Below, piece after piece: positions 1 through 64,000 of a DNA stretch of 64,000 nucleotides (within the stretch, counting starts at the first letter, position 1; the number at the start of each line of letters is the position of its first letter). Both the position numbers and the translations under genes were made by a program. The stretch lies in the NCBI GenBank assembly GCA_009838195.1, contig VXSC01000031.1, positions 1 through 64,000 on the forward strand, written 5' to 3'. Under the pieces are notes generated by a model. That model had not been told where the DNA came from and ran no database searches. It saw only the letters and a list, made by a program, of their open reading frames with translations. The DNA is from Rhodothermaceae bacterium (lineage in GTDB: Bacteria; Bacteroidota; Rhodothermia; Rhodothermales; Bin80).

Positions 1-154
1 ATTCTTGCCTGACACGGTTAATGCTAAATATCCTTTCCTCCTTATGACATCTAAGCAGATTATTCCAGAAGCCAGGACATATATCAAACGAGTAATACCG
101 TCTGTGAGCAGTAATCAAAGCATCGGAGTCAATAAGGAAGAAGTTCCCTTGCAT
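1..154 (-). CDS. DUF4411 family PIN-like protein, 5' part (cut by window edge)
   Basis: This minus-strand frame starts with ATG at 152-154 and stays open to base 1, giving about 51 residues. It begins MQGNFFLIDSDALITAHRR, followed by RRYYSFDICPGFW. A first strand with an early Asp (LIDSDALI) and the RYYxFDxxPGFW block are the hallmarks of DUF4411, a PIN-like nuclease family. The start overlaps the stop of the upstream XRE/ImmA gene by one base (TGATG), so the two are translationally coupled. From family knowledge, DUF4411 genes often follow HTH-ImmA/IrrE genes in toxin-antitoxin-like pairs. The catalytic C-terminus lies outside the window, so activity cannot be judged. Confidence 0.75.
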   Translation of the reverse strand, partial: MQGNFFLIDSDALITAHRRYYSFDICPGFWNNLLRCHKEERIFSINRVRQE

Positions 155-1311
155 CAGTTGAGCTGGATACCTAATTCTTTGGCATAACCCCGGAAGGATC
201 CTCCCCAAAGCCCCGTCAACTCATAGGCCCGTTTGAATCCAATTTTGCCTTCCATCGCCGCTCCGATCACACGAGTTGCGAAAAGTCTGCCGACGCGTAC
301 GTTTTGAGTCCTATAAAAATCGCCCCCAGAAGAAGATCTTTTACTTTTGATTGGTTGGCTGATGTAGTCCTCGTAAAACTCAAAATAGGTAGCCCTTTCA
401 ATTAGTTGTAAGTCTAGAGCTCTACGTGCAGCAACTATTGGGCTTACTTTGTATTCTCTTGCAAGTATCCTGTAGGGACTCTCCTGCCCTTTAACCTGGT
501 TCCAGCGTTGAATCAATTCCTGCGATGGCAACAGAAATTCAGCCGCAGCACGATTGCACCATTCTTCTATTTCGGTTCCTGCAGGAATCATCTTCTCGAA
601 ACCAGAGAGTCCACTTTCTCCGAGCCAGATATGTGCCAGTTCGTGAGCTAGGGTGAACATCTGGGCAGCTTTCGAATCTTTACCGTTCACGAAAATCAGA
701 GGGGCATACTGATCGGTAAGAGCAAAACCTCGGAATTCCTTCACATTCAAACTACGATGGTTGCTATTCCCAACGACACCGTTAATAACTGCCATCACTC
801 CAAGTTTTTCAATATCCCGGCGAAGCCTAGCCACCGCGTCTTGCCATGTGCTAACTTTCCCTGCCCACCCACGATTCAGTCCCATCATATTTCTCATCTC
901 CATCCCAATTGTGCCGGGGTCATCACCAAGACCGGCACTTCCAGCAAACGGCAATGGACTCGCTTGGCATTCGATCATATAATCGTGCATCCAGTCTTGC
1001 CGACGCTGCATCGCATAGATCGTATCAATGAGATTCGGGCTTGGTTTGGCCCTTTGCGTATTTCCAATCGTACGAAAGTCCGCAATAGGGAGACGTTCTT
1101 CTGGGGGCTCGTCGAGAAACAAATATCCCAGTGGAACATGCACCGCCTTGGCAAATTCCTCAAGCTGATTTAAAGTGGGAAAAATATCACGATCACTTTC
1201 CCATTCTGGTAATTTCTTGAACTTTTTCTTCTTCTCAAGATCTTCCAGTGTGACTCCGGCACGTTCGCGTGCCCAGCGCAGAAGCTCAGGTTTCACAGCA
1301 ACACGTACCAT
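154..1311 (-). CDS. XRE-type HTH regulator fused to ImmA/IrrE metallopeptidase (DUF955)
   Basis: The 385-residue protein has an N-terminal helix-turn-helix of the XRE type (about residues 5-65: LLRWARERAGVTLEDLE through VPLGYLFLDEPP) and a C-terminal ImmA/IrrE zinc peptidase domain. The zinc motif HELAH is at 223-227, and a downstream EEWCNRAAAEFLLP segment supplies the usual third ligand and the conserved NxxAAxxLLP block. Proteins of this layout regulate mobile elements or toxin genes by cleaving or sensing repressors. The next gene downstream is a DUF4411 PIN-like gene with a one-base overlap, so this is probably the antitoxin or regulator of that pair. The start is an ATG in a 229-bp spacer shared divergently with menC. 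Confidence 0.9.
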   Translation of the reverse strand: MVRVAVKPELLRWARERAGVTLEDLEKKKKFKKLPEWESDRDIFPTLNQLEEFAKAVHVPLGYLFLDEPPEERLPIADFRTIGNTQRAKPSPNLIDTIYAMQRRQDWMHDYMIECQASPLPFAGSAGLGDDPGTIGMEMRNMMGLNRGWAGKVSTWQDAVARLRRDIEKLGVMAVINGVVGNSNHRSLNVKEFRGFALTDQYAPLIFVNGKDSKAAQMFTLAHELAHIWLGESGLSGFEKMIPAGTEIEEWCNRAAAEFLLPSQELIQRWNQVKGQESPYRILAREYKVSPIVAARRALDLQLIERATYFEFYEDYISQPIKSKRSSSGGDFYRTQNVRVGRLFATRVIGAAMEGKIGFKRAYELTGLWGGSFRGYAKELGIQLN

Positions 1312-1540
1312 TATAACTTCAGATTAGGAGTAGGCCAGAAAGGAGGATCTGAGCAAGCAGTTAACTCAATTGAAGAATACCCAAAGATTACCAGAAATCC
1401 AACATTCGAGATTGAAGGATGACTTGTAAGCAATTGGTCGTATTCAAGAAAATAAACTAATGTGTTATATATGTTTGAACTCTCCGTGATCCAATATGTT
1501 CCTATTGTAAGATAGGGAAACCTAAACCAACCGCTTTTGA

Positions 1541-2563
1541 ATGTGCATTGTTGATTCAGTCAGTGTTTATTGGTATCAATTGCAGCTGATTCATCCTATC
1601 ACATGGAAGAATCAGCTCTGTTCGTATCGGGATGGACTTCTGGTGTGTTTTCGGAGTGGGAATGATGAAGGTTGGGGAGATATTGCTCCACTGCCGGGAT
1701 TCAGCCAGGAATCATTCTCAGAAGCACAATCCCAGGCAACGACCCTCGCAAAACTACTCGCGGACACCCCGATAGAGTCGCTTGATTTTGGAGACTCCAA
1801 TCTCTCCCCTTCTGTGCGATTTGGATTTGAGCTTGCACAACTCAACCTGAATGCCGCAATAAAGAATCAATCAGAGACTAAACTGCCACCGGTTGCATGC
1901 TGCAGGCTCCTGAACCGACAGGGTCATAAAAATCCTGAGTCCATGACTACCCTCCATGGCTACCAAGCAGTAAAGATTAAGGTTGGAAGACAGGCATTGG
2001 ACGAAGATCTTGAGTTCGTACACTCGGTTTGCTGTGAAAACCCCGATATCGATGTCCGTATTGATGCAAACCGGGCCTGGACCCTGCAGAGTGCCCAGGC
2101 ATTTCTTGATGCCACACGTCACTTGGCATTTGATTATATCGAAGAACCCCTGAAGGACAAATCTCAACTTGCGGCGTTTGCCCGAGCCAGCCATGTCCCC
2201 TTGGCTCTAGATGAAACTCTCCGTGAACCTGAAGCAGAACGGTACTGTAAATTTGCCGACGTTTATGTTCTCAAGCCCACCCTTTCAGGGGGAATGACCG
2301 GAACTATTAAAAGAATCAAACAGGTGCAGGCCGAACACATCCGGTGGATAATCAGTTCTTCCTACGAATCCGGCATCGGGATGTTGGGACTGGTCGAATT
2401 AGCTGGGAACGTGCCCGGGGAAGTGCACGGCCTAGACACCTATAATTTATTTGAGCGTGATGTACTTATAGATCCGCTGCCATTGAACCGTCCAAAGCTT
2501 CAATTCGACAGACACCCGATAAAAAAAACTGATCTGGATTTGTCAATTCTGAGCGAATTATGA
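1541..2563 (+). CDS. menC: o-succinylbenzoate synthase MenC
   Basis: A 340-residue enolase-superfamily enzyme that dehydrates SHCHC to o-succinylbenzoate in menaquinone synthesis. The active-site framework is intact: KxK at K145/K147 (AVKIKVGR), metal ligands D175 (VRIDANRAW), E201 (YIEEPL) and D224 (LALDETL), and the second catalytic lysine K245 (VLKPTLSGG). The C-terminal SSSYESGIGMLGL block is typical of OSBS rather than of other muconate-lactonizing relatives. It lies apart from and opposite to the menF-D-B-A operon, separated from menA by a methyltransferase gene. It is convergent with that methyltransferase, with a 9-bp gap. Confidence 0.93.
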   Translation: MCIVDSVSVYWYQLQLIHPITWKNQLCSYRDGLLVCFRSGNDEGWGDIAPLPGFSQESFSEAQSQATTLAKLLADTPIESLDFGDSNLSPSVRFGFELAQLNLNAAIKNQSETKLPPVACCRLLNRQGHKNPESMTTLHGYQAVKIKVGRQALDEDLEFVHSVCCENPDIDVRIDANRAWTLQSAQAFLDATRHLAFDYIEEPLKDKSQLAAFARASHVPLALDETLREPEAERYCKFADVYVLKPTLSGGMTGTIKRIKQVQAEHIRWIISSSYESGIGMLGLVELAGNVPGEVHGLDTYNLFERDVLIDPLPLNRPKLQFDRHPIKKTDLDLSILSEL

Positions 2564-2572
2564 CATCCAGTG

Positions 2573-3097
2573 TTAATCGGATCGAATCGCCTCAACCGCA
2601 TAGTAACGAGGTATAAACCGGCGTAGAAGTGGGCGAATACCTACTAATTCACCGTAACTAGTCCATTTCTCAGTGCGAATGATTTTCCATCCTGCCTGCT
2701 CCAGGAGCCAATCAAACTGCCAGTCTTCAAATTCATGGAAATGCCGATCCCATGGATCAGATGGGTTACAATACGCGGATGCGAACCACAAACGAAGTGG
2801 TACCGTCGCAATAAGCTTGGGAGCCTGGATTGCACGCAGAACATTGTAGGGAGAAACCAAGTGTTCCAAAATCTCGAATGCGGTAACGAGATCTACATCC
2901 TCTCCCAAAGGAGTGGTAACCTGTTCCAGGTCTCCTTCGGTGTTCGTGACCTCGTATCCTGCAAGCTGCATCCGCCTACCGAGTTCATTTGGGGTGCCTA
3001 GGTCAAGAATTCGTGCTGGTGGAGGGGAGGTGGCATGCAAAAATTTCAGTGAGTTGCTAAATCGCCTCTCATGCGTTTTGTTTAACCGGTTTTCCAT
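2573..3097 (-). CDS. Class I SAM-dependent methyltransferase, substrate unknown
   Basis: A 174-residue Rossmann-type methyltransferase. It shows motif I ILDLGTPNELG, an acidic strand-2 end (NTEGDLE) and the DLVTAFEILEHL block, where EHL is typical of the methyltransferase 11/23 group. Motif I is unusual because the glycine-rich DxGxGxG is replaced by DLGTPNELG, so cofactor binding may differ from the family norm. It is too short and too different from UbiE/MenG to be the demethylmenaquinone methyltransferase, although it sits 51 bp upstream of menA in the same orientation. Relatives often modify lipids or glycans. No substrate can be assigned. Confidence 0.75.
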   Translation of the reverse strand: MENRLNKTHERRFSNSLKFLHATSPPPARILDLGTPNELGRRMQLAGYEVTNTEGDLEQVTTPLGEDVDLVTAFEILEHLVSPYNVLRAIQAPKLIATVPLRLWFASAYCNPSDPWDRHFHEFEDWQFDWLLEQAGWKIIRTEKWTSYGELVGIRPLLRRFIPRYYAVEAIRSD

Positions 3098-3148
3098 AAC
3101 AAACAGCTTAGAGATTTATCCGCAGAAATTCTAACGATATAGGGCTTT

Positions 3149-4027
3149 CTACCAAAACAACGCAAAAATCACACTGTATCCAAGGAGCAAAAATGCCGTT
3201 TGTCCGAGGAGTGGATTCAGGTCGGTAGAATCGTGAATGGTTATCAGCTTATGCAGGATACTTATGGCCGGAATTAAAATTAGGACGGTGAGTCCTGCCC
3301 ATACATGATCACCCGTAACACGAACAAATTCTAGTGGTAGCAGGGCTGCAATGACAACACAGCCAAGCCATAGGCCAATGCCGAATTTGCGCCCGAATCG
3401 AACCACTAATGTTTTCTTATTTGCTTTGCGATCCTCCACTATGTCACGAATATTATTCACGGTGAGGATTGCTACGGATAACAGGCCAGGTGCGAGGCCG
3501 ATAATGATCACGCTTAATGTAATCTCCAGTGTTTGAACATAGTAGGTCCCCCCAACAGCCACAGGGCCAAAGAAAATCAAGACGAATAGGTCTCCCAGAC
3601 CTTTGTAGCCATACGGCCATGGGCCGGCTGTATAAAGTATCCCGGCCAGGATTGACGCAAAGCCAATGATAGAAACTCCCCAACCGCCTCGATAGACCAG
3701 AATCATCCCTAGAGCTGTTGCGATGCAATAGACCAATACCGTGGCCACCAGGACATGTTGGGCAGCGATTAAGCCAGCCTGGGTGACGCGTGTGGGACCT
3801 TTTCGATTCGTCGTATCCACGCCGCTCATAAAATCAGCGTAGTCGTTGCAGAGGTTTGTCCCAATCGTGATCAGAAGTGCACAGACCACTGTAATCAGGG
3901 CAATACCAATATTGAAGATGCCGTCGTCCCATGCCATCGCAGATCCGACAAGAACAGGGGCGATGGCAACAGGCAGCGTCTTCGGACGAGATGCTAAAAC
4001 CCAAGCACGGACCGGGCTGCCGTTCAT
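3149..4027 (-). CDS. menA: 1,4-dihydroxy-2-naphthoate polyprenyltransferase MenA
   Basis: A 292-residue UbiA-superfamily membrane protein with about eight or nine hydrophobic helices. It attaches a polyprenyl chain to DHNA in the inner membrane. The first Asp-rich motif is [11 protein letters not shown] (D62, D65, D71), followed by the MenA-typical [13 protein letters not shown]. The second is [17 protein letters not shown] (D195, D199). The start ATG overlaps the menB stop (ATGA, 4024-4027), so translation is coupled. It is the last gene of the men operon. Confidence 0.95.
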
Positions 4028-4908
4028 GGCTTATATCCGTCCTTGTCAAAGTTAGGTGGACGTTTATTCAGGTATGCATTCTTCCCCTCCTGCCCTTCCT
4101 CGGTCATATAAAATAACATGGTTGCATGCCCCGCCAACTCTTGCAGGCCTGCCTGTCCATCACAATCGGCATTGAATCCAGCCTTCAACATGCGGATGGC
4201 AATATTCGAATTCATGAGAATTTCTCTACACCACTGTACCGTTGTACGCTCTAGGTCATCCAACTTCACCACTGTATTCACGAGTCCCATGTCCAAAGCT
4301 TCCGAAGCATTGTAGGGCCGGCATAGAAACCAAATCTCTCTGGCTTTTTTCTGACCTACGTGACGGGCAAGATAACTTGCCCCATAACCGCCATCAAACG
4401 AGCCAACCTTCGGGCCCGTCTGCATGAACTTGGCATTATCTGCGGCAATGGTGAGATCGCAGATAACATGTAGGACATGGCCTCCTCCCACGGCCCACCC
4501 TGCGACCATGGCGATCACAGGCTTTGGACAAGTTCGAATCTGCCTCTGCAGATCAAGAACGTTTAATCGCTGAATTCCTGAGCCCTCCTCTGTATATCCG
4601 TGATCTCCCCGAATGCGCTGATCCCCGCCAGAGCAAAACGCATCCGGCCCTTCTCCGGTCAAAATGATGACCCCAATGGATGAATCATCACGTGCCTTTG
4701 CGAAGGCATCCTGCATCTCTGCCACAGTCAGTGGACGAAAAGCATTCCGAACCTCTGGGCGATTGATAGTTACTTTCGCGATTCCTGCCGTTTCCGTATC
4801 TGGAATTCCCTTCTCATACAGAATATCCTTGTAGTCGCCGCAACCCTCCCATTCTATCGAGCCTTCGACGATAGGTCGGTATGTAAAGTGGTGTTGTTTT
4901 TTGGACAT
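4024..4908 (-). CDS. menB: 1,4-dihydroxy-2-naphthoyl-CoA synthase MenB (type I)
   Basis: A crotonase-fold enzyme that cyclizes OSB-CoA to DHNA-CoA. The start is taken as the ATG at 4906-4908 (MSKKQHH, 294 residues), because the longer frame would begin with TTG. Conserved pieces are [18 protein letters not shown], the GGDQRIRG loop, [12 protein letters not shown], and [15 protein letters not shown]. The [11 protein letters not shown] form marks type I MenB, which family work describes as bicarbonate-dependent, in contrast to the type II form with an Asp in TDADVGSFDGG. It lies 17 bp downstream of menD and overlaps menA by 4 bp. Confidence 0.96.
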
Positions 4909-4925
4909 AGTCGTAATCAATGATT

Positions 4926-6638
4926 CTAAATCGAACTTCGAACTGCTTCGCTGACAAGGCGGTAGAGAGCGTTATGCAACTCTGCATTCTGAGCCCGATC
5001 CGTTTGCACTTCAATCAGATATGGGCCGGATGAAGATGCTGCAGATTGCCAGGTCTCTCGAAACTCCTCGCAGGAATCCACCGAGGAATATGGAATTTGA
5101 AACTGTGCAGCAGCCCATCGAAAATCCATGCCATGGGGGGTTCCTAAAACTTTTTCAAACTCTTCATGACCCAGAGCAACCGGAAGCATGTGAAAGATAC
5201 CACCCCCATTATTGTTAACCACAACGACAATCACGTCACGCTCTCTTAGGAGGTTCAGTGAGTTCACATCATGCAGCATGGCCAAATCTCCCAACAGGAC
5301 AGCCCCATAACCAAGCTTAGCTTCGGCAATCCCTGCGGCCGTGGCAAGAGTGCCATCAATACCACTGGCACCGCGATTCGCAAAAACCCGTGGAGCATCG
5401 TTACCCCGCCGGAAAAACGCTTGCAAGTCTCTAATTGGCATGCTACTGGCACCGAATACCCAATTCGTACTGTCCAGTAAATCGGAGAGTATCCATGCCA
5501 GAGATGGCTCGGAGAGATCCTTCTGCAGCACGTTCGAAAGTGTGTCCCAAACCGCTGCATCTGCACGCATCCAGACGTTTCGCCATGCCGTGTCAGATGA
5601 ATTTCCAGATGGAATATTTAACAGGCCATCGCAAAAATCCGGGATCGTTGATTGGACACGATCTGTTACGGTGTGACATGGATCAATCCTACTGTCCGAT
5701 GGCGAAATTGCCACGTACGTTTTTGAGGAAGAGTTGGCCAAAAAATTCTGTAGCTCTTTGGATACGAGTGGTGCTCCAAAGTGCAGGATTAGATCGGGTT
5801 GATGCCTCTGTATAGATGGTTTACTGCGTACGATCAGATCAAAAAAATTCACCGAGCTCTCAGTGGAAGGGACTGGAGCACAAATATCTGCCATTAGAGG
5901 CCATCCCAAATGATTGGCCAAATTACTGATAGCTTCTCCTTCCTCGAGGGTTCGCAATCTTCCTGACACCACCAAACCACGCTGAGCGTTGGAGATTTTC
6001 TGCAGTAATTCATCATCCAGAGTAACTGTAGATTTGGCTTCTGTTTGATAGAGTGTTCTGGGAACTCCTTCTGTTTCCCACGGGATTGCCGGGATCGAAC
6101 GATCTTTGTCATTCGTTTCCAATAACGGCTCCCTAAACATACAATTCAGATGCACCGGACCACCGAGTGCCCGGTGTACTGCATAATCGATTGTGGTGCG
6201 GATAAATGACGCATCCTGTTCTGCGCCGGGAGCAGGCAAGTCTGCAAACCAATTGGGATAACTGCCAAAAATGTGAATCTGGTCAATCGTTTGATTTGCA
6301 CCGGTGTCGCGGAGTTCTGGAGGACGATCCGCCGTGAGGCAAATCAATGGGACCTCATCCATAGCAGATTCTACTACAGCAGGAAGACCGTTTGCTACGG
6401 CTGTCCCAGAGGTCGTGATCCATACGCACGGTTTACGGGTTGCCCGGCCGTATCCTAATGCAAAAAATGCACTGCCCCGTTCGTCAAAGTGCACGGTCAC
6501 TTGAGCAGATGGATGACTAGCCGCAGCCAAAGCAAGAGGAGCACTTCGAAACCCCGAGGCTATGACAAATTGGTCAATCCCACAACGCACCAACTCCCCG
6601 ATGATCAGGCGTGCTCTTTCAGCATTGCTCTGACTCAT
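4926..6638 (-). CDS. menD: SEPHCHC synthase MenD (thiamine diphosphate enzyme)
   Basis: The 570-residue ThDP enzyme condenses isochorismate with 2-oxoglutarate. It shows the catalytic Glu (HFDERG, E53), [46 protein letters not shown] and the ThDP/Mg segment GDLAMLHD...[15 protein letters not shown]. One oddity is that the usual PGSRSxPL block near the N-terminus reads SGFRSAPL here, placing Phe30 where E. coli MenD has the active-site Ser32; the adjacent Arg is kept. The start ATG overlaps the menF stop by 4 bp. Confidence 0.95.
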
Positions 6639-8032
6639 GCGCGCTGGAGTTCTGACTGAACGGCAGAATCATATAACCCTAACACCTGTGCCAAATCACC
6701 AATCTTGTGTCCAATTTCGTGCCATTCATCTAGGGGAGTAGATCCACGAACAATGCCCGCTCCCGAATAAAGTCGGATCATTGACCCAGATATAAGCCCT
6801 GAGCGTATTGCTACAGCGAATTCCGCTTCATTGACCCCTAACCAACCCACTGGCCCTGCATACCATCCCCGATCAAAGGGCTCCTTCCGCCGAATTAGAT
6901 CCAACGCCTGCTCGGATGGATATCCCCCCACCGCAGGCGACGGATGTAATGCTTCCAATACGTCTAAGCTTGTGTACTCCTGCTGCATAATCGCACGCAA
7001 CCGGGAAACTAGGTGAATCTCTGAGGTCAGACGCATAATGGAAGGCAACGTGTCCATCGTTACATATGCTGCTAATGACGTAACCTCTTCCTGCAGACTG
7101 ATTCGGACAAATTCATGCTCCCGCTGCTCTTTCGCACTACTGTACAACTCATCAATCATTCTTGCATCATCCACCTCAGATGCCCCACGAGGTCGAGTCC
7201 CCGCAACTGCTTCACTTTCAATAGATCGTCCTTCCCGTCTGAATAATCGTTCCGGTGAGGCGCCCAAAAATGCTTCCCCGAGAGCGGGTTCAAAAAGAAA
7301 ATGAAAACAATTGGGGGAGATTTTTTTCAATGCCTGAATGATAGAGACTGGTGCCAGTGGACCTGAAAAATCTACGGAAGCCTCTCGTGCGAGCACTACT
7401 TTATCCAAAGAAGTATGGTTGAACGCATTGAGTGCACTGTCAACCATCAACCCCCAATCCTCAAAGTCCGGTCGAAAACGGTGACCCGTAGACTTTGAAT
7501 TGGTTTCTGTTCCTTGGATGGAGCCATGCAAGCTATCCACCTGATCGAGAATCGATTCTATTTGCGGCTGATCATTTGGGATCACAAGATTGCACATGAG
7601 CATCGTACCCTTGGAGTTCTTGCGAACCTCAAATCTCGGCAGTACGAACCGCCATGATCCAAAAGAAGACCACTGCTCCTCGCCTGAGTGATGCAGGTCG
7701 AAGCGAATGCCTCCGTAATAACGTACCCCATGCTCACATTCTGATAGCATCGTCCCAAGCCCACTACGCAGCCCCTGTAGATCTGTGGCGGAGGATGAGT
7801 AGTGGCAATCTGCCTCGCCAAAAGCCGCTACTTCAATCCCATAATCCCTGCCCGACCAGTAGACACGCCCTCCTTCTGGACGATGGATTAACCACTCCAG
7901 TGGGGTTACGCCGTCCAATATTACCGAAACCCGAGCAATCCTCGTTTGCGATGAGTGGTATGATTTTTCAAGCAAACGCCTTACTCCAGCCCGTAATTCG
8001 TCGACCGAATTGGCATACACATGATTCAGCAT
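6635..8032 (-). CDS. menF: Isochorismate synthase MenF
   Basis: A 465-residue chorismate-binding enzyme that converts chorismate to isochorismate, the first step of the classical menaquinone route. The C-terminal chorismate-binding core is complete: LDKVVLAREAS, GASPERLFRREG, ESEAVAGTRPRG, KEQREHEFV, LHPSPAVGGYP and FDRGWYAGPVGW. The N-terminal 200 residues are divergent, as is usual for MenF/EntC. It heads the menF-menD-menB-menA cluster and its ATG directly abuts the stop of the upstream membrane-protein gene. Linkage to menD favours MenF over a siderophore EntC role. Confidence 0.93.
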   Translation of the reverse strand: MLNHVYANSVDELRAGVRRLLEKSYHSSQTRIARVSVILDGVTPLEWLIHRPEGGRVYWSGRDYGIEVAAFGEADCHYSSSATDLQGLRSGLGTMLSECEHGVRYYGGIRFDLHHSGEEQWSSFGSWRFVLPRFEVRKNSKGTMLMCNLVIPNDQPQIESILDQVDSLHGSIQGTETNSKSTGHRFRPDFEDWGLMVDSALNAFNHTSLDKVVLAREASVDFSGPLAPVSIIQALKKISPNCFHFLFEPALGEAFLGASPERLFRREGRSIESEAVAGTRPRGASEVDDARMIDELYSSAKEQREHEFVRISLQEEVTSLAAYVTMDTLPSIMRLTSEIHLVSRLRAIMQQEYTSLDVLEALHPSPAVGGYPSEQALDLIRRKEPFDRGWYAGPVGWLGVNEAEFAVAIRSGLISGSMIRLYSGAGIVRGSTPLDEWHEIGHKIGDLAQVLGLYDSAVQSELQRA

Positions 8033-8686
8033 CTACGGTTCCCCCCTCTGAGGCTTCCTCTTAAACATATTATCGATAACGTTCTGCTCAATTTCTTCAA
8101 AGCCAGCAAGATTGATCCCATTCCTTAGTGCGCTCCGAACCATAAAGGCCCGCAATATATGATCAGGTACGGGAAGTTTATACATTGTTTTCCAGCAGCG
8201 GACAACTATTGGACGCGTCAGATAAGTCAGAATACCCCAGCGAAGGCATATAAATCCTATCAGTCCCACAGCTAAAGACTCGTACTGACCAGACAGGGCA
8301 AGCACTGACATCACCCCGGCGTAGAGAACAGCTTGTAGGATTACGGCATCCAATACGCTCAATAAAGAGACCGTGGTGCGGTTCACCAAAGCTGGAGCCA
8401 CGATTTGCCACACGAGAAAAAAAAGTGGTATGGCTACTACCAGCTGCCAGGGATGATAGTACAGGATGCCTGGAGCAAGCAGCCAGAGAGACAGCGTATG
8501 GGGGGAACGGATCCAGATATCTGAACGCGCTAAATGCAACCCAAGCGGCTCGCGCTCAAAAAGCTCGCCTGCATATTCATTCAGAAGGTCGACGGTCGTT
8601 CTGTACCAGATACCCGACTCAGTAAGAATCCCCTGCGGAGTGTTGTAGTACTCGACCCTACTTTTGGGCCAAAGTGACCAGGCCAT
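8033..8686 (-). CDS. Uncharacterized integral membrane protein upstream of menF
   Basis: A 217-residue protein with about four hydrophobic segments in the middle (around residues 65-165, for example LVVAIPLFFLVWQIVAPAL and VILQAVLYAGVMSVLAL) and hydrophilic ends. The N-terminus mentions no signal peptide, and the C-terminus is basic (MFKRKPQRGEP). No family is recognised. The stop codon touches the menF start with no spacer, so it is very likely co-transcribed and possibly coupled. A role near the quinone pathway is only an inference from position. Confidence 0.7.
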   Translation of the reverse strand: MAWSLWPKSRVEYYNTPQGILTESGIWYRTTVDLLNEYAGELFEREPLGLHLARSDIWIRSPHTLSLWLLAPGILYYHPWQLVVAIPLFFLVWQIVAPALVNRTTVSLLSVLDAVILQAVLYAGVMSVLALSGQYESLAVGLIGFICLRWGILTYLTRPIVVRCWKTMYKLPVPDHILRAFMVRSALRNGINLAGFEEIEQNVIDNMFKRKPQRGEP

Positions 8687-8748
8687 GTCGCAGTCGTTAG
8701 GACTAAGGGTTAAACCATGCCCCCACTTTGTTGTTGCCCATCGTGGTA

Positions 8749-9789
8749 TTACTGGGATCCGATATTAATAAAATATCGAAGCCGCTCTGGAGACACTGTG
8801 ACTTGGCGCAACATAAACTCTTCTGGATATTCTACAGTAGGTTCCACACGCCCCGTCGTATCATCATAGATTTCGGAGTAAGAGATCACGGCTCGGATCA
8901 GTTGTGATTGCCGAGCCTCGAGGAATCTGGATAAGGGTATTTGATAGGTGATCGTCACGGACTCCGGATCAAGCTGAACCACGCTGTTTGCATTCGGGAT
9001 TCCTTCAATCTCTACTCGTACCTGCTCTCTTTGCCCCTCTGTGAATTGTGGGGAAGATCGAATAACGGTCGTATTATTCGTCCTCAAGCTTACCAGGCCT
9101 GCGAGGGAATCCGCCAAGTCAATCTGGAAACGCACACTGTCGCCGGTCGCCACAATGGTGTCTGACTTTGTGGGCCATGTCAACAATTGATTCATCACCG
9201 ACACCGGTCCTGAAACCCATACACTATCAGGGTCAAGTTGTGGTTTACCCACGAAAAAATGTGGTGGCTGGGGTACAAACCTTATACGTGATTCGATAGG
9301 AACCAGAAGTTCGCTTCTTGGCTCTTTCTCAAAGTCGATCCTTTCCGGTATAATACTTTCAATACTTACCTCTTCGGGAATTCGAAGCAGTAACTGTGTA
9401 TCAACCACTCCCTGATCCGAATCAAATGTGATCGGACTATTCCAGTAACGGGCCCGAAAACGCTGTACGAGCAGGTTGAGCCCTGGACCATACAAGGTGG
9501 TGCGAATTGCCTCTGGCAATGGTTGCACTAATGCGGAATCCTCATCCATCCCGGAAACGCAAGGAGAGGAAATTTCCTCTGCCTGTGAAACACAGGTCAT
9601 GTACTCCACTGACAGATAATAATTCTCCGAAAGGCTGAGCATCAGCCAGATCATGAGTGATGCCGCCAAACTGAAAATCATCGCGCGCCGCCGAGCTCCT
9701 GAGGACTTTTCTTGCTCACCCAATGTTGATTGACGGCCAAGAATCGTCCATCTAATACCGCGCCACATTCGTTCTAACTTGCTGAGCAT
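8749..9789 (-). CDS. YbbR-like domain protein (CdaR-type), membrane-anchored
   Basis: The start is set at the ATG of 9787-9789 (MLSKLERMWRG, about 346 residues); the longer frame begins with TTG. A basic N-terminus precedes one hydrophobic segment (IFSLAASLMIWLML) and then a long extracytoplasmic part. Blocks such as DPDSVWVSGPVSVMNQL and DPESVTITYQIPLSRFLEA are typical of YbbR repeats. In Firmicutes, YbbR/CdaR proteins regulate a diadenylate cyclase. In Bacteroidota the family stands alone with unknown function, and no cdaA is nearby here. Recognition is by pattern and moderately firm. Confidence 0.65.
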   Translation of the reverse strand: MLSKLERMWRGIRWTILGRQSTLGEQEKSSGARRRAMIFSLAASLMIWLMLSLSENYYLSVEYMTCVSQAEEISSPCVSGMDEDSALVQPLPEAIRTTLYGPGLNLLVQRFRARYWNSPITFDSDQGVVDTQLLLRIPEEVSIESIIPERIDFEKEPRSELLVPIESRIRFVPQPPHFFVGKPQLDPDSVWVSGPVSVMNQLLTWPTKSDTIVATGDSVRFQIDLADSLAGLVSLRTNNTTVIRSSPQFTEGQREQVRVEIEGIPNANSVVQLDPESVTITYQIPLSRFLEARQSQLIRAVISYSEIYDDTTGRVEPTVEYPEEFMLRQVTVSPERLRYFINIGSQ

Positions 9790-9851
9790 AGGATCATCAA
9801 ACCTCAATCAATTGCACTATGAGGAAATCTACGGAAGGATTTTTTAACAAT

Positions 9852-11102
9852 TTATTGTCTGGAAGTTGATTTCCTCTCCATTTCACGATACATCCCAATC
9901 AATGTACGCGCCGAGTGTTCCCAGTTATATCGTTCTTTGACAGCCTGGTGTCCATTGATTCCCATTTCTTTGCGGCGTGATGGATTTCTGTATAACTCAA
10001 TGATACTTGAGGCAAGGGCTTCATGATCTCCGTAGGGTACAACAATCCCACAATCAGTTTCTTCTACAACTTGCTGAGTATAGGTGCAATTTGTAGCGAT
10101 TACAGGGCGTTTCAGATACATGTAGTGGAATAACTTATGTGCTGCTGCCTTGTCGGTCTGTTCACACTTAACCAACGGTATGAGGCATACGTCACTGGCC
10201 AAAATATAACTTTTGATTTCAGCCTGAGGTCTCCAGCCTTCAAAGAACACGTGATCCGCGATTCCCAATGATTCTGCCTGTGCTTCCAGTTCGGGTCGAA
10301 TTCGCCCCTCCCCGACAATGACCAGACGTGCTTTGCACCGCCGAAGTACAAGCGACATGGAATCAAGTAGAAAATCCAGCCCTCGGTGGAGATTGATAGT
10401 ACCTGCATAAACCAGGGTTAATTCGGATGCCTGCGCCTTGATTATATCCTCGTCAAGAGGGTAATTATCAAACGCTTCCGTATTGATTGTATTAGGTAAG
10501 GCGACCACCTTGCCGTCCGAACATCCAAGTGAGATATACCGATCTCGCATTTGCTCGGTGATCACAATCACCTTCTCAGCTCTGTTCGCCCATTTTTTCT
10601 CCAGAACTTTCCACCTCCGAATGCTGATGAACAATTTTCCCGGAAACCTGGTGCTCCAGGCATATATCCCGAGAACAGAAATCCAGACTTCGTGTAAATC
10701 GGCAACTACTGGGGTCCCTGCACGCCTGCCCGCTTTCAATGCTCCCCCACACATATACAGGTCGTGTGCATGGATAACATCAAAACTGTATTGCCTCTGG
10801 AGTCGCCGAACTTGCCATGCGATATACCAAGACAGAATTGGAATTGTACCTGCAAGTCCCCGCATCCAGTTGCGGAATTTTTTAGGCACATGCCGACGTA
10901 CAATTGTAAACCCCTGATATTTCTCTGTTAGTTGTCGGGTATCAGGAGCAAGGACTAGTAATATGACTTCGAATCCCGCCTTCGCCAAAGAACTTGCTTC
11001 ATTCTCTACACGGGTATCTGGTGGGAACGGTTGATCCAGAATCATCAGGATCCGATACGGCTTTCTTGATTCAGCCTCATAGTGTTCTAGTGCCACTGTC
11101 AT
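9852..11102 (-). CDS. GT4-family glycosyltransferase
   Basis: A 416-residue GT-B enzyme counted from the ATG at 11100-11102 (MTVALEHYE); the 25 residues upstream would need a TTG start. The N-terminal domain has the acceptor-side motif LDQPFPPDTRVENEA and the FDVIHAHDLYMCGGAL segment. The C-terminal domain has LVYAGTINLHRGLD, RLVIVGEG, VFFEGWRPQAEIKSY and the sugar-nucleotide region with CGIVVPYGDHEALA. It is probably a cell-surface polysaccharide transferase; the donor sugar cannot be read from the sequence. It is followed downstream by the YbbR-like gene. Confidence 0.88.
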   Translation of the reverse strand: MTVALEHYEAESRKPYRILMILDQPFPPDTRVENEASSLAKAGFEVILLVLAPDTRQLTEKYQGFTIVRRHVPKKFRNWMRGLAGTIPILSWYIAWQVRRLQRQYSFDVIHAHDLYMCGGALKAGRRAGTPVVADLHEVWISVLGIYAWSTRFPGKLFISIRRWKVLEKKWANRAEKVIVITEQMRDRYISLGCSDGKVVALPNTINTEAFDNYPLDEDIIKAQASELTLVYAGTINLHRGLDFLLDSMSLVLRRCKARLVIVGEGRIRPELEAQAESLGIADHVFFEGWRPQAEIKSYILASDVCLIPLVKCEQTDKAAAHKLFHYMYLKRPVIATNCTYTQQVVEETDCGIVVPYGDHEALASSIIELYRNPSRRKEMGINGHQAVKERYNWEHSARTLIGMYREMERKSTSRQ

Positions 11103-11728
11103 GTGCACCGGCTTATGCTTTTTTAAGGGAGTGTCAAATAAAACGATATAATGGCCGGAATTGTGATCAAGAAACAACTCGGTACAAATTCGAGATGTGA
11201 GGTTCCACGAAAATTTTTGAAATCTGTTTTATCCTCCGTTGTACCTCGAACATTTTCTCTGATTCAAAAATAGAAACAACACATCTGAGCATCTCACCGA
11301 CCTAGGCTGCAGATGCCGGGGGATAAAGAAGACCTAAAAGGACTATCAGACCGGTCAAAGGATCAATTAAAACGACATCCAAATCATTCATTCCAGAATT
11401 TAGTTTAGTGCTCAACTACATCTCCTCATGAGAAAAACCAGTCTTTGTTTTTTGATCTACGTCTATGCAATTAACTATGTAAGGTATGTATGACAAATAG
11501 TACAATCAACTTATCACAGCTCTGTAAATTAATCCACTCGAAAGACTTACTGTTGTTGGAGAATTGAGATTAGATGATCAAATAATTTGCCACATAGTCC
11601 TGAACGACTGAATGGTTCAATAGCTAATAGATTCAAATTTTTAGGATAAAGCTCCACCACAAGGTCAATCTGAGCATGCACAGCAGCACGTATGGATCGA
11701 AAAGTATGAGAGCAACTCCCTCTCGTCC
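11103..11728. other. 626-bp AT-rich intergenic stretch with possible gene remnant
   Basis: There is no convincing gene here. A minus-strand frame without ATG is open from inside the 3' end of the 292-residue gene to a TAA at 11547-11549. It reads in part RAAVHAQIDLVVELYP and LLAIEPFSRSGLCGKLF, which looks protein-like and may be a decayed gene end. A 31-codon plus-strand ORF starts with ATG at 11313 and ends at 11408 (MPGDKEDLKGLSDRSK...); it is very hydrophilic and unsupported. This stretch marks the left border of the accessory island. Confidence 0.3.
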
Positions 11729-12607
11729 TTAATCCCAGCCCCTCTCGTATTGACTTACAGCTTCTTCAGCCCGATAAATCAGATTGATCTCGGACGCAGA
11801 TTCAGCTAGGTCATCAGTTCCGCGTATGCATTTCTTCGCCTCATGCAGAAATAGTCGATTTAGTTCCTGGATAAGAGACCTGAAATTAGGTTTATCCGAT
11901 TCCTTAAGATTTTCCCATTTCTGGCCCGTCAATGCCCAAGCAGCAGAAATCGTTTCGATCATGAGCTCATCTTCCTTCCAATAGATCGGCTCGTGCGATT
12001 GCATTCCAGACCTCACCAAATTTACCAACCTACAATAAGCGAACGTATGGATACAATACAGAGCGTAAACGTTGTCGCTTACAAAAGGACGAATCTCGTT
12101 CAGAAAGCCAGGGAACGTTCCCACCATAACAGACAAATCACTGGCCGGGTATGTACACGTACTCTTGTCCTGTCTTGGAAAAAAAACCTCCTCTAATTTG
12201 CCTTCCGAAGCGAATTCTATTAAGGCCTCCCTCACTCGCTTCTTGGAACTAGTCGGATCTTTGATTGCCTCAATTAACTCGTCTTTTGTCAGAATCGACA
12301 CTATAGCAGCTTGCGAGGCAAATGTCCGCTGTAAATGCAGAATATCCTTCCAGAGCAATTCTACTGATTCAATGGTCTTATCTCGAGAACTGTCGCCAAT
12401 TCTACTGGCGATATCCATTGAGTTGGTTAGCGAGGTCGTGTGCGCTTTAAGTATGGAGTCAAGCTTTACGAGCTCACGTTTGTGTGTATACTCAATGCGC
12501 TTGCCAATTATGTCTATTGCACCCGGAATCAATTTCTTGATAACGGCCCACAATACCACGGCCACTGTTGCCCCTGCGCCAATTATGGATCCTATGATTC
12601 CTAACAT
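11729..12607 (-). CDS. Uncharacterized N-terminally membrane-anchored protein
   Basis: A 292-residue protein with one N-terminal transmembrane helix (GSIIGAGATVAVVLWAVI, about residues 5-24), then a basic and helical linker with likely coiled coil (RELVKLDSILKAHTTSL), and a helical cytoplasmic domain containing WKDILHLQRTF and ENLKESDKPNF. No family is recognised. It lies 131 bp downstream of the giant repeat/PIN-like gene in the same orientation. A membrane anchor next to a large soluble repeat protein would suit a sensor-effector pair, but this is inference from position. Confidence 0.65.
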   Translation of the reverse strand: MLGIIGSIIGAGATVAVVLWAVIKKLIPGAIDIIGKRIEYTHKRELVKLDSILKAHTTSLTNSMDIASRIGDSSRDKTIESVELLWKDILHLQRTFASQAAIVSILTKDELIEAIKDPTSSKKRVREALIEFASEGKLEEVFFPRQDKSTCTYPASDLSVMVGTFPGFLNEIRPFVSDNVYALYCIHTFAYCRLVNLVRSGMQSHEPIYWKEDELMIETISAAWALTGQKWENLKESDKPNFRSLIQELNRLFLHEAKKCIRGTDDLAESASEINLIYRAEEAVSQYERGWD

Positions 12608-12738
12608 GCTGCTCTACGGCCTCTTGATTCCACAAGCCCACGAAAAGATACGGTATGGTGGAGTAAGTCACAATGATCCAAGTACTGCGAATTACGCATA
12701 GCAGTACCTGAGAACTCGAAACTACGATTAAGGCATCT

Positions 12739-15700
12739 CTAAGTTGGTAGGGATTTTATTAATTGCTGAGCAATTAACTGTACGCGAAGAGGAGCAGCTA
12801 ATCCAAAGCGATTGATGACTTCCTCCTCGTTTGGAAGAATTTTGTCCGAACCTACACTTGCCAACTCTTCCACGAGACTTTGAATTGTATTACTCCACCA
12901 AGTCGGGCGTTCATTGTTATTTGGAAGTTGGCGAACCACCTTCAATATTGCCGTCAAGGTGAGTGCAATACCAATATCATCACCATTAAGACCAAATGCA
13001 AACGGATCAAATGCATCAATAATGGGAACATCTGCTGTATCCAAGTCAAGTTCCTGAACCGCTTTAGTAGCTGATTCGGCTGCATTTGATAATCCTCCCA
13101 TTAGACCAATCAAAGCAATCTGGAGCTTGGTTGCCATAAGCCATACGTGCTCTAACCATATTGCCCGAGGATCTTCTACCTGATCGAACGCTTCCCGATG
13201 TTTATGTCCACTGCAGATGAACGAAGCAAGTAATAATGCCGCTGACGCGAGTTGACGGCGATCAATCATCCGTTGTTCAATTTCAGAAGGCTGGTTGACA
13301 TTTGGGGCGAGTGCGATTGTTATATAATTGGTGGCCCAGTCTAAAACCTTAACAGCATGCCCATTGATATTCAACTCAAGGTCTTGGTTTACCGTCGAAA
13401 GACTCAAGAGGACTGCGCGGAGTGCCCAGGCAGCAACAAATGGATCATTTGCATTTTCAGCAGCACGTACTTTGTCTTCCAGCCATTCTGTCAATTCTGA
13501 TGCAGTCGTATTTTGCGTGTCCTGATCGTCGCCCGCATTAATTAGACGCTCAATGTGTTCCAGTACGAGATTCCCGTCATCAAATAGCTCTGTCAGCAGG
13601 GCACGTCCAATAAAATGCTCTATGGGCACCAATAAAGATCCGATCTGCCATACTTTGGGCTTTATCTGATGATTGGCCAAAGCTTGAGCGGCCTCTTCTC
13701 CAATCCAACCTATGAACTGAGAAAAAGCATCTGCATCATACTGGTTAAAGCGCCGCACAGCATGGACAAGATTACGCTGGAGATCAAAGTACCCGCTTTG
13801 CAGCAATTCGATCGCGACGATGTCACGGGCCTCTCTTGTTTTTTCTGGATTGCCACTGAGCAAGGCATCTTTTTGCAATAAGATCAGGTAAGCAAGAGCG
13901 GGGTCAACGGAAGATAGATGGAAGATGAGGAAATGAATTACTACCTCTTGAAGTTCGGGCGGACCATTCCATATTAGCGAGAAAAGCGAACAGCGAACTT
14001 TTATACGGAGTTCTTCTTCTGCCGGAAAGCCTGCATCTATCCAGCTTACCGGAACTTGATGTGAGTAACTGAAGACCACATCGGTGGCATGAATTAATCT
14101 TTGGAAATCCGAATCACCAGATACTGCACGCCATACAACCTCGGCTGCAGCACTCTCTTTTTGTTCTTCGGGAATCTCCAGTAGGGTACCCTCCCTATCG
14201 GATGTAGCGTAGATTTGCGTATTAATTCGTCCATCCCGATCAAGTTGGGCCAAGAAACCAATCGTCCTACGCATAAGAGGATCGAGTGCGTTGATGAGTT
14301 CCGTATCGGTAAGTGGAGTGAGTCCGGGAACTACATAGGCAGCTATAGCTTGTGATAACCTTTCCATTTCATTGCATTCCCGCAGAATCTTCAGGACAGG
14401 ATTCAATGAATCAAGCACATTATCTTCAAGTACCCGAACAATAGTTTCGAGTTTATCATCCCGTTGAGCCACTGCTTTTCCAAACCAGCGGAGTGCATCA
14501 TAGCGAAGTTCAATTTTACTATGATCTTGAATTGTCTGAAGTCCAATGATCACCCCTCTCCAAAAAGAGAAGCGGGTAAGATCAAATCGAGATTCCGTAG
14601 GCTTGGGAGTTACCTCTTCAAAAACCGACTCAACAGCTTCCAAAAATGCATTAGCAAGCGCAGAGCGCTCATCATCACCGAGTTCATCTGTTTCCCAGAT
14701 ACTAACAATAAATTGCCCTGCCACATCATTTGATACGAGACGAATGAATCCGTCCCTATTTCCATAAAGGTCGTTGAAGGTCTCCGTGAAATACTCTGGA
14801 ATTTCTGTAATTGCATGGACGAGCTCCTGAAAAGGAGGTGTGAGTTGGGGCGAAATCGGCACTGGATACTGACGGAGAGTATGTGTAAGGATTAATGGGG
14901 GTACTATGCGATATCCTTGCGAGAATAGTTTGGCAGCAGCATCCTGTGCCACAGTTGAAGGCAGGTGTCCAACCGAAGAAACTTGATTAAGAAGTTCTAG
15001 GGTTGATATCGGGGGTATCGCCGCACCCCAATCAACAAAGGGATCGCGAATTTCATTAACGCCGGTTCCCATATTCTTGGGGCCTCCAAAACTGAGTAAC
15101 AATGAATAGAAACGGTCGTCCGCCCAGAGCTGAAGTCCCTGAGATTGCGCCGTGCGCAGCGATTTGATAGCACCCAACCATAACTTCTCAATGGGCAGAG
15201 CTTCTTCGCTAGGCTTGTCGGTTGCATCCTCCGGTGTTTCAGTGTTGACACCCGCTTCAATCTTGACGAGAATACCCTCATCAAGTGCCGCTTGCAGCAC
15301 CCGTCTCGTATCCTTTAGCCGTTCGCAGGCTAATTCCATGGCTTCCTGGCGCTCAGCCTGTTCAGAAATTTGAATCCATGCCCATGGTCCTACTTTGACA
15401 CGATTTCCCAACACATTGGCCAATCCAGAGTCTACCCAAGCCAGAATTGAGTACTCATCAAATACGATCGCCTCGGGAATTGGTCGGGGCGTCTCCGTAT
15501 TCCATCCTTTAAAAGCATTAGAATGCTTTTTCGACACATCCATTGCTTCATCTGTCGTAACTTCTCCAGCTTCGTTGAGCGAGGCTAAAAGGACTGCCGA
15601 CGAGATCCTTAAACGATTTGCCTCTTCTGGCCAGCCATCAGAATTGCCTAAATCTGTGACGTAGAGTGCGTCGTACAAAACCGCAACCCCGAGATCTACA

Positions 15701-18700
15701 CGACACGGTCCAAGGCTTGGATTATCTGGTGCCTCCGCTTCAATTTCCCTAGAGTAAGGGACTATAGAATCCGGTCTCTGACGAAAAAAATGAACTGCCT
15801 TGATTTGAGGGATGGCATTACTAGTGAGTAATTCTTCGTTGATTCGAGTTATATCCCTACCCAACTCTTCCGATATCCCCGAATGAACGTAACTTTCTCC
15901 CAAGGCGATCAAAATTTGGTTTGCCGTTTTCGGGCCTAAAACGCCGAGTGTTAGGATTGCTGTTTGATCAAGAAATAGCTTCGTGTCTCCATCATTGCGC
16001 TGTTGATCATATCTTGAGTGTGCATACCGGGAGTTTGTAAGTATAAAGTAGTCTCTAAAAGATTTCTGACCCTTGGAACCTCGCTTCTGAAATTGTTGTG
16101 TCCAATAAGTCCAGATTTCCCAGGATGATCGTCCAGAATGGTGAAAAAAATCAGTATATGAGAGCGCATGTGCACGAAGAAGCTTTCCCAGAAATTCGGA
16201 TCTTTCCCTATCCTCTTGGACCATATTGGCCAAGAATTCAAGACCTCCTTTTATCCAGACACCGCGATTCTCACCTGCTTCGAGCATGGCTTGAGAAAAG
16301 TCATCCTCTGTCACTACGACTTTTACAGGCATCTCTGCTATCATTGCATCGAAGTAACGTTCCGCTTCTTGTTCCCTTCCAGCGGCTCGTGCTGTATGCC
16401 AAGCCTTTTGAGCAATGTTGGGATCTGGTTGCAGATTATATGCCTGAGCCAACAAATCAAACGCTATTGATGCGTGTTCCTGTGAACCTGGTGCCTGATC
16501 GTGGATTGACTGTGCGTATATAAGCAAGATGTCAGGATCTTGGGAGCCAGAATTAATGTGCGGTTCAAGTAGAATTGCAGCTTTTTCCGGTCGATTTTCG
16601 ATTAAGAGAAAACGACCCGCATTGACGACAAAATGAATAGACTCGGGATATAAATTACTGGCAGAAATAAAGCAATCAATAGCCTCAGTCGTTCGACCAA
16701 GCCCGATAAGTGCCCACGCTTCAAATTCGGCGGCCTTCTCGGCATAGATTGGATCAAGATCTTGACTAATTGTTAGGAGTTCCTCGTAACGCCGGGCAAC
16801 GTACAAGGCCTGAGCGTAAAGGAACCTCGATGATCTAGATGGCAGAATTTCCACCAGACGAGTAGTCCAGTAAACAGCCTCTTCAGCATAATTCAAGTCG
16901 GTTTCGTCCGGTGGAGCGCTTTCTGGAGAGGTAGATTTAACAGCAGATAGAGTAAACTGGGCAAGATGCTCAACCACATCTACATCCAACGGAAATGCAT
17001 CAACTTCGTTGACTATATCAAGGGGTGTTTCATGGGTAGGAAGATTCTCAGCACGAACGAGCCAATTTTCTGCGGGTCTTAAAGGTATGGCATCAATCAG
17101 TCGCCGTGCCTCCTCAGTTCGATTCGTTCGGCGTAAATGTTGTGCGAGGAGACGAAGTGCATACTTCCTTTTCTCTTTCTCTACGCTTGCAAAGAGTGCT
17201 TCATAGAGCTCAGCCTCAATGTTTTCTGGTAACGCCGAGTCTTGATAAAACTCTGCTTTCAGGATTGTAGCCATATTGGCATCAAAATGGCCTTCACTCT
17301 GAAGAAGATGTATTTTGTTTAGTGGTGAACTTGCACCATATAGCGGGAAAACAGATGAACGAATTTCTTCGTCTAACATATCAACCCCGCTCATAAATCG
17401 CTCATTGAGTTCACGATCTCTGAGAAGCTCAGCAACCATACGAAGACAGCCGAGAGCTTGTGCTCGGAAGAAGGAGTCATTCTCGGCTGTCTCTAATGCC
17501 ACATCTATGCGATCAATCAAATTGTTGGCGAGAAGACCACGATCGTAATCAAGGGGAGTGTATTCTGTAATTACTCGTTTGAATAGGTCAAGTGTTAGCT
17601 GAGCACGTTTAAGATTAACGATCGCATGAGTGATGTCACCGTCAGTTTGCAGTAAGAGGTCAGCCGTAAGTTCCACTGCTCCGGCATCTTTGGCATCTAT
17701 GATATAAAGACGAGCCTCGACACGATGGAGGATCTGGTCTGCACTCTGGACATCAGCAAGTAGTTCATCTATCTTGTACCAATCTTTTTTGAGATAGGCA
17801 AGACAAGGAGCCGCGGTCTTTCGGTACACTTCGCTTTCCTTGTCCATCTCCTTCATAAAGTGTTGGAGTTCGTCTTTGAGTCCAACATTAAAGAGTGTTA
17901 TCACGGCCTGCTCATGCCATTCGGGAGCAATTGCCCCCAACTTATGAGCACGCCACCAATATTCACGTCCAGATTCAATATCACCCTGCCAACAAGCTGC
18001 CGACGCAGCCGCAAACAATAGCCGCTGACGATATGTGCGCAGTTCCACTACAGAATGATATTTTGAACCGTTGTCTTTTCCTATAGCAGCATCAATGGCA
18101 TTAATGTATCTTTGGGCGTAGGCAAGTGCATCCTTGGCTTCCCCCTCCTTCATGAGTTTTGATAACCCATCAAGACTTGGTTCGATGATCGCGGCTAGTA
18201 TTGGGGATGGAAGGTTTTTCTTGTTAAGAACAGTTTCAAGTCCAGGGTCATCTTGGCCTACCTTTACATCAGTACGTTGCTGAAGCAATCCCTCTATTCG
18301 ATTGATTCCCTTGAGAATTTCAGAGCGGTCTTTTGCAGCTTTTTGAAGTGACAGGTCCCGGTCTAGGGCGCGTAACCTGGTCTGATCAATGGCATCATAA
18401 AATTTTTCAATAAATAAATCTGCGGCCCCTACGGGCACCTCGGGAGATTCATCAAATCCTTCAAGAACAAGGTCATCAGTGGTGAGACGCTCTCCCCGGG
18501 CAAATGTCGACAGCAGGAGTTTTTCGTGGTTGATTTCCCGATCAATGAAGGTCGAGCCAGACATACCGTAATCGTCACCGAAGTGCTTGTGGAATTCCAG
18601 CTGGGCATAACCAATAGCTTTAGCAATCTCTTTTATAGCCTTCTTCTCAGTCTCATCCGGGGGTCTGTTTAGAAGTTTCTCGGCTATCGTGATTAAAATC

Positions 18701-18717
18701 GGCAATATTATCTCCAT
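12739..18717 (-). CDS. Giant (1992-residue) TPR/helical-repeat protein with two PIN-like segments
   Basis: A very large, mostly helical, soluble protein. Residues 1-160 form a conserved-looking helical head (LDRDLSLQKAAKDRSEIL). From about 170 to 800 there are TPR-like helix pairs, clearest at EAWALIGLGRTTEAIDCF and FLLIENRPEKAAILLEP. Two PIN-like segments follow. The first runs from D917 (LFLDQTAILTLGVLG) through E950/E951 (SGISEELGRD) to D1016/D1022 (LYDALYVTD). The second runs from D1087 (IVFDEYSILAW) to D1200/D1201 (LWADDRFYSLLL). These acidic positions mimic the metal ligands of PIN nucleases. Residues 1280-1992 are another helical array. Such repeat-plus-nuclease layouts are typical of conflict proteins; both the PIN call and the function are inference. 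Confidence 0.75.
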   Translation of the reverse strand: MEIILPILITIAEKLLNRPPDETEKKAIKEIAKAIGYAQLEFHKHFGDDYGMSGSTFIDREINHEKLLLSTFARGERLTTDDLVLEGFDESPEVPVGAADLFIEKFYDAIDQTRLRALDRDLSLQKAAKDRSEILKGINRIEGLLQQRTDVKVGQDDPGLETVLNKKNLPSPILAAIIEPSLDGLSKLMKEGEAKDALAYAQRYINAIDAAIGKDNGSKYHSVVELRTYRQRLLFAAASAACWQGDIESGREYWWRAHKLGAIAPEWHEQAVITLFNVGLKDELQHFMKEMDKESEVYRKTAAPCLAYLKKDWYKIDELLADVQSADQILHRVEARLYIIDAKDAGAVELTADLLLQTDGDITHAIVNLKRAQLTLDLFKRVITEYTPLDYDRGLLANNLIDRIDVALETAENDSFFRAQALGCLRMVAELLRDRELNERFMSGVDMLDEEIRSSVFPLYGASSPLNKIHLLQSEGHFDANMATILKAEFYQDSALPENIEAELYEALFASVEKEKRKYALRLLAQHLRRTNRTEEARRLIDAIPLRPAENWLVRAENLPTHETPLDIVNEVDAFPLDVDVVEHLAQFTLSAVKSTSPESAPPDETDLNYAEEAVYWTTRLVEILPSRSSRFLYAQALYVARRYEELLTISQDLDPIYAEKAAEFEAWALIGLGRTTEAIDCFISASNLYPESIHFVVNAGRFLLIENRPEKAAILLEPHINSGSQDPDILLIYAQSIHDQAPGSQEHASIAFDLLAQAYNLQPDPNIAQKAWHTARAAGREQEAERYFDAMIAEMPVKVVVTEDDFSQAMLEAGENRGVWIKGGLEFLANMVQEDRERSEFLGKLLRAHALSYTDFFHHSGRSSWEIWTYWTQQFQKRGSKGQKSFRDYFILTNSRYAHSRYDQQRNDGDTKLFLDQTAILTLGVLGPKTANQILIALGESYVHSGISEELGRDITRINEELLTSNAIPQIKAVHFFRQRPDSIVPYSREIEAEAPDNPSLGPCRVDLGVAVLYDALYVTDLGNSDGWPEEANRLRISSAVLLASLNEAGEVTTDEAMDVSKKHSNAFKGWNTETPRPIPEAIVFDEYSILAWVDSGLANVLGNRVKVGPWAWIQISEQAERQEAMELACERLKDTRRVLQAALDEGILVKIEAGVNTETPEDATDKPSEEALPIEKLWLGAIKSLRTAQSQGLQLWADDRFYSLLLSFGGPKNMGTGVNEIRDPFVDWGAAIPPISTLELLNQVSSVGHLPSTVAQDAAAKLFSQGYRIVPPLILTHTLRQYPVPISPQLTPPFQELVHAITEIPEYFTETFNDLYGNRDGFIRLVSNDVAGQFIVSIWETDELGDDERSALANAFLEAVESVFEEVTPKPTESRFDLTRFSFWRGVIIGLQTIQDHSKIELRYDALRWFGKAVAQRDDKLETIVRVLEDNVLDSLNPVLKILRECNEMERLSQAIAAYVVPGLTPLTDTELINALDPLMRRTIGFLAQLDRDGRINTQIYATSDREGTLLEIPEEQKESAAAEVVWRAVSGDSDFQRLIHATDVVFSYSHQVPVSWIDAGFPAEEELRIKVRCSLFSLIWNGPPELQEVVIHFLIFHLSSVDPALAYLILLQKDALLSGNPEKTREARDIVAIELLQSGYFDLQRNLVHAVRRFNQYDADAFSQFIGWIGEEAAQALANHQIKPKVWQIGSLLVPIEHFIGRALLTELFDDGNLVLEHIERLINAGDDQDTQNTTASELTEWLEDKVRAAENANDPFVAAWALRAVLLSLSTVNQDLELNINGHAVKVLDWATNYITIALAPNVNQPSEIEQRMIDRRQLASAALLLASFICSGHKHREAFDQVEDPRAIWLEHVWLMATKLQIALIGLMGGLSNAAESATKAVQELDLDTADVPIIDAFDPFAFGLNGDDIGIALTLTAILKVVRQLPNNNERPTWWSNTIQSLVEELASVGSDKILPNEEEVINRFGLAAPLRVQLIAQQLIKSLPT

Positions 18718-18827
18718 TACAGACTTTAACGAGCCAAATCAGCAGTCGGGTGAACACAAGCTCCACAGAGACTGAGATAGTTCAGGTAGCAAATGTAGGG
18801 CATCATTACCGTATTTGTATTTCCGTG

Positions 18828-18837
18828 CCCCCCCCCC
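18828..18837. repeat. Poly-C (minus strand poly-G) tract of 10, upstream of giant gene
   Basis: Ten consecutive C bases lie in the 235-bp spacer between the 143-residue gene and the giant gene, 111-120 bp upstream of the giant gene's ATG. No other homopolymer of this length was noticed in the window. Tracts of this size are prone to slippage. In this position one could vary promoter spacing and so switch expression of the giant gene. It is not inside either flanking reading frame. Confidence 0.85.
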
Positions 18838-18952
18838 GCGTCTACGGGACATACTCACCAGCCCAATCGGTGTTCTGTATCGTATCTGGAGTTTGGAGCC
18901 GGATGACTCGTAGTAAGGTCAATAGCATCGCTTTAGCCCAAATACAGTATTT

Positions 18953-19384
18953 CTAAGGTGATTTACCTGGATGGATATCTTCGGCATGAACCAGTTCAGA
19001 AATCTCAGTGGATATTAATTCATCAGAAGCGGTATACCCGAAGACACCACTGTGAGATGGGTCATTTTGTTCGGGTAAGTGAATGATTTTTGCGGGGAGG
19101 TCACTGTTACGGAGAATCACTTCCTTAACCATACCGACCTGTAACGAAACAAACTTGCCGTTACGCCTAACTCCGAACTTCTTTTCCCGAAAAGCTTGAC
19201 GAACATAGTCTATAGCTTGGGGCAAGTCGGTGGTCTCGAAAAACTCAAGCCAGTTCACTGACAAATGATCGTCCCTGTCCCTGAGTTCAAATGCAGTTGC
19301 AAGCGGCAGACCGTCATCGCCAATGGCTGAAGGCTTGCAATATCTAGCAACGTGGTGATCTTCGCCTATCTCTAAACTGGACAT
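18953..19384 (-). CDS. Uncharacterized protein of a recurrent two-gene module (small partner)
   Basis: A 143-residue acidic soluble protein. Readable blocks are VARYCKPSAIGDDGLPLATAFELR, split here as VARYCKPSAIGDD and LPLATAFELR, then LSVNWLEFFE, FGVRRNGKFVSLQVG and a C-terminal NDPSHSGVFGY. From memory the xxRYC, LSVNWLE and DPSHS blocks recur in unnamed proteins of many bacteria, encoded beside a partner like the next gene. No biochemical role is known to me. The gene starts 2 bp after the stop of the 273-residue gene, so the two form one operon. Confidence 0.7.
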   Translation of the reverse strand: MSSLEIGEDHHVARYCKPSAIGDDGLPLATAFELRDRDDHLSVNWLEFFETTDLPQAIDYVRQAFREKKFGVRRNGKFVSLQVGMVKEVILRNSDLPAKIIHLPEQNDPSHSGVFGYTASDELISTEISELVHAEDIHPGKSP

Positions 19385-19386
19385 TC

Positions 19387-20208
19387 CTAGCTATAGGAAT
19401 AATTGATGAAAGGCAGAATAGATTTCAGAGCGTGCATTTTTGTACCTGAACCCTGAATGGTCTGTCTGCCACCTTTGTCGCTCGTCGTTCCCGCAAAACG
19501 GGTATTCCCATCAGCTAAGAATTTCATTACCGCAGACGTCTTTTTTGAGCGCCATTCAGCCTGTAATAATCCGTTGGGGCTTATGCCAATCTGAGGGTAG
19601 GGTAACGACTTACCATCACCGATAAAAAACTGGGCCAATTCTCTTAGCGACATAAAATTCATGGCAGGATCTTCTGGATCATCATCCTGGGTGATTTCGT
19701 GCAGATATTTAAGGCGTTCTGCAATTTTCCGACGCCCCAAATGGTCTAGAATATCAAATATCTCCTGACTTTGAGTCGCATTATTAACTTGGGCTGCTGG
19801 ATCGGTTTTCCCAGTGATAATATCACTTGGATTCCCCTGGAATCGCACAGAGATATTTGTCGATAAACTATTCCAAAGCAGATTAATAGGATCTGAATTT
19901 CTATCCCTATTTCTAATGACTCTCGAAAAGACTTCTCTAGAAAACGATGAAGGTGAACACCTAATCGATTCATCTCTTGAAGCAACGGTATCCTTAGGCG
20001 TCGGTCTGGGACGAATTACTTGAATCCTTCGAGTGATAGGAGTGAACCCTCTGTCATCATTTTCCCCGATACTATGAAAAACCTCTCTGGAACTCAGTTC
20101 AGTGACATGAAATTTCACCTTGGGGCCTGAATATTCACTAATCCATGGACGCACATCAAGCACCTCATCTTCGATTGTGGAAATGCTATCTGAGTCTATC
20201 AACCCCAT
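19387..20208 (-). CDS. Uncharacterized protein of a recurrent two-gene module (large partner)
   Basis: A 273-residue protein. The N-terminal half is rich in charged and polar residues and looks poorly structured. The C-terminal third carries the conserved-looking part: LRELAQFFIGDG, LPYPQIGISPNGLLQAEWR, AVMKFLADGNTRFAG. I recall this pattern (PQIGxxPxGxLxxEW followed by a FxxDGxxxF strand) from unnamed proteins encoded next to homologues of the 143-residue gene. The module could be toxin-antitoxin-like or a defence accessory; nothing in the sequence decides this. It starts the operon, with 353 bp of non-coding DNA upstream. Confidence 0.7.
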   Translation of the reverse strand: MGLIDSDSISTIEDEVLDVRPWISEYSGPKVKFHVTELSSREVFHSIGENDDRGFTPITRRIQVIRPRPTPKDTVASRDESIRCSPSSFSREVFSRVIRNRDRNSDPINLLWNSLSTNISVRFQGNPSDIITGKTDPAAQVNNATQSQEIFDILDHLGRRKIAERLKYLHEITQDDDPEDPAMNFMSLRELAQFFIGDGKSLPYPQIGISPNGLLQAEWRSKKTSAVMKFLADGNTRFAGTTSDKGGRQTIQGSGTKMHALKSILPFINYSYS

Positions 20209-20561
20209 CTTTATTACCGCTTGTCACGGGTGAGTAGATATTTAATAAGACTACTTGCAGTTTGGTTTTGTAAAGTTTGTCTGCAAACTTAACTGAATTG
20301 ACCAGTCAATATTATGGTAGAGATCTCACTTCGACCACTCTAATACTATCTTCGTACTATCCAGGAAAAATCACTAGTCAAACACGGTTTTCTGGCAACT
20401 CAACGCAGAAAAAAGCCCCCTACAATTAAGTAAGCCCTTTACAACTCCAGACCCAGAGGGTGTACCGATTTAGCACTCCTTAGTTCAAGAGAGTTTACCG
20501 ATAGATTATGGTGACCTCACAATAATCTCGCCAACATTGGCATGCGACATCTTCCGACAGC
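20209..20561. other. 353-bp non-coding spacer at right border of the accessory island
   Basis: AT-rich, with no open frame worth calling on either strand. A short dyad (TTGCAG near 20255 and CTGCAA near 20280) flanks a T/G-rich loop upstream of the 273-residue gene; it may be an operator but is weak. No tRNA, insertion sequence or attachment site was seen. Confidence 0.4.
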
Positions 20562-21617
20562 TTATTTCAGAAGAGAACGGGCAATCATTGCAGCTGCTCT
20601 TCCCTCAGGACCCTCACCCAGACGACATTGAGGGCCAGTTGGTCTTCCCATTGCAGCATTGATGATAGACTCTTGGTTTGCCCCGGTACACACACTCCAG
20701 TTATTTTCGAAGGTTTCGGGGTACTCGGTCTCCTCACGCAGGATAATACAGGGTACCCCAAACCAGTAGGCTTCTTTCTGGAGTCCACCACTATCGGTCA
20801 GTACGCGATGGGCATTGGATGTGAGGGTCAGCATTGTTAGGTAGCTGACCGGCGGAGTGATTTCTACGTTGTCTGGAACGGTAATGTGACCTAGTACAGC
20901 TTTTGTTCGGGGATGAAGTGGCAAAATAACCGGTAATGGTAATTGCCCGAAAGCTGAAAAGATGCTTTGAAGATTTTCTTTAATATCTGTATTGGATGGG
21001 CGATGCACGGTTGCCAGACAATAATCTCCAGCGTTATGGTGGGTGATTGATTTGAGGGGAAACAGTTTCTTCGCACGTTCGGCAAACATGTGCGTAGCAT
21101 CCAGCATAACATCGCCGACGAGTATGGTATTCTCTTTTAGCCCTTCCCGTTCTAAGTTCTCTGCTGCAGTTTCAGTTGGTGCAAGCAGCCACTTTGATAC
21201 ACGGTCCGTGAGAATCCGATTGATCTCTTCCGGCATCAACCAATTGAAACTCCGTATCCCTGCTTCGACATGTGCAATGGGGATATTCCCTTTCGCTGCA
21301 ACAAGAGCTCCGGCAAGGGTTGTATTTGTGTCCCCATAAACAATGACGGCATCATACGGCCCCCTTTCTTTGATAAACTTCTCCAGCCGCACCATGATCT
21401 CCCCGGTCTGCGCTGCATGAGAACCAGATCCAGCCTCAAGGTTTGAGACCGGTGGAGGAACCCCAAGTTCATCAAAAAAGATTTGACTTAGCAGTTCATC
21501 ATAATGCTGCCCGGAATGAATCAGAGTTTCTCTGATTCCGACCTCCTTGAGCGCCGGACTTACGGCTGCCGCCTTCACAAATTGCGGCCGGGCTCCGACC
21601 AGTGTACATACATGCAT
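20562..21617 (-). CDS. wecB: UDP-N-acetylglucosamine 2-epimerase (non-hydrolysing)
   Basis: A 351-residue GT-B-fold epimerase that interconverts UDP-GlcNAc and UDP-ManNAc for surface glycan synthesis. It carries the N-terminal GARPQFVKAA, VYGDTNTTLAGA, HVEAGIRSFNWLMPEEINR (the catalytic region), and VLTDSGGLQKEAYWFGVPC with the following ETEYPETFE block. The usual partner UDP-ManNAc dehydrogenase (wecC) is not in the window. It lies 9 bp downstream of a GT4 gene in the same orientation. Confidence 0.93.
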   Translation of the reverse strand: MHVCTLVGARPQFVKAAAVSPALKEVGIRETLIHSGQHYDELLSQIFFDELGVPPPVSNLEAGSGSHAAQTGEIMVRLEKFIKERGPYDAVIVYGDTNTTLAGALVAAKGNIPIAHVEAGIRSFNWLMPEEINRILTDRVSKWLLAPTETAAENLEREGLKENTILVGDVMLDATHMFAERAKKLFPLKSITHHNAGDYCLATVHRPSNTDIKENLQSIFSAFGQLPLPVILPLHPRTKAVLGHITVPDNVEITPPVSYLTMLTLTSNAHRVLTDSGGLQKEAYWFGVPCIILREETEYPETFENNWSVCTGANQESIINAAMGRPTGPQCRLGEGPEGRAAAMIARSLLK

Positions 21618-21626
21618 CTGCCTATT

Positions 21627-22928
21627 TCATGAATCTGATTTAGAGAGTTGGTCAAGCAAATGAGCAAGCCGGCCAGTCAGGCGAGGACGTTCATATTCAG
21701 CCAAAACTTCATCGTTGATTGGCCAGGCATCCTCCCGAGATTCCAGGCAATTCTTCAAAAAGCCAAACATACCTTCTTGGTCTTCATAGTCAAAGATGTT
21801 TCCGGCGTGAACCTGATTCAAGATATCAGCCAGATCTCCTTCTGTGGGCCCTAAAGCCAGGATTGGCCTACGAGCCGACATATATTCAAAAACCTTCCCA
21901 GGAACAAGTCCCAAGCTGCTATGGTCTTGGATACGAGGCAATGCAAGTAAAAGGACATCAACGCTATGCATGTAAGCTACTGCTTCATCATGAGGAAGGT
22001 AACCGAGCCCTTTCACCGGAATCCCACCGATACGGTATGCCTCTAGTGCTTCTGGATTCACTACCTTACCCACAATGTGAACTTCAACTGGCATGATAGT
22101 CTGTAATTGTTGTAGCGCACCGACCAGTGCATTTGAGTGTATGCGCAGGTTGTACGTTCCAATGTATGCAAGTGTGAATGCATTCTCTTCCCTAGTTCGC
22201 GTCGTCTGATTCCGCGAAATGTCAGCAGGATCGAATCCATTGGGGATCGTCTCGTAGCAATGCATATTGACCCGACGTTTAAGTCCCGTTCCCCAATTCC
22301 CACTTACTGAAACCACCGCACTGGCCGTACTCAGAACCTTGCGTTCCAGTGCGGACTGGATTTTTCTTGCGATCCTTCCCTCATACATTTGATCACTATA
22401 GTAAATCTCGGCCCAGGGATCCCGTATGTCCACCACCCAGGGAAGCTTTGAAGCTTTATGTGCAGCCATACCAATGAAGTGGCTTGAGTGCGGTGGACCC
22501 GTACTCATGATTGCATCGAATTTCTGTTCCTGTACCAGCTTCCGAACAACCCGAGATGCAAAAGGAATCCATCCGATTCTGGCATCCGGTAGAAAAATAT
22601 TTCCTCTGAGCCAGCGGGCAACCCGTTTGAATCTCGATTCACCGCCAACATGGCCAACCACAACTACATCCGCTTTCTTTTTGCCTTGAAAGCGGGCATA
22701 AAGGCTAAATGGATCCCAAGCCCGTGTACGAATTACTTTGACTTCGGAGGGAATCTCCTGGAGAAGAGATTCATCCGTTGACGGGAAGGCTGCATACTCC
22801 GGATCAACCGTCAATACGGTGGGCAACCACCCGTAATTCGGGAGATAGCGTGCGAACTTGAGCATTCGTTGTACGCCTGATCCTCCAGATGGAGGAAAAT
22901 AGTAGCTAATCAAAAGAATCCGTTTCAC
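21627..22928 (-). CDS. GT4-family glycosyltransferase (WbuB-like)
   Basis: A 433-residue GT-B transferase with a GTG start at 22926-22928. The opening LLISYYFPPSGGSGVQRMLK is the usual start of the WbuB/GT4 family. FDAIMSTGPPHSSHFIG and WVVDIRDPWAEIYY lie in the acceptor domain. The C-terminal donor domain includes LAYIGTYNLRIHSN and FEYMSARRPILALGP. It is likely to act in polysaccharide or O-unit assembly together with wecB next to it. Donor and acceptor are not readable. Confidence 0.88.
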   Translation of the reverse strand: MKRILLISYYFPPSGGSGVQRMLKFARYLPNYGWLPTVLTVDPEYAAFPSTDESLLQEIPSEVKVIRTRAWDPFSLYARFQGKKKADVVVVGHVGGESRFKRVARWLRGNIFLPDARIGWIPFASRVVRKLVQEQKFDAIMSTGPPHSSHFIGMAAHKASKLPWVVDIRDPWAEIYYSDQMYEGRIARKIQSALERKVLSTASAVVSVSGNWGTGLKRRVNMHCYETIPNGFDPADISRNQTTRTREENAFTLAYIGTYNLRIHSNALVGALQQLQTIMPVEVHIVGKVVNPEALEAYRIGGIPVKGLGYLPHDEAVAYMHSVDVLLLALPRIQDHSSLGLVPGKVFEYMSARRPILALGPTEGDLADILNQVHAGNIFDYEDQEGMFGFLKNCLESREDAWPINDEVLAEYERPRLTGRLAHLLDQLSKSDS

Positions 22929-22970
22929 TGTTTGTTCGAAGTAACAGCGACAAAATTGATCACGACTGGC

Positions 22971-25451
22971 CTACCCCCGAGTCCGTCTAAAGTAGCTGAA
23001 AACACTCAAGCCGAAAAGGATGAGTGTGAGGCCATATATGACTACCGTAGAGATCAGACTGATTCCCTTACCCCAAACGTAACTGGCAGGGTTGAAGGCC
23101 ATCTGAAGTGTATGTTTGCCAGCCGGTACGGCGACGGCGCGTAGCAAATAATTCGCTTGATGAATCGGTACATGATTCCCATTGAGGGTAGCCGTCCAGC
23201 CAGCGGGATAATACAGCTCACTGATTACCAGAAGCCGTGGTGCATCTGTTTCCACTTCGAAAGTAATCTGCCTCGGCCCATACTCAGTTGGATCTACCAC
23301 GACAATACTGGATGAGTCAATCGGGGTCACCTCTGCTTCAATGAGTGCCGAGAGTAAAGCCTGGGTAGAAGGATCAAAGTCGGGTTCCAGAAGACGGCGC
23401 ATCGCTTCATCCGGGTCTTCAATCACTTCGGTCTCTCCTACGAAGTATGCCCGTGGAAGGACATCAAGATTTTCGTAGACACTTAAACCGGATTCTGCAC
23501 CATATTCTACATTGAGTGCACCCGTAATGGGAGCCGGAGAGAATATGTACCGAACATTCATCATATCAAGTACATTCTCGTTTGGCATTCCGGTATTCGG
23601 ATCAAAGAGAAGATTATCCAGGAAATCTTGATACAGGCGCAATTTTGCACCACTATAGCCGCCTAATGACTCATGGTGGAATGATGGACGGGCAAGTCCT
23701 GTCTGATCTATACGTTCGAGTGAGAGAATACGGAACTGTCCCTCCTGCTCAAGCACATACTCATCAACATCCAAAGTTTCGATACGCCGTGAGGGATCCT
23801 GCGAAATACTGAGGTTATCGGTATTCAAGTATCTCTGTGCTACACCTCCCAAGTCTAAAACAACCAGAAGCGCAAGAAATATTTGCAAGATCCAGGCCGG
23901 TAATATTCTGCGTTGAAACGCAATCAATGTGAGGGATGCCAATAGTATAAAGAGAAAAGAACGCCTCGCATCCCCTGAAAAAGCATCTTTGCGTGGGGGG
24001 ACCACTTGTTCGGAAAGAAGCCGTTCGGCAGCAGCAATGACTTGAGGATCAGATGGATTTCGATCTGCGGATTGGGCTACGTAAGCAATGACCTGCTGAA
24101 GCTCTCCCTCCCGCTGAAAGTCAAGCAAGGAGCTCCCAGCTGTCATCAAGAGTAACAGCAAACCGCCGGTTGCCCCAAAGACAATGAACACAGAGCGCCA
24201 TTTTGTGTGTTGTGCCGCGGCAGAGGGTTCCAAACGCACAATGTAGGCGAGTCCCAGTGCTGCAAGAATCGCCAGAATGAGGGCGACTGCGATCAGCCAG
24301 GTTTCTGGAGCTCTAAAGGCATCAAATAGCGGGAAGTAGTCGAACATAGCGCGGTTCAACACTCCGAAATGCCGCCCGAAAGAAAACAGTACCATCAGAC
24401 CTCCAGCGATCCCCAGTACTGCTACGAGTCGAGATCGAATTCGCCATAATGCAATGACTGCGAGCGCGAGCACGATACCCCCTGTGTAATGGGGCCCACC
24501 GGTGAACGGCTTGGGCCCCCAATAATATGTGGATCCACCATAGGCATCTGCGATGAGCAGGGTCAACAGTTCCCCAGGGCTTTGACTCCAACGCATCGCA
24601 TACTCCCAACTCAGCCCTCCATCACCACCACCAGTTGATGCCCCCCGGATACTGTATTCCTTGTATTCAAGCGTAGGCCAATAATACTCAGCCACCATGA
24701 GTAGTGCCAGTATACAGCCCACGGCGAGGAGCCCCGTTGCTTTAAAGAACTGGGGTAGTTTCTTATGTCGCCGCGCCTCAAAAAACAATACTATCCACCA
24801 TACAAGTGCCAGAAATGTCACGTAATAGGTAATCTGCACATGTCCTGCCCGAAGGTTCACCGCCAAAGCAATCGTGAAAAGGAGACTTGCGACAATGCTT
24901 GGATTGCGCATCCCATACACGAAGGTCAACAATAGCCAGGGAGCAAAGGCCAACGCGACGAACTTAGTGTTATGACCTGCGAGCAGTATGACTGGCAAGT
25001 AGGTGGTCATGGCGTACGCACATGCGGCTAACAGCGAATTCAGGGTATCGCGTGTTAGGTACCAGATTAGCCAGTACCCCCCGAGAAGCATAAAAATTAC
25101 ATGCGAGAAGGGCCAGGAAATCCTACGTAAGGCGCGGGGTAATTCATCAATTTGAGGTACCAAGGCAGGATTGGAGATAATATACCCCGGCATACCTGCG
25201 AACACATTCGTTGCCCAAAGTGGCTCTTCACCGGTCTCTTCGCGGTATTCCAGCATGCTCTGAGCCGCTGCCTTCCACTCTACGGTATCACCACCAACGA
25301 GACTTCTTCCACTGAAAAGGGTTGCCCAGGAAAAATAGACGGCAACAACGATGAGCCCAAGAACACAGACTACATGCTGTACAACAGGAGATTGAGCTGC
25401 CCACCATGACTTCTGCAATTGGGGGGATTGCGCCGCTTTAGATCTGCCCAT
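22971..25451 (-). CDS. YfhO-like polytopic membrane protein
   Basis: An 826-residue protein with about twelve transmembrane helices from residue 25 to 560, then a roughly 200-residue extracytoplasmic domain and a final C-terminal helix. Early blocks LFSGRSLVGGDTVEWKAAA, NVFAGMPGYIISN and LLAGHNTKFVALAFAPWLL are typical of the YfhO-like family of Bacteroidota. The C-terminal part has VYENLDVLPRAYFVGE and YYPAGWTATLNG. Relatives are linked to glycosylation of cell-wall polymers using lipid-linked sugars. The location beside GT4 and wecB genes fits that. Confidence 0.85.
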   Translation of the reverse strand: MGRSKAAQSPQLQKSWWAAQSPVVQHVVCVLGLIVVAVYFSWATLFSGRSLVGGDTVEWKAAAQSMLEYREETGEEPLWATNVFAGMPGYIISNPALVPQIDELPRALRRISWPFSHVIFMLLGGYWLIWYLTRDTLNSLLAACAYAMTTYLPVILLAGHNTKFVALAFAPWLLLTFVYGMRNPSIVASLLFTIALAVNLRAGHVQITYYVTFLALVWWIVLFFEARRHKKLPQFFKATGLLAVGCILALLMVAEYYWPTLEYKEYSIRGASTGGGDGGLSWEYAMRWSQSPGELLTLLIADAYGGSTYYWGPKPFTGGPHYTGGIVLALAVIALWRIRSRLVAVLGIAGGLMVLFSFGRHFGVLNRAMFDYFPLFDAFRAPETWLIAVALILAILAALGLAYIVRLEPSAAAQHTKWRSVFIVFGATGGLLLLLMTAGSSLLDFQREGELQQVIAYVAQSADRNPSDPQVIAAAERLLSEQVVPPRKDAFSGDARRSFLFILLASLTLIAFQRRILPAWILQIFLALLVVLDLGGVAQRYLNTDNLSISQDPSRRIETLDVDEYVLEQEGQFRILSLERIDQTGLARPSFHHESLGGYSGAKLRLYQDFLDNLLFDPNTGMPNENVLDMMNVRYIFSPAPITGALNVEYGAESGLSVYENLDVLPRAYFVGETEVIEDPDEAMRRLLEPDFDPSTQALLSALIEAEVTPIDSSSIVVVDPTEYGPRQITFEVETDAPRLLVISELYYPAGWTATLNGNHVPIHQANYLLRAVAVPAGKHTLQMAFNPASYVWGKGISLISTVVIYGLTLILFGLSVFSYFRRTRG

Positions 25452-25459
25452 AGAGCCGA

Positions 25460-25750
25460 TTACTGCCCAATGACTTTCGGAACCCGGAAGTAATCCCCAT
25501 CGGTATCCGGTGCATTGCTAAGTGCTTCTTCATGCTTTATACGCTCCTGAACTGAATCTGCGCGTACGGCATGTGTAAGATCGTGTACGTGCGTAACCGG
25601 CTCTATATCTGAGGTGTCCAGCTGGTTCAACGTCCCCATATAATCAAGAATTCGACTCATGTCATGAGCCAGGACTTCCTCCTCGGCCTCTGTAAATCGC
25701 AGTTTGGCCAACTTTGCAATGTGACGAACTTCTTTTCTTGAAATAGGCAT
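25460..25750 (-). CDS. gatC: Asp/Glu-tRNA amidotransferase subunit C
   Basis: A 96-residue GatC from the ATG at 25748-25750 (MPISRKEVRHIAKLAKL); the longer frame would use TTG. It belongs to the GatCAB complex that amidates Glu-tRNA(Gln) and Asp-tRNA(Asn). The family features are present: RHIAKLAKLRFTEAE, the MSRILDYMGTLNQLDT helix, EPVTHVHDL and the terminal DYFRVPKVIGQ. gatA and gatB are not in the window. The gene ends 8 bp before the YfhO-like gene and probably shares its transcript. Confidence 0.93.
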   Translation of the reverse strand: MPISRKEVRHIAKLAKLRFTEAEEEVLAHDMSRILDYMGTLNQLDTSDIEPVTHVHDLTHAVRADSVQERIKHEEALSNAPDTDGDYFRVPKVIGQ

Positions 25751-26034
25751 CGGAGAGGGCAACGGTTCGCTTACGGTAGCCTATGATTGCTGTTCCATGT
25801 CTCGACAAGCACATTTGCACAAATATACGGAGATTTGGAAGCATGAAAACGGTTTAGTCCTATTCAGGTTGCTGTTCTACGTGTTCCGTGCGGTGATCCA
25901 GATCTCAGAATTCCGACTCTGCATCCCCGAGTGCAAGGCATCTTGGGATTGGAAGTATATTGCTGTCCGACTTTCTACAACACCTCCTATCTTATCTTTA
26001 CGTTTTCTCTTGAATCCGATCAACCTGCCGATAT

Positions 26035-26682
26035 ATGCGAAGCCTTAAGCTGCTGATATTGTCTGGACTTTTTCTGACGGTACCAGTGTCCGTCAATGCA
26101 CAACGTGTAACCGGGGGACTGAAATTCGGCATCACGAACACAACTTTTATTGGCAACCTTGCCGCGGGTGAAACTACATGGGAAAGCATTACAGGCGTTG
26201 CCGGAGGAGGAACAGCTGAACTGCGCATTGTCGGCGGCCTTAGTGTAGTTGGTGAATTACTCTACCTTCGTATGGGTGCCAAGACCCGGGTACAATACAA
26301 TGATTTTCCTGGCCTGCTAACCAGTAGGGCATCGTATTTATCGGCACCTGTTCTGCTTCAATTCCGTTTTGATCCCTCGGGGCTTGTTCGGCCTCGTATT
26401 TTCCTTGGAGGCGCCGCTTTATTTGTGATAGACTCTGCGATTCTTGTGGAGGCCACTGATACTGGACAGATCTTTATTGAGGAAAACGAATCCATTGAAA
26501 CCCTTGATTATGGGTTGATGGTCGGAGCCGGCATTGATTTCGATGTGGCGGCTCAACACCTATCATTGGAGTTGAGATATTATCAAGGCCAACGTGATGT
26601 CACCAAGCCTGATTCCGAAACGGGCGAATTAACTGTCCTGAATAACGAGGGTTGGATGATTATGGCTGGAGTGCTTTTTTAG
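26035..26682 (+). CDS. Outer-membrane beta-barrel protein (PorT-like)
   Basis: A 215-residue exported protein. The signal peptide (LKLLILSGLFLTVPVSVNA) ends before QRVTGGLKFG. The mature part alternates in the way of an eight-stranded barrel, with glycine/aromatic strands such as VVGELLYLRMGA, APVLLQFRF, PRIFLGGAALFV, YGLMVGAGIDF and LSLELRYYQG, and it ends on a hydrophobic strand (WMIMAGVLF). This matches the outer membrane protein beta-barrel family of Bacteroidota. Its specific role is unknown. Confidence 0.85.
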   Translation: MRSLKLLILSGLFLTVPVSVNAQRVTGGLKFGITNTTFIGNLAAGETTWESITGVAGGGTAELRIVGGLSVVGELLYLRMGAKTRVQYNDFPGLLTSRASYLSAPVLLQFRFDPSGLVRPRIFLGGAALFVIDSAILVEATDTGQIFIEENESIETLDYGLMVGAGIDFDVAAQHLSLELRYYQGQRDVTKPDSETGELTVLNNEGWMIMAGVLF

Positions 26683-26950
26683 TTGGTTATTGGGCATGGT
26701 TGACTATTCAGCTACAGAGAGAAAGAGGCTCTAAGTTTGCAGTCGATCTCTGCTACTCGGGAGAGAATTATGTTATATATGATTAATCATTACTTATGAA
26801 TGATAATTTTGCCTGCTAGGCTACTTTTATTGTAGGTTTTTGTGAGAAAACGAGCATTATTTCATATATAATATTTTACTGATATTCGTAAGTGAAACAT
26901 AATCAAATATGTGTCGTATGAACCCGGCGTGAATCATTATAATTAATTCA
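26683..26950. other. AT-rich spacer before two orphan genes
   Basis: This 268-bp stretch is distinctly richer in A+T than its surroundings (for example around 26765-26900) and has no gene. Together with 26951-28042 it suggests a small horizontally acquired insert between the barrel gene and the M28-like lipoprotein gene. No terminal repeats or integrase were found. Confidence 0.35.
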
Positions 26951-27364
26951 ATGCCCAATTCAAAAAAACTTAGAGCTTCCATCCCCTACGACACTAAGGA
27001 GTGGATCGTAGATGCACGAATAGAAAATGTAGATTATGGACACCCTCATATGCACCTTGTACACAAGAGATTGTTTGACAAGGGGATAATCGAGGAAAAT
27101 GACCGGGTATGTGGAATTGAGATCCGAGAACCCGTAACAGATGGCCCCTTCCGCGTTTATATATGCATCTACCAGGGTTCGAGTGGAAAAGATTATTTTA
27201 AAGCAATTGACGAACACAGTTCTATTCGCATCTGCAAGGTAGACATAACGGAAATCTACCAGCCAAACGATTTGCTGCGGGACTTTCACAGATTCTCTAT
27301 TCTCTTTGCAGACCCGATCATTTACGACAAGCAGGTGGACGTAAAGGAAGTGGTTAGACGGTAA
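26951..27364 (+). CDS. Hypothetical protein, orphan
   Basis: A 137-residue soluble protein with no recognised family. It is mixed alpha/beta in character, with blocks such as KEWIVDARIENVDYGHPHMH, FRVYICIYQGSSG and RFSILFADPIIYDKQ. It has no signal peptide or membrane segment. Its position in an AT-rich stretch beside another orphan gene points to acquired DNA. The frame is open, begins with ATG and codon use appears protein-like, but no homologue comes to mind. Confidence 0.5.
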   Translation: MPNSKKLRASIPYDTKEWIVDARIENVDYGHPHMHLVHKRLFDKGIIEENDRVCGIEIREPVTDGPFRVYICIYQGSSGKDYFKAIDEHSSIRICKVDITEIYQPNDLLRDFHRFSILFADPIIYDKQVDVKEVVRR

Positions 27365-27598
27365 TGATGCGTATGATCATTGGACAAGCCATTTTTCCGG
27401 CCATATCCACTATACCATACACCGGTATCAGAAATTAGAGAATAGATGATGTACATAGTGTCAGATTTTATACACTTGCAGTGTGGCCAAAAAACTCGCA
27501 GATGCTATGTGGCAGCACAAGTTCCGGTGTTGTAATTGCGACAGTCATGGAACAAAGATCATCCGAAATTCTTAGTAGAAGAAACGAGGTTCACTGAC

Positions 27599-28042
27599 AT
27601 GTCATCAAATTCAGCAAAGAAGTGGAATATCTTGGTAGCCAAAGATGAAAGCGGTAGCTTGGAAGATCGAGGATGGTGGATGGGAGATAATTTTATGCAT
27701 GCGATTTTATCTTACAAAAGGAGCCAGCATCGTGCCAATTGGGAAATCGAAATGATTAATGACCCGCTCAGTGTCAGCACACCATACTACAAAATTATTG
27801 GTGAGGACGGGGCTGTATTTGAACATCATGTGCAGAGACTTGGCAGACAGCGCTCTAGCATTGGTTTTAAAATTGGGCTCAGAGACGTAATCCAGAAAGG
27901 TAAAACTGCTCTAAGTATCATCGAAAGACTCGCTCATTGGTACGGTATAATTCATGGAATTTTGGAATCTATTCAGCATCTGATTCAAAATTCCATATGT
28001 TCATGTTTTATGAGTCGGTCAAAAATATCTATATCACGGTAA
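27599..28042 (+). CDS. Hypothetical protein, orphan
   Basis: A 147-residue protein from the ATG at 27599 (MSSNSAKKWNILVAKDESG); the 63-bp longer frame begins with TTG. It is tryptophan-rich and polar in the first half (LEDRGWWMGDNFMHAILS) with an amphipathic helical C-terminus (WYGIIHGILESIQHLIQ). No family is recognised. It lies 234 bp after the 137-residue orphan gene in the same orientation and in the same AT-rich stretch. Confidence 0.45.
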   Translation: MSSNSAKKWNILVAKDESGSLEDRGWWMGDNFMHAILSYKRSQHRANWEIEMINDPLSVSTPYYKIIGEDGAVFEHHVQRLGRQRSSIGFKIGLRDVIQKGKTALSIIERLAHWYGIIHGILESIQHLIQNSICSCFMSRSKISISR

Positions 28043-28166
28043 TAAGGATCAAAGAATAGGTAGTATATCCTGAGTTAACTAAAGGATGGGCAACTAGCCC
28101 CGTTCCGCCAGTGTTGTGTTAGGGGGATAAAGGGGATTCATCTGATCATAAATCCCTGTTAGGCAC

Positions 28167-29291
28167 TTAGCTATCTAGTTGCTGTACGATATCGTGGATC
28201 TGTTCTAATACCATCGTAATCCAGGCTTCCAGGTTCTCGGGATTCTGGACCTCGGGGAAATCGTACCCGAACACGGGAATCGTATCCCTGCCTACCTGCA
28301 CACGACTGCTGCTAGAGCGTCCCAATGCGATCACAGCATGAATATTTTGTCGCGCCCAAACAGGGTATTCAAATACGGCATGTAGTGCGGCACCGGTGCC
28401 CGTAGCGACTAACAGAGACCGTCTCGGAAATACCCGATCCACCCACCCCGCTGCATATTGGCGTGCGAGTTCCATCAATATAGCCGAAGGCATCCATCGA
28501 GAAGAATCTGACTCCACAGAGATCCATGACGGATCCGCGATAACAATGATGAGCTGTGATGCATACTGCGGATCCTGACCAGCGATAAATCCCATCACAT
28601 TCAGAGGGGATTCATAGGTATCTATCCGAGCCTCTACGGATACCGGTTCGGGAAGAACATATCTAATCTTCGGAAGCTCTCCCAAGGCAACGCTGTCTGC
28701 AGACAACCCTGATATGCTCGCCAAAGCAGATCGTGTGACTTCGAGTACCATGGCATTCGTCCCTGCATTAGATGCTAAGCGCGGGGCTACATCCCCTATG
28801 CCCAGAATCACCTCTGTGCCACGCTGAACAAGCTGATGAATACGGTCAGACGTAAGCAACTGCTTGGGGAGCACTACAGCCAACCCTTCATTCACCGTAG
28901 GATCCTCGGGAGATATAAATTCAGTTATGGTGTGTGCACCTGAGCCTGATCGAGGATCAGGCCAAAACGACTCCCCAAGCCCGGTTGCATTGCCAAGCCT
29001 TCCTCCCTTGATGACGCGTCTGGATCCCTGTAGCGGGAAGATTAACGAGTCACCGAATATGGGCTGCACTCCGACCATCCGAGCAGCCATATATGTTGTG
29101 ATATCCCGAGGTTGTCCAGACTCTTGCTGCAACACCAATTGTCGAGTATCCTGAATTACATCGATAGGCTGCCATAAAGATGGATTTAAAAAATCTTCTG
29201 AGCCGGCTTGATCCAGTGTAGCACAACCTGCAATGAATAATGCCAGGGAGAAATAACCCCAATAGGACACACGGTAGGATCGGTCATTCAT
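28167..29291 (-). CDS. Lipoprotein resembling an M28 peptidase that has lost its zinc ligands
   Basis: A 374-residue lipoprotein from the ATG at 29289-29291, with lipobox FIAGC (lipidated C23). Its order of blocks follows secreted M28 aminopeptidases: an N-terminal RDITTYMAARMVGVQPIFGD, NVMGFIAGQDP at 231-241, a hydrophobic strand at 248-252, ELARQYA at 274-280, PRRSLLVATGTG at 289-300 and FEYPVWARQNIHAVIALG. Where active enzymes have the metal-binding AHxDH, the GADDNASG Asp and the GEE glutamate, this protein has IADPSW, SSRWMPSA and GTGAALH. It is therefore read as an inactive M28-like protein, perhaps a binding protein. The call is by pattern only. Confidence 0.6.
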   Translation of the reverse strand: MNDRSYRVSYWGYFSLALFIAGCATLDQAGSEDFLNPSLWQPIDVIQDTRQLVLQQESGQPRDITTYMAARMVGVQPIFGDSLIFPLQGSRRVIKGGRLGNATGLGESFWPDPRSGSGAHTITEFISPEDPTVNEGLAVVLPKQLLTSDRIHQLVQRGTEVILGIGDVAPRLASNAGTNAMVLEVTRSALASISGLSADSVALGELPKIRYVLPEPVSVEARIDTYESPLNVMGFIAGQDPQYASQLIIVIADPSWISVESDSSRWMPSAILMELARQYAAGWVDRVFPRRSLLVATGTGAALHAVFEYPVWARQNIHAVIALGRSSSSRVQVGRDTIPVFGYDFPEVQNPENLEAWITMVLEQIHDIVQQLDS

Positions 29292-29305
29292 TGAATGCAC
29301 ACTGC

Positions 29306-30442
29306 TTACATGATTGATTCAACCGCATCGAGCAGCCTGTCCCATCCCAGAGATTGTTTATGGCGTCGTACCCCCTCTACAAGATCGTCTTGCATCCCCT
29401 CTACAAAATATCGTACGATAGCTTTGGCCAATGCAGATGGATCATTCGGGGGAACAATAAGCCCCGATTCTTCATGAGGTACAACCTCGGCAAGCCCACC
29501 TACATCCGTAGTAATCACAGGAACGTCAAACTGGTAGGCAACCTGTGCAACCCCACTCTGGGTTGCAGATAAGTACGGCTGTACAACCACATTGGCTGCA
29601 GCAAAGTAGTCAGCCACTTTGTCTTTGGGAATGTATTCGTTGACAAATCTCACTTGCCCGGATAGTCCTAATGACTCAACCTTATCCCTGTAGGATGCCT
29701 CGTCCTCATAAAACTCTCCAGCTACGATTAAGCGGATGTCAGGGAGTGCAGCCCGAACCTGCTGCATGCTGTCTAAAAGAATATGAAGCCCTTTGTATCG
29801 TCGCACAAACCCAAAAAATAGAATCACTGGCAAATTCTGATCCAGCTGTAATTTTGAACGCGCATGAGTTTGACTGGCCGCCTTACCGAAGATATCATAG
29901 ACCGGATGCGGTGCGAAAGCGCGCGGGCAAGAGACTCCAAGTTGGTCCAAGTCCTTATCCACCGATGAGGACATTACCACACACCCTTGTACTGCCTTGA
30001 AGAAGTAGCGTCCTAAAGCGATATCGCCCAGCCGGCGCTCATGCGGTAACGCATTATCAACCACAACCAAAGATGTGATATTGCTACGAGCAAGCTTGCG
30101 TGCCATTGTACCAAAAACCGGAGCAAAAAATGGCATCCAGTAGCGAAAAATCACCACCTCTGCCCCCAGTTCCCGGATACGTTTAACAGTCTTCCACCAT
30201 GACAGAGGGTTTATCGAATCGATCACTCGCTCAGCCTCCACAGCCCTTTCGATGTCCGTTTCAGTTTCATATTGAGTCCGACCTGGGAAAAGAAACTCTG
30301 GATATTGACGCGTGAACGTGATAGCATGAACTCGATGCCCACGAGCGATCAGGCCTGCCGCTAGTGTTTCGGACAGATGAGCAATGCCTCCCCGGTAGGG
30401 ATACATAGGGCTGACAAGTACGATCCTTCGTCCCTCACCCAT
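29306..30442 (-). CDS. GT4-family glycosyltransferase
   Basis: A 378-residue GT-B enzyme. The N-terminal domain starts IVLVSPMYPYRGGIAHLSE and contains FRYWMPFFAPVFG. The C-terminal domain has VILFFGFVRRYKGLHILLD, RLIVAGEFYEDE, VRFVNEYIPKDKVADYF and ESGLIVPPNDPSALAKA, which are the usual nucleotide-sugar-binding blocks. It lies 14 bp upstream of the M28-like lipoprotein gene and may be co-transcribed with it. The role is probably in surface glycan synthesis. Confidence 0.88.
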   Translation of the reverse strand: MGEGRRIVLVSPMYPYRGGIAHLSETLAAGLIARGHRVHAITFTRQYPEFLFPGRTQYETETDIERAVEAERVIDSINPLSWWKTVKRIRELGAEVVIFRYWMPFFAPVFGTMARKLARSNITSLVVVDNALPHERRLGDIALGRYFFKAVQGCVVMSSSVDKDLDQLGVSCPRAFAPHPVYDIFGKAASQTHARSKLQLDQNLPVILFFGFVRRYKGLHILLDSMQQVRAALPDIRLIVAGEFYEDEASYRDKVESLGLSGQVRFVNEYIPKDKVADYFAAANVVVQPYLSATQSGVAQVAYQFDVPVITTDVGGLAEVVPHEESGLIVPPNDPSALAKAIVRYFVEGMQDDLVEGVRRHKQSLGWDRLLDAVESIM

Positions 30443-30631
30443 TTACCTGTGTTCAAGAAAGTAAGTTTAGCTGCACCGAAAATACTCACTTAACTGGGAA
30501 GTTTCGTTCCCGGATCTGAGTTGTCTATCGTGAATCACACAATCCGAGTAATCTGAGCCGTTCCAAATTACACATGTGCAACTACGAACGGCGAATTGCG
30601 TACCTAATAACAGTAACATTCTAACCCCATT

Positions 30632-30964
30632 ATGACTTCACAAAACAACAATATAAAAGAGCGGCTCGGAGAGCGCTTTGAAGAAATCAAAGTAGAAGGC
30701 TCCCAACTAGTCAACAAAGTGAAAGAACTTGTGCGAGAAGGAAACGCTCGCAAAATATCCATTATCAAAGATGGCCGAACCCTTGCCGAATTCCCAATGT
30801 ACGTGGGCCTCGTGGGTTCTGGTGCAGCAGTTTTCTTTGCTGCACCGCTCGCCGCGATTGCTGCAATTGCGGCGCTGGTGACAGAAGTCACAGTACGCAT
30901 CGAACGTGAGCCTTCTGAAGGCATTGAACGGAGTTCTTCACAAGATTTGGATGACCTGCCGTGA
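30632..30964 (+). CDS. DUF4342 domain protein
   Basis: A 110-residue protein. The DUF4342 core runs over FEEIKVEGSQLVNKVKELV, EGNARKISIIKDGRTLAEFP and a hydrophobic stretch GSGAAVFFAAPLAAIAAIAAL that could span a membrane once. An acidic tail follows. The function of the family is unknown; similar proteins are small membrane-associated factors. Its stop overlaps the GTG start of the threonine dehydratase gene (GTGA), so the two are translationally coupled. Confidence 0.85.
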   Translation: MTSQNNNIKERLGERFEEIKVEGSQLVNKVKELVREGNARKISIIKDGRTLAEFPMYVGLVGSGAAVFFAAPLAAIAAIAALVTEVTVRIEREPSEGIERSSSQDLDDLP

Positions 30965-31926
30965 CTGTACCCTGTAGTGTAGGGAGTGACGATGTCTGTT
31001 TGGCCGCCGAACAACTTCAGGACATCGTCCATAAGACTCCCGTTCTCACCTCCAGGACTGTAGATGCACGCATAGGAGCACGCGTGTATTTCAAGTGTGA
31101 AAATTTTCAACGCTCGGGAAGTTTTAAATTCCGAGGTGCTTATAACACGTTACGTCAACTTCCAGCTACTACCGAGAAAGTTCTTACGTTTTCTTCCGGC
31201 AACCATGCCCAGGCCGTAGCGCTTGCTGGAGCGCTACTGGATACCCAACCCACGATCATCATGCCCCACGATGCCCCTCCGGTAAAACGGGCTGCAACCG
31301 CTGGATACGGGGCGAAAATTATTCCCTATGATCGTAATGAGATCAGCCGTGAAGCATTGGCAGAGCAGTTGGCTACAGAGCAGGGACTCCCGATTATTCC
31401 GCCGTATGATCACCCATATATTGTCGCTGGTCAAGGGACTGCCGCACTGGAACTGCTACAGGACTATCCAGACTTGGACGTACTCCTGGTCCCATGCGGC
31501 GGCGGTGGGCTGCTGTCTGGTTCTCTACTTGCGGCCCAAGCGATCAATTCATCGATCCAGGTCGTCGGAGTCGAACCCGGTGCAGCAAATGATGCTGCAC
31601 TCAGCTTCAAAAGCGGTGTCCTGCATACGGTACATAATCCGGAAACCATCGCAGATGGTGCTCGCACACCATCACTTGGGGTCCTGACATTTGAAATCAT
31701 ACGTAACCTCGCACACGATATCGTAACCGTGTCTGACGCGGCAATTCTGTCCGCCATGCAGCTACTGTGGGAGCGAATGAAGATCGTTGTTGAACCAACG
31801 GGGGCCTTGGGGATGGCTGCACTACTGAGCAAAGCAGCCGATGTAGAAGGGATGAACGTGGGAGTTATTCTGAGTGGCGGGAATGTCGGCCTGGATCAAA
31901 TGCAATCCTATCTCGGTGCGACCTGA
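30961..31926 (+). CDS. Threonine/serine dehydratase (PLP fold type II)
   Basis: A 321-residue PLP enzyme that most likely deaminates L-threonine or L-serine; serine racemase activity is an alternative. The PLP lysine is in RSGSFKFRGAYN, SSGNHAQAVALAG is the substrate loop, and the phosphate-binding glycine loop PCGGGGLLSGSL is intact. There is no C-terminal ACT domain, so it is the short, catabolic-type form. It begins with GTG in a 4-bp overlap with the DUF4342 gene and is convergent with surE, leaving a 1-bp gap. Confidence 0.9.
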   Translation: MTVPCSVGSDDVCLAAEQLQDIVHKTPVLTSRTVDARIGARVYFKCENFQRSGSFKFRGAYNTLRQLPATTEKVLTFSSGNHAQAVALAGALLDTQPTIIMPHDAPPVKRAATAGYGAKIIPYDRNEISREALAEQLATEQGLPIIPPYDHPYIVAGQGTAALELLQDYPDLDVLLVPCGGGGLLSGSLLAAQAINSSIQVVGVEPGAANDAALSFKSGVLHTVHNPETIADGARTPSLGVLTFEIIRNLAHDIVTVSDAAILSAMQLLWERMKIVVEPTGALGMAALLSKAADVEGMNVGVILSGGNVGLDQMQSYLGAT

Positions 31927-31927
31927 T

Positions 31928-32728
31928 TTAATCCGTAAGCTCTGACCAACGCCACGTCTTTAGCACATCAATACATCCATGGGCAGTACGATCATACTGT
32001 AGCGGTGTGACTGATACATATCCATTTTCGAGGGCCCCAGTATCGGTGTCGTCACCTGTATCCAATACATTCATCATACCGCGGTACCAGTAATAAGACC
32101 TGTTTGAGGGGTCCGTTCGCCCAACGAAGCCCTCTTCCCATCTTGATCGGGCCTGTCGGGCAACCTGTATGCCTCTAATTTGAGCCTCGGGTATAGCGGG
32201 AATATTTGCACTGAGAACAACACCTCTCGGTAGTTGGCTTCTGAGCACTTTCTGTGCGATCACCTTGGCATAGTTACCGGCAGGAGAATAATCAGCATCC
32301 GGGTCTTTCGAGTCAAGACTGAAGGCAATGGAATCAATCCCATTCACGGACGATTCTGTCGCTGCACTGATTGTGCCTGAATAGATTACGTTAATTGCGA
32401 TGTTGGACCCTCTGTTAATGCCACTGACCGCCAAGTCCGGTTTACGATGTAATAACTCATGCAATGCCAGCTTCATACAATCACAGGGGGTTCCGGTAAT
32501 GCCTAAAGCTCGAATATGACTTAGCTCGTCCCCAAAGTTGTAGGTCTCTACCCGAATAGGATGGTCCAGGGTAATCGAATGTCCCACTGCAGTTTGATCA
32601 TCAAGTGGAGCAACGACCATTACATCTCCCACCTCATCCATCGCCTTCGTTAACGCACGAATACCAGGGGAAGTAATCCCATCATCATTCGTAACCAAAA
32701 TCAACGGTCGCCGGCGAGAGCTAATCAT
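31928..32728 (-). CDS. surE: 5'/3'-nucleotidase SurE
   Basis: A 266-residue metal-dependent nucleoside monophosphate phosphatase. The N-terminal LILVTNDDGITSPGI carries the metal-binding NDD, and APLDDQTAVGHSITL and SGINRGSNIAINVIYSGTISAA hold the remaining active-site Ser/Asn residues. The length is normal. It follows panB by 29 bp in the same orientation at the end of the dxr-to-surE gene row. Confidence 0.95.
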   Translation of the reverse strand: MISSRRRPLILVTNDDGITSPGIRALTKAMDEVGDVMVVAPLDDQTAVGHSITLDHPIRVETYNFGDELSHIRALGITGTPCDCMKLALHELLHRKPDLAVSGINRGSNIAINVIYSGTISAATESSVNGIDSIAFSLDSKDPDADYSPAGNYAKVIAQKVLRSQLPRGVVLSANIPAIPEAQIRGIQVARQARSRWEEGFVGRTDPSNRSYYWYRGMMNVLDTGDDTDTGALENGYVSVTPLQYDRTAHGCIDVLKTWRWSELTD

Positions 32729-32757
32729 TTTCCTAATTCTTGATGAAAAGCCACAAA

Positions 32758-33564
32758 CTAATAACTCTCCTCGGATGATGGAAAAGAATGACTCCGCACA
32801 TCTTCCACATAATTCTTAACAGAGTCTGAAATCGAATCTATTAGATTCGCATAGCGGCGGACAAAACGTGGATGAAAATCATCATTTAACCCCAGTGCAT
32901 CGTTGATCACCAGTATTTGACCATCACATGCATTCCCCGCTCCAATACCAATCGTCGGAATGCTCAATGACGCCGAGATCTCCCCAGCTAATTTAGCAGG
33001 AATTTTCTCTAACACAATAGCAAAACAACCTGCTTTCTCAAGCGCAAGTGCATCCTGCCGGAGTTGATCGGCCTCCTCTGGCTCTCTGGCACGCACCTTG
33101 TAAGTCCCAAATCGGTAAATGCTCTGAGGAGTCAACCCTAGATGACCCATGACCGGGATCCCTGCGTGAAGAATCCGCTCCATCGTGGGCACAACAGCCG
33201 TTCCCCCCTCTATCTTTACTGCATGCGCCCCTGCCTCCTTCATCACACGAATTGAGGAAATCAATGCTTCTTTGCTGTTCCCCTGATAGGCGCCAAATGG
33301 CAGGTCCACAATGACAAGAGCTCGCTTTACGGCTCGAACGACACACTGAGCATGATAAATCATGTGCTCTAGCGTGATCGGAAGAGTCGTTTCGTGTCCG
33401 GCCACGACATTCGAAGCCGAATCCCCTACCAAGATAGCATCTACACCTGCACGGTCTAATATGCGTGCCATGGTGTAGTCGTATGCCGTAAGCATCGCAA
33501 TCGGGATGCTGGCATCCTTCAACTGGCGGAACGTCTGGGTCGTAACCCGCCTAACGCCTTCCAT
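32758..33564 (-). CDS. panB: 3-methyl-2-oxobutanoate hydroxymethyltransferase (ketopantoate synthase)
   Basis: A 268-residue TIM-barrel enzyme that makes ketopantoate for coenzyme A synthesis. The metal and substrate blocks are present: [55 protein letters not shown], and [15 protein letters not shown]. The catalytic Glu is in VLEKIPA. panC is not in the window. It lies between the skp-like genes and surE on the minus strand. Confidence 0.96.
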
Positions 33565-33607
33565 GAAAATGGGGGTCTATTTCGTTGGAGGCGGTTTGCA
33601 AAGCCCT

Positions 33608-34192
33608 TTAGTTGCCTGCAGCCTGCATCGCCGCGTCAACATCAATCCCTAACTCCCGAGCGACCTCAAGAGTAATATCTGTAATCCGATCTTCGTTCAC
33701 ATAGAGCAGGATCGGCTGCGCCGGTCCCGCCTGGGTGCGAAGTACGAGATCAAGATTTTTCTCTGCGGCAATCGTTTGGATTGCTGTATCCACCTGCTGG
33801 TAGATTGGCCCCATGAGGTCTAGTTCACGTTGGACCAACTCCTGCTCCAACTCTCCAGCTTTGCTGCGGAGTTCTTCTTCCAAAGAAATCAGCTCCTGCT
33901 CACGTTCCTGTCGGCGCTCCTCTGATAGTAAAGCCCGCTGCGTTTGATAGCGTTCCACCTTGCCAGCAAGATCTTCCTGCATACTTTGAAGAATCCGTTG
34001 CCCACTTTCCAACTCCGCCTGCAGTTCCTCCTGGATCGTTCGAGTTTGGGGCATATTCGAGATCAGTACCTCATGATCCGTGTAGCCAATCCGCAGGGCT
34101 GGAAGCTGTTGTGCCTGTGAGGCAGTTGCAAAACCAAGAAATAACACAGCGAAAAGAAAACCAGTGCTGCGTTTAAGCGAAATGAGTCGCAT
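33608..34192 (-). CDS. OmpH/Skp-family periplasmic chaperone
   Basis: A 194-residue exported protein. The signal peptide (STGFLFAVLFLGFATASQA) precedes QQLPALRIGYTDHEVL. The middle is a long charged coiled coil (about residues 55-140), the tentacles of Skp, and the C-terminus ends in the strand-rich DITLEVARELGID. Skp-type chaperones carry unfolded outer-membrane proteins to the BAM complex. It is the second of two tandem copies directly downstream of bamA, 28 bp after the first. Confidence 0.9.
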   Translation of the reverse strand: MRLISLKRSTGFLFAVLFLGFATASQAQQLPALRIGYTDHEVLISNMPQTRTIQEELQAELESGQRILQSMQEDLAGKVERYQTQRALLSEERRQEREQELISLEEELRSKAGELEQELVQRELDLMGPIYQQVDTAIQTIAAEKNLDLVLRTQAGPAQPILLYVNEDRITDITLEVARELGIDVDAAMQAAGN

Positions 34193-34220
34193 AAGATTAT
34201 TTTAATTTAAAGTGTGAAGC

Positions 34221-34760
34221 TTACCGCCCAAGATTGGTGCGGGTGATATCAATGCCCAACTCCTCGAGAACGAGATCTGTAATGTCGAGCTTTTCATTCG
34301 TGTATAAAAAAACAAAATCGCCGCCTCGGTCAAACACATAATCATAACCCTCCGCTTCTGCTACCTCCTCAATCGCGATCAGAACTTTTTCCTGAATCGG
34401 ACGCAGGATCTGCTCTTGCTGCTCAAATAACTGTCCTTCCGGCCCGAAATATTGCCGCCGTAAACGCTCCAGTTCTTCTTCTGCTGCAATGATTTCATTT
34501 TGTTTTTGCTGACGTGACTCAGCAGTGTATAAAAGTTCTCGAGCCTGGTATTCCTGGAACATCTCATCCAGTCTGTCCTGACGCTCGGCGAGATCCTGTT
34601 CCCACTGTTCGGCAACCCTGTCCAAGGACTGCTGTGCCGTTGAGAACTCTGGATAATTGTCGTAAATCAAATCCGAATCAACGTAGGCGATTTTCTGCTG
34701 TGCGAGAACCGCAGTAGCGGTCCACACGAAAATCAACCCGAAACTGAATAGCGTTCTCAT
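34221..34760 (-). CDS. OmpH/Skp-family periplasmic chaperone
   Basis: A 179-residue protein from the ATG at 34758-34760 (MRTLFSFGLIFVWTATAVLA, a signal peptide); longer upstream frames run into bamA and lack a signal. The mature start QQKIAYVDSDLIYDNYPEF is the classic OmpH opening. A coiled coil follows at about 45-130, and the end DITDLVLEELGIDITRTN closes the beta body. It is paralogous to the next gene. It lies 25 bp after the bamA stop. Confidence 0.92.
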   Translation of the reverse strand: MRTLFSFGLIFVWTATAVLAQQKIAYVDSDLIYDNYPEFSTAQQSLDRVAEQWEQDLAERQDRLDEMFQEYQARELLYTAESRQQKQNEIIAAEEELERLRRQYFGPEGQLFEQQEQILRPIQEKVLIAIEEVAEAEGYDYVFDRGGDFVFLYTNEKLDITDLVLEELGIDITRTNLGR

Positions 34761-34785
34761 TACGTGTGACGATTTGTATATAAAT

Positions 34786-37287
34786 CTAGTTGAATCCCTG
34801 GCCAAGTGTAAACTGGAAAAACCACTTTCTTGAGCCATCATGGTTTGATTGCTGACCTGAGATCGGTGCAAACTCATCAAAATTATACCCATATGCAACT
34901 TCCAGCATTCCTAATATCGGCAGGAATAAACGTGCACCTACACCAGCCGAACGATAAAGTTGCCGCGGATTGTACGTTTGAAACGTATCCCAGGTGTTCG
35001 CAGCGTCCATGAAAAGATAGGGTGCCGCGGTGAGTTGTGGAGTTTGAACAGCAAGAACACGTAACTCCGACGTGAATTTATTCAACACACGTCCACCAAC
35101 AGCTTCTTCACCGCGACGGGGGCCAAGTACCCGGGCAGGATACCCACGCATATAGATAATATCCTTCCCAAAATTGTTTCGATATCCCTGGACATCGAAG
35201 GGTGATCCACCGACAACATAGCGTTCGAATAGCACATCTCCACCAGTAAGTGAGCCGATGTAACCAAAGTCTGCTGAAAAACTCGCGGTGAGTTTCCTCA
35301 AGATCGGCGCATTCCAACTCGTGGTGAGCTTCCATTTGTGATACTGTATAAAATTCTTTATCGGTAGGGCCAATTCCCCTGAAAGCAGAAATGTCGAGCC
35401 TGCCGTCGGGAAGACTGGATGATCCACCGAACTCCGCGACAATGCCTGACGCACCGTGATCTGTTGGCTCCGGCCAAGTGGAAGTACTGACGTATAGTTC
35501 CGGTTTGAATAGAACTGATATCCCAATGATGTACTGGTACTGAACTTATCATCCGGCCACCTCAGTCGCTGTTCATAGAAGACACGTGCATTGGTATTTG
35601 CGAACCCAAGATCCCTGTCATCCTCATCATCTTCGCCAAAGAAGCTATACCCGTAAAACCCCAATCCACTGAATCTCGAATGCGATATCTGAAAGCCAAC
35701 CGGGGTTGGCTTGCCACGTAGCCAGGGCTCGGTAAAGCCAAGAGAATAACTCTGGTATTGTCTACCACTGGTCTGAAGGCTGACAGAAAGCTGCTGACCA
35801 TCCCCGGAAGGTAGTGGTCGCCAGGCCCCAGGCTTAAAGAAATCCTGTACACTGAAATTGTTGAACCCGAAACGCAGCATTAAAATCACTCCCCATCGGC
35901 CATACGTACCACTAAGCTCCAACTGATCACTGCCAACCTCTTCAAGGTTGTAGGTTAGGTTCACTTCCTTTTCCTCTGTATCCAAATCAATAGAGGGCCC
36001 TGCCCCAAGCTTTTCTTGATCGAAATATTTCAACTGGGACAATCGCCGGATCGTCTCCTGGATCAACTCCCTGCTGAATGTCTGCCCAGGGATGGTATAC
36101 AACTCCCGGCGCACAACATGCTCTTTGGTCTTGTCGTTTCCGGCTATTGTGATCTCTCCAAAATTGAAAATATCTCCCTCGTAGAGGTCATAGTAAAGAT
36201 CCAATGAATCTCCCTCCAGAACCCGCACTTCAGGCTCTACACGAAAGAGCATGTGTCCCCGGTTCATGTACAGGCTTGATACGTCACTACTCGCCTGATT
36301 ACCGTGCAGGTTTTGCTCAATCCGTTCGGAGTTGTAAGTATCCCCCGGCTCGACCCCTAAAGCAGACGATAATACTTCATCAGGATAGATCGTATTTCCT
36401 TCCCACTCCACGTTTCTTATATGATATTGCGGTCCTTCATGGAGCTCGAGAGATACAACCATTCCCGGCTTTTCCCCTGAAGTATCCAGCCATACAGAGT
36501 CCTTTAGCACTCTGGCATCGTAGTATCCTTTCGAGTTAAAGTGATTGATGAGATTCACCTTGTCCTCCTCGTAGAGCATACGATCAAACCGAGCTTTGCG
36601 CCAAAAGAAAATCGAACGTCTGGGTTTTGTCTTTTTGAGTTTCCGGCGTACGGATCGGCTACTAATATTTTCGTTTCCTGAGACCAGAACCTCCCGGATC
36701 CTCACCTTCTCCCCCTGATCAATTGCAAACTCAAGGTTGACTGTATTTTCGGGGCCTGGAGTCCGGTTCACCTCCACCTCTGCAAGCATGAATCCTTTCT
36801 CTGCAAAATGATCTTTGATCACCTGAATGGATCGCTCCAGGTCCGCAGGTCGAACACGTGTTCCCTTAAACAATGTGACCTTATCCGCAAGCTTCCGCCG
36901 ATCCTTCTTTTTAATTCCTGAAAATGTAAACTCTGCTAATTGTGGCTCTTCCGTAAGCTGAATCAGTAGAAAAACACCGTTACCTGCCCGGCGCTCTTCT
37001 ACGATCTTCACATCTGAAAAAACACGCAACCTGTAAATACTCCGTATTGCTTCAGAGATCGCAGGATCCCCCGGTAGAACCACGGTTTGCCCCACGGCCA
37101 GCCCACTGCTTCGAATCGCAAAACTTTGCATCGTTTCCCCCTCTACTCCCTCAACAGAGATTCCCAGAATCTCAAGCTCTTCGGGAACAGAGGGGCGATT
37201 ATTGGCCAATAAGCTTCCAGAAAGTCCCTGGGCTGCGACGGTATTGACACTGACAGTTAAAATGAAAAGCAGAAGTGTGGTGCGCAT
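34786..37287 (-). CDS. bamA: Outer-membrane protein assembly factor BamA
   Basis: An 833-residue Omp85 protein from the ATG at 37285-37287, which begins a signal peptide ending VNTVAA-QG. POTRA repeats fill roughly residues 30-420 (for example FSGIKKKDRRKLADKV, VSGNENISSRSVRRKL, IAGNDKTKEHVVRRELY), and the C-terminal beta-barrel runs from about 440 to the end with the conserved VGGSPFDVQGYRNN segment and the terminal FFQFTLGQGFN. It inserts barrel proteins into the outer membrane. It is followed by two skp-like genes and preceded by rseP. A stem-loop lies in the 133-bp spacer upstream. Confidence 0.96.
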   Translation of the reverse strand: MRTTLLLFILTVSVNTVAAQGLSGSLLANNRPSVPEELEILGISVEGVEGETMQSFAIRSSGLAVGQTVVLPGDPAISEAIRSIYRLRVFSDVKIVEERRAGNGVFLLIQLTEEPQLAEFTFSGIKKKDRRKLADKVTLFKGTRVRPADLERSIQVIKDHFAEKGFMLAEVEVNRTPGPENTVNLEFAIDQGEKVRIREVLVSGNENISSRSVRRKLKKTKPRRSIFFWRKARFDRMLYEEDKVNLINHFNSKGYYDARVLKDSVWLDTSGEKPGMVVSLELHEGPQYHIRNVEWEGNTIYPDEVLSSALGVEPGDTYNSERIEQNLHGNQASSDVSSLYMNRGHMLFRVEPEVRVLEGDSLDLYYDLYEGDIFNFGEITIAGNDKTKEHVVRRELYTIPGQTFSRELIQETIRRLSQLKYFDQEKLGAGPSIDLDTEEKEVNLTYNLEEVGSDQLELSGTYGRWGVILMLRFGFNNFSVQDFFKPGAWRPLPSGDGQQLSVSLQTSGRQYQSYSLGFTEPWLRGKPTPVGFQISHSRFSGLGFYGYSFFGEDDEDDRDLGFANTNARVFYEQRLRWPDDKFSTSTSLGYQFYSNRNYTSVLPLGRSQQITVRQALSRSSVDHPVFPTAGSTFLLSGELALPIKNFIQYHKWKLTTSWNAPILRKLTASFSADFGYIGSLTGGDVLFERYVVGGSPFDVQGYRNNFGKDIIYMRGYPARVLGPRRGEEAVGGRVLNKFTSELRVLAVQTPQLTAAPYLFMDAANTWDTFQTYNPRQLYRSAGVGARLFLPILGMLEVAYGYNFDEFAPISGQQSNHDGSRKWFFQFTLGQGFN

Positions 37288-37334
37288 GACGATTCGATCA
37301 GGAAAGGAATGAGAGTATTGTAGCGCAGCTTTAT

Positions 37335-37356
37335 AGAACCCCTTTGGCGGGGTTCT
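37335..37356. promoter_or_regulatory. Perfect 8-bp stem-loop between rseP and bamA
   Basis: AGAACCCC and GGGGTTCT form a perfect 8-bp stem with a 6-base loop, 48 bp upstream of the bamA start. On the minus strand the stem is followed by ATAAAGC rather than a T-run, and on the plus strand by TTGTTTC. It is therefore not a textbook terminator for rseP. It may act as an attenuator, RNA processing site or weak terminator. Confidence 0.45.
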
Positions 37357-37420
37357 TGTTTCTGCACTACCCATAAACGAAGAGAATCTGCTCGTTCGTA
37401 CAAATCGCTTACAGCCTCAG

Positions 37421-38836
37421 TTATTCTGCCCCAGCCTCTGTTTCATCAACTTGGCAGACTACGGGCTCTACTTCACTGGCCTCATTACCCCGGGAACTGA
37501 ATGCTCGGATGACATCGTTGGTAATCAGGAATGCCATCAAAATCAGTAAAAGGATCATCCCTGCCTGTTGCAGGAAAATACGCACTTTGAGAGGCGGCTC
37601 CTTGCGTGTAAATAATTCGTAAAAGAGGAACATTAAATGCCCTCCATCTAAAACGGGGATCGGCAGAATATTTACTATTGCCAGGGTGATCGAAAGCATG
37701 GCCACGATAAACCAAAACGGGCGTGCTCCACTGCTTGCCGCCTCTCCAATCACATTCGCCACCATCACCGGCCCTCCCAGGTTATCCCGAACACTCTCCT
37801 TGCCTGAAACGATCCGCCACAAACTGGTGGTGATCGCTTGCGTGTTCTCCCCGGTATCCTTCAATCCAATCCCCACTGACTCGATCAGTCCATGATCGAC
37901 CTGCGTCCGTGCGACACCGATCCCAATCACATAATCACATCTCGGGTTCATGACCGGCACCACCACGGCCTCATATGCAACCGAGCGCTGCCCCTCATCC
38001 CGTTCCCATGCAACCAGAAGCGAATCCCCGCCTGAAGTGTCAATATGATCAATCAAGTCCAGCCAGTACTTCACGGGGCTTTGGTTCACGGCGGTGATAC
38101 GGTCACCCACCTGCAATCCAGCCAATTCCGCAGGCATTCCTTCCGCAACGGACCCAAGCGTACTGGGCCAGGCATAGATCCCCAGTCCATAGAGTCCTCC
38201 GGCTTCCAGCTCCTGAACTCGGGTCATCAGGTTTCCCGGTGCCGGAAGCGTCAGAGTCTGGCCATCCCGCTCCACTTCAAATGCGAGTTCGTCCGTCAAT
38301 ATTGAATTCAGAGGAATGTCGGGGCCGCCCGGCTCGTAGATGTATTCCCCAATTGCGAGTAGGCGATCTCCGGTCTGCATCCCAACATCAACGGACGCAA
38401 CCGAACTGTCCGCGACAAAGATGGTCCCGTCTTCCGTGTGGGCATAATTACTGGTCCCAAACGCCCACGTGAGTGCAAAAAAGATGACGAAAGCCAGAAC
38501 CATGTTCATGATCACACCTGCGCTGATGACAATCATGCGCTGCCAGAGAGGCTTTGACCGAAATTCATCGGGTTGCGGCTCCTCGTCTTTGAAGTCCGTA
38601 TCCAGACTTTCGTCCACCATGCCAGCAATTTTTACGTATCCTCCGAGCGGCGTTATCCCCAGAACATACTCGGTCTGACCAAAACGCTTCTTCAATATGT
38701 TTGGGGGAAATCCGATCGAAAAGCGATCCACCCGCATACCAAATGCCCGCGCTGCCCAGAAATGACCCAACTCGTGCACGAACACGAGAATCATCAGGGC
38801 CGGAATAAATGTGAAAAGAATCCAGAGAATGCTCAC
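37421..38836 (-). CDS. rseP: RIP metalloprotease RseP (site-2 protease)
   Basis: An inner-membrane M50 protease that cuts anti-sigma factors or signal-peptide remnants. HELGH lies in the first helix (MILVFVHELGHFWAA), the second zinc-binding region is in NILPIPVLDGGHLMFL, and two PDZ domains lie between (around GLQVGDRITAVN). The GTG at 38834-38836 gives MSILWILFTF, the expected family start. An ATG 69 bp upstream (38905) would add 23 unrelated residues and overlap dxr by 32 bp. Transmembrane helices lie at the N-terminus, around residue 100 and twice near the C-terminus. Confidence 0.93.
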   Translation of the reverse strand: MSILWILFTFIPALMILVFVHELGHFWAARAFGMRVDRFSIGFPPNILKKRFGQTEYVLGITPLGGYVKIAGMVDESLDTDFKDEEPQPDEFRSKPLWQRMIVISAGVIMNMVLAFVIFFALTWAFGTSNYAHTEDGTIFVADSSVASVDVGMQTGDRLLAIGEYIYEPGGPDIPLNSILTDELAFEVERDGQTLTLPAPGNLMTRVQELEAGGLYGLGIYAWPSTLGSVAEGMPAELAGLQVGDRITAVNQSPVKYWLDLIDHIDTSGGDSLLVAWERDEGQRSVAYEAVVVPVMNPRCDYVIGIGVARTQVDHGLIESVGIGLKDTGENTQAITTSLWRIVSGKESVRDNLGGPVMVANVIGEAASSGARPFWFIVAMLSITLAIVNILPIPVLDGGHLMFLFYELFTRKEPPLKVRIFLQQAGMILLLILMAFLITNDVIRAFSSRGNEASEVEPVVCQVDETEAGAE

Positions 38837-38873
38837 AGCAGCACCAAAATTTATTGCTCGGCTACGGTATACT

Positions 38874-40052
38874 TCACAGCGTGAAGGTGTTCCGTCCGGC
38901 CGCATCCAACACGTAGCGGCGGGTAAGCTGATCTACATGTACTACCTCCTCGTACGTGCTCAAAACCGGGCCAGACAGTTCGCTGAGTGCTCTTTCGATC
39001 ATATGCGGGATCCCCATAAAGCTGAGCTTCTCTTTCAAAAAAAGATCTACGGCCGCTTCATTGGCAGCATTTAAGACGGCGGATGCATTCCCTCCCGCCT
39101 CTAACGCCTCCATTGCCAGACGTAAACAGGGGAATTTTTTCAGGTTGGGTGGATGGAATTCCAGCGACTGGGAACGAGTCCAATCTATACGCCCTTCGGG
39201 GAGTGACCACCGATCCGGGTAACTGAGTGCATACTGAATGGGCAGCCTCATATCCGGCAAGCTGAGCTGCGCTTTCACCGATCCATCTTTGAATAATACC
39301 ATGGAGTGGATGATGGACTGTGGGTGTACGACAATATCGATCTGTTTCTCTGTAAGCCCAAACAGCCAATAGGCTTCAATCACCTCTAGCCCCTTATTCA
39401 TCATTGTGGCCGAGTCAATGGTTACTTTGGGCCCCATATCCCAATTAGGATGTTTGAGTGCCTCCTGGGGGGTAATTTTGTCAAGCATGTGGGGCACACT
39501 GTTCCAGAAAGGGCCTCCAGAGGCAGTGAGAAGGATTTTCTCGACATTATTGATCCCGCCGTCTTCCAGGCATTGAAACACTGCGGAGTGCTCGCTATCA
39601 ACGGGGATGATCGTGGCGCCATGGGCCCGGGCCGCTTCCATTGCAAGATCCCCTGCAGCAACCAGGGTTTCTTTGTTTGCCAGTGCCAACGCCTTCCCCG
39701 CAGTCAGAGCGGACAAGACCGACTTTAGTCCCGCAACTCCCGTGGCGGCTCCCAGCACGATATCCGCTTTCGGGAGCGTTGCACACCTGCATACCCCCTC
39801 CTCGCCTTCAAGTACCTGAATCCCCGTGCCCTGGAGTTTTTTCTGAAGTTCTGCAAACTTGGACTCATCTGCCACAGCAACAACTTCTGGAGAAAATTCA
39901 TAAGCCTGGCTCACTAAAAGATCGATACTCCGATTGGCCGAGAGTGCTACCACGCGTAATCGCTCCGGATGTCTCCGAACAATATCCAGGCACTGCGTCC
40001 CGATAGATCCAGTCGAACCTATAATACTGATACCACGCTGCTGCTCAGTCAT
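38874..40052 (-). CDS. dxr: 1-deoxy-D-xylulose 5-phosphate reductoisomerase
   Basis: A 392-residue NADPH-dependent enzyme of the MEP isoprenoid pathway. The nucleotide-binding IIGSTGSIGTQCLD opens the protein; ALANKETLVAAGDL, IPVDSEHSAVFQCLE, LTASGGPF and SATMMNKGLEVIEAYWLF hold the metal and substrate residues. The isoprenoid supply also feeds the menaquinone side chain made elsewhere in the window. It heads the row dxr-rseP-bamA-skp-skp-panB-surE. Confidence 0.97.
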   Translation of the reverse strand: MTEQQRGISIIGSTGSIGTQCLDIVRRHPERLRVVALSANRSIDLLVSQAYEFSPEVVAVADESKFAELQKKLQGTGIQVLEGEEGVCRCATLPKADIVLGAATGVAGLKSVLSALTAGKALALANKETLVAAGDLAMEAARAHGATIIPVDSEHSAVFQCLEDGGINNVEKILLTASGGPFWNSVPHMLDKITPQEALKHPNWDMGPKVTIDSATMMNKGLEVIEAYWLFGLTEKQIDIVVHPQSIIHSMVLFKDGSVKAQLSLPDMRLPIQYALSYPDRWSLPEGRIDWTRSQSLEFHPPNLKKFPCLRLAMEALEAGGNASAVLNAANEAAVDLFLKEKLSFMGIPHMIERALSELSGPVLSTYEEVVHVDQLTRRYVLDAAGRNTFTL

Positions 40053-40131
40053 TAACTGTGATTCCCCTTATCTTGGAGCACCTTAAAATACGGCCTAGCA
40101 CTCTCTTAACACTTACGAGTTCACGGCTTTG

Positions 40132-41997
40132 ATGCGTCTCTTTTTTATTTACTGGTTCTGTACATGTGCCTTAAGCAGCGTTGTTCTGGCTCAGCCTCAA
40201 CGCGCGGATCGAACCCGTCCGGTTTCTCAAGAGGATCAGCTTGACGACAATGCCAACTCCCGGTATTTGCTCGCACTGGGATATTTGAGGGGGATGCAGT
40301 TTGATCGGGCCATTGCAGTCTTGCGCGAGTTGCGTGACGAATACCCCGAGCACAAAACCATCTTTGACACACTCAAGGATGCTTATGTCAGTACCAAACA
40401 ATATCAAGAGGCTATCTTGCTGCTTGATGATGCGATCGTCCGCAGCGATGAAATTCAGAAGCTGCCGCTTGAAGTGGAACGCGCACAGTTATTATATCTC
40501 GGTGGAGATGAGCCCGCAGCACTGGATTCCTGGTATTCAGCGGTCGAATCTGCCTTAGAAACAGAGACCGCCTACCGGATCGCCTATAATAGCATGATGG
40601 AGGTGCGTCTCCTCGTTCAGGCCATCGATTTGCTCAAGCAGGGCAGAGAAGTAATCGGGAATAAAAACGCGTTCCATGCAGAGCTTGCATACCTGTACAG
40701 CCTAACCGGTCAGCATGAATTTGCGACCCAGGAATACCTGGACCTTTTGACTTTGAACCCACGTCAATTGAACTATGTCCGGGGGCGACTTGGGCGCGAT
40801 ATGCAGCAAGAGGGAGCCCTTGAAGTGGTGGTTCACGTCACACAGGAGCGCGTTTTAGTGCAGCCCGATTTATTACAGTTGCGTGAACTTTTGGCCTGGC
40901 TCTATGAGGAGAGCGGGGATTTTGAGCGGGCCTACAGGGAGATTACAGCGATGGAGGAGGATAGTGAATCAAGCGGCCAAGAGATCTACCAGTTTGCCCT
41001 GCGGGCCGCTGAGGCGGGCGCGTTTACGGTCGCAGGTGATGCATTCCAAGCTGTACTCGAAACGCATCCCAAAGAGGATATCTTTGAACAGGCACGCCTG
41101 GGAATCGCGGACATGTATCGTTTACAGGCGGAACGGGCAGATAAATCCCCAGAGGATTACCAAAAATCTCTGGAAGCCTACGAACGGTTCCTGATGGATT
41201 TTCCAGGGCATCCGCAAGCCCCGACGGTGATGGCGCAGATTGCTGCTTTGCACCAGGATGTCTTTCGCAATCGCGACACTGCCCGAGTGATATTGCAACG
41301 ATTGGCTACTCAGTATATGAATTCACCTGTCGGCCAAGAGGCCCAGTTTGATTTGGGGCGCCTTGCCATAGAAGAAGGAGATTTAGATCAGGCCGCGATC
41401 ATCTTTGCACAACTTTCTGCACGAACAAGCGGTGAGTTATTTGCACGCTCTAAATTTGAGGAGGCAGTGATCCATTTTTATGCGGGAGAATTTACGGCTG
41501 CACAATCCACATTAGGCGATATTCGAGACGAAACAGACAAAGAAACGGCCAATGATGCCATTGCACTGCGCGTTCTTCTTCTTGAAAGTCCGCAGCCTGA
41601 CTCCACAAACCTGGCTCTGTTGAGCTATGCACAAGCATTGCTACTTTTGCGTCAGCAAAAAGCAAATGAAACCGTGCTGGTTACACAAGATATACTGACA
41701 CGATGGGGGGCGCATCCGATTGCTGACGAGGCGAGGTTTTTGCGTGCGGAGGCCCTCTTGTTGAATGGGCAATCAGAAGATGCCCTCATTGCATTCGGAG
41801 AATTCCCACTCATACATCCAGAAAGCCCGCTGCGTGATCGCAGCCTCTTTCATTATGCTGAGATTCTTGAAACGGTTCAGGGTGACACTGCCGGAGCACT
41901 CCAAGCCTACACCGACTTACTTACCCAGCACCCCGGCTCATTACTGGTCGAAAAAGTACGTGAACGCATACGGGCACTTCGTGCGACGAATCTGTAG
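40132..41997 (+). CDS. Exported tetratricopeptide-repeat protein
   Basis: A 621-residue protein from the ATG at 40132, beginning with a signal peptide (MRLFFIYWFCTCALSSVVLA). The remainder consists of TPR-like helix pairs, for example YLLALGYLRGMQFDRAIAVL, AYVSTKQYQEAILLLDDA and FRNRDTARVILQRLATQY, extending to the C-terminus. This is a periplasmic scaffold of the kind common in Bacteroidota; no enzymatic domain is visible. It overlaps the start of the next gene by 17 bp, indicating a shared transcript. Confidence 0.85.
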   Translation: MRLFFIYWFCTCALSSVVLAQPQRADRTRPVSQEDQLDDNANSRYLLALGYLRGMQFDRAIAVLRELRDEYPEHKTIFDTLKDAYVSTKQYQEAILLLDDAIVRSDEIQKLPLEVERAQLLYLGGDEPAALDSWYSAVESALETETAYRIAYNSMMEVRLLVQAIDLLKQGREVIGNKNAFHAELAYLYSLTGQHEFATQEYLDLLTLNPRQLNYVRGRLGRDMQQEGALEVVVHVTQERVLVQPDLLQLRELLAWLYEESGDFERAYREITAMEEDSESSGQEIYQFALRAAEAGAFTVAGDAFQAVLETHPKEDIFEQARLGIADMYRLQAERADKSPEDYQKSLEAYERFLMDFPGHPQAPTVMAQIAALHQDVFRNRDTARVILQRLATQYMNSPVGQEAQFDLGRLAIEEGDLDQAAIIFAQLSARTSGELFARSKFEEAVIHFYAGEFTAAQSTLGDIRDETDKETANDAIALRVLLLESPQPDSTNLALLSYAQALLLLRQQKANETVLVTQDILTRWGAHPIADEARFLRAEALLLNGQSEDALIAFGEFPLIHPESPLRDRSLFHYAEILETVQGDTAGALQAYTDLLTQHPGSLLVEKVRERIRALRATNL

Positions 41998-43246
41998 CAC
42001 TGCACTGCTACTTTTGTTGACCGCCCTCCCCGCTCGCGCACTACAAGATCTGCTGGTGCCAATGGATGTGAGCCAGTCCGATCATTTAAAGGCTTATGGG
42101 GCTGTTTACTGGGCACTCCAGAGGGGAGAACCTGTCGACTGGCTACTCAATTATCGCGGAGGTTCATTCCTGGTATCTGATTTTTCCGGGCTGCGGGATG
42201 AACTCGCACTTCGTGGAATCACCTATGAGAGCCTTTCTGGAAGCACGGTCGCACAACTGATTGCAGAAGTAGAAAGTAATCGGGCAAATACCGCACTGGT
42301 TCGACTGGAAACCCCTCCACGGATTGCCGTATATGCCCCGGAGCAAACCCTTCCCTGGGACGACGCGGTACTCCTGGCCCTGAAGTATGCCGAGGTCCCG
42401 TATGACATGATTTATGATGATGACGTCCTGGGTGGTAGACTGTCGGCGTATGACTGGCTTCACCTGCATCATGAAGACTTTACGGGGCAACATGGCAAAT
42501 TTTATCAGTATCGGAATATGCCCTGGTACATTGAGCAGCAACGTGAGGCCGAACTGGCGGCAGACCGACATGGTCATCGTAAAGTGAGCCACCTTAAACT
42601 TGAGGTTGCTCAAACCATCAAACAATATGTATCCGAGGGCGGATTTCTATTTGCTATGTGCTCTGGTACAGACACATACGATATAGCACTGTCGGCATTC
42701 ATAACGGACATTGTCCCAGCGGAGTACGACGGAGACCCGGTAGACCCGGATGCGAGAAGCAAGCTGGACTACTCCGCTACTTTGGCATTCCACGACTTTA
42801 ATCCAAGCTTCAATGCTGCCGAGTATGAGCACTCGGATATCGACGCTGGACCTCCTCCCCAACAACTCCAAAACCCTGTATTGGACTACTTCACCTTGTT
42901 TGAATTCAGTGCGAAATGGGACCCTGTCCCTACGATGCTGACCCAGAACCATGTGTCAACCGTAGCAGGCTTTATCGGACAGACGACCGCATTCAGGAAG
43001 CGTTTCGTGAAACCGAACGTGGTCATTCTCGCAGAAGTGCCTCAGCGCGAGGAGGTGAAGTATTTACACGGATCCTACGGCCAGGGTACCTTCACGTTTT
43101 ACGGGGGGCATGATCCAGAGGATTATCAACACTACGTCGGGGATCCTCCAACGGATTTGAGCCTGCATCCAAACTCTCCCGGCTATCGCCTGATCCTGAA
43201 TAATATCCTCTTCCCTGCCGCCCGAAAGAAAAAACAGAAAACCTAA
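41981..43246 (+). CDS. Secreted protein of a family often labelled asparagine synthetase B
   Basis: The frame is open from 41765 but the upstream part lies inside the TPR gene. The GTG at 41981 gives a proper signal peptide (MRRICSTALLLLLTALPARA) and 421 residues; GTG at 41960 is an alternative. The mature protein starts LQDLLVPMDVSQSDHLKAYG and continues VDWLLNYRGGSFLVSDF. I recall such sequences from Bacteroidota under the name asparagine synthetase B, but there is no N-terminal catalytic Cys and no ATP-pyrophosphatase motif (SGGxDS), and an exported protein cannot be AsnB. LLALKYAEVPYDMIYDDDV and GGFLFAMCSGTDTYDIAL suggest an amidotransferase-like or BPL-N-like fold. Function unknown. Confidence 0.75.
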   Translation: MRRICSTALLLLLTALPARALQDLLVPMDVSQSDHLKAYGAVYWALQRGEPVDWLLNYRGGSFLVSDFSGLRDELALRGITYESLSGSTVAQLIAEVESNRANTALVRLETPPRIAVYAPEQTLPWDDAVLLALKYAEVPYDMIYDDDVLGGRLSAYDWLHLHHEDFTGQHGKFYQYRNMPWYIEQQREAELAADRHGHRKVSHLKLEVAQTIKQYVSEGGFLFAMCSGTDTYDIALSAFITDIVPAEYDGDPVDPDARSKLDYSATLAFHDFNPSFNAAEYEHSDIDAGPPPQQLQNPVLDYFTLFEFSAKWDPVPTMLTQNHVSTVAGFIGQTTAFRKRFVKPNVVILAEVPQREEVKYLHGSYGQGTFTFYGGHDPEDYQHYVGDPPTDLSLHPNSPGYRLILNNILFPAARKKKQKT

Positions 43247-43253
43247 TCATCTC

Positions 43254-43790
43254 ATGGGTTCCCGAAAAACTCCTGGCGATTCGCGCACTATAATGTCGGA
43301 AGTCGTGCTGCCGAACGACACTAATCCGCATGACACCATGTTTGGGGGACGCCTTCTTTCCCTGATGGATAAGTGTGCCGCGATCTCTGCCATGCGTCAT
43401 GCAGGGATCGTCTGTGTTACCGTGTCCGTCGATTCGGTGGAATTTAATTCTCCGATTCTACTCGGCGAAGTGGTGACGATTGAGGCATGGGTGAACCGGA
43501 CATTCCGGACCTCTCTGGAGGTAGAGATCCTGGTGGAAGCGGAAAATCTGGCTCAAAAAGAAAGACGCCAATGCAATCATGCCTATTTCACGTTCGTTGC
43601 CGTGGATGAGCATGGGAAATCAACTCCAGTAGATCCGATCTATCCTGAAACCGATCTCGAGAAGGAACGCTATGAGAAAGCCGCCATGCGACGGGAACTG
43701 CGCCTTCACCTAAAAGGCCGCATAGATCTTAAAGACACGATATATCTCAAGGATGATCTGATCGCGGCGATTTCCCAGAGGGACCTTTAG
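43254..43790 (+). CDS. Acyl-CoA thioesterase, hotdog fold
   Basis: A 178-residue single hotdog domain of the BFIT/YciA type. LPNDTNPHDTMFGGRLLSLMD is the conserved substrate block with the catalytic Asp, followed by VTVSVDSVEFNSPILLGEVV and NHAYFTFVAVDEHG. It hydrolyses acyl-CoAs in the cytoplasm. It starts 7 bp after the previous gene's stop, so it is in the same row of genes. Confidence 0.92.
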   Translation: MGSRKTPGDSRTIMSEVVLPNDTNPHDTMFGGRLLSLMDKCAAISAMRHAGIVCVTVSVDSVEFNSPILLGEVVTIEAWVNRTFRTSLEVEILVEAENLAQKERRQCNHAYFTFVAVDEHGKSTPVDPIYPETDLEKERYEKAAMRRELRLHLKGRIDLKDTIYLKDDLIAAISQRDL

Positions 43791-43813
43791 ACCAATCATG
43801 GCTCGCGGACGAG

Positions 43814-44764
43814 ATGGCTACTGAGCGCATATTGATTACCGGGGCGAATGGGCTACTGGGACAAGAACTCGTTCGGCAGTTGTCCAGACGCGACTCCTAT
43901 GAGTTATTGGCAACGGGGCGGGACCCGGCATCTCGCCTGAAAGGATCCCTGGATCATTCCTATAAGCCGCTGGATGTATGTGACTCAGGACGAACCCAAA
44001 AAATTTTCGATGAGTTCTCGCCGGAATATGTCATCAACTGTGCGGCAATAACCGCAGTGGACGACTGCGAAAATGATCGCGATGCATGCTGGCGTGTAAA
44101 TGCAGAAGCGGTTGGAAACCTCGCAAAACTATGTCATGGCCGAGGTGCCCACCTGATTCAGCTCTCCACAGATTTTGTGTTTAATGGCAAAGACGGACCA
44201 TACTACGAGCACAATCGTCCCGATCCAGTAAATTTCTATGGAAAATCAAAGCTGGCAGGCGAAAATGCAGCGCGTGCTGCATGCATGGGAAAACTGGCAA
44301 TCATACGAACCAACGTGGTCTATGGCAGGTCCAACGGACTCTCCCGACCGGACTTTGTCGGGTGGGTTATCAAGAATCTAACCCATAAGCATCCAATTCA
44401 GGTCTACACGGACCAGTGGCGCACCCCTTCCTACACCTATGATCTTGCCATGGGAATTCTGCGCCTTGTACACTTTCGAAAGAGCGGCGTGTATAATCTG
44501 TCTGGACGGGAGTTTCTCAGCATGTATGAATTCGCCCAATCCATTGCAGAGGCTTTTGATCTTGATTCTACACTTATCACACCGATCGTGCAACAAGATA
44601 AACCTCAGTTGGCGCAGCGCCCCGAACGCACGGGGCTGGTCATCTTGAAATCAGAGACGGAGCTGGATTATCGCCCCCTGTCGCTCAAAGAAGCCTTGGC
44701 ACATCTTCACCTTCGCAGTCAAATGACCTCGACCGGATCCCCCTTTGAAGATGCTTGGTGTTGA
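43814..44764 (+). CDS. RmlD-like NAD(P)-dependent sugar reductase (SDR)
   Basis: A 316-residue extended SDR. ILITGANGLLGQELVRQL is the nucleotide-binding loop; YVINCAAITAVDDCENDR, LIQLSTDFVFNG and the catalytic YGKSKLAGE (YxxxK) follow. This pattern matches dTDP-4-dehydrorhamnose reductase, but no rmlA, rmlB or rmlC is in the window, so the substrate remains open. The 3' end overlaps the serS start by 14 bp. Confidence 0.87.
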   Translation: MATERILITGANGLLGQELVRQLSRRDSYELLATGRDPASRLKGSLDHSYKPLDVCDSGRTQKIFDEFSPEYVINCAAITAVDDCENDRDACWRVNAEAVGNLAKLCHGRGAHLIQLSTDFVFNGKDGPYYEHNRPDPVNFYGKSKLAGENAARAACMGKLAIIRTNVVYGRSNGLSRPDFVGWVIKNLTHKHPIQVYTDQWRTPSYTYDLAMGILRLVHFRKSGVYNLSGREFLSMYEFAQSIAEAFDLDSTLITPIVQQDKPQLAQRPERTGLVILKSETELDYRPLSLKEALAHLHLRSQMTSTGSPFEDAWC

Positions 44765-46010
44765 ATTTATCCGGTCCAATCCAGACGAGGTTCGACAGGC
44801 CCTTTCTTTTCGCGGTGCCTCTGAGAGTGTCAATCTTGTCGATGAAGTCCTTGAACAAGACCGGATTCTCCGGGAAGCACTGACCCTTCAGCAAGCGAAG
44901 CAGCAGGAGATTAATTCGGCAAGTCGAACGGTCGGCACCCTGATGCGTGAGGGGAACAAGGAGGCTGCCGCAGACCTGATCCAACGGCAGAAAATCCTGA
45001 AAGCAGACGTGAAAGAGTTGGGCCAAACCGTTACAGATTCGGAAGAGCAGCTCTCAAAGCTGCTGCTTGCAATTCCCAATATTCCTCATGAGAGTGTTCC
45101 CGAGGGATTGACCGAAGCAGAGAATGTGACGATCCATCGCCACGGCGAGCTTCCCTCCTTTGACTTTGAGCCTCTCCCCCACTGGACCATCTCCGACCGG
45201 CACGGGATGATCGATTTTGAGCGTGGCGCAAAAGTTGCCGGAGCAGGGTTTCCCTTTTATATGGATGTCGGGGCAAAATTGCACCGGGCTCTGATCAATT
45301 TTTTCCTTAGTGCCGCAACCCCGCAATACACCGAGGTCCGGCCCCCTCTGTTTGTAAATGCGGCCAGTGCGCAAGGAACTGGCCAATTGCCGGACAAAGA
45401 AGGGCAGATGTACTTCATTGAGGACGGGTTCTTTCCAGTGCCGACCGCAGAAGTGCCGCTGACCAACTATTTCCGCGATGAAATTCTATCCGAAGCCGAT
45501 TTGCCGATCAAACTTTGTGCGCATACGCCGTGCTGGCGACGCGAAGCCGGCTCGTATGGCGCGCATGTGCGTGGACTGAATCGGCTGCATCAGTTCGACA
45601 AGGTCGAGATTGTCCAGTTCACGCACCCTCACGCAAGCTATGACGTTCTTGAAGCAATGCGCCTCCATGCAGAAGAGCTCCTGAAGGCCCTGGAACTCCC
45701 CTACCGGTGCCTGCTGATGTGTGCGGGCGAGCTGGGATTTAACCAGACAAAACAGTACGACCTGGAGGTCTGGAGTGCGGGCCAAAAACGTTGGCTGGAA
45801 GTTTCGTCTATTTCCAATTTCACCGATTACCAGGCACGCCGGATGAATATCCGATTCCGGCCGGATGGCGGTGGCAAACCTCAATTGGTACATACTCTTA
45901 ACGGCAGTGCTCTTGCCCTGCCCAGAGTGGTTGCAGCGCTATTGGAGCACAATCAAAAGGAGGACGGCTCGCACGAATTTCCCTCTGCTTTGACTCCGTA
46001 CCTAACCTAA
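44751..46010 (+). CDS. serS: Serine--tRNA ligase
   Basis: A 419-residue class II synthetase from the ATG at 44751 (MLGVEFIRSNPDEVRQAL). The N-terminal tRNA-binding coiled coil covers about residues 30-100. Motif 1 is in GAGFPFYMDVGAKLHRALI, motif 2 in CHTPCWRREAGSYG-type sequence (AHTPCWRREAGSYGAHVRG here), and motif 3 near LNGSALALPRVVAALLE. EVSSISNFTDYQARR is the seryl-AMP region. All family hallmarks are intact. Confidence 0.97.
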   Translation: MLGVEFIRSNPDEVRQALSFRGASESVNLVDEVLEQDRILREALTLQQAKQQEINSASRTVGTLMREGNKEAAADLIQRQKILKADVKELGQTVTDSEEQLSKLLLAIPNIPHESVPEGLTEAENVTIHRHGELPSFDFEPLPHWTISDRHGMIDFERGAKVAGAGFPFYMDVGAKLHRALINFFLSAATPQYTEVRPPLFVNAASAQGTGQLPDKEGQMYFIEDGFFPVPTAEVPLTNYFRDEILSEADLPIKLCAHTPCWRREAGSYGAHVRGLNRLHQFDKVEIVQFTHPHASYDVLEAMRLHAEELLKALELPYRCLLMCAGELGFNQTKQYDLEVWSAGQKRWLEVSSISNFTDYQARRMNIRFRPDGGGKPQLVHTLNGSALALPRVVAALLEHNQKEDGSHEFPSALTPYLT

Positions 46011-46027
46011 TTAAACCCACTTCAACC

Positions 46028-48340
46028 GTGACGAACCTCGCTGCTGAACTGGTCCCCCATTTTGTAGTGTCCGTCATAAAGAAAACCATTCTACTGGTTG
46101 GATTGTGTTCAGTCATTCATTCGACACAAGGGCAGGAGTTGGCTGCGCTGGATGGATTCGTTACGGACGCAGCCAATGGAGAGACTCTGATTGCTGCAAA
46201 TGTTTTTGTGGAGGGTACACTCCGGGGGGCAACCACGAACCTGTCCGGTTATTACGCGGTTTCGGGGATCGAACCTGGAACCTATACTGTCAGATTCTCC
46301 TACATCGGATTCGATACAATCCGGCGCGAGATCACGTTTGCTCCTGGAGAATCGGTCCGACTTGACATTGAACTCACGACAAGCGAGGAACTCCTTGAGG
46401 CCATTGAGATCTCCGCAGACCGCATTACGGAGGAAGAAATCCGCTCCATTGGTGTCAGTCAGATCACGGTGGCGACGATCCAGCAACTGCCTCAGGTTTT
46501 TGAACCTGATGTCTTTCGATCCCTTCAGCTTCTGCCCGGCGTGGCACAGTCCTCTGACTACTCCAGTGGGCTTTATATCCGCGGAGGTGACCCCGGTCAA
46601 ACATTGATCCTACTGGATCGCACGAAAATTTATAATCCAAGCCACGTTTTTGGCTTTTTCTCATCCTTCAATACCGATGCTATCAAGGATGTCCGACTCT
46701 ATAAAGGAGGCTTCCCCGCTACCTATGGTGGAGTCATTGGATCTGTGCTGGATGTGCAAAACAAAGATGGCAACCGGCGTGAGACTGATGGAAAACTTAG
46801 CGTAGGTCTGCTGGCTTCGCGTGCATTCGCTGAAGGCCCCTATTCCCGAGGCTCCTGGATGGCAGCACTGAGGCGCTCAACGCTGGAGCCTCTGCTGATT
46901 GCATTTGAAGACATTGATGCCGTTCCCCGGGCTTTTTATTTCTATGACTTCAATGGGAAGATTAATATCGATGTCTCCCGTGACGATAAACTCTCTTTCT
47001 CATTCTATGCAGGCTCAGACTACCTTCGTTCCACCTTTACGGAGGGGGTCGAAATTAAACTCCTTTACGGGAATCGTACGGTGACCGGCAGCTGGGTACA
47101 TTTATGGTCCAATCAGTTCTTCACGAATGCCACCATTACTTCAACCTGGTACGAATCCACCCCAAGTGCCACCTTTAGCGGCACCAATTTCAAGCAGGTT
47201 AACCGAGTTGTGGAAACTTCGGTGCGGGCAGATTTTGAATACTATGCAGGATCAAAGCACGATATTGTCGGTGGACTCTGGGCAGGAATTTTTGACGCAC
47301 CCCTGACCAACTTCTTCGATGACAGAGAGGTCTTCCATACACGTAATCGTGTTGAGCATGCTTCACTCTATCTTCAGGACACTTATCGTCCTACAACGAA
47401 CTGGTCCTTAACGGCAGGGTTGCGAGCAACCTATTACGGATATGGCCACTACTTCACATTGGCCCCGCGATTTTCAATGGAGCGGCAGCTGGGACCCGAT
47501 GTGCGGATGCAAGCAAGTGCGGGAAGATATTATCAGTTCCTGACCCTGATCTCGAACGAGGTCTTTTCGGGGTTTGATTTCTGGTTAACCAGTGGAGACG
47601 GCGTAAAGCCTGCATACGGGGATCAGTACATCCTCGGACTAAAGACCAACCTGTTTGAGGGGATCACACTGGATACCGAAGTTTATTACCGGACGATGAG
47701 ACAGCTTTTTGTACTGGATCCATTCAGCACTGGGCTTGCCGGGCTGGAGTATGCTGAATTATTTGCTTTTGGTAAAGGAGCGGCTGGCGGACTTGAAATA
47801 CAGCTGTCTCGCCAAAGTGGTCGCGTGAACGGGTTTATTGCCTATACCTTGGCGAACACCAATCGATATTTCCCACGACTGAATCAGGATACGTTTGGGA
47901 TGCCACGAAGTTATTCTCCACGTAATGACCGCCTTCATGACCTGAACGTGGTTGGCCAGTGGAGAATCTCCCGCCGATGGGAGCTAGGCGCTGTCTTTAC
48001 CTATGCAACCGGCCAGGCATATACGCGGCCGGAAGCCACTTATACAGTCTATAGTCCTCGGGGCGTTAACGGGCTTGACCAAACGGAGCTCTTGGTTTCT
48101 CCCGGCCTGAATCAGGCAAGATTACCTGCTTATCATCGACTGGACATCGGGGTTACCTGGAGTGGTTCCCTGGGACGCTTTGCCGACTATGAACTACAGA
48201 TGCAGGTCATTAACGCATATGCGCGAGAGAATGCTTGGTTTATTTTTAATGAGTTTGAAGATGACGGCTCTCTATCCAGAAGTACGATTCCGCAGATCCC
48301 CATTCCTCTGCCGAACTTGTCATTTACCCTCGATTTCTGA
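46028..48340 (+). CDS. TonB-dependent receptor with CarboxypepD-reg-like domain
   Basis: A 770-residue outer-membrane receptor. The GTG at 46028 is the longest start; the GTG at 46067 gives a better signal peptide (MSVIKKTILLVGLCSV) ending at QGQ. An N-terminal regulatory domain (DGFVTDAANGETLIAANVFV, about 40-120) is followed by a plug (GVAQSSDYSSGLYIRGGDPG, TLILLDRTKIYNPSHVFGFF) and a 22-strand barrel ending LPNLSFTLDF. Its stop overlaps the start of a DUF4249 lipoprotein gene (TGATG), a pairing known from Bacteroidota. The ligand is unknown. Confidence 0.92.
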   Translation: MTNLAAELVPHFVVSVIKKTILLVGLCSVIHSTQGQELAALDGFVTDAANGETLIAANVFVEGTLRGATTNLSGYYAVSGIEPGTYTVRFSYIGFDTIRREITFAPGESVRLDIELTTSEELLEAIEISADRITEEEIRSIGVSQITVATIQQLPQVFEPDVFRSLQLLPGVAQSSDYSSGLYIRGGDPGQTLILLDRTKIYNPSHVFGFFSSFNTDAIKDVRLYKGGFPATYGGVIGSVLDVQNKDGNRRETDGKLSVGLLASRAFAEGPYSRGSWMAALRRSTLEPLLIAFEDIDAVPRAFYFYDFNGKINIDVSRDDKLSFSFYAGSDYLRSTFTEGVEIKLLYGNRTVTGSWVHLWSNQFFTNATITSTWYESTPSATFSGTNFKQVNRVVETSVRADFEYYAGSKHDIVGGLWAGIFDAPLTNFFDDREVFHTRNRVEHASLYLQDTYRPTTNWSLTAGLRATYYGYGHYFTLAPRFSMERQLGPDVRMQASAGRYYQFLTLISNEVFSGFDFWLTSGDGVKPAYGDQYILGLKTNLFEGITLDTEVYYRTMRQLFVLDPFSTGLAGLEYAELFAFGKGAAGGLEIQLSRQSGRVNGFIAYTLANTNRYFPRLNQDTFGMPRSYSPRNDRLHDLNVVGQWRISRRWELGAVFTYATGQAYTRPEATYTVYSPRGVNGLDQTELLVSPGLNQARLPAYHRLDIGVTWSGSLGRFADYELQMQVINAYARENAWFIFNEFEDDGSLSRSTIPQIPIPLPNLSFTLDF

Positions 48341-49230
48341 TGCTGAGACGGATAGTGTTTACCGGTCTGTTTCTGATTGTTATTGGTTGTGATTCAACAG
48401 ACTTCAGTGTGCTTGACACCGAGATTGTCGTTGAGCTCACGCTCGTTGCGAGTGAACCCCTGCCCCCTGCCCGTGTGAGCAGGCTTGCACCTACCGACCA
48501 GGCGAATCAACCCGAAGATTTCGCTGTGAGCAATGCACAGGTCATCCTTAGCACGGGAGACAAAGACTTACTGATGGAACCCGTCGCCGACAAACCTGGC
48601 AGTTACCAGTATCTCGGCCCTGAACATATCATTCGGCCCGGTGCGCGCTATGACTTACTCGTTACCGTACCGGGTGTGGAGACGACCATCACGGGAACGA
48701 CCAATGTCCCAACCTCTATCAAAATCCTCACCGCCTCGAGCCAATCAGGGATCTATCAGTCCGATGACCAACTGACACTTGTTCTTATATCTGGCCGTAG
48801 TTCGGGCCAATCTCAAAGCAGCTTCACGTTGGTAACGGAAGCACTGGATGTCGAAGAAGATGGGATGGTCCCTTCGGTTGCTGGATTATTGGAAGATGAT
48901 GAGGAACTCACTTTAGAAGATTTTCGGGTCAGCGCATCGCCGATCATCACGGAGGCGAATTTTACCCTGTTCACTGACGGGACCATTGGGTTGACGTATC
49001 CATGGATTGGAATCAATTTTTATGGCCGCAACATCATCTATGTGAATGCGCTGGACCAAAATCTTGTCGATTTTGTCCGTTCCGCCCAGTTGCAGCAGAG
49101 TGGTGACGGGACTTTCGGGCCAGGGGTGATTCCGAATGTGCTCCCAACCCTTTCCGGTGCACACGGAGTCTTTGGGAGCGTTTCCAGGGATCGAGTACTG
49201 TTCTGGGTCTTCCCTCCAGAGGAGGAGTGA
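48340..49230 (+). CDS. DUF4249-like lipoprotein, partner of the TonB receptor
   Basis: A 296-residue lipoprotein with lipobox VIGC after the hydrophobic signal (FTGLFLIVIGC). The N-terminal part has immunoglobulin-like strands (IVVELTLVASEPLPPARV, VILSTGDKDLLMEPV, YDLLVTVPGVETTITGTT), typical of DUF4249, a family usually encoded next to TonB receptors. It probably sits on the periplasmic or surface face of the outer membrane and helps its receptor. Its stop codon abuts the stop of the convergent ybdK-like gene with no spacer. Confidence 0.82.
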   Translation: MLRRIVFTGLFLIVIGCDSTDFSVLDTEIVVELTLVASEPLPPARVSRLAPTDQANQPEDFAVSNAQVILSTGDKDLLMEPVADKPGSYQYLGPEHIIRPGARYDLLVTVPGVETTITGTTNVPTSIKILTASSQSGIYQSDDQLTLVLISGRSSGQSQSSFTLVTEALDVEEDGMVPSVAGLLEDDEELTLEDFRVSASPIITEANFTLFTDGTIGLTYPWIGINFYGRNIIYVNALDQNLVDFVRSAQLQQSGDGTFGPGVIPNVLPTLSGAHGVFGSVSRDRVLFWVFPPEEE

Positions 49231-50385
49231 CTACCATACCCCGCTCATCGTTTCCTCGATGAGCATATCCACGATTGCTTTGATGGCTTCTTCGGGGGTA
49301 GCTCCCTCTGCAAGGGCCTTGCTATAAGCCTCTCTTTGCCAGTGTGCACTGGTTCCGCGCTTCAAAATTGTGCGCGCATGCTCTACTTCCTCTACACATC
49401 CAAGATCCTCTGCATCGGGCTTTATAAACTCCAACAGCTCTTCTACTAACTCTGGATATGGCACCATCTGCCCTTTCCCATAATCAATGAGTTTCCCATC
49501 AATCCCGTAACGCTGGGCAAGCCAGCGATTTTCATATAGAAGCATATTTGCATAACTGCGCCATCGCTGATTTTCGCGCCGCAGACGCCAAAGCATATGC
49601 AGCCAGCATTGATACAATGCAGCAATGCAGATCGCATCATCTACTTTCGTGCAAATATCTGACACGCGCATTTCCAGCGTTGGAAAGCGGTGACTTGGCC
49701 GAATATCCCACCAGATTTTCGTACTGTCTTCGATCACGCCGGCATGAACGAGAATGCCTACATGCCGCTCAAATTCAGCATAACTCTCAAAATGCTCTGG
49801 GAGTCCTGTACGTGGAATTTCGTTCCACACGGCAATCCGGTAAGACATCAGTCCCGTATCCTGGCCTTCCCAATAGGGTGATGACGAGCTCAGGGCCAAC
49901 AGGTGCGGCAATACATACGTGGCCTGATTCATAAAATCAATCCGCAGATTTGCATCCTCAATCCCGGCGTGTATATGCATTCCGCAAATCACCATTCTCT
50001 GGGCAATAACCTGCATGTTCTGTGCCAAAATTTCATAGCGCTCCCGAGGGGTATGTCTCTGGGTGATATAGGATGCATTCGGATGCGATGAGGAGGCAAT
50101 AATTGCAAGTCCATAGGGATCAACCACATCGGACACTGTTCTGCGTAATTGAATCAGTTCCTCACGAGCCTCTTGGACTGTTTTACAGACGTTCGTACCC
50201 ACTTCAATTTGGGACTGGAAAAATTCTTGCGAAACCTGCCCGCCAAGCGCTAAGCGGGCATCCTTCAACATCATTGGGGATGCTTCACGAATCAACTTAC
50301 CTGTATCTCGATCTACAATCAGGTATTCTTCCTCAATACCCAAACTGAGCGAAGGCTTTTTTAGAATTTCAGTGGCGGTAGACAT
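49231..50385 (-). CDS. Carboxylate-amine ligase, YbdK/GCS2 family
   Basis: A 384-residue protein from the ATG at 50383-50385 (MSTATEILKKPSLSLG); the extra upstream 20 residues are unlikely. SLGIEEEYLIVDRDTG is the conserved start with the ATP/metal Glu residues, followed by FQSQIEVGTNVCKT, CGMHIHAGIED and WWDIRPSHRFPTLEMRVSD. The family includes weak gamma-glutamyl-cysteine ligases; whether this one makes glutathione-like compounds cannot be told, and no gshB is present here. Confidence 0.92.
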   Translation of the reverse strand: MSTATEILKKPSLSLGIEEEYLIVDRDTGKLIREASPMMLKDARLALGGQVSQEFFQSQIEVGTNVCKTVQEAREELIQLRRTVSDVVDPYGLAIIASSSHPNASYITQRHTPRERYEILAQNMQVIAQRMVICGMHIHAGIEDANLRIDFMNQATYVLPHLLALSSSSPYWEGQDTGLMSYRIAVWNEIPRTGLPEHFESYAEFERHVGILVHAGVIEDSTKIWWDIRPSHRFPTLEMRVSDICTKVDDAICIAALYQCWLHMLWRLRRENQRWRSYANMLLYENRWLAQRYGIDGKLIDYGKGQMVPYPELVEELLEFIKPDAEDLGCVEEVEHARTILKRGTSAHWQREAYSKALAEGATPEEAIKAIVDMLIEETMSGVW

Positions 50386-50602
50386 GGTTGATGATGATTG
50401 GATTTGATTCACATGAATTGACAATTCAGCCGCACAAGGCTGCAACTCGGATATACCTATACTTGGTTTGGGTTCACCGGTGTGAGATCTATTTGCATTT
50501 CACAGCCCCCTATGGACCCTATGATACGATCATTCTATGTTCCGAGCAAAACCAGCCTCCATTCGTATTATAAGGTCGATCACTGATCTTCAACTCCCCC
50601 TT

Positions 50603-51445
50603 ATGATGAAGCCTGACTTCATTCAACGACTGCATGATGCTCAGAACATCTCTGACAGTATGGTTTGCGTGGGATTGGACCCCGATCTGAACAAGCTGCC
50701 GAAATCTTTCCACGTAAGATATGGGTCCCCCCAATCTGCTGTTCTGGCATTCAATGAGGCGATCATTCAAGCTACGGCTCCCTATTCCTGTGCCTACAAA
50801 CTCAATGCTGCATTCTATGAGAGTCTCGGAAGTTGCGGTTTTGATGTGTTGAAAACCACCGTTAGCCTCATTCCCAAGGATAAAATTCGAATTATTGATG
50901 CAAAGCGTGGTGATATTGGCAATACAGCCTCCAAATATGCTGAGAGCATCTTCGGCTTACTGGAGGCGGACGGCTGCACGGTTGCACCATACATGGGTTT
51001 GGATGCCGTGGAACCATTTCTGGCGTACCAGGGCCGTGCAGTATTCGTTCTGATTCGAACCTCGAATCCCAGCAGTGATCAACTGCAATCCCTGATAGCC
51101 GACGGGAAGCCTCTGTATGCACATGTTGCTCATCTTGCCTTCACATGGGGAGAAGAGTTCCCGGGATCCATTGGGTTTGTTGTGGGCGCAACCAATCCAA
51201 CAGAATTACGTGATCTGCGCAATTTGTATCCAGGCACACCTTTCCTGATCCCTGGCATTGGAGCACAGGGAGGCTCTATTGATGCCGTGGCAAATGCGGC
51301 AACTCCCAATGGGCTTGTCCTCGTAAACAGCAGCCGTGGCATTCTCTATGCTTCCTCCGGTGAAGACTTTGACGAGATGGCTGCAAATGCCGCACGGGAG
51401 CTGCGTGATAAACTGAACCATGCAGTCAATTCTCATGCTGATTAG
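50603..51445 (+). CDS. pyrF: Orotidine 5'-phosphate decarboxylase, group 2
   Basis: A 280-residue TIM-barrel enzyme of pyrimidine synthesis. The start is the ATG at 50603 (MMKPDFIQRLHDAQ), since the upstream in-frame region does not resemble the family. The catalytic DAKRGDIGNTASKYAE carries the K/D pair in group 2 form; VCVGLDPDLNKLP, IGFVVGATNPTELRDL, FLIPGIGAQGG and LVNSSRGILYA complete the phosphate site. It overlaps the following ABM-fold gene by 11 bp. Confidence 0.95.
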   Translation: MMKPDFIQRLHDAQNISDSMVCVGLDPDLNKLPKSFHVRYGSPQSAVLAFNEAIIQATAPYSCAYKLNAAFYESLGSCGFDVLKTTVSLIPKDKIRIIDAKRGDIGNTASKYAESIFGLLEADGCTVAPYMGLDAVEPFLAYQGRAVFVLIRTSNPSSDQLQSLIADGKPLYAHVAHLAFTWGEEFPGSIGFVVGATNPTELRDLRNLYPGTPFLIPGIGAQGGSIDAVANAATPNGLVLVNSSRGILYASSGEDFDEMAANAARELRDKLNHAVNSHAD

Positions 51446-51731
51446 AATTGTTCGGCTTACGCTACAACCGGATGCCACAAAATCATTTGAGGAGCTGTTT
51501 CAGGCCGCTGCTCCAAAAATTCGCCAAATGCAAGGATGTAAGCGACTTGAGTTATGGGTTGATAGTACGTCAACAAACATATTCACCACCTATAGCGAAT
51601 GGGAGTCCGAATCAAGTCTGAAGTCCTATCGGGAGTCGGACCTATTCAAAGAGACTTGGGCCGAGGTCAAACCATTATTTGCCGCCCCGGCCATGGCATA
51701 CAGCTACTATCTTGCCCAACTGAATCGATGA
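51435..51731 (+). CDS. ABM-fold (YgiN-like) monooxygenase family protein
   Basis: A 98-residue dimeric alpha/beta-barrel protein from the ATG at 51435 (MLIRIVRLTLQPDATKSF); an ATG 15 bp upstream is possible. Conserved pieces are IRQMQGCKRLELWVD, FTTYSEWESESSLKSYRES and FKETWAEVKPLFAAPA, typical of the antibiotic biosynthesis monooxygenase/YgiN family. Substrates in this family range from quinols to haem; this one is unknown. It is coupled to pyrF by overlap. Confidence 0.85.
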   Translation: MLIRIVRLTLQPDATKSFEELFQAAAPKIRQMQGCKRLELWVDSTSTNIFTTYSEWESESSLKSYRESDLFKETWAEVKPLFAAPAMAYSYYLAQLNR

Positions 51732-51776
51732 ACGGATTCTTAACAGACTAACTACTGCGGATTCGATCATAAGCCT

Positions 51777-52700
51777 ATGCGATTCTTGTTTTTTCTTTTC
51801 TCTTTGATACTTCTGGCATCAGAGAATTCCAGCTACATCGCAGCACAGAGTGTTGATCAGTTACATCAAGCAGCAGAGTTAGGCAATGTTGAGGCTCAAT
51901 GGAAGCTAGGAGTTGCCTATGCAAATGGTCACGGAGTTGAAGAGAACGATGAGGAGGCATTAAAATGGTTTCAACTTGCAGCTGAACAAGGACTTGCCAA
52001 CGCACAATACAGCCTTGGAGGTGTGTACTACAACGGAAAAGGTGTCCAAAAGAACGATCAGGAGGCTTTGAAGTGGTTTCAACTCGCAGCCGAGCAAGGA
52101 CACGCCCACGCACAGGGTAGCCTTGGATTTATGTACTACAATGGGGAAGGTACTCCGCAAAACTACCAAGAGGCCATGAAATGGTGGAAACTCACAGCGG
52201 AGCAAGGACACGCCAGAGCTCAAAGGAACCTTGGAGTTATGTACGAAAATGGCCACGGCGTACCAGAAAACTATCAAGAGGCTTTGAATTGGTATCGACG
52301 GGCAGCGGAGCAGGGAGATACCACGGCACAGCGCAATCTCGGAAATATGTATGACAATGGAAAGGGGGTCCCGAGAAACGAACAGGAGGCAATGAGATGG
52401 TATGAGTTAATCGCCGAGCAGGGAGATCCCAGTGACCGTTATTCCCTAGGAATGGAGTATATGAATAAACGGCAATTCCCAAATGATGGGGATGATTACA
52501 ACCATTGCAGTGATTGCAATTATTTCAACGTAAGAGCCTACGCATGGTTAAGTGTCGCTGCCATGGAAGGACATCAATTAGCATTTGCCCAACAAACTTC
52601 ACTCCGTGATTCATTTATGACACCCAGTCAGATAATCGAGGCTCAAAACTTATCAACAGAAATTTTTAATCGAATCCTATCTGCAAATAACAACCCGTAA
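51777..52700 (+). CDS. Exported Sel1-repeat protein
   Basis: A 307-residue protein with a signal peptide (FLFFLFSLILLASENSS to AAQ) followed by five to six Sel1-like repeats of 36 residues, each ending in the pattern A-x-x-x-LG-x-x-Y-x-NG-x-GV-x-x-N-x-x-EA. The last unit is interrupted by an insert containing HCSDCNYF and then AYAWLSVAAMEGHQLA. Sel1 proteins are solenoid adaptors for protein interactions. No enzymatic domain is present. Confidence 0.9.
   Translation: MRFLFFLFSLILLASENSSYIAAQSVDQLHQAAELGNVEAQWKLGVAYANGHGVEENDEEALKWFQLAAEQGLANAQYSLGGVYYNGKGVQKNDQEALKWFQLAAEQGHAHAQGSLGFMYYNGEGTPQNYQEAMKWWKLTAEQGHARAQRNLGVMYENGHGVPENYQEALNWYRRAAEQGDTTAQRNLGNMYDNGKGVPRNEQEAMRWYELIAEQGDPSDRYSLGMEYMNKRQFPNDGDDYNHCSDCNYFNVRAYAWLSVAAMEGHQLAFAQQTSLRDSFMTPSQIIEAQNLSTEIFNRILSANNNP
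51870..52460 (+). repeat. Tandem ~108-bp repeats encoding Sel1 units
   Basis: Five to six degenerate direct repeats of about 108 bp lie in the Sel1-protein gene. The best-conserved DNA blocks surround GGTTTCAACT and GCAGC(C/T)GA(G/A)CAAGGAC. The similarity suggests expansion by internal duplication. Confidence 0.75.
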
Positions 52701-52826
52701 GCGTCACAATCTTATTCTTCAAGTCGGAGCAGTGAGTTATTGAAATATTTGCCTCTGATCTGTATAACTTCCTTTGCTCAGCCCCCGACGCAACCTGAGA
52801 GAACTCGCCTCACTCTTCAGTCGCTC

Positions 52827-54806
52827 TCAAAATGTCACTTGAAGGCCAGCGTGCAATGCCCTGCCCGGCCCCGGAAGCCCCAATTGAGGTAGGACCACCT
52901 CGTCGGTGAGATTGTTTACTCTTGCAAATAGTTCCGCCGAGTACCCCCCATGGAGAATCAGCCACGCAACACGAGAATTCATCACCAGTGAATTCGGAAG
53001 TGGAATCAGGTTATTTTCCTCTCCTAATCCATACGCCTGGCCCAAATAGGAACTCTCCAATACGACCGAAATCCCTATCCCAAGTCGGTAATCCACATTG
53101 CAACTCCCAATCCAGGATGGCTTTTCCACAAGTGGCTGAGTCCCACTCGGGCTAAGTTCACGGGCACGCATCCCCGTTAGACTACAACTGAGTAGCAGGC
53201 TTGGGATCACTCTGGAGGTGACGGTGGCCTCAAGCCCGAACACACGGCTTCCTTCAAGATTGACTCGTTGACGCCTTGCGCTGGTTTCCCCTTGAAGCAG
53301 CACCATCTCCTGGCCAATCGTGTTGTAGGTTCGGTTAAAGAAAGCGATGGCCTCCGCGGTGGTTTCACCTCGCTCAAATTCGATCGCTGCCTCGGTGAGA
53401 AGAGAAGATTCAGGCTCTAGATCCGGGTTAACAAGAAAACGCCCCAAGGCCTCTCCAAATAATTCCCGCATGGTTGGAAAACGCGATTTGCGTCCGACGA
53501 CCCCTCTGATCGTTACACCGGGATAGAGTTCATGGGACAGCCCCATGGTCGCCCCCAACCCTGTCTGTGGGCCGCGGTCAGGCTTATCACCCGTTTTGGG
53601 AGTTACGAGAACATCCATACTTGCACCAACCATCACATTCACCAGACCAGGTCTGGTATATTCAATCCCGTTACTAAAAATGCGCTGCGAAAAAACTCTG
53701 TACAGCGATGATCCCTGCACCGCAAGGTCTTCCTGTTTATGACTCGATGAAAGAAGATTGACCGCTGCCCGGAGTGATCCAGAGTTCGAAAAATCACGCA
53801 AATACGTGAGTCGTGCTCCGTACGTATCATCCTCGTCAATCTGGGTTTCTAGCTGTTCGGAATAGGATTTATCGGAGTACTGTGCGATGGTTTGGCCAAA
53901 TCTGCTGACCCATGCTGTACCGCGCAGGGTTCCGTCCAGGAAAGGAAACTTGCCGCTAAGGATCGCCATATTCTTGCCCCAATCTGGGTACCGCCAATAG
54001 CGCACATTTGCGTTCCGTGGATCCAGATGCCCCTCGGGCGCGATTCCTTTCTTGCCATCAAGGCGCAAGAATGAAATTCCAATACTCCCCTCGCCCGCGA
54101 CATTAAAGGAGAATTGCCCAAAAACGGATCGCATCTGGCGGTCGGTATTGGTTCGAACGTCGTTCGAGTCTTGGCTGTACGGCAGATCGGCCTCCTGTGG
54201 AAGGCCATAGCCATCTTGATCAGAGATTCCCACAAAAACCGTGGACTGGAAATTTTCCGTGCGACGAAGCCAAGTCATCCGGGCCTGCTGCGAACCATAC
54301 GAACCCAAAATTCCTGACACCTGTGAAAAACTTCCTGGATTACGAAGCTGCCTAGAGGTCATGTTGATTGCCCCACCAAGAACATTCGCCCCATAAAGAA
54401 CGGACGGGACGCCTTTGGCGATCGAAATTTCTCCCACGACCTCTGAAGGAATAAGGCTCAGATCTATCCGATTATCCCAAGGAATATTAAGCAGAGCTCC
54501 GTCAAAAAATAAACTCACCTGCCGCTCGCCTGCCCCCCGCAAATAGATAAGCGATTCTCCCCTGGAGTTCGTCTGAAGGTGTGCCGATGGAATCTGCCGA
54601 AGGACAGGATGAATGGAAGCGGCATCTGCTTGGGCAATCCCTGCCAAGCGAACCTGCTGCATGGTGGATATGGACGATATATCAGGAGAATCTCCTGATG
54701 AGCGTACAACAATGTCCCCTAGCTCATAGTGGATGAGTGAATCCGTCGGCACCTGAGCCTGCACTGTCCCGGCTACACACAAAAAAAAGAGTGTCCTCAG
54801 GATCAT
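52827..54806 (-). CDS. TonB-dependent receptor (BtuB-like layout)
   Basis: A 659-residue outer-membrane receptor from the ATG at 54804-54806 (MILRTLFFLCVAGTVQA, a signal peptide). There is no regulatory domain; the plug follows directly (GDIVVRSSGD, RQIPSAHLQTN, LIYLRGAGERQVSLFFDG, GANVLGGAINMTSR), then a 22-strand barrel ending RALHAGLQVTF. The plug and GLGATMGLSHELYPGV-type barrel resemble vitamin B12 or siderophore receptors. No ligand gene is adjacent. It lies 40 bp after a lipoprotein gene in the same orientation. Confidence 0.92.
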   Translation of the reverse strand: MILRTLFFLCVAGTVQAQVPTDSLIHYELGDIVVRSSGDSPDISSISTMQQVRLAGIAQADAASIHPVLRQIPSAHLQTNSRGESLIYLRGAGERQVSLFFDGALLNIPWDNRIDLSLIPSEVVGEISIAKGVPSVLYGANVLGGAINMTSRQLRNPGSFSQVSGILGSYGSQQARMTWLRRTENFQSTVFVGISDQDGYGLPQEADLPYSQDSNDVRTNTDRQMRSVFGQFSFNVAGEGSIGISFLRLDGKKGIAPEGHLDPRNANVRYWRYPDWGKNMAILSGKFPFLDGTLRGTAWVSRFGQTIAQYSDKSYSEQLETQIDEDDTYGARLTYLRDFSNSGSLRAAVNLLSSSHKQEDLAVQGSSLYRVFSQRIFSNGIEYTRPGLVNVMVGASMDVLVTPKTGDKPDRGPQTGLGATMGLSHELYPGVTIRGVVGRKSRFPTMRELFGEALGRFLVNPDLEPESSLLTEAAIEFERGETTAEAIAFFNRTYNTIGQEMVLLQGETSARRQRVNLEGSRVFGLEATVTSRVIPSLLLSCSLTGMRARELSPSGTQPLVEKPSWIGSCNVDYRLGIGISVVLESSYLGQAYGLGEENNLIPLPNSLVMNSRVAWLILHGGYSAELFARVNNLTDEVVLPQLGLPGPGRALHAGLQVTF

Positions 54807-54846
54807 ATGTCCATGAGTGATCAACCTGTAGCCCGATACAAGGGTA

Positions 54847-55416
54847 CTATTCGGCGGGTTCCGATTCAATATCGGTCAATAGATCCTGGAGTTCTGTAAC
54901 TGGCCACGACCGGTTGTAATGATGCGGTCGAATTTGTAAGCGACCTTCCTCGGCTAGCTGCCTCTGTGCTGTAACCCCAAGATGTCTTCCCAAATCTTGA
55001 GCAATCAAATCTATTTGATGCTGTTTTAATTCCCTTTCGCTGATAATTGCGCCAAGTGCGCGATGCAATGCTCTATGGCGATCCTGGCCAACCCAGTTCG
55101 TGACGAAATTGTCTCGGATAGAAGTGACCTCCTCTGCTAGTTTCTTCTGTTTCTCCTGCATCTCCGTGTACTCCTCGACGATGGCTCGCATACGCTCACC
55201 GTAAGGGATTAATTCAGGATGAACTGCTGCTGCATCCATCAACATCGCCAATTCTACTTCGATCCTTGAGGCTTCGGCAGCTACCTGCTGGGCAGCCGTG
55301 AGCACGCTCGCAGCAATCTGCTCATCCGTACTGCCGCCATAGGTCCTACACCCCGTTAAAATCAAAAGTCCAATCAACGGTGGAGCCAACCAGTATTTAC
55401 TCTCAGCCAATTGCAT
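54847..55416 (-). CDS. Uncharacterized helical lipoprotein
   Basis: A 189-residue lipoprotein with lipobox LILTGC (about residue 23). The mature part is nearly all helical with likely coiled coil (AAEASRIEVELAMLMDAAA, EYTEMQEKQKKLAEEVTSI) and a polar C-terminus. No family is recognised. The start overlaps the glgC stop (TGATG), so it is made from the same transcript as glgC, and it precedes the TonB receptor gene. Confidence 0.7.
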   Translation of the reverse strand: MQLAESKYWLAPPLIGLLILTGCRTYGGSTDEQIAASVLTAAQQVAAEASRIEVELAMLMDAAAVHPELIPYGERMRAIVEEYTEMQEKQKKLAEEVTSIRDNFVTNWVGQDRHRALHRALGAIISERELKQHQIDLIAQDLGRHLGVTAQRQLAEEGRLQIRPHHYNRSWPVTELQDLLTDIESEPAE

Positions 55417-56678
55417 CAGATCACGGTTTCATCAGGAATGAAGACATTCTTCGGAATCACGACAACGCCGTCCCGGATATAGAAATTATCTCCATCGTGC
55501 TCTTGTACGCCTTCCTTATTGCGTATGATGCACTTATTCCCAATACGCACATTCTTGTCTACGATGGTACCCTCGATAAATGCATGATCTCCTACGCCGG
55601 GCTGTTCCGGGCCTTCGATGCGTTCGCTGGATGCCAATCCATGCAACGGATAATAGTCTGCACCCAACAGAACTGAGTCACGGATCGTCGTGTGGTTGCC
55701 AATGCATGAGCGAATTCCAATCACGGACCTGGTAATGGAACTCTCACCAATTATACTTCCCTCGGACACAAGACTGTCCGTGAATTTAGCCCCTGATATT
55801 TTTGCGGGTGGGAGCATCCGTGCATTTGTGTACAATCTCTTATTTGTATCGTAGATGTTGAATCCCGGTAGAGGGTCTGTCAGCATCAGGCTGGCATCAT
55901 AGTACGAGCGAATCGTACCGATATCACTCCAGTACCCTTCAAATGGATAACTGACCACTTTCACTTTATCAATTGCCCGGGGAATAATCTGCTTCCCGAA
56001 GTCGTGATCATCCGGATGTTGGTCGAGTGCCTGGAAGAGAAGTTCGCTATCGAACACATAAATACCCATGGACGCCAGATATACACGTCCAGCCGCCTCC
56101 ATAGATTCACTGACCATACTTGACTTTCCGGCGAGGTCCTGGGGCTTTTCGTAGAATTCTGTGATCTCCTGATGTTCATCGGTTTTGAGAATACCAAAAC
56201 CAGAGGCTTCTTCTGCCGTAACTGGAATCGTCGCGACAGTGACTGCCGCATCGTTGGCTACGTGGTGATCAATAATCTTTCGATAGTCCATTGAGTAGAG
56301 TTGATCTCCCGATAGAATCAGCGCATATTTCTGACGATAAATTGAAACGTGAGGAATGCATTGGCGAACGGCATCCGCAGTCCCCTGAAACCAGTTTGCG
56401 GAACGCTGTGTCTGCTCAGCAGCCATGACCGTCACAAAGCCCCGTCGATAATTATCGAATCGATAGGTGTGAGCAAGATGACGATTCAAACTGGCAGAAT
56501 TGAATTGCGTCAAAACAAAGATCTTGTTGACATTGGAATTAATACAGTTGGACACCGGGACGTCAATAAGCCGGTATTTGCCGGCAAGCGGCACCGCAGG
56601 CTTGGAGCGAAGAAGGGTGAGCGGATACAGACGCGAGCCCGCTCCTCCTCCGAGGATAATGGCAATACAATCAGTCAT
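55416..56678 (-). CDS. glgC: Glucose-1-phosphate adenylyltransferase
   Basis: A 420-residue nucleotidyltransferase that makes ADP-glucose for glycogen. GGGAGSRLYPLTLLRSKPAV is the nucleotide-binding start, YRLIDVPVSNCINS and LILSGDQLYSMDY hold the catalytic Asp, FEGYWSDIGTIRSYYDA the sugar-phosphate site, and the C-terminal third is a left-handed beta helix (SEGSIIGESSITRSVIGI). glgA and glgB are not in the window. It is divergent from the DUF4175 gene with a 98-bp spacer that contains a TATACT box at 56711-56716. Confidence 0.95.
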   Translation of the reverse strand: MTDCIAIILGGGAGSRLYPLTLLRSKPAVPLAGKYRLIDVPVSNCINSNVNKIFVLTQFNSASLNRHLAHTYRFDNYRRGFVTVMAAEQTQRSANWFQGTADAVRQCIPHVSIYRQKYALILSGDQLYSMDYRKIIDHHVANDAAVTVATIPVTAEEASGFGILKTDEHQEITEFYEKPQDLAGKSSMVSESMEAAGRVYLASMGIYVFDSELLFQALDQHPDDHDFGKQIIPRAIDKVKVVSYPFEGYWSDIGTIRSYYDASLMLTDPLPGFNIYDTNKRLYTNARMLPPAKISGAKFTDSLVSEGSIIGESSITRSVIGIRSCIGNHTTIRDSVLLGADYYPLHGLASSERIEGPEQPGVGDHAFIEGTIVDKNVRIGNKCIIRNKEGVQEHDGDNFYIRDGVVVIPKNVFIPDETVI

Positions 56679-56776
56679 CTGAATTGAAGTGATTCACAGA
56701 AAGATAGGGCTATACTGCGATGAATTAACATGACTGAGTGCGAAACCGCCAGAATGATGTGTGGTAAACTGCTCTG

Positions 56777-59700
56777 ATGAGCAATGAGTCCCGATACATC
56801 CTAAGTGGAATCCAGACCCGACTCCAAGGATGCTGGAATCGTCTGGTCACGGAACGCGTGGCCATTGGCCTTGTTTTGCTGATCATTACTGCCGCCAGTG
56901 GCCTTGCCCTGCTGCTGATGGTGGAGATGCGTTTCTGGATGCCAACCTCATGGCGCAGCATATTCTTTTGGGGCTGGGTTATTGCAGCCGTTGCCTTGTT
57001 TTTTTGGCTTGTCATTCGACCTTGGATCAGTGGGTGGATACGCCGTTCACAATACAAAAGTATAGCACGTACGGTAGCCCAGGAGCAACCCGCTCTACAG
57101 AACCGATTGGTATCCCTGCTTGAATTATGTAATGGGGATGCAAGCCCCGCCCCTCAACCCTTGGTTGATCATGCCGTGCAGTCACTTGATGCAGAAATAT
57201 CCAAATTGCCACTCGTTGAAAGAGTGAACTGGCGTCAACCCATCGCCTGGAGCCGATATGCCGTAATCCCACTTGGGCTGATCGCCATGCTGGTTCTCGC
57301 AGCCCCGCAGGGGTTTAGAGACGCTTCTGTCCGCCTATTCTCACCCGGCACAACCTTCGAGCGCCCCGCCCCATTCTCTCTCGTGGTCACACCTGGTAAT
57401 ACCGAGGTGACCAAAGGAGATTCACTAGTAATGATTGCCCATGTATCGGGGGCTACGGCGCCGAATATGGTGATCTTTGAACTAGGTGTAATTGGAGAAA
57501 CTCGCATACGATCCCAGGATGTCACGGTCGATTCACTTGGCCGTTTTCTCTATCAGGAAAACAATCTGCGTCTGCCATTTCGGTACCGTGCAGTGTCCGG
57601 TTCGGTGACATCTGACTGGTATGATGTTGCCGTCATTGACCGACCAGTTCTCCGAAATCTGCAAATCACCTTACATCCCCCACCCTACTCAGGGCTTCCA
57701 ACTGAAGAATTGCCCGCCGGGACAGGGAATATTACCGCATTACAGGGCACTGAAGCATATATTCGGATTCGATCCAGTATTCCTGGCACACGAGCCTGGC
57801 TTTCTCTTGATTCGGATAGCGACGATATCATTCTTGACGACTTGGCTGGAACGATTACGATTCACGATGAAACCAGCTACCGCATACTGCTCGAATCTTC
57901 GAGTGGTGTCCGTAATCTTGACCCGATCAGCTATTCGGTTACCCCACTGTATGACCGCCATCCTTCCATTGAACTTATCTCTCCGGCTCCCCGGACAGAT
58001 ATGGATTTTGAGCTTCTGGTACCATTAACCATTCGTGTCCAGGACGATTTTGGTTTCTCACGCTTTACCCTTTCCTGGCGCCATTCGGAGAGTCGTTTTG
58101 GGGATACAATGGATTCTTTCCAAGAAATGGAACTCCCACTTCCAACTGCTCCCGAAATCCAATATCTCTGGGATCTGGATTTGACAACTGGACTTGACAT
58201 TGTCCCTGGAGATGTAATCAGTTACTTCGTAACGATCTGGGATAATGACGGATACAATGGCCCCAAAAGGAGCTCAAGTGCAACCCGGGAACTACGTCTT
58301 CCATCTATTACTGAACGGTACGAAGCGCTTGAGGCTGCGCAGGATGAAACGGAGTCTGGCCTTGAGTCGCTTTTGGAAGAGACAGAACTGATACGGGAAG
58401 AATTTGATGAACTCAGGGATGAATTGCGAAGAAAACAGGATGCCAGTTGGGATGACCGCCAAAACCTTGAAGAGTTACGCCAAGCACAGGAAGATCTCCA
58501 AAATCGGGTAGATGAGCTTACCAGCAATATGGCCGATGCTGCACAGCAAATGGAAGATCACGACTTGGTAAGTGATGAATTGCTGGATCTGTTCGAAGAA
58601 CTCCAGAATGTAACGGAAGAGATCAATTCTCCGGAACTCATGGAAGCGTTGCAAGAGCTACAGGAGGCCCTGTCTGAACTCGACCCTGCCATGATGCAGG
58701 AATCACTGGAAAAATTTGAGTTCAACGAAGAGATGTTCAGAGAGCGCATAGAGCGAGCTCTGGAATTATTCAAAAATTTTCAAGTGCAGCAACAACTTGA
58801 AGAAGCGGCCCGACGCGCGGAAGACCTACAACAGGTACAAGAGAACCTTGCTGAGCAAACCAGTGACGAGGATGCTCAGGAGAATTCAGAAGATCTTGCA
58901 GACGAGCAGTTGTTGGCGTCGGACGAAATGACGGCCCTTGAAGACAAGATGGAAGAAATCTCTGATCGGATGCAAGAGCTTCAGCGAGCCCCCACAAGCC
59001 AAATGGAGCAACTCAACGAGCAAACGCAAGCTCAGGAACTCCCCGAGAATATGCGGCAAAATGCTCAGCAGATGGAATCTGGGCAGATGCAACAGGCTAA
59101 TCAGGGACAGCAGCAAATGAGCCAGAGTATGCAGCAGTTGCAGTCGGACCTGCAGAACATCCAGAGTGGGATGCAAGGACAACAAATGCAGGTCAACCTT
59201 GCGGCACTCAAACTGATTTTGAGTAATATTCTCCGATTGTCCCAAGATCAGGAGGAGCTACGTCGAAAGATTGCAAATGCCACTCAAGGAAGCCCCTTAC
59301 TGCGCGATTTTGCACAGGAGCAATCAATTCTGGAATCGGGTGGTGCAGTCGTTGCTGACTCTATTCAGTCACTGGGCCGCAGCTTGCCACAGTTGTCCCG
59401 GAATGTGCAGCAGTTTGCCGGGAATGCAATTTTTCATATGTCCGCCACTACAGAGGCACTAACTGATCGCAATAGCAACGCTGCGGAGTCCTATGCTGCA
59501 CAGGCAATGACCAGCCTGAATGACCTCGCTCTTCTTCTGAGTGACCTCCTTGATCAACTCATGAATTCATCATCAAGCAGCGGTGGTGGGATGTCTATGG
59601 AGCAAATGATCCAACAGCTCCAACAAATGGCTGCACAACAGCAACAACTAAATCAAGCACTTGAGGAATTTTTTGGACGGCCGCAGGGGGAGCGATTGAC

Positions 59701-60136
59701 CCCAGATATGCAGGAACGGCTACAACAGATCGCTCGACAGCAAGAAGCGATGCGACGTCAACTTACGGAGATGGCACAAGAGCGTGATTTAGCCAATCAG
59801 TTGGCCGGCGACCTGGAACGTATCGCACAGCAGATGGAAGAGTCCATTCAGGAGTTACAGTCTGGTCAGGTCAATCGCCCAATGAGGCAACGCCAACAGC
59901 AGATCCTGACTAGACTTCTTGATGCATCACGAAGCCTCCAAGAAAGAGGCCGCGAGCGGAAACGTGAAGGTCAACAGGGATCTAAAACTGAACGCGTGAG
60001 TCCCCTACCACTACAACCAGACATGACCAAGGACGAACTGCAACGTGCACTGATGAACGCACTCGAAAGCGGGTACGCAAAAGATTATCAGGAACTCATT
60101 CAGCGGTATTTCGAGTTGCTCCAGAATCAACAATGA
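56777..60136 (+). CDS. DUF4175-like protein with long Gln-rich coiled coil
   Basis: A 1119-residue protein. Three N-terminal transmembrane helices (about residues 28-50, 62-85 and 165-185: AIGLVLLIITAASGLALLLM, FFWGWVIAAVALFFWLV, VIPLGLIAMLVLAA) are followed by beta-rich extracytoplasmic domains (about 200-510), then a very long charged coiled coil (from about 520) that becomes Gln/Met-rich around residues 740-830 and again near 950-1070. This matches DUF4175 proteins of Bacteroidota-type bacteria, of unknown function and probably envelope-spanning. Its 3' end overlaps the convergent DCC gene by 41 bp. Confidence 0.85.
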   Translation: MSNESRYILSGIQTRLQGCWNRLVTERVAIGLVLLIITAASGLALLLMVEMRFWMPTSWRSIFFWGWVIAAVALFFWLVIRPWISGWIRRSQYKSIARTVAQEQPALQNRLVSLLELCNGDASPAPQPLVDHAVQSLDAEISKLPLVERVNWRQPIAWSRYAVIPLGLIAMLVLAAPQGFRDASVRLFSPGTTFERPAPFSLVVTPGNTEVTKGDSLVMIAHVSGATAPNMVIFELGVIGETRIRSQDVTVDSLGRFLYQENNLRLPFRYRAVSGSVTSDWYDVAVIDRPVLRNLQITLHPPPYSGLPTEELPAGTGNITALQGTEAYIRIRSSIPGTRAWLSLDSDSDDIILDDLAGTITIHDETSYRILLESSSGVRNLDPISYSVTPLYDRHPSIELISPAPRTDMDFELLVPLTIRVQDDFGFSRFTLSWRHSESRFGDTMDSFQEMELPLPTAPEIQYLWDLDLTTGLDIVPGDVISYFVTIWDNDGYNGPKRSSSATRELRLPSITERYEALEAAQDETESGLESLLEETELIREEFDELRDELRRKQDASWDDRQNLEELRQAQEDLQNRVDELTSNMADAAQQMEDHDLVSDELLDLFEELQNVTEEINSPELMEALQELQEALSELDPAMMQESLEKFEFNEEMFRERIERALELFKNFQVQQQLEEAARRAEDLQQVQENLAEQTSDEDAQENSEDLADEQLLASDEMTALEDKMEEISDRMQELQRAPTSQMEQLNEQTQAQELPENMRQNAQQMESGQMQQANQGQQQMSQSMQQLQSDLQNIQSGMQGQQMQVNLAALKLILSNILRLSQDQEELRRKIANATQGSPLLRDFAQEQSILESGGAVVADSIQSLGRSLPQLSRNVQQFAGNAIFHMSATTEALTDRNSNAAESYAAQAMTSLNDLALLLSDLLDQLMNSSSSSGGGMSMEQMIQQLQQMAAQQQQLNQALEEFFGRPQGERLTPDMQERLQQIARQQEAMRRQLTEMAQERDLANQLAGDLERIAQQMEESIQELQSGQVNRPMRQRQQQILTRLLDASRSLQERGRERKREGQQGSKTERVSPLPLQPDMTKDELQRALMNALESGYAKDYQELIQRYFELLQNQQ

Positions 60137-60428
60137 GATGTCGCCTTTTCGCGATCATTCGATAAACTGCATCACGGAGGGGCCTTGGAATGATCATGAG
60201 TACCTGTGCGACCATACTCCATAGACCTCCCAGATGCTTCAACGCGCGGAGAGTTGCAGTAGACGCTTCCCATGTTCCTTTCTCGTCACTTAAAGTGACG
60301 CATGAGGAATCAGGTGGAAGCTCTTTAAATGATAGACGGTTATGATGGTCATGTCTGCGGAGCCAGTTTACGGAATAATTGCAGAATTCGCACTCGCCAT
60401 CATAACCTAGTTCGATCTTTTTCGCCAT
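60096..60428 (-). CDS. DCC-family thiol-disulfide oxidoreductase-like protein (DUF393)
   Basis: A 110-residue protein opening with the family signature YDGECEFCN (DxxCxxC), then WLRRHDHHNRLSFKEL and PRPLRDAVYRMIAKRR. The fold is thioredoxin-like and the CxxC pair suggests redox activity, though the family's role is unknown. The gene is convergent with the DUF4175 gene and overlaps its 3' end by 41 bp. Its start lies 14 bp from the divergent chromate transporter gene. Confidence 0.87.
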   Translation of the reverse strand: MAKKIELGYDGECEFCNYSVNWLRRHDHHNRLSFKELPPDSSCVTLSDEKGTWEASTATLRALKHLGGLWSMVAQVLMIIPRPLRDAVYRMIAKRRHLIVDSGATRNTAE

Positions 60429-60442
60429 GAACTCACACCTTC

Positions 60443-61546
60443 ATGAATGAACTGATACGGCTATTCCTCAAACTGGGTTTTATCGGATTCGGCGGTCCTG
60501 CTGCAGTCATTGCAATGATGGACGATGAAGTCGTAACCCGCCGCAGATGGCTCACCAGAGAGCATTTCCTGGACCTGGTCGGTGCGACCAACCTGATTCC
60601 CGGCCCAAACTCAACGGAAATGGCCATGCACGTTGGCTATGAGCGGCGTGGTTTTGGTGGTATGGTCGTCGCGGGCCTCTGTTTCATTTTACCCGCTGCG
60701 GTGATGACTGGTGCACTCGGATGGCTGTATGCCGAATATGGTGCCGTACCTGAGGTAGAGCCATTCCTTCGCGGCATTAAACCGGCTGTACTGGCAATCA
60801 TTCTGGGAGCTCTCTGGCGCTTGGGCAAGTCTGCGGTTAAAGCTTGGTCACTGATTCCAATTGGTGCAGCAGTGGCGATTGGACTATTGCTTGGTGTCAA
60901 CGAGGTACTGGCCATGTTGGGAGGAGGCCTATTGGGACTTGGGGGGCTTTATTTTTGGCGCCGTCGATTGACGGCCGTCAGCGCAATCCTCCCCTTCCTT
61001 CTTGGATTCCTACAGACCCCCAAGGTAGAGTATAGTATTTGGACACTTGGCTGGTTTTTTCTCAAGGTTGGTTCGGTTCTCTACGGAAGTGGTTACGTCC
61101 TGATCGCATTCCTGGAGGGTGGTTTGGTGCAAACCTATGGCTGGTTGACTGAGCAGCAACTGTTGGATGCAATTGCTATCGGCCAGTTTACCCCTGGACC
61201 CGTTCTTAGCACAGCTACATTTATCGGAGTATTCCTGGACGGCTGGCAGGGTGGATTGATTGCCACCATTGCAATCTTTCTGCCGTCGTTTGTTTTCGTC
61301 AGCATTCTAAACCCGCTCATTCCCCGCCTGCGTAAATCAACCTTAATGGGGTCATTTCTGGATGCCGTAAATGTCAGCGCAGTTGCACTGATGCTTGTAG
61401 TCACGGTACGGCTGGGGCTCAGCGTGTTGACTGGCTGGGCATCTGTTGTGATCTTCTTACTGGCGGCGGTTGCGGGCCTGCGCTTTAAGGTCAATGCCGT
61501 TTGGCTGGTCGCAGGTGGTGCCCTGCTTGGGCTGTTAATGATTTGA
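60443..61546 (+). CDS. chrA: Chromate transporter ChrA-like, two-domain
   Basis: A 367-residue membrane protein with two homologous CHR domains. Each opens with the family hallmark: LFLKLGFIGFGGPAAVIAMM with GATNLIPGPNSTEMAM in the first half, and FFLKVGSVLYGSGYVLIAFL with IGQFTPGPVLSTATFIG in the second. About ten to twelve helices are visible. It exports chromate in characterised members; sulfate or another anion is possible here. No chrB regulator is adjacent. Confidence 0.92.
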   Translation: MNELIRLFLKLGFIGFGGPAAVIAMMDDEVVTRRRWLTREHFLDLVGATNLIPGPNSTEMAMHVGYERRGFGGMVVAGLCFILPAAVMTGALGWLYAEYGAVPEVEPFLRGIKPAVLAIILGALWRLGKSAVKAWSLIPIGAAVAIGLLLGVNEVLAMLGGGLLGLGGLYFWRRRLTAVSAILPFLLGFLQTPKVEYSIWTLGWFFLKVGSVLYGSGYVLIAFLEGGLVQTYGWLTEQQLLDAIAIGQFTPGPVLSTATFIGVFLDGWQGGLIATIAIFLPSFVFVSILNPLIPRLRKSTLMGSFLDAVNVSAVALMLVVTVRLGLSVLTGWASVVIFLLAAVAGLRFKVNAVWLVAGGALLGLLMI

Positions 61547-61773
61547 TTGAAGTTAACTTTGACATTTCCCCAACGATATACTCTCAGAACTTAATCGGTC
61601 GGATTCTGTATCTTGTTGGTCAGCACTATTCTCTTGGCATCAAACATCTGTTGATGCTTATTCGTATAAAGGCTGTGAAAAGCGTAGTAACGATTTGATG
61701 GATATGTTTTGCGCTTTGGGCTCCTGAGTTATCATCATATCGGTGGATCTCACAAATATAACATGTGCTGAAC

Positions 61774-62883
61774 ATGCATAACGATAAATTGCATCTCTCT
61801 GATTTATCTATATCAAATTTCCGGGGGATTCATCACCTTTCGATTAAAAAACTGGGACGGGTTACCCTGATTACTGGTCTAAACGGAGTTGGTAAGACAA
61901 CAGTTCTTGAGGCAGTGCGGGTGTACGCGACTCGTGGGGATCAGGATGTGTTTCGAACATTACTCTATTCGAGAGATGAACTCGTGGAGGCCCCTGACGA
62001 AGACCGGGATCTTATAATGTTTCCTGATTACTCAGCTCTCTTCTTCGGTAGACATGCCACTCCTAGTCAATCTATTTCAATTGGCCCCCTATCTGGCAAA
62101 GATTGCCTCAAAATTGAAGTGGTAGATGTAAAAGACCTGCCCGAGCCCCAGCAAGATCTTTTTTCCAAGCTTAATTCTGAAGCGAATCAGGCCTTGAAGG
62201 TTGTACACCGCGACGCACAATCGGTACTCCCCTGGCTCGCCGGTATTCATCATGTCCCGAGAGCACTGCGACGGATGAGACTCAGTCGCCAAGACATGTC
62301 GGATCCAATTAATTGTGAATCATTAGGCCCAGGGCTCTTGGATAATTATGTCCTCGCAAGCTATTGGGATAAGGTCGTCCTGACTCCACAAGAAGCCCTT
62401 GCTTTGGAAGCTCTCAACCTAACGGGACAAAAAATAGATCGTGTTGCAGCAATCGGAGAGGATAGTAGACGATACGGTAGATCCGGTAGCCGAATTGTGG
62501 TCAGGATGAATGATCAGACAAAGCCTCTCCCACTTAAAAGCTTGGGGGACGGAATTACGCGTTTATTTGCAGCCAGCCTAGCATTAGCCGTTAGCCGTGA
62601 TGGTTTTCTGGTTATTGACGAAGTGGAAAATGGAATCCATTACTCTGTTCAACACGAATTTTGGAAGATGGTATTGAAGGCTGCACACGAGTATAACGTT
62701 CAGATACTCGCCACAACCCATAGCTTCGATTGTATCAAGGCGTTTGCAAGTGCTGCTACTGAAATCAAAGAATCAAATGGTGCTCTAATTCGCCTGGAGG
62801 GAGAGAATGGCGATATTCGAGCGATTGAGTATACGGAGGAAGAGTTAAAAATTGCAAGCTATCATGATATTGAAGTTCGATAG
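61774..62883 (+). CDS. AAA family ATPase (OLD/AAA15-AAA21 type), defence-like
   Basis: A 369-residue SMC/OLD-type ATPase from the ATG at 61774 (MHNDKLHLSDLSISNFRG). Walker A is GLNGVGKT at about 35-42, the signature region is SLGDGITRLFAASLALAV, Walker B is FLVIDEVENGIH, and ATTHSFDCIKAF supplies the H-loop. There is no C-terminal TOPRIM domain; that function is supplied by the next gene, 8 bp downstream. Split ATPase-plus-TOPRIM pairs are known from PARIS (AriA/AriB) and OLD-like defence systems. A defence role here is inference from architecture. Confidence 0.9.
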   Translation: MHNDKLHLSDLSISNFRGIHHLSIKKLGRVTLITGLNGVGKTTVLEAVRVYATRGDQDVFRTLLYSRDELVEAPDEDRDLIMFPDYSALFFGRHATPSQSISIGPLSGKDCLKIEVVDVKDLPEPQQDLFSKLNSEANQALKVVHRDAQSVLPWLAGIHHVPRALRRMRLSRQDMSDPINCESLGPGLLDNYVLASYWDKVVLTPQEALALEALNLTGQKIDRVAAIGEDSRRYGRSGSRIVVRMNDQTKPLPLKSLGDGITRLFAASLALAVSRDGFLVIDEVENGIHYSVQHEFWKMVLKAAHEYNVQILATTHSFDCIKAFASAATEIKESNGALIRLEGENGDIRAIEYTEEELKIASYHDIEVR

Positions 62884-62891
62884 ATAACTTG

Positions 62892-63524
62892 ATGACACTC
62901 AATAAACCTCAAAAAAATATACTCCTTGTTGAAGGGAATGATGATATGCATGTAGTTTGGCATTTTTGGAACCACCATCATCCCGGATATCAACCTTTCG
63001 AGATCGAAGTTAGAGGGGATATTGACAAACTAATTGACGCAATTAGCACTGACCTCAAATCCCCTGGCAGGGAGACGCTAGGCATTTTAGTGGATAGTAA
63101 CGATAAACCGATAGATCGGTGGAAAAGTATAGCACACAGGATAAAGAACGCTGCGGAGATCCAAATACCCAGAAAACCTAAACCAAACGGGACGATCATC
63201 AACAATGTAAGGCCCCGGATAGGAATATGGTTAATGCCTGATAATGCCTCTCCGGGTGAGTTAGAAGATTTCATCTCTAGATTAGTTCCTGAGGGTGACG
63301 CTATTTGGCCGAGAGCTAATCAATATATAAATGAAATTCCCGAAGGAGACCGCAAATTTAAGGAAAGAAAAGAGTCGAAGGCAAAAGTTCATGCGTGGCT
63401 TGCAACACGCAAAGAACCGCACCGCATGGGTACCGCAATCACAGCCGGCGATTTGGATTTAGCCACACCGATTGCAAAAGGTTTTCACAGATGGCTACAT
63501 CAATTATTTGCTGATACCCCATAA
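62892..63524 (+). CDS. DUF3226 TOPRIM-type protein, partner of the AAA ATPase
   Basis: A 210-residue protein from the ATG at 62892 (MTLNKPQKN). It has the TOPRIM acidic pattern: E14 in NILLVEGNDDMH and D68/D71 in GILVDSNDKPIDRW, followed by IGIWLMPDNASPGELEDFI and ending in RWLHQLF. This is the DUF3226 family, usually paired with an AAA ATPase. TOPRIM domains of OLD nucleases cut nucleic acid with these acidic residues; whether this one does is open. It forms a two-gene operon with the preceding ATPase. Confidence 0.88.
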   Translation: MTLNKPQKNILLVEGNDDMHVVWHFWNHHHPGYQPFEIEVRGDIDKLIDAISTDLKSPGRETLGILVDSNDKPIDRWKSIAHRIKNAAEIQIPRKPKPNGTIINNVRPRIGIWLMPDNASPGELEDFISRLVPEGDAIWPRANQYINEIPEGDRKFKERKESKAKVHAWLATRKEPHRMGTAITAGDLDLATPIAKGFHRWLHQLFADTP

Positions 63525-63667
63525 CCGAGTGCCAAATACGAACTATGCCATCAGGTGTGACTCAACTCCCGAAAAATGAGGACTCGTGACTGGTGGCGGC
63601 ACGTGCCTGCTTGTTACCCGAATAGCACTATGGAAATTCCACTAGTACGGAATTATCTTCAACGAAA

Positions 63668-63710
63668 CCTTACGGTAATCTACGCTGCATCCCGAATGGC
63701 AGCCGTAAGG
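63668..63710 (-). terminator. Candidate stem-loop at the 3' end of etfA
   Basis: CCTTACGG (63668-63675) and CCGTAAGG (63703-63710) are a perfect 8-bp inverted repeat enclosing the etfA stop codon, with an internal GCTGC/GCAGC dyad. On the minus strand the stem is followed by TTTCGTTG. The spacing is long for a classical terminator, so the call is tentative. Confidence 0.3.
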
Positions 63711-64000
63711 GCAGGAACGACCTCAAATAAGTCTCCCACGATGCCGTAGTCGGCAACCTTGAAAATCGGGGCGTCCGGGTCCTTGTTAATGGCAAGGATA
63801 CACTTGGATCTTGCAACGCCGGCGATGTGCTGCGTCGCACCCGAAATACCAACGGCAATATATAAGTCTGGAGCTATTGCACGCCCGGTCTGCCCCACAT
63901 GCTCGCTGTGGGGACGCCAATGATCATCACTTACCGGGCGTGAACAGGCCAAAGCAGCATCCGAACCAAGTGCATCCAGAAGGTCTTCAAGTATATGCCA
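63680..64000 (-). CDS. etfA: Electron transfer flavoprotein subunit alpha, 3' part (cut by window edge)
   Basis: The frame is open from the right edge to a TAG at 63680-63682, giving about 106 C-terminal residues. [20 protein letters not shown] and [18 protein letters not shown] are the FAD-binding signature of ETF alpha, followed by [18 protein letters not shown] and the helical tail LTAAIRDAA. It passes electrons from acyl-CoA dehydrogenases to the quinone pool. The N-terminus, and probably etfB, lie outside the window. Confidence 0.95.

What the first reader, a model, noticed from the sequence alone, without database searches (positions are those of the whole stretch)
12739..18717. 1992-residue repeat protein with two predicted PIN-like nuclease segments in the middle
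The acidic positions D917/E950/D1016-D1022 and D1087/E1119/D1200-D1201 sit in strand-helix contexts that resemble two tandem PIN domains, embedded between two long helical arrays. A giant sensor-like scaffold around a putative RNase is the architecture expected of a conflict or abortive-infection effector. I know of no named system with exactly this layout.
Basis: inference. Interest (0 to 1): 0.75.

Follow-up and report, generated by a model that had tools for sequence, protein, structure and literature searches.

The report
Giant TPR protein with split PIN
A 1992-residue protein from a Rhodothermaceae bacterium carries what looks like a single RNA-cutting PIN domain that is interrupted by a 190-residue insert and flanked by long scaffold regions; it is probably an unrecorded variant of the TPR-plus-PIN proteins thought to protect bacteria against viruses.

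Summary
The ORF is real: 1992 codons on the minus strand, open in about ten homologues down to ~25% identity, all found in class Rhodothermia (9 of 245 genomes). A PIN fold in the middle is supported: models of the window region and of a homologue ~25% identical to it both match solved PIN domains best (1v8p: Z 8.6, 128 of 135 residues aligned; Z 10.4, 129 of 135). But the match starts at D917 and ends beyond D1200-D1201, and the only recurring Pfam family, PF20698 (PIN-TPR-GreABC, sub-threshold), matches in two halves: N-half at D917, C-half at LWADDR, never the middle. So the best reading is one PIN split by a conserved insert, not two tandem PINs. D917, D1008, D1200 and D1201 are invariant; E950, D1016, D1087 and E1119 are not. 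The N-terminal array is TPR; the N-terminal domain is swappable and also occurs in a STAND-like protein in a plasmid restriction locus. Homologues lie beside Gabija-like, GmrSD, Eco57I and type III restriction genes. Most likely role: an autoinhibited sensor-RNase of antiviral defence, related to TPR-GreAB-C-PIN systems (Kaur et al. 2021) but outside them on three tested features. Activity, trigger and active-site geometry are untested.

The parts
12739..18717 (-). Gene of the 1992-aa giant protein (P0001)
   Evidence: open frame; homologues with long open frames in nine of 245 Rhodothermia genomes
18268..18717 (-). N-terminal domain, residues 1-150, swappable
   Evidence: 39-51% identity to three other members; at least three N-terminal types among the homologues; 29% match to a STAND-like protein on plasmid pSR56
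16318..18267 (-). TPR-containing helical region, residues about 151-800
   Evidence: TPR-type Pfam matches in the window copy (weak) and in homologues (strong)
15793..16005 (-). N-half of the PIN domain, residues about 905-975, with D917
   Evidence: PF20698 profile 1-57 in L042 and L044; start of the PIN structural match in both models
15223..15792 (-). Conserved insert between the PIN halves, residues about 976-1165, with D1008 and D1022
   Evidence: 7.4 invariant positions per 100; never matched by PF20698; limits inferred
14938..15222 (-). C-half of the PIN domain, residues about 1166-1260, with D1200-D1201-R1202
   Evidence: PF20698 profile 94-132 in L041, L045 and L037; end of the PIN structural match
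12742..14937 (-). C-terminal region, residues 1261-1992, fold unknown
   Evidence: conserved in homologues; no Pfam match to residues 1310-1992
18953..19384 (-). Gene B, 143-aa partner (P0002)
   Evidence: 43-59% identity beside three other giants; a further copy in L039
19387..20208 (-). Gene A, 273-aa partner (P0003), variable N-terminus and conserved C-terminus
   Evidence: 34-46% identity beside three other giants; a further copy in L039

Best explanation
The gene encodes an autoinhibited sensor-ribonuclease of antiviral defence, a relative of the TPR-GreAB-C-PIN conflict proteins. Shown by computation: a swappable N-terminal domain, a TPR array, then one PIN-fold domain whose two halves (residues ~905-975 with D917; ~1166-1260 with D1200-D1201) are separated by a conserved ~190-residue insert, then a ~700-residue C-terminal region; in about half of the loci two small genes, A and B, stand upstream. 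Inferred: the TPR and C-terminal scaffolds, and perhaps the N-terminal domain, detect an infection signal or recruit partners; the insert keeps the PIN halves from forming a working metal site; activation closes the site, built on D917 and D1200/D1201 and possibly D1008, which then cleaves cellular or viral RNA and stops infection. The RNA target, the trigger and the role of A and B are unknown.
For: PIN proteins head the structural matches of two models made from sequences ~25% identical to each other, with spans that run across the insert. PF20698 is the only recurring Pfam family and matches in two halves; the distant cousin P0013 aligns at the same two halves. Invariance is concentrated in the PIN block and includes D917, D1008, D1200, D1201. 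TPRs. Swappable N-terminus shared with a STAND-like protein in a type I restriction locus. Defence genes beside four homologues: a Gabija-like pair, Eco57I, GmrSD and a type III restriction subunit. Patchy distribution, 9 of 245 genomes, up to three copies in one. Precedents: the defence protein DS-3 has a split PIN and needs its catalytic residues (PMC13092281); TPR-GreAB-C-PIN conflict proteins (PMC8195603).
Against: No functional test. Pfam scores are below threshold (best 15.0 of 27.8 bits); Foldseek alone finds no significant match; the structural tool gives only the ends of the aligned range; hhalign with a small PF20698-type alignment is not significant. D1008 lies in the insert and is invariant, which a pure spacer would not explain. 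Island association was not compared with random loci, and the window copy itself lies among polysaccharide genes.
Confidence: 0.58

Rival explanations
1. Two ordinary tandem PIN domains: PIN1 (about 905-1065: D917, D1008, D1022) catalytic, PIN2 (about 1075-1260) degenerate, keeping only the DDR motif.
For: The secondary structure repeats the strand-helix order of a PIN twice. D917, D1008 and D1022 would make a classical set, invariant or nearly so. A short motif recurs in the two C-halves (25 columns).
Against: The PIN structural match spans both segments in both models. PF20698 halves fall on the outer segments only. Profile comparison of PIN1 with PIN2 is not significant. D1087 is lost in 4 of 10.
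Confidence: 0.22
2. A PIN-fold scaffold without nuclease activity, serving RNA or protein binding in a cellular function unrelated to defence.
For: The canonical glutamate is not conserved and the C-half lacks the usual acid of the preceding helix. The window copy sits among polysaccharide genes.
Against: D917, D1200 and D1201 are invariant in ten divergent members; patchy distribution, paralogues and defence neighbours are unlike a housekeeping gene.
Confidence: 0.12
3. A toxin-antitoxin-like module in which A and/or B hold the giant RNase in check.
For: A and B are adjacent and upstream in five loci.
Against: Six other loci with giants show no A or B by tblastn (L011, L012, L035-L038), so they cannot be obligate antitoxins for the family.
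Confidence: 0.08

Closest known systems
TPR-GreAB-C-PIN conflict system (Pfam PF20698 PIN-TPR-GreABC; Kaur et al. 2021, PMC8195603)
   Same: Large protein, variable N-terminal domain, TPR array, PIN of the same sub-family by half-matches
   Different: PIN split by ~190 residues, ~700 residues after it, below the family score cut-off, GreAB-C not seen, small partner genes in some loci
DS-3 (DefensePredictor, PMC13092281)
   Same: [quoted passage not shown] defence needs the catalytic residues
   Different: Its PIN is split between the two ends of the protein; here both halves lie in the middle. No sequence comparison was possible
VapC-type PIN proteins (e.g. PAE2754, PDB 1v8p)
   Same: PIN fold, Z 8.6 and 10.4 over ~128 residues
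   Different: Small stand-alone toxins or nucleases without TPR scaffolds
STAND-like protein WP_013060230.1 of Salinibacter plasmid pSR56
   Same: Shares the N-terminal domain (29% over 100 aa, E 1e-6) and lies in a type I restriction locus
   Different: P-loop NTPase-like middle instead of TPR-PIN (weak matches)

Membership tests
PIN-domain superfamily | Rossmann-like PIN core | tested here: met
   top structural matches of two models are PIN proteins, Z 8.6 and 10.4; Foldseek alone not significant
PIN-domain superfamily | Conserved acidic residues of the active site | tested here: met
   D917, D1200, D1201 (and D1008) invariant in ten members; the canonical Glu is not
PIN-domain superfamily | Acids clustered in one pocket | not testable with these tools
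   no model coordinates are returned
PIN-domain superfamily | Metal-dependent RNase activity | not testable with these tools
   needs a bench assay
TPR-GreAB-C-PIN (PF20698) | PF20698 match above the curated cut-off of 27.8 bits | tested here: not met
   best member 15.0 bits; the window copy has no match; true members score 69.9 and 35.1
TPR-GreAB-C-PIN (PF20698) | Continuous PIN of about 138 positions | tested here: not met
   profile halves about 200 residues apart, against 980-1121 in P0010 and 953-1088 in P0012
TPR-GreAB-C-PIN (PF20698) | PIN near the C-terminus | tested here: not met
   ~730 residues follow the PIN here; 157-182 in P0010 and P0012
TPR-GreAB-C-PIN (PF20698) | TPR array before the PIN | tested here: met
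TPR-GreAB-C-PIN (PF20698) | GreA/B C-terminal domain between TPR and PIN | tested here: inconclusive
   no Pfam match in residues 780-915, but none in the true members P0010 and P0012 either
TPR-GreAB-C-PIN (PF20698) | Variable N-terminal effector or adaptor | tested here: met
   at least three N-terminal types among the homologues

The most novel reading that the evidence does not exclude
The insert is itself an internal copy of PIN halves in swapped order, and it supplies D1008 (and D1022) to one composite active site with D917 and D1200/D1201, so that the RNase is assembled only when the sensor arrays bring the halves together: a PIN nuclease controlled by fold completion.
Probability: 0.2. 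Interest if true: 0.72.

Novelty: new variant of a known kind. Interest (0 to 1): 0.5.

Why it matters
If right, the PF20698-type conflict proteins have a wider circle of relatives that family models miss because their PIN is interrupted. It also gives a concrete, testable switch (a split nuclease controlled by an insert) in a large defence-like scaffold. The split reading changes which residues to mutate: D917 with D1200/D1201, and D1008, rather than D1087.

Tried and rejected
Close-relative search with P0001 alone in genome contigs, viral contigs (with the profile) and plasmids: nothing; a profile of the PIN region was needed. NCBIfam, PADLOC, PHROGs and PDB sequence search: no hit for P0001. 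hhalign of the PIN segments against a 4-sequence PF20698-type alignment: not significant. Internal duplication, PIN1 against PIN2: not significant. Foldseek on both models: no significant hit; only the VIA re-alignment showed the PIN. Structured RNA or a conserved element in the 235-bp gap between B and the giant: none found. A/B homologues on plasmids: at most a weak Rhizobium hit for B (E 0.02), none for the C-terminal part of A. P0004 downstream is not found beside other giants, so it is left out of the system. The toxin-antitoxin reading for A/B was set aside because six loci show no A or B.

Full report
WHAT IS THERE. Window 12739-18717 is one open frame of 1992 codons on the minus strand; the plus strand is closed. 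Two small genes stand upstream on the same strand: A (19387-20208, 273 aa) and B (18953-19384, 143 aa), 2 bp apart, with B 235 bp before the giant. The window lies in a 3.0-Mb genome. The closest named relatives are Rhodothermaceae MAGs; others include a Rhodothermia bin and a Balneola MAG.

HOMOLOGUES. Nine of 245 Rhodothermia genomes carry the family; none was found on plasmids or viral contigs. One genome has three copies, one of them cut off by a contig end. Identities to the window copy are 66, 66, 55, 47, 39 and 35% over most of the length, 40% for the cut copy, and 22-26% over parts for L011, L012 and L038. The long frame is conserved, so the gene is real. Genes A and B accompany the giant in five loci (window, L009, L010, L013, L039) and are not detected in six others.

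THE PIN REGION. Pfam shows no PIN in the window copy. Run on eight members, residues 790-1310 match just one recurring family, PF20698 PIN-TPR-GreABC, in five of eight at sub-threshold scores. Where the ranges are shown they are telling. Profile positions 1-57 fall on the segment around D917 (L042, L044). Positions 94-132 fall on the segment around LW(A/T)DDR (L041, L045, L037). The ~190 residues between are never matched. The cousin P0013 shows PF20698 1-52 at 1115-1169, then LLVDDR about 190 residues later; profile alignment of our family with P0013 gives exactly these two halves as its two best hits, the first (26.8) above and the second (24.3) just below the best of 60 shuffles (25.2).

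STRUCTURE. AlphaFold2 on residues 790-1310 with eight sequences: pLDDT 68.7 overall, 80-97 over much of the core, pTM 0.60. Foldseek finds nothing significant, but VIA-align ranks PIN proteins first: 1v8p Z 8.6 (rmsd 3.1, 128 of 135), 1v8o, 1y82, 7vwo, 2mdt, then others including 9s2d KHNYN PIN. That 1v8p, 1v8o, 1y82, 1w8i and 3ix7 are PIN proteins is from memory; 2mdt and 9s2d say so in their titles. A second model, of the Balneola homologue (about 25% identical, tighter ends; pLDDT 79.1, pTM 0.68), gives 1v8p Z 10.4 (rmsd 3.8, 129 of 135) and 3ix7 Z 8.9 (rmsd 3.8, 127 of 131), far above the next row at 4.8. The two models used largely the same eight sequences, so they are not fully independent. 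In both, ~130 aligned residues spread over ~340, from the D917 strand to the helix after the DDR motif. A self-contained first PIN would have ended near model residue 265 (window) or 165 (Balneola). Together with the Pfam halves this supports a single split PIN. The tool gives range ends only, so which middle elements are skipped is inferred.

CONSERVATION. Across ten members the PIN block has 7.0-8.4 invariant positions per 100, the flanking regions 2.8-3.8, the N-terminal domain none. Invariant acids in the block: D917, D1008, D1200, D1201. D1022 is Q in one member; D1087 is S in four; the E950 and E1119 columns vary. Whether D1008, inside the insert, joins the D917/D1200/D1201 site could not be measured.

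OTHER DOMAINS. TPRs are clear in homologues. The N-terminal domain is shared by four members (39-51% identity to the window copy) and replaced in the others. It also occurs in WP_013060230.1, a protein with weak P-loop/STAND-like matches inside a type I restriction locus of Salinibacter plasmid pSR56. The C-terminal ~700 residues match nothing.

SETTING. Neighbours of homologues include an OLD-TOPRIM ATPase plus UvrD helicase pair, Gabija-like, an Eco57I enzyme, GmrSD N and C and a type III restriction subunit with a transposase. The window copy and L041 instead sit at a polysaccharide locus shared between the two genomes. No statistical control was run for the island association.

MECHANISM. 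Shown by computation: architecture, PIN fold, conservation. Inferred: sensing by the arrays, autoinhibition through the insert, RNA cleavage, abortive or direct defence. The DS-3 system (PMC13092281) is a tested precedent for a split PIN acting alone and needing its catalytic residues. Kaur et al. (PMC8195603) describe the nearest named system and propose that its PIN cuts transcripts at RNA polymerase.

KNOWN OR NEW. It works like, and is probably distantly related to, TPR-GreAB-C-PIN proteins. It fails three tested features of that family (score cut-off, continuous PIN, C-terminal position), so it is not filed as a member: a new variant of a known kind.

Noticed in passing
Same contig beyond the window: G000:C31:88465-92301 (-), locus L019:13466-17302: A true TPR-GreAB-C-PIN protein (P0010, 1278 aa, PF20698 69.9 bits) with a weak Cap4-nuclease-like N-terminus lies on the same contig.
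   Followed up: partly
L022:683-5428: P0013, 1581 aa, has an alpha/beta-hydrolase N-terminus, TPRs and what looks like the same split PIN, in another family of the phylum, suggesting that the split form is wider than Rhodothermia.
   Followed up: partly
window 18953-20208: Genes A and B have no Pfam match; A has a partial match to PADLOC candidate PDC-M32A (E 1.7e-4). Their function is unknown.
   Followed up: partly
window 11729-12607 (-): A 292-aa protein with a hydrophobic N-terminus and no Pfam match lies just downstream of the giant; not found beside other giants.
   Followed up: partly
   Followed up: no
L011:10661-11576 and L012:6096-7022: A ~308-aa protein of unknown family overlaps the end of the giant gene in two distant members (Balneola and a Rhodothermia bin), a different partner from A/B; in L011 it is split into two frames.
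   Followed up: no
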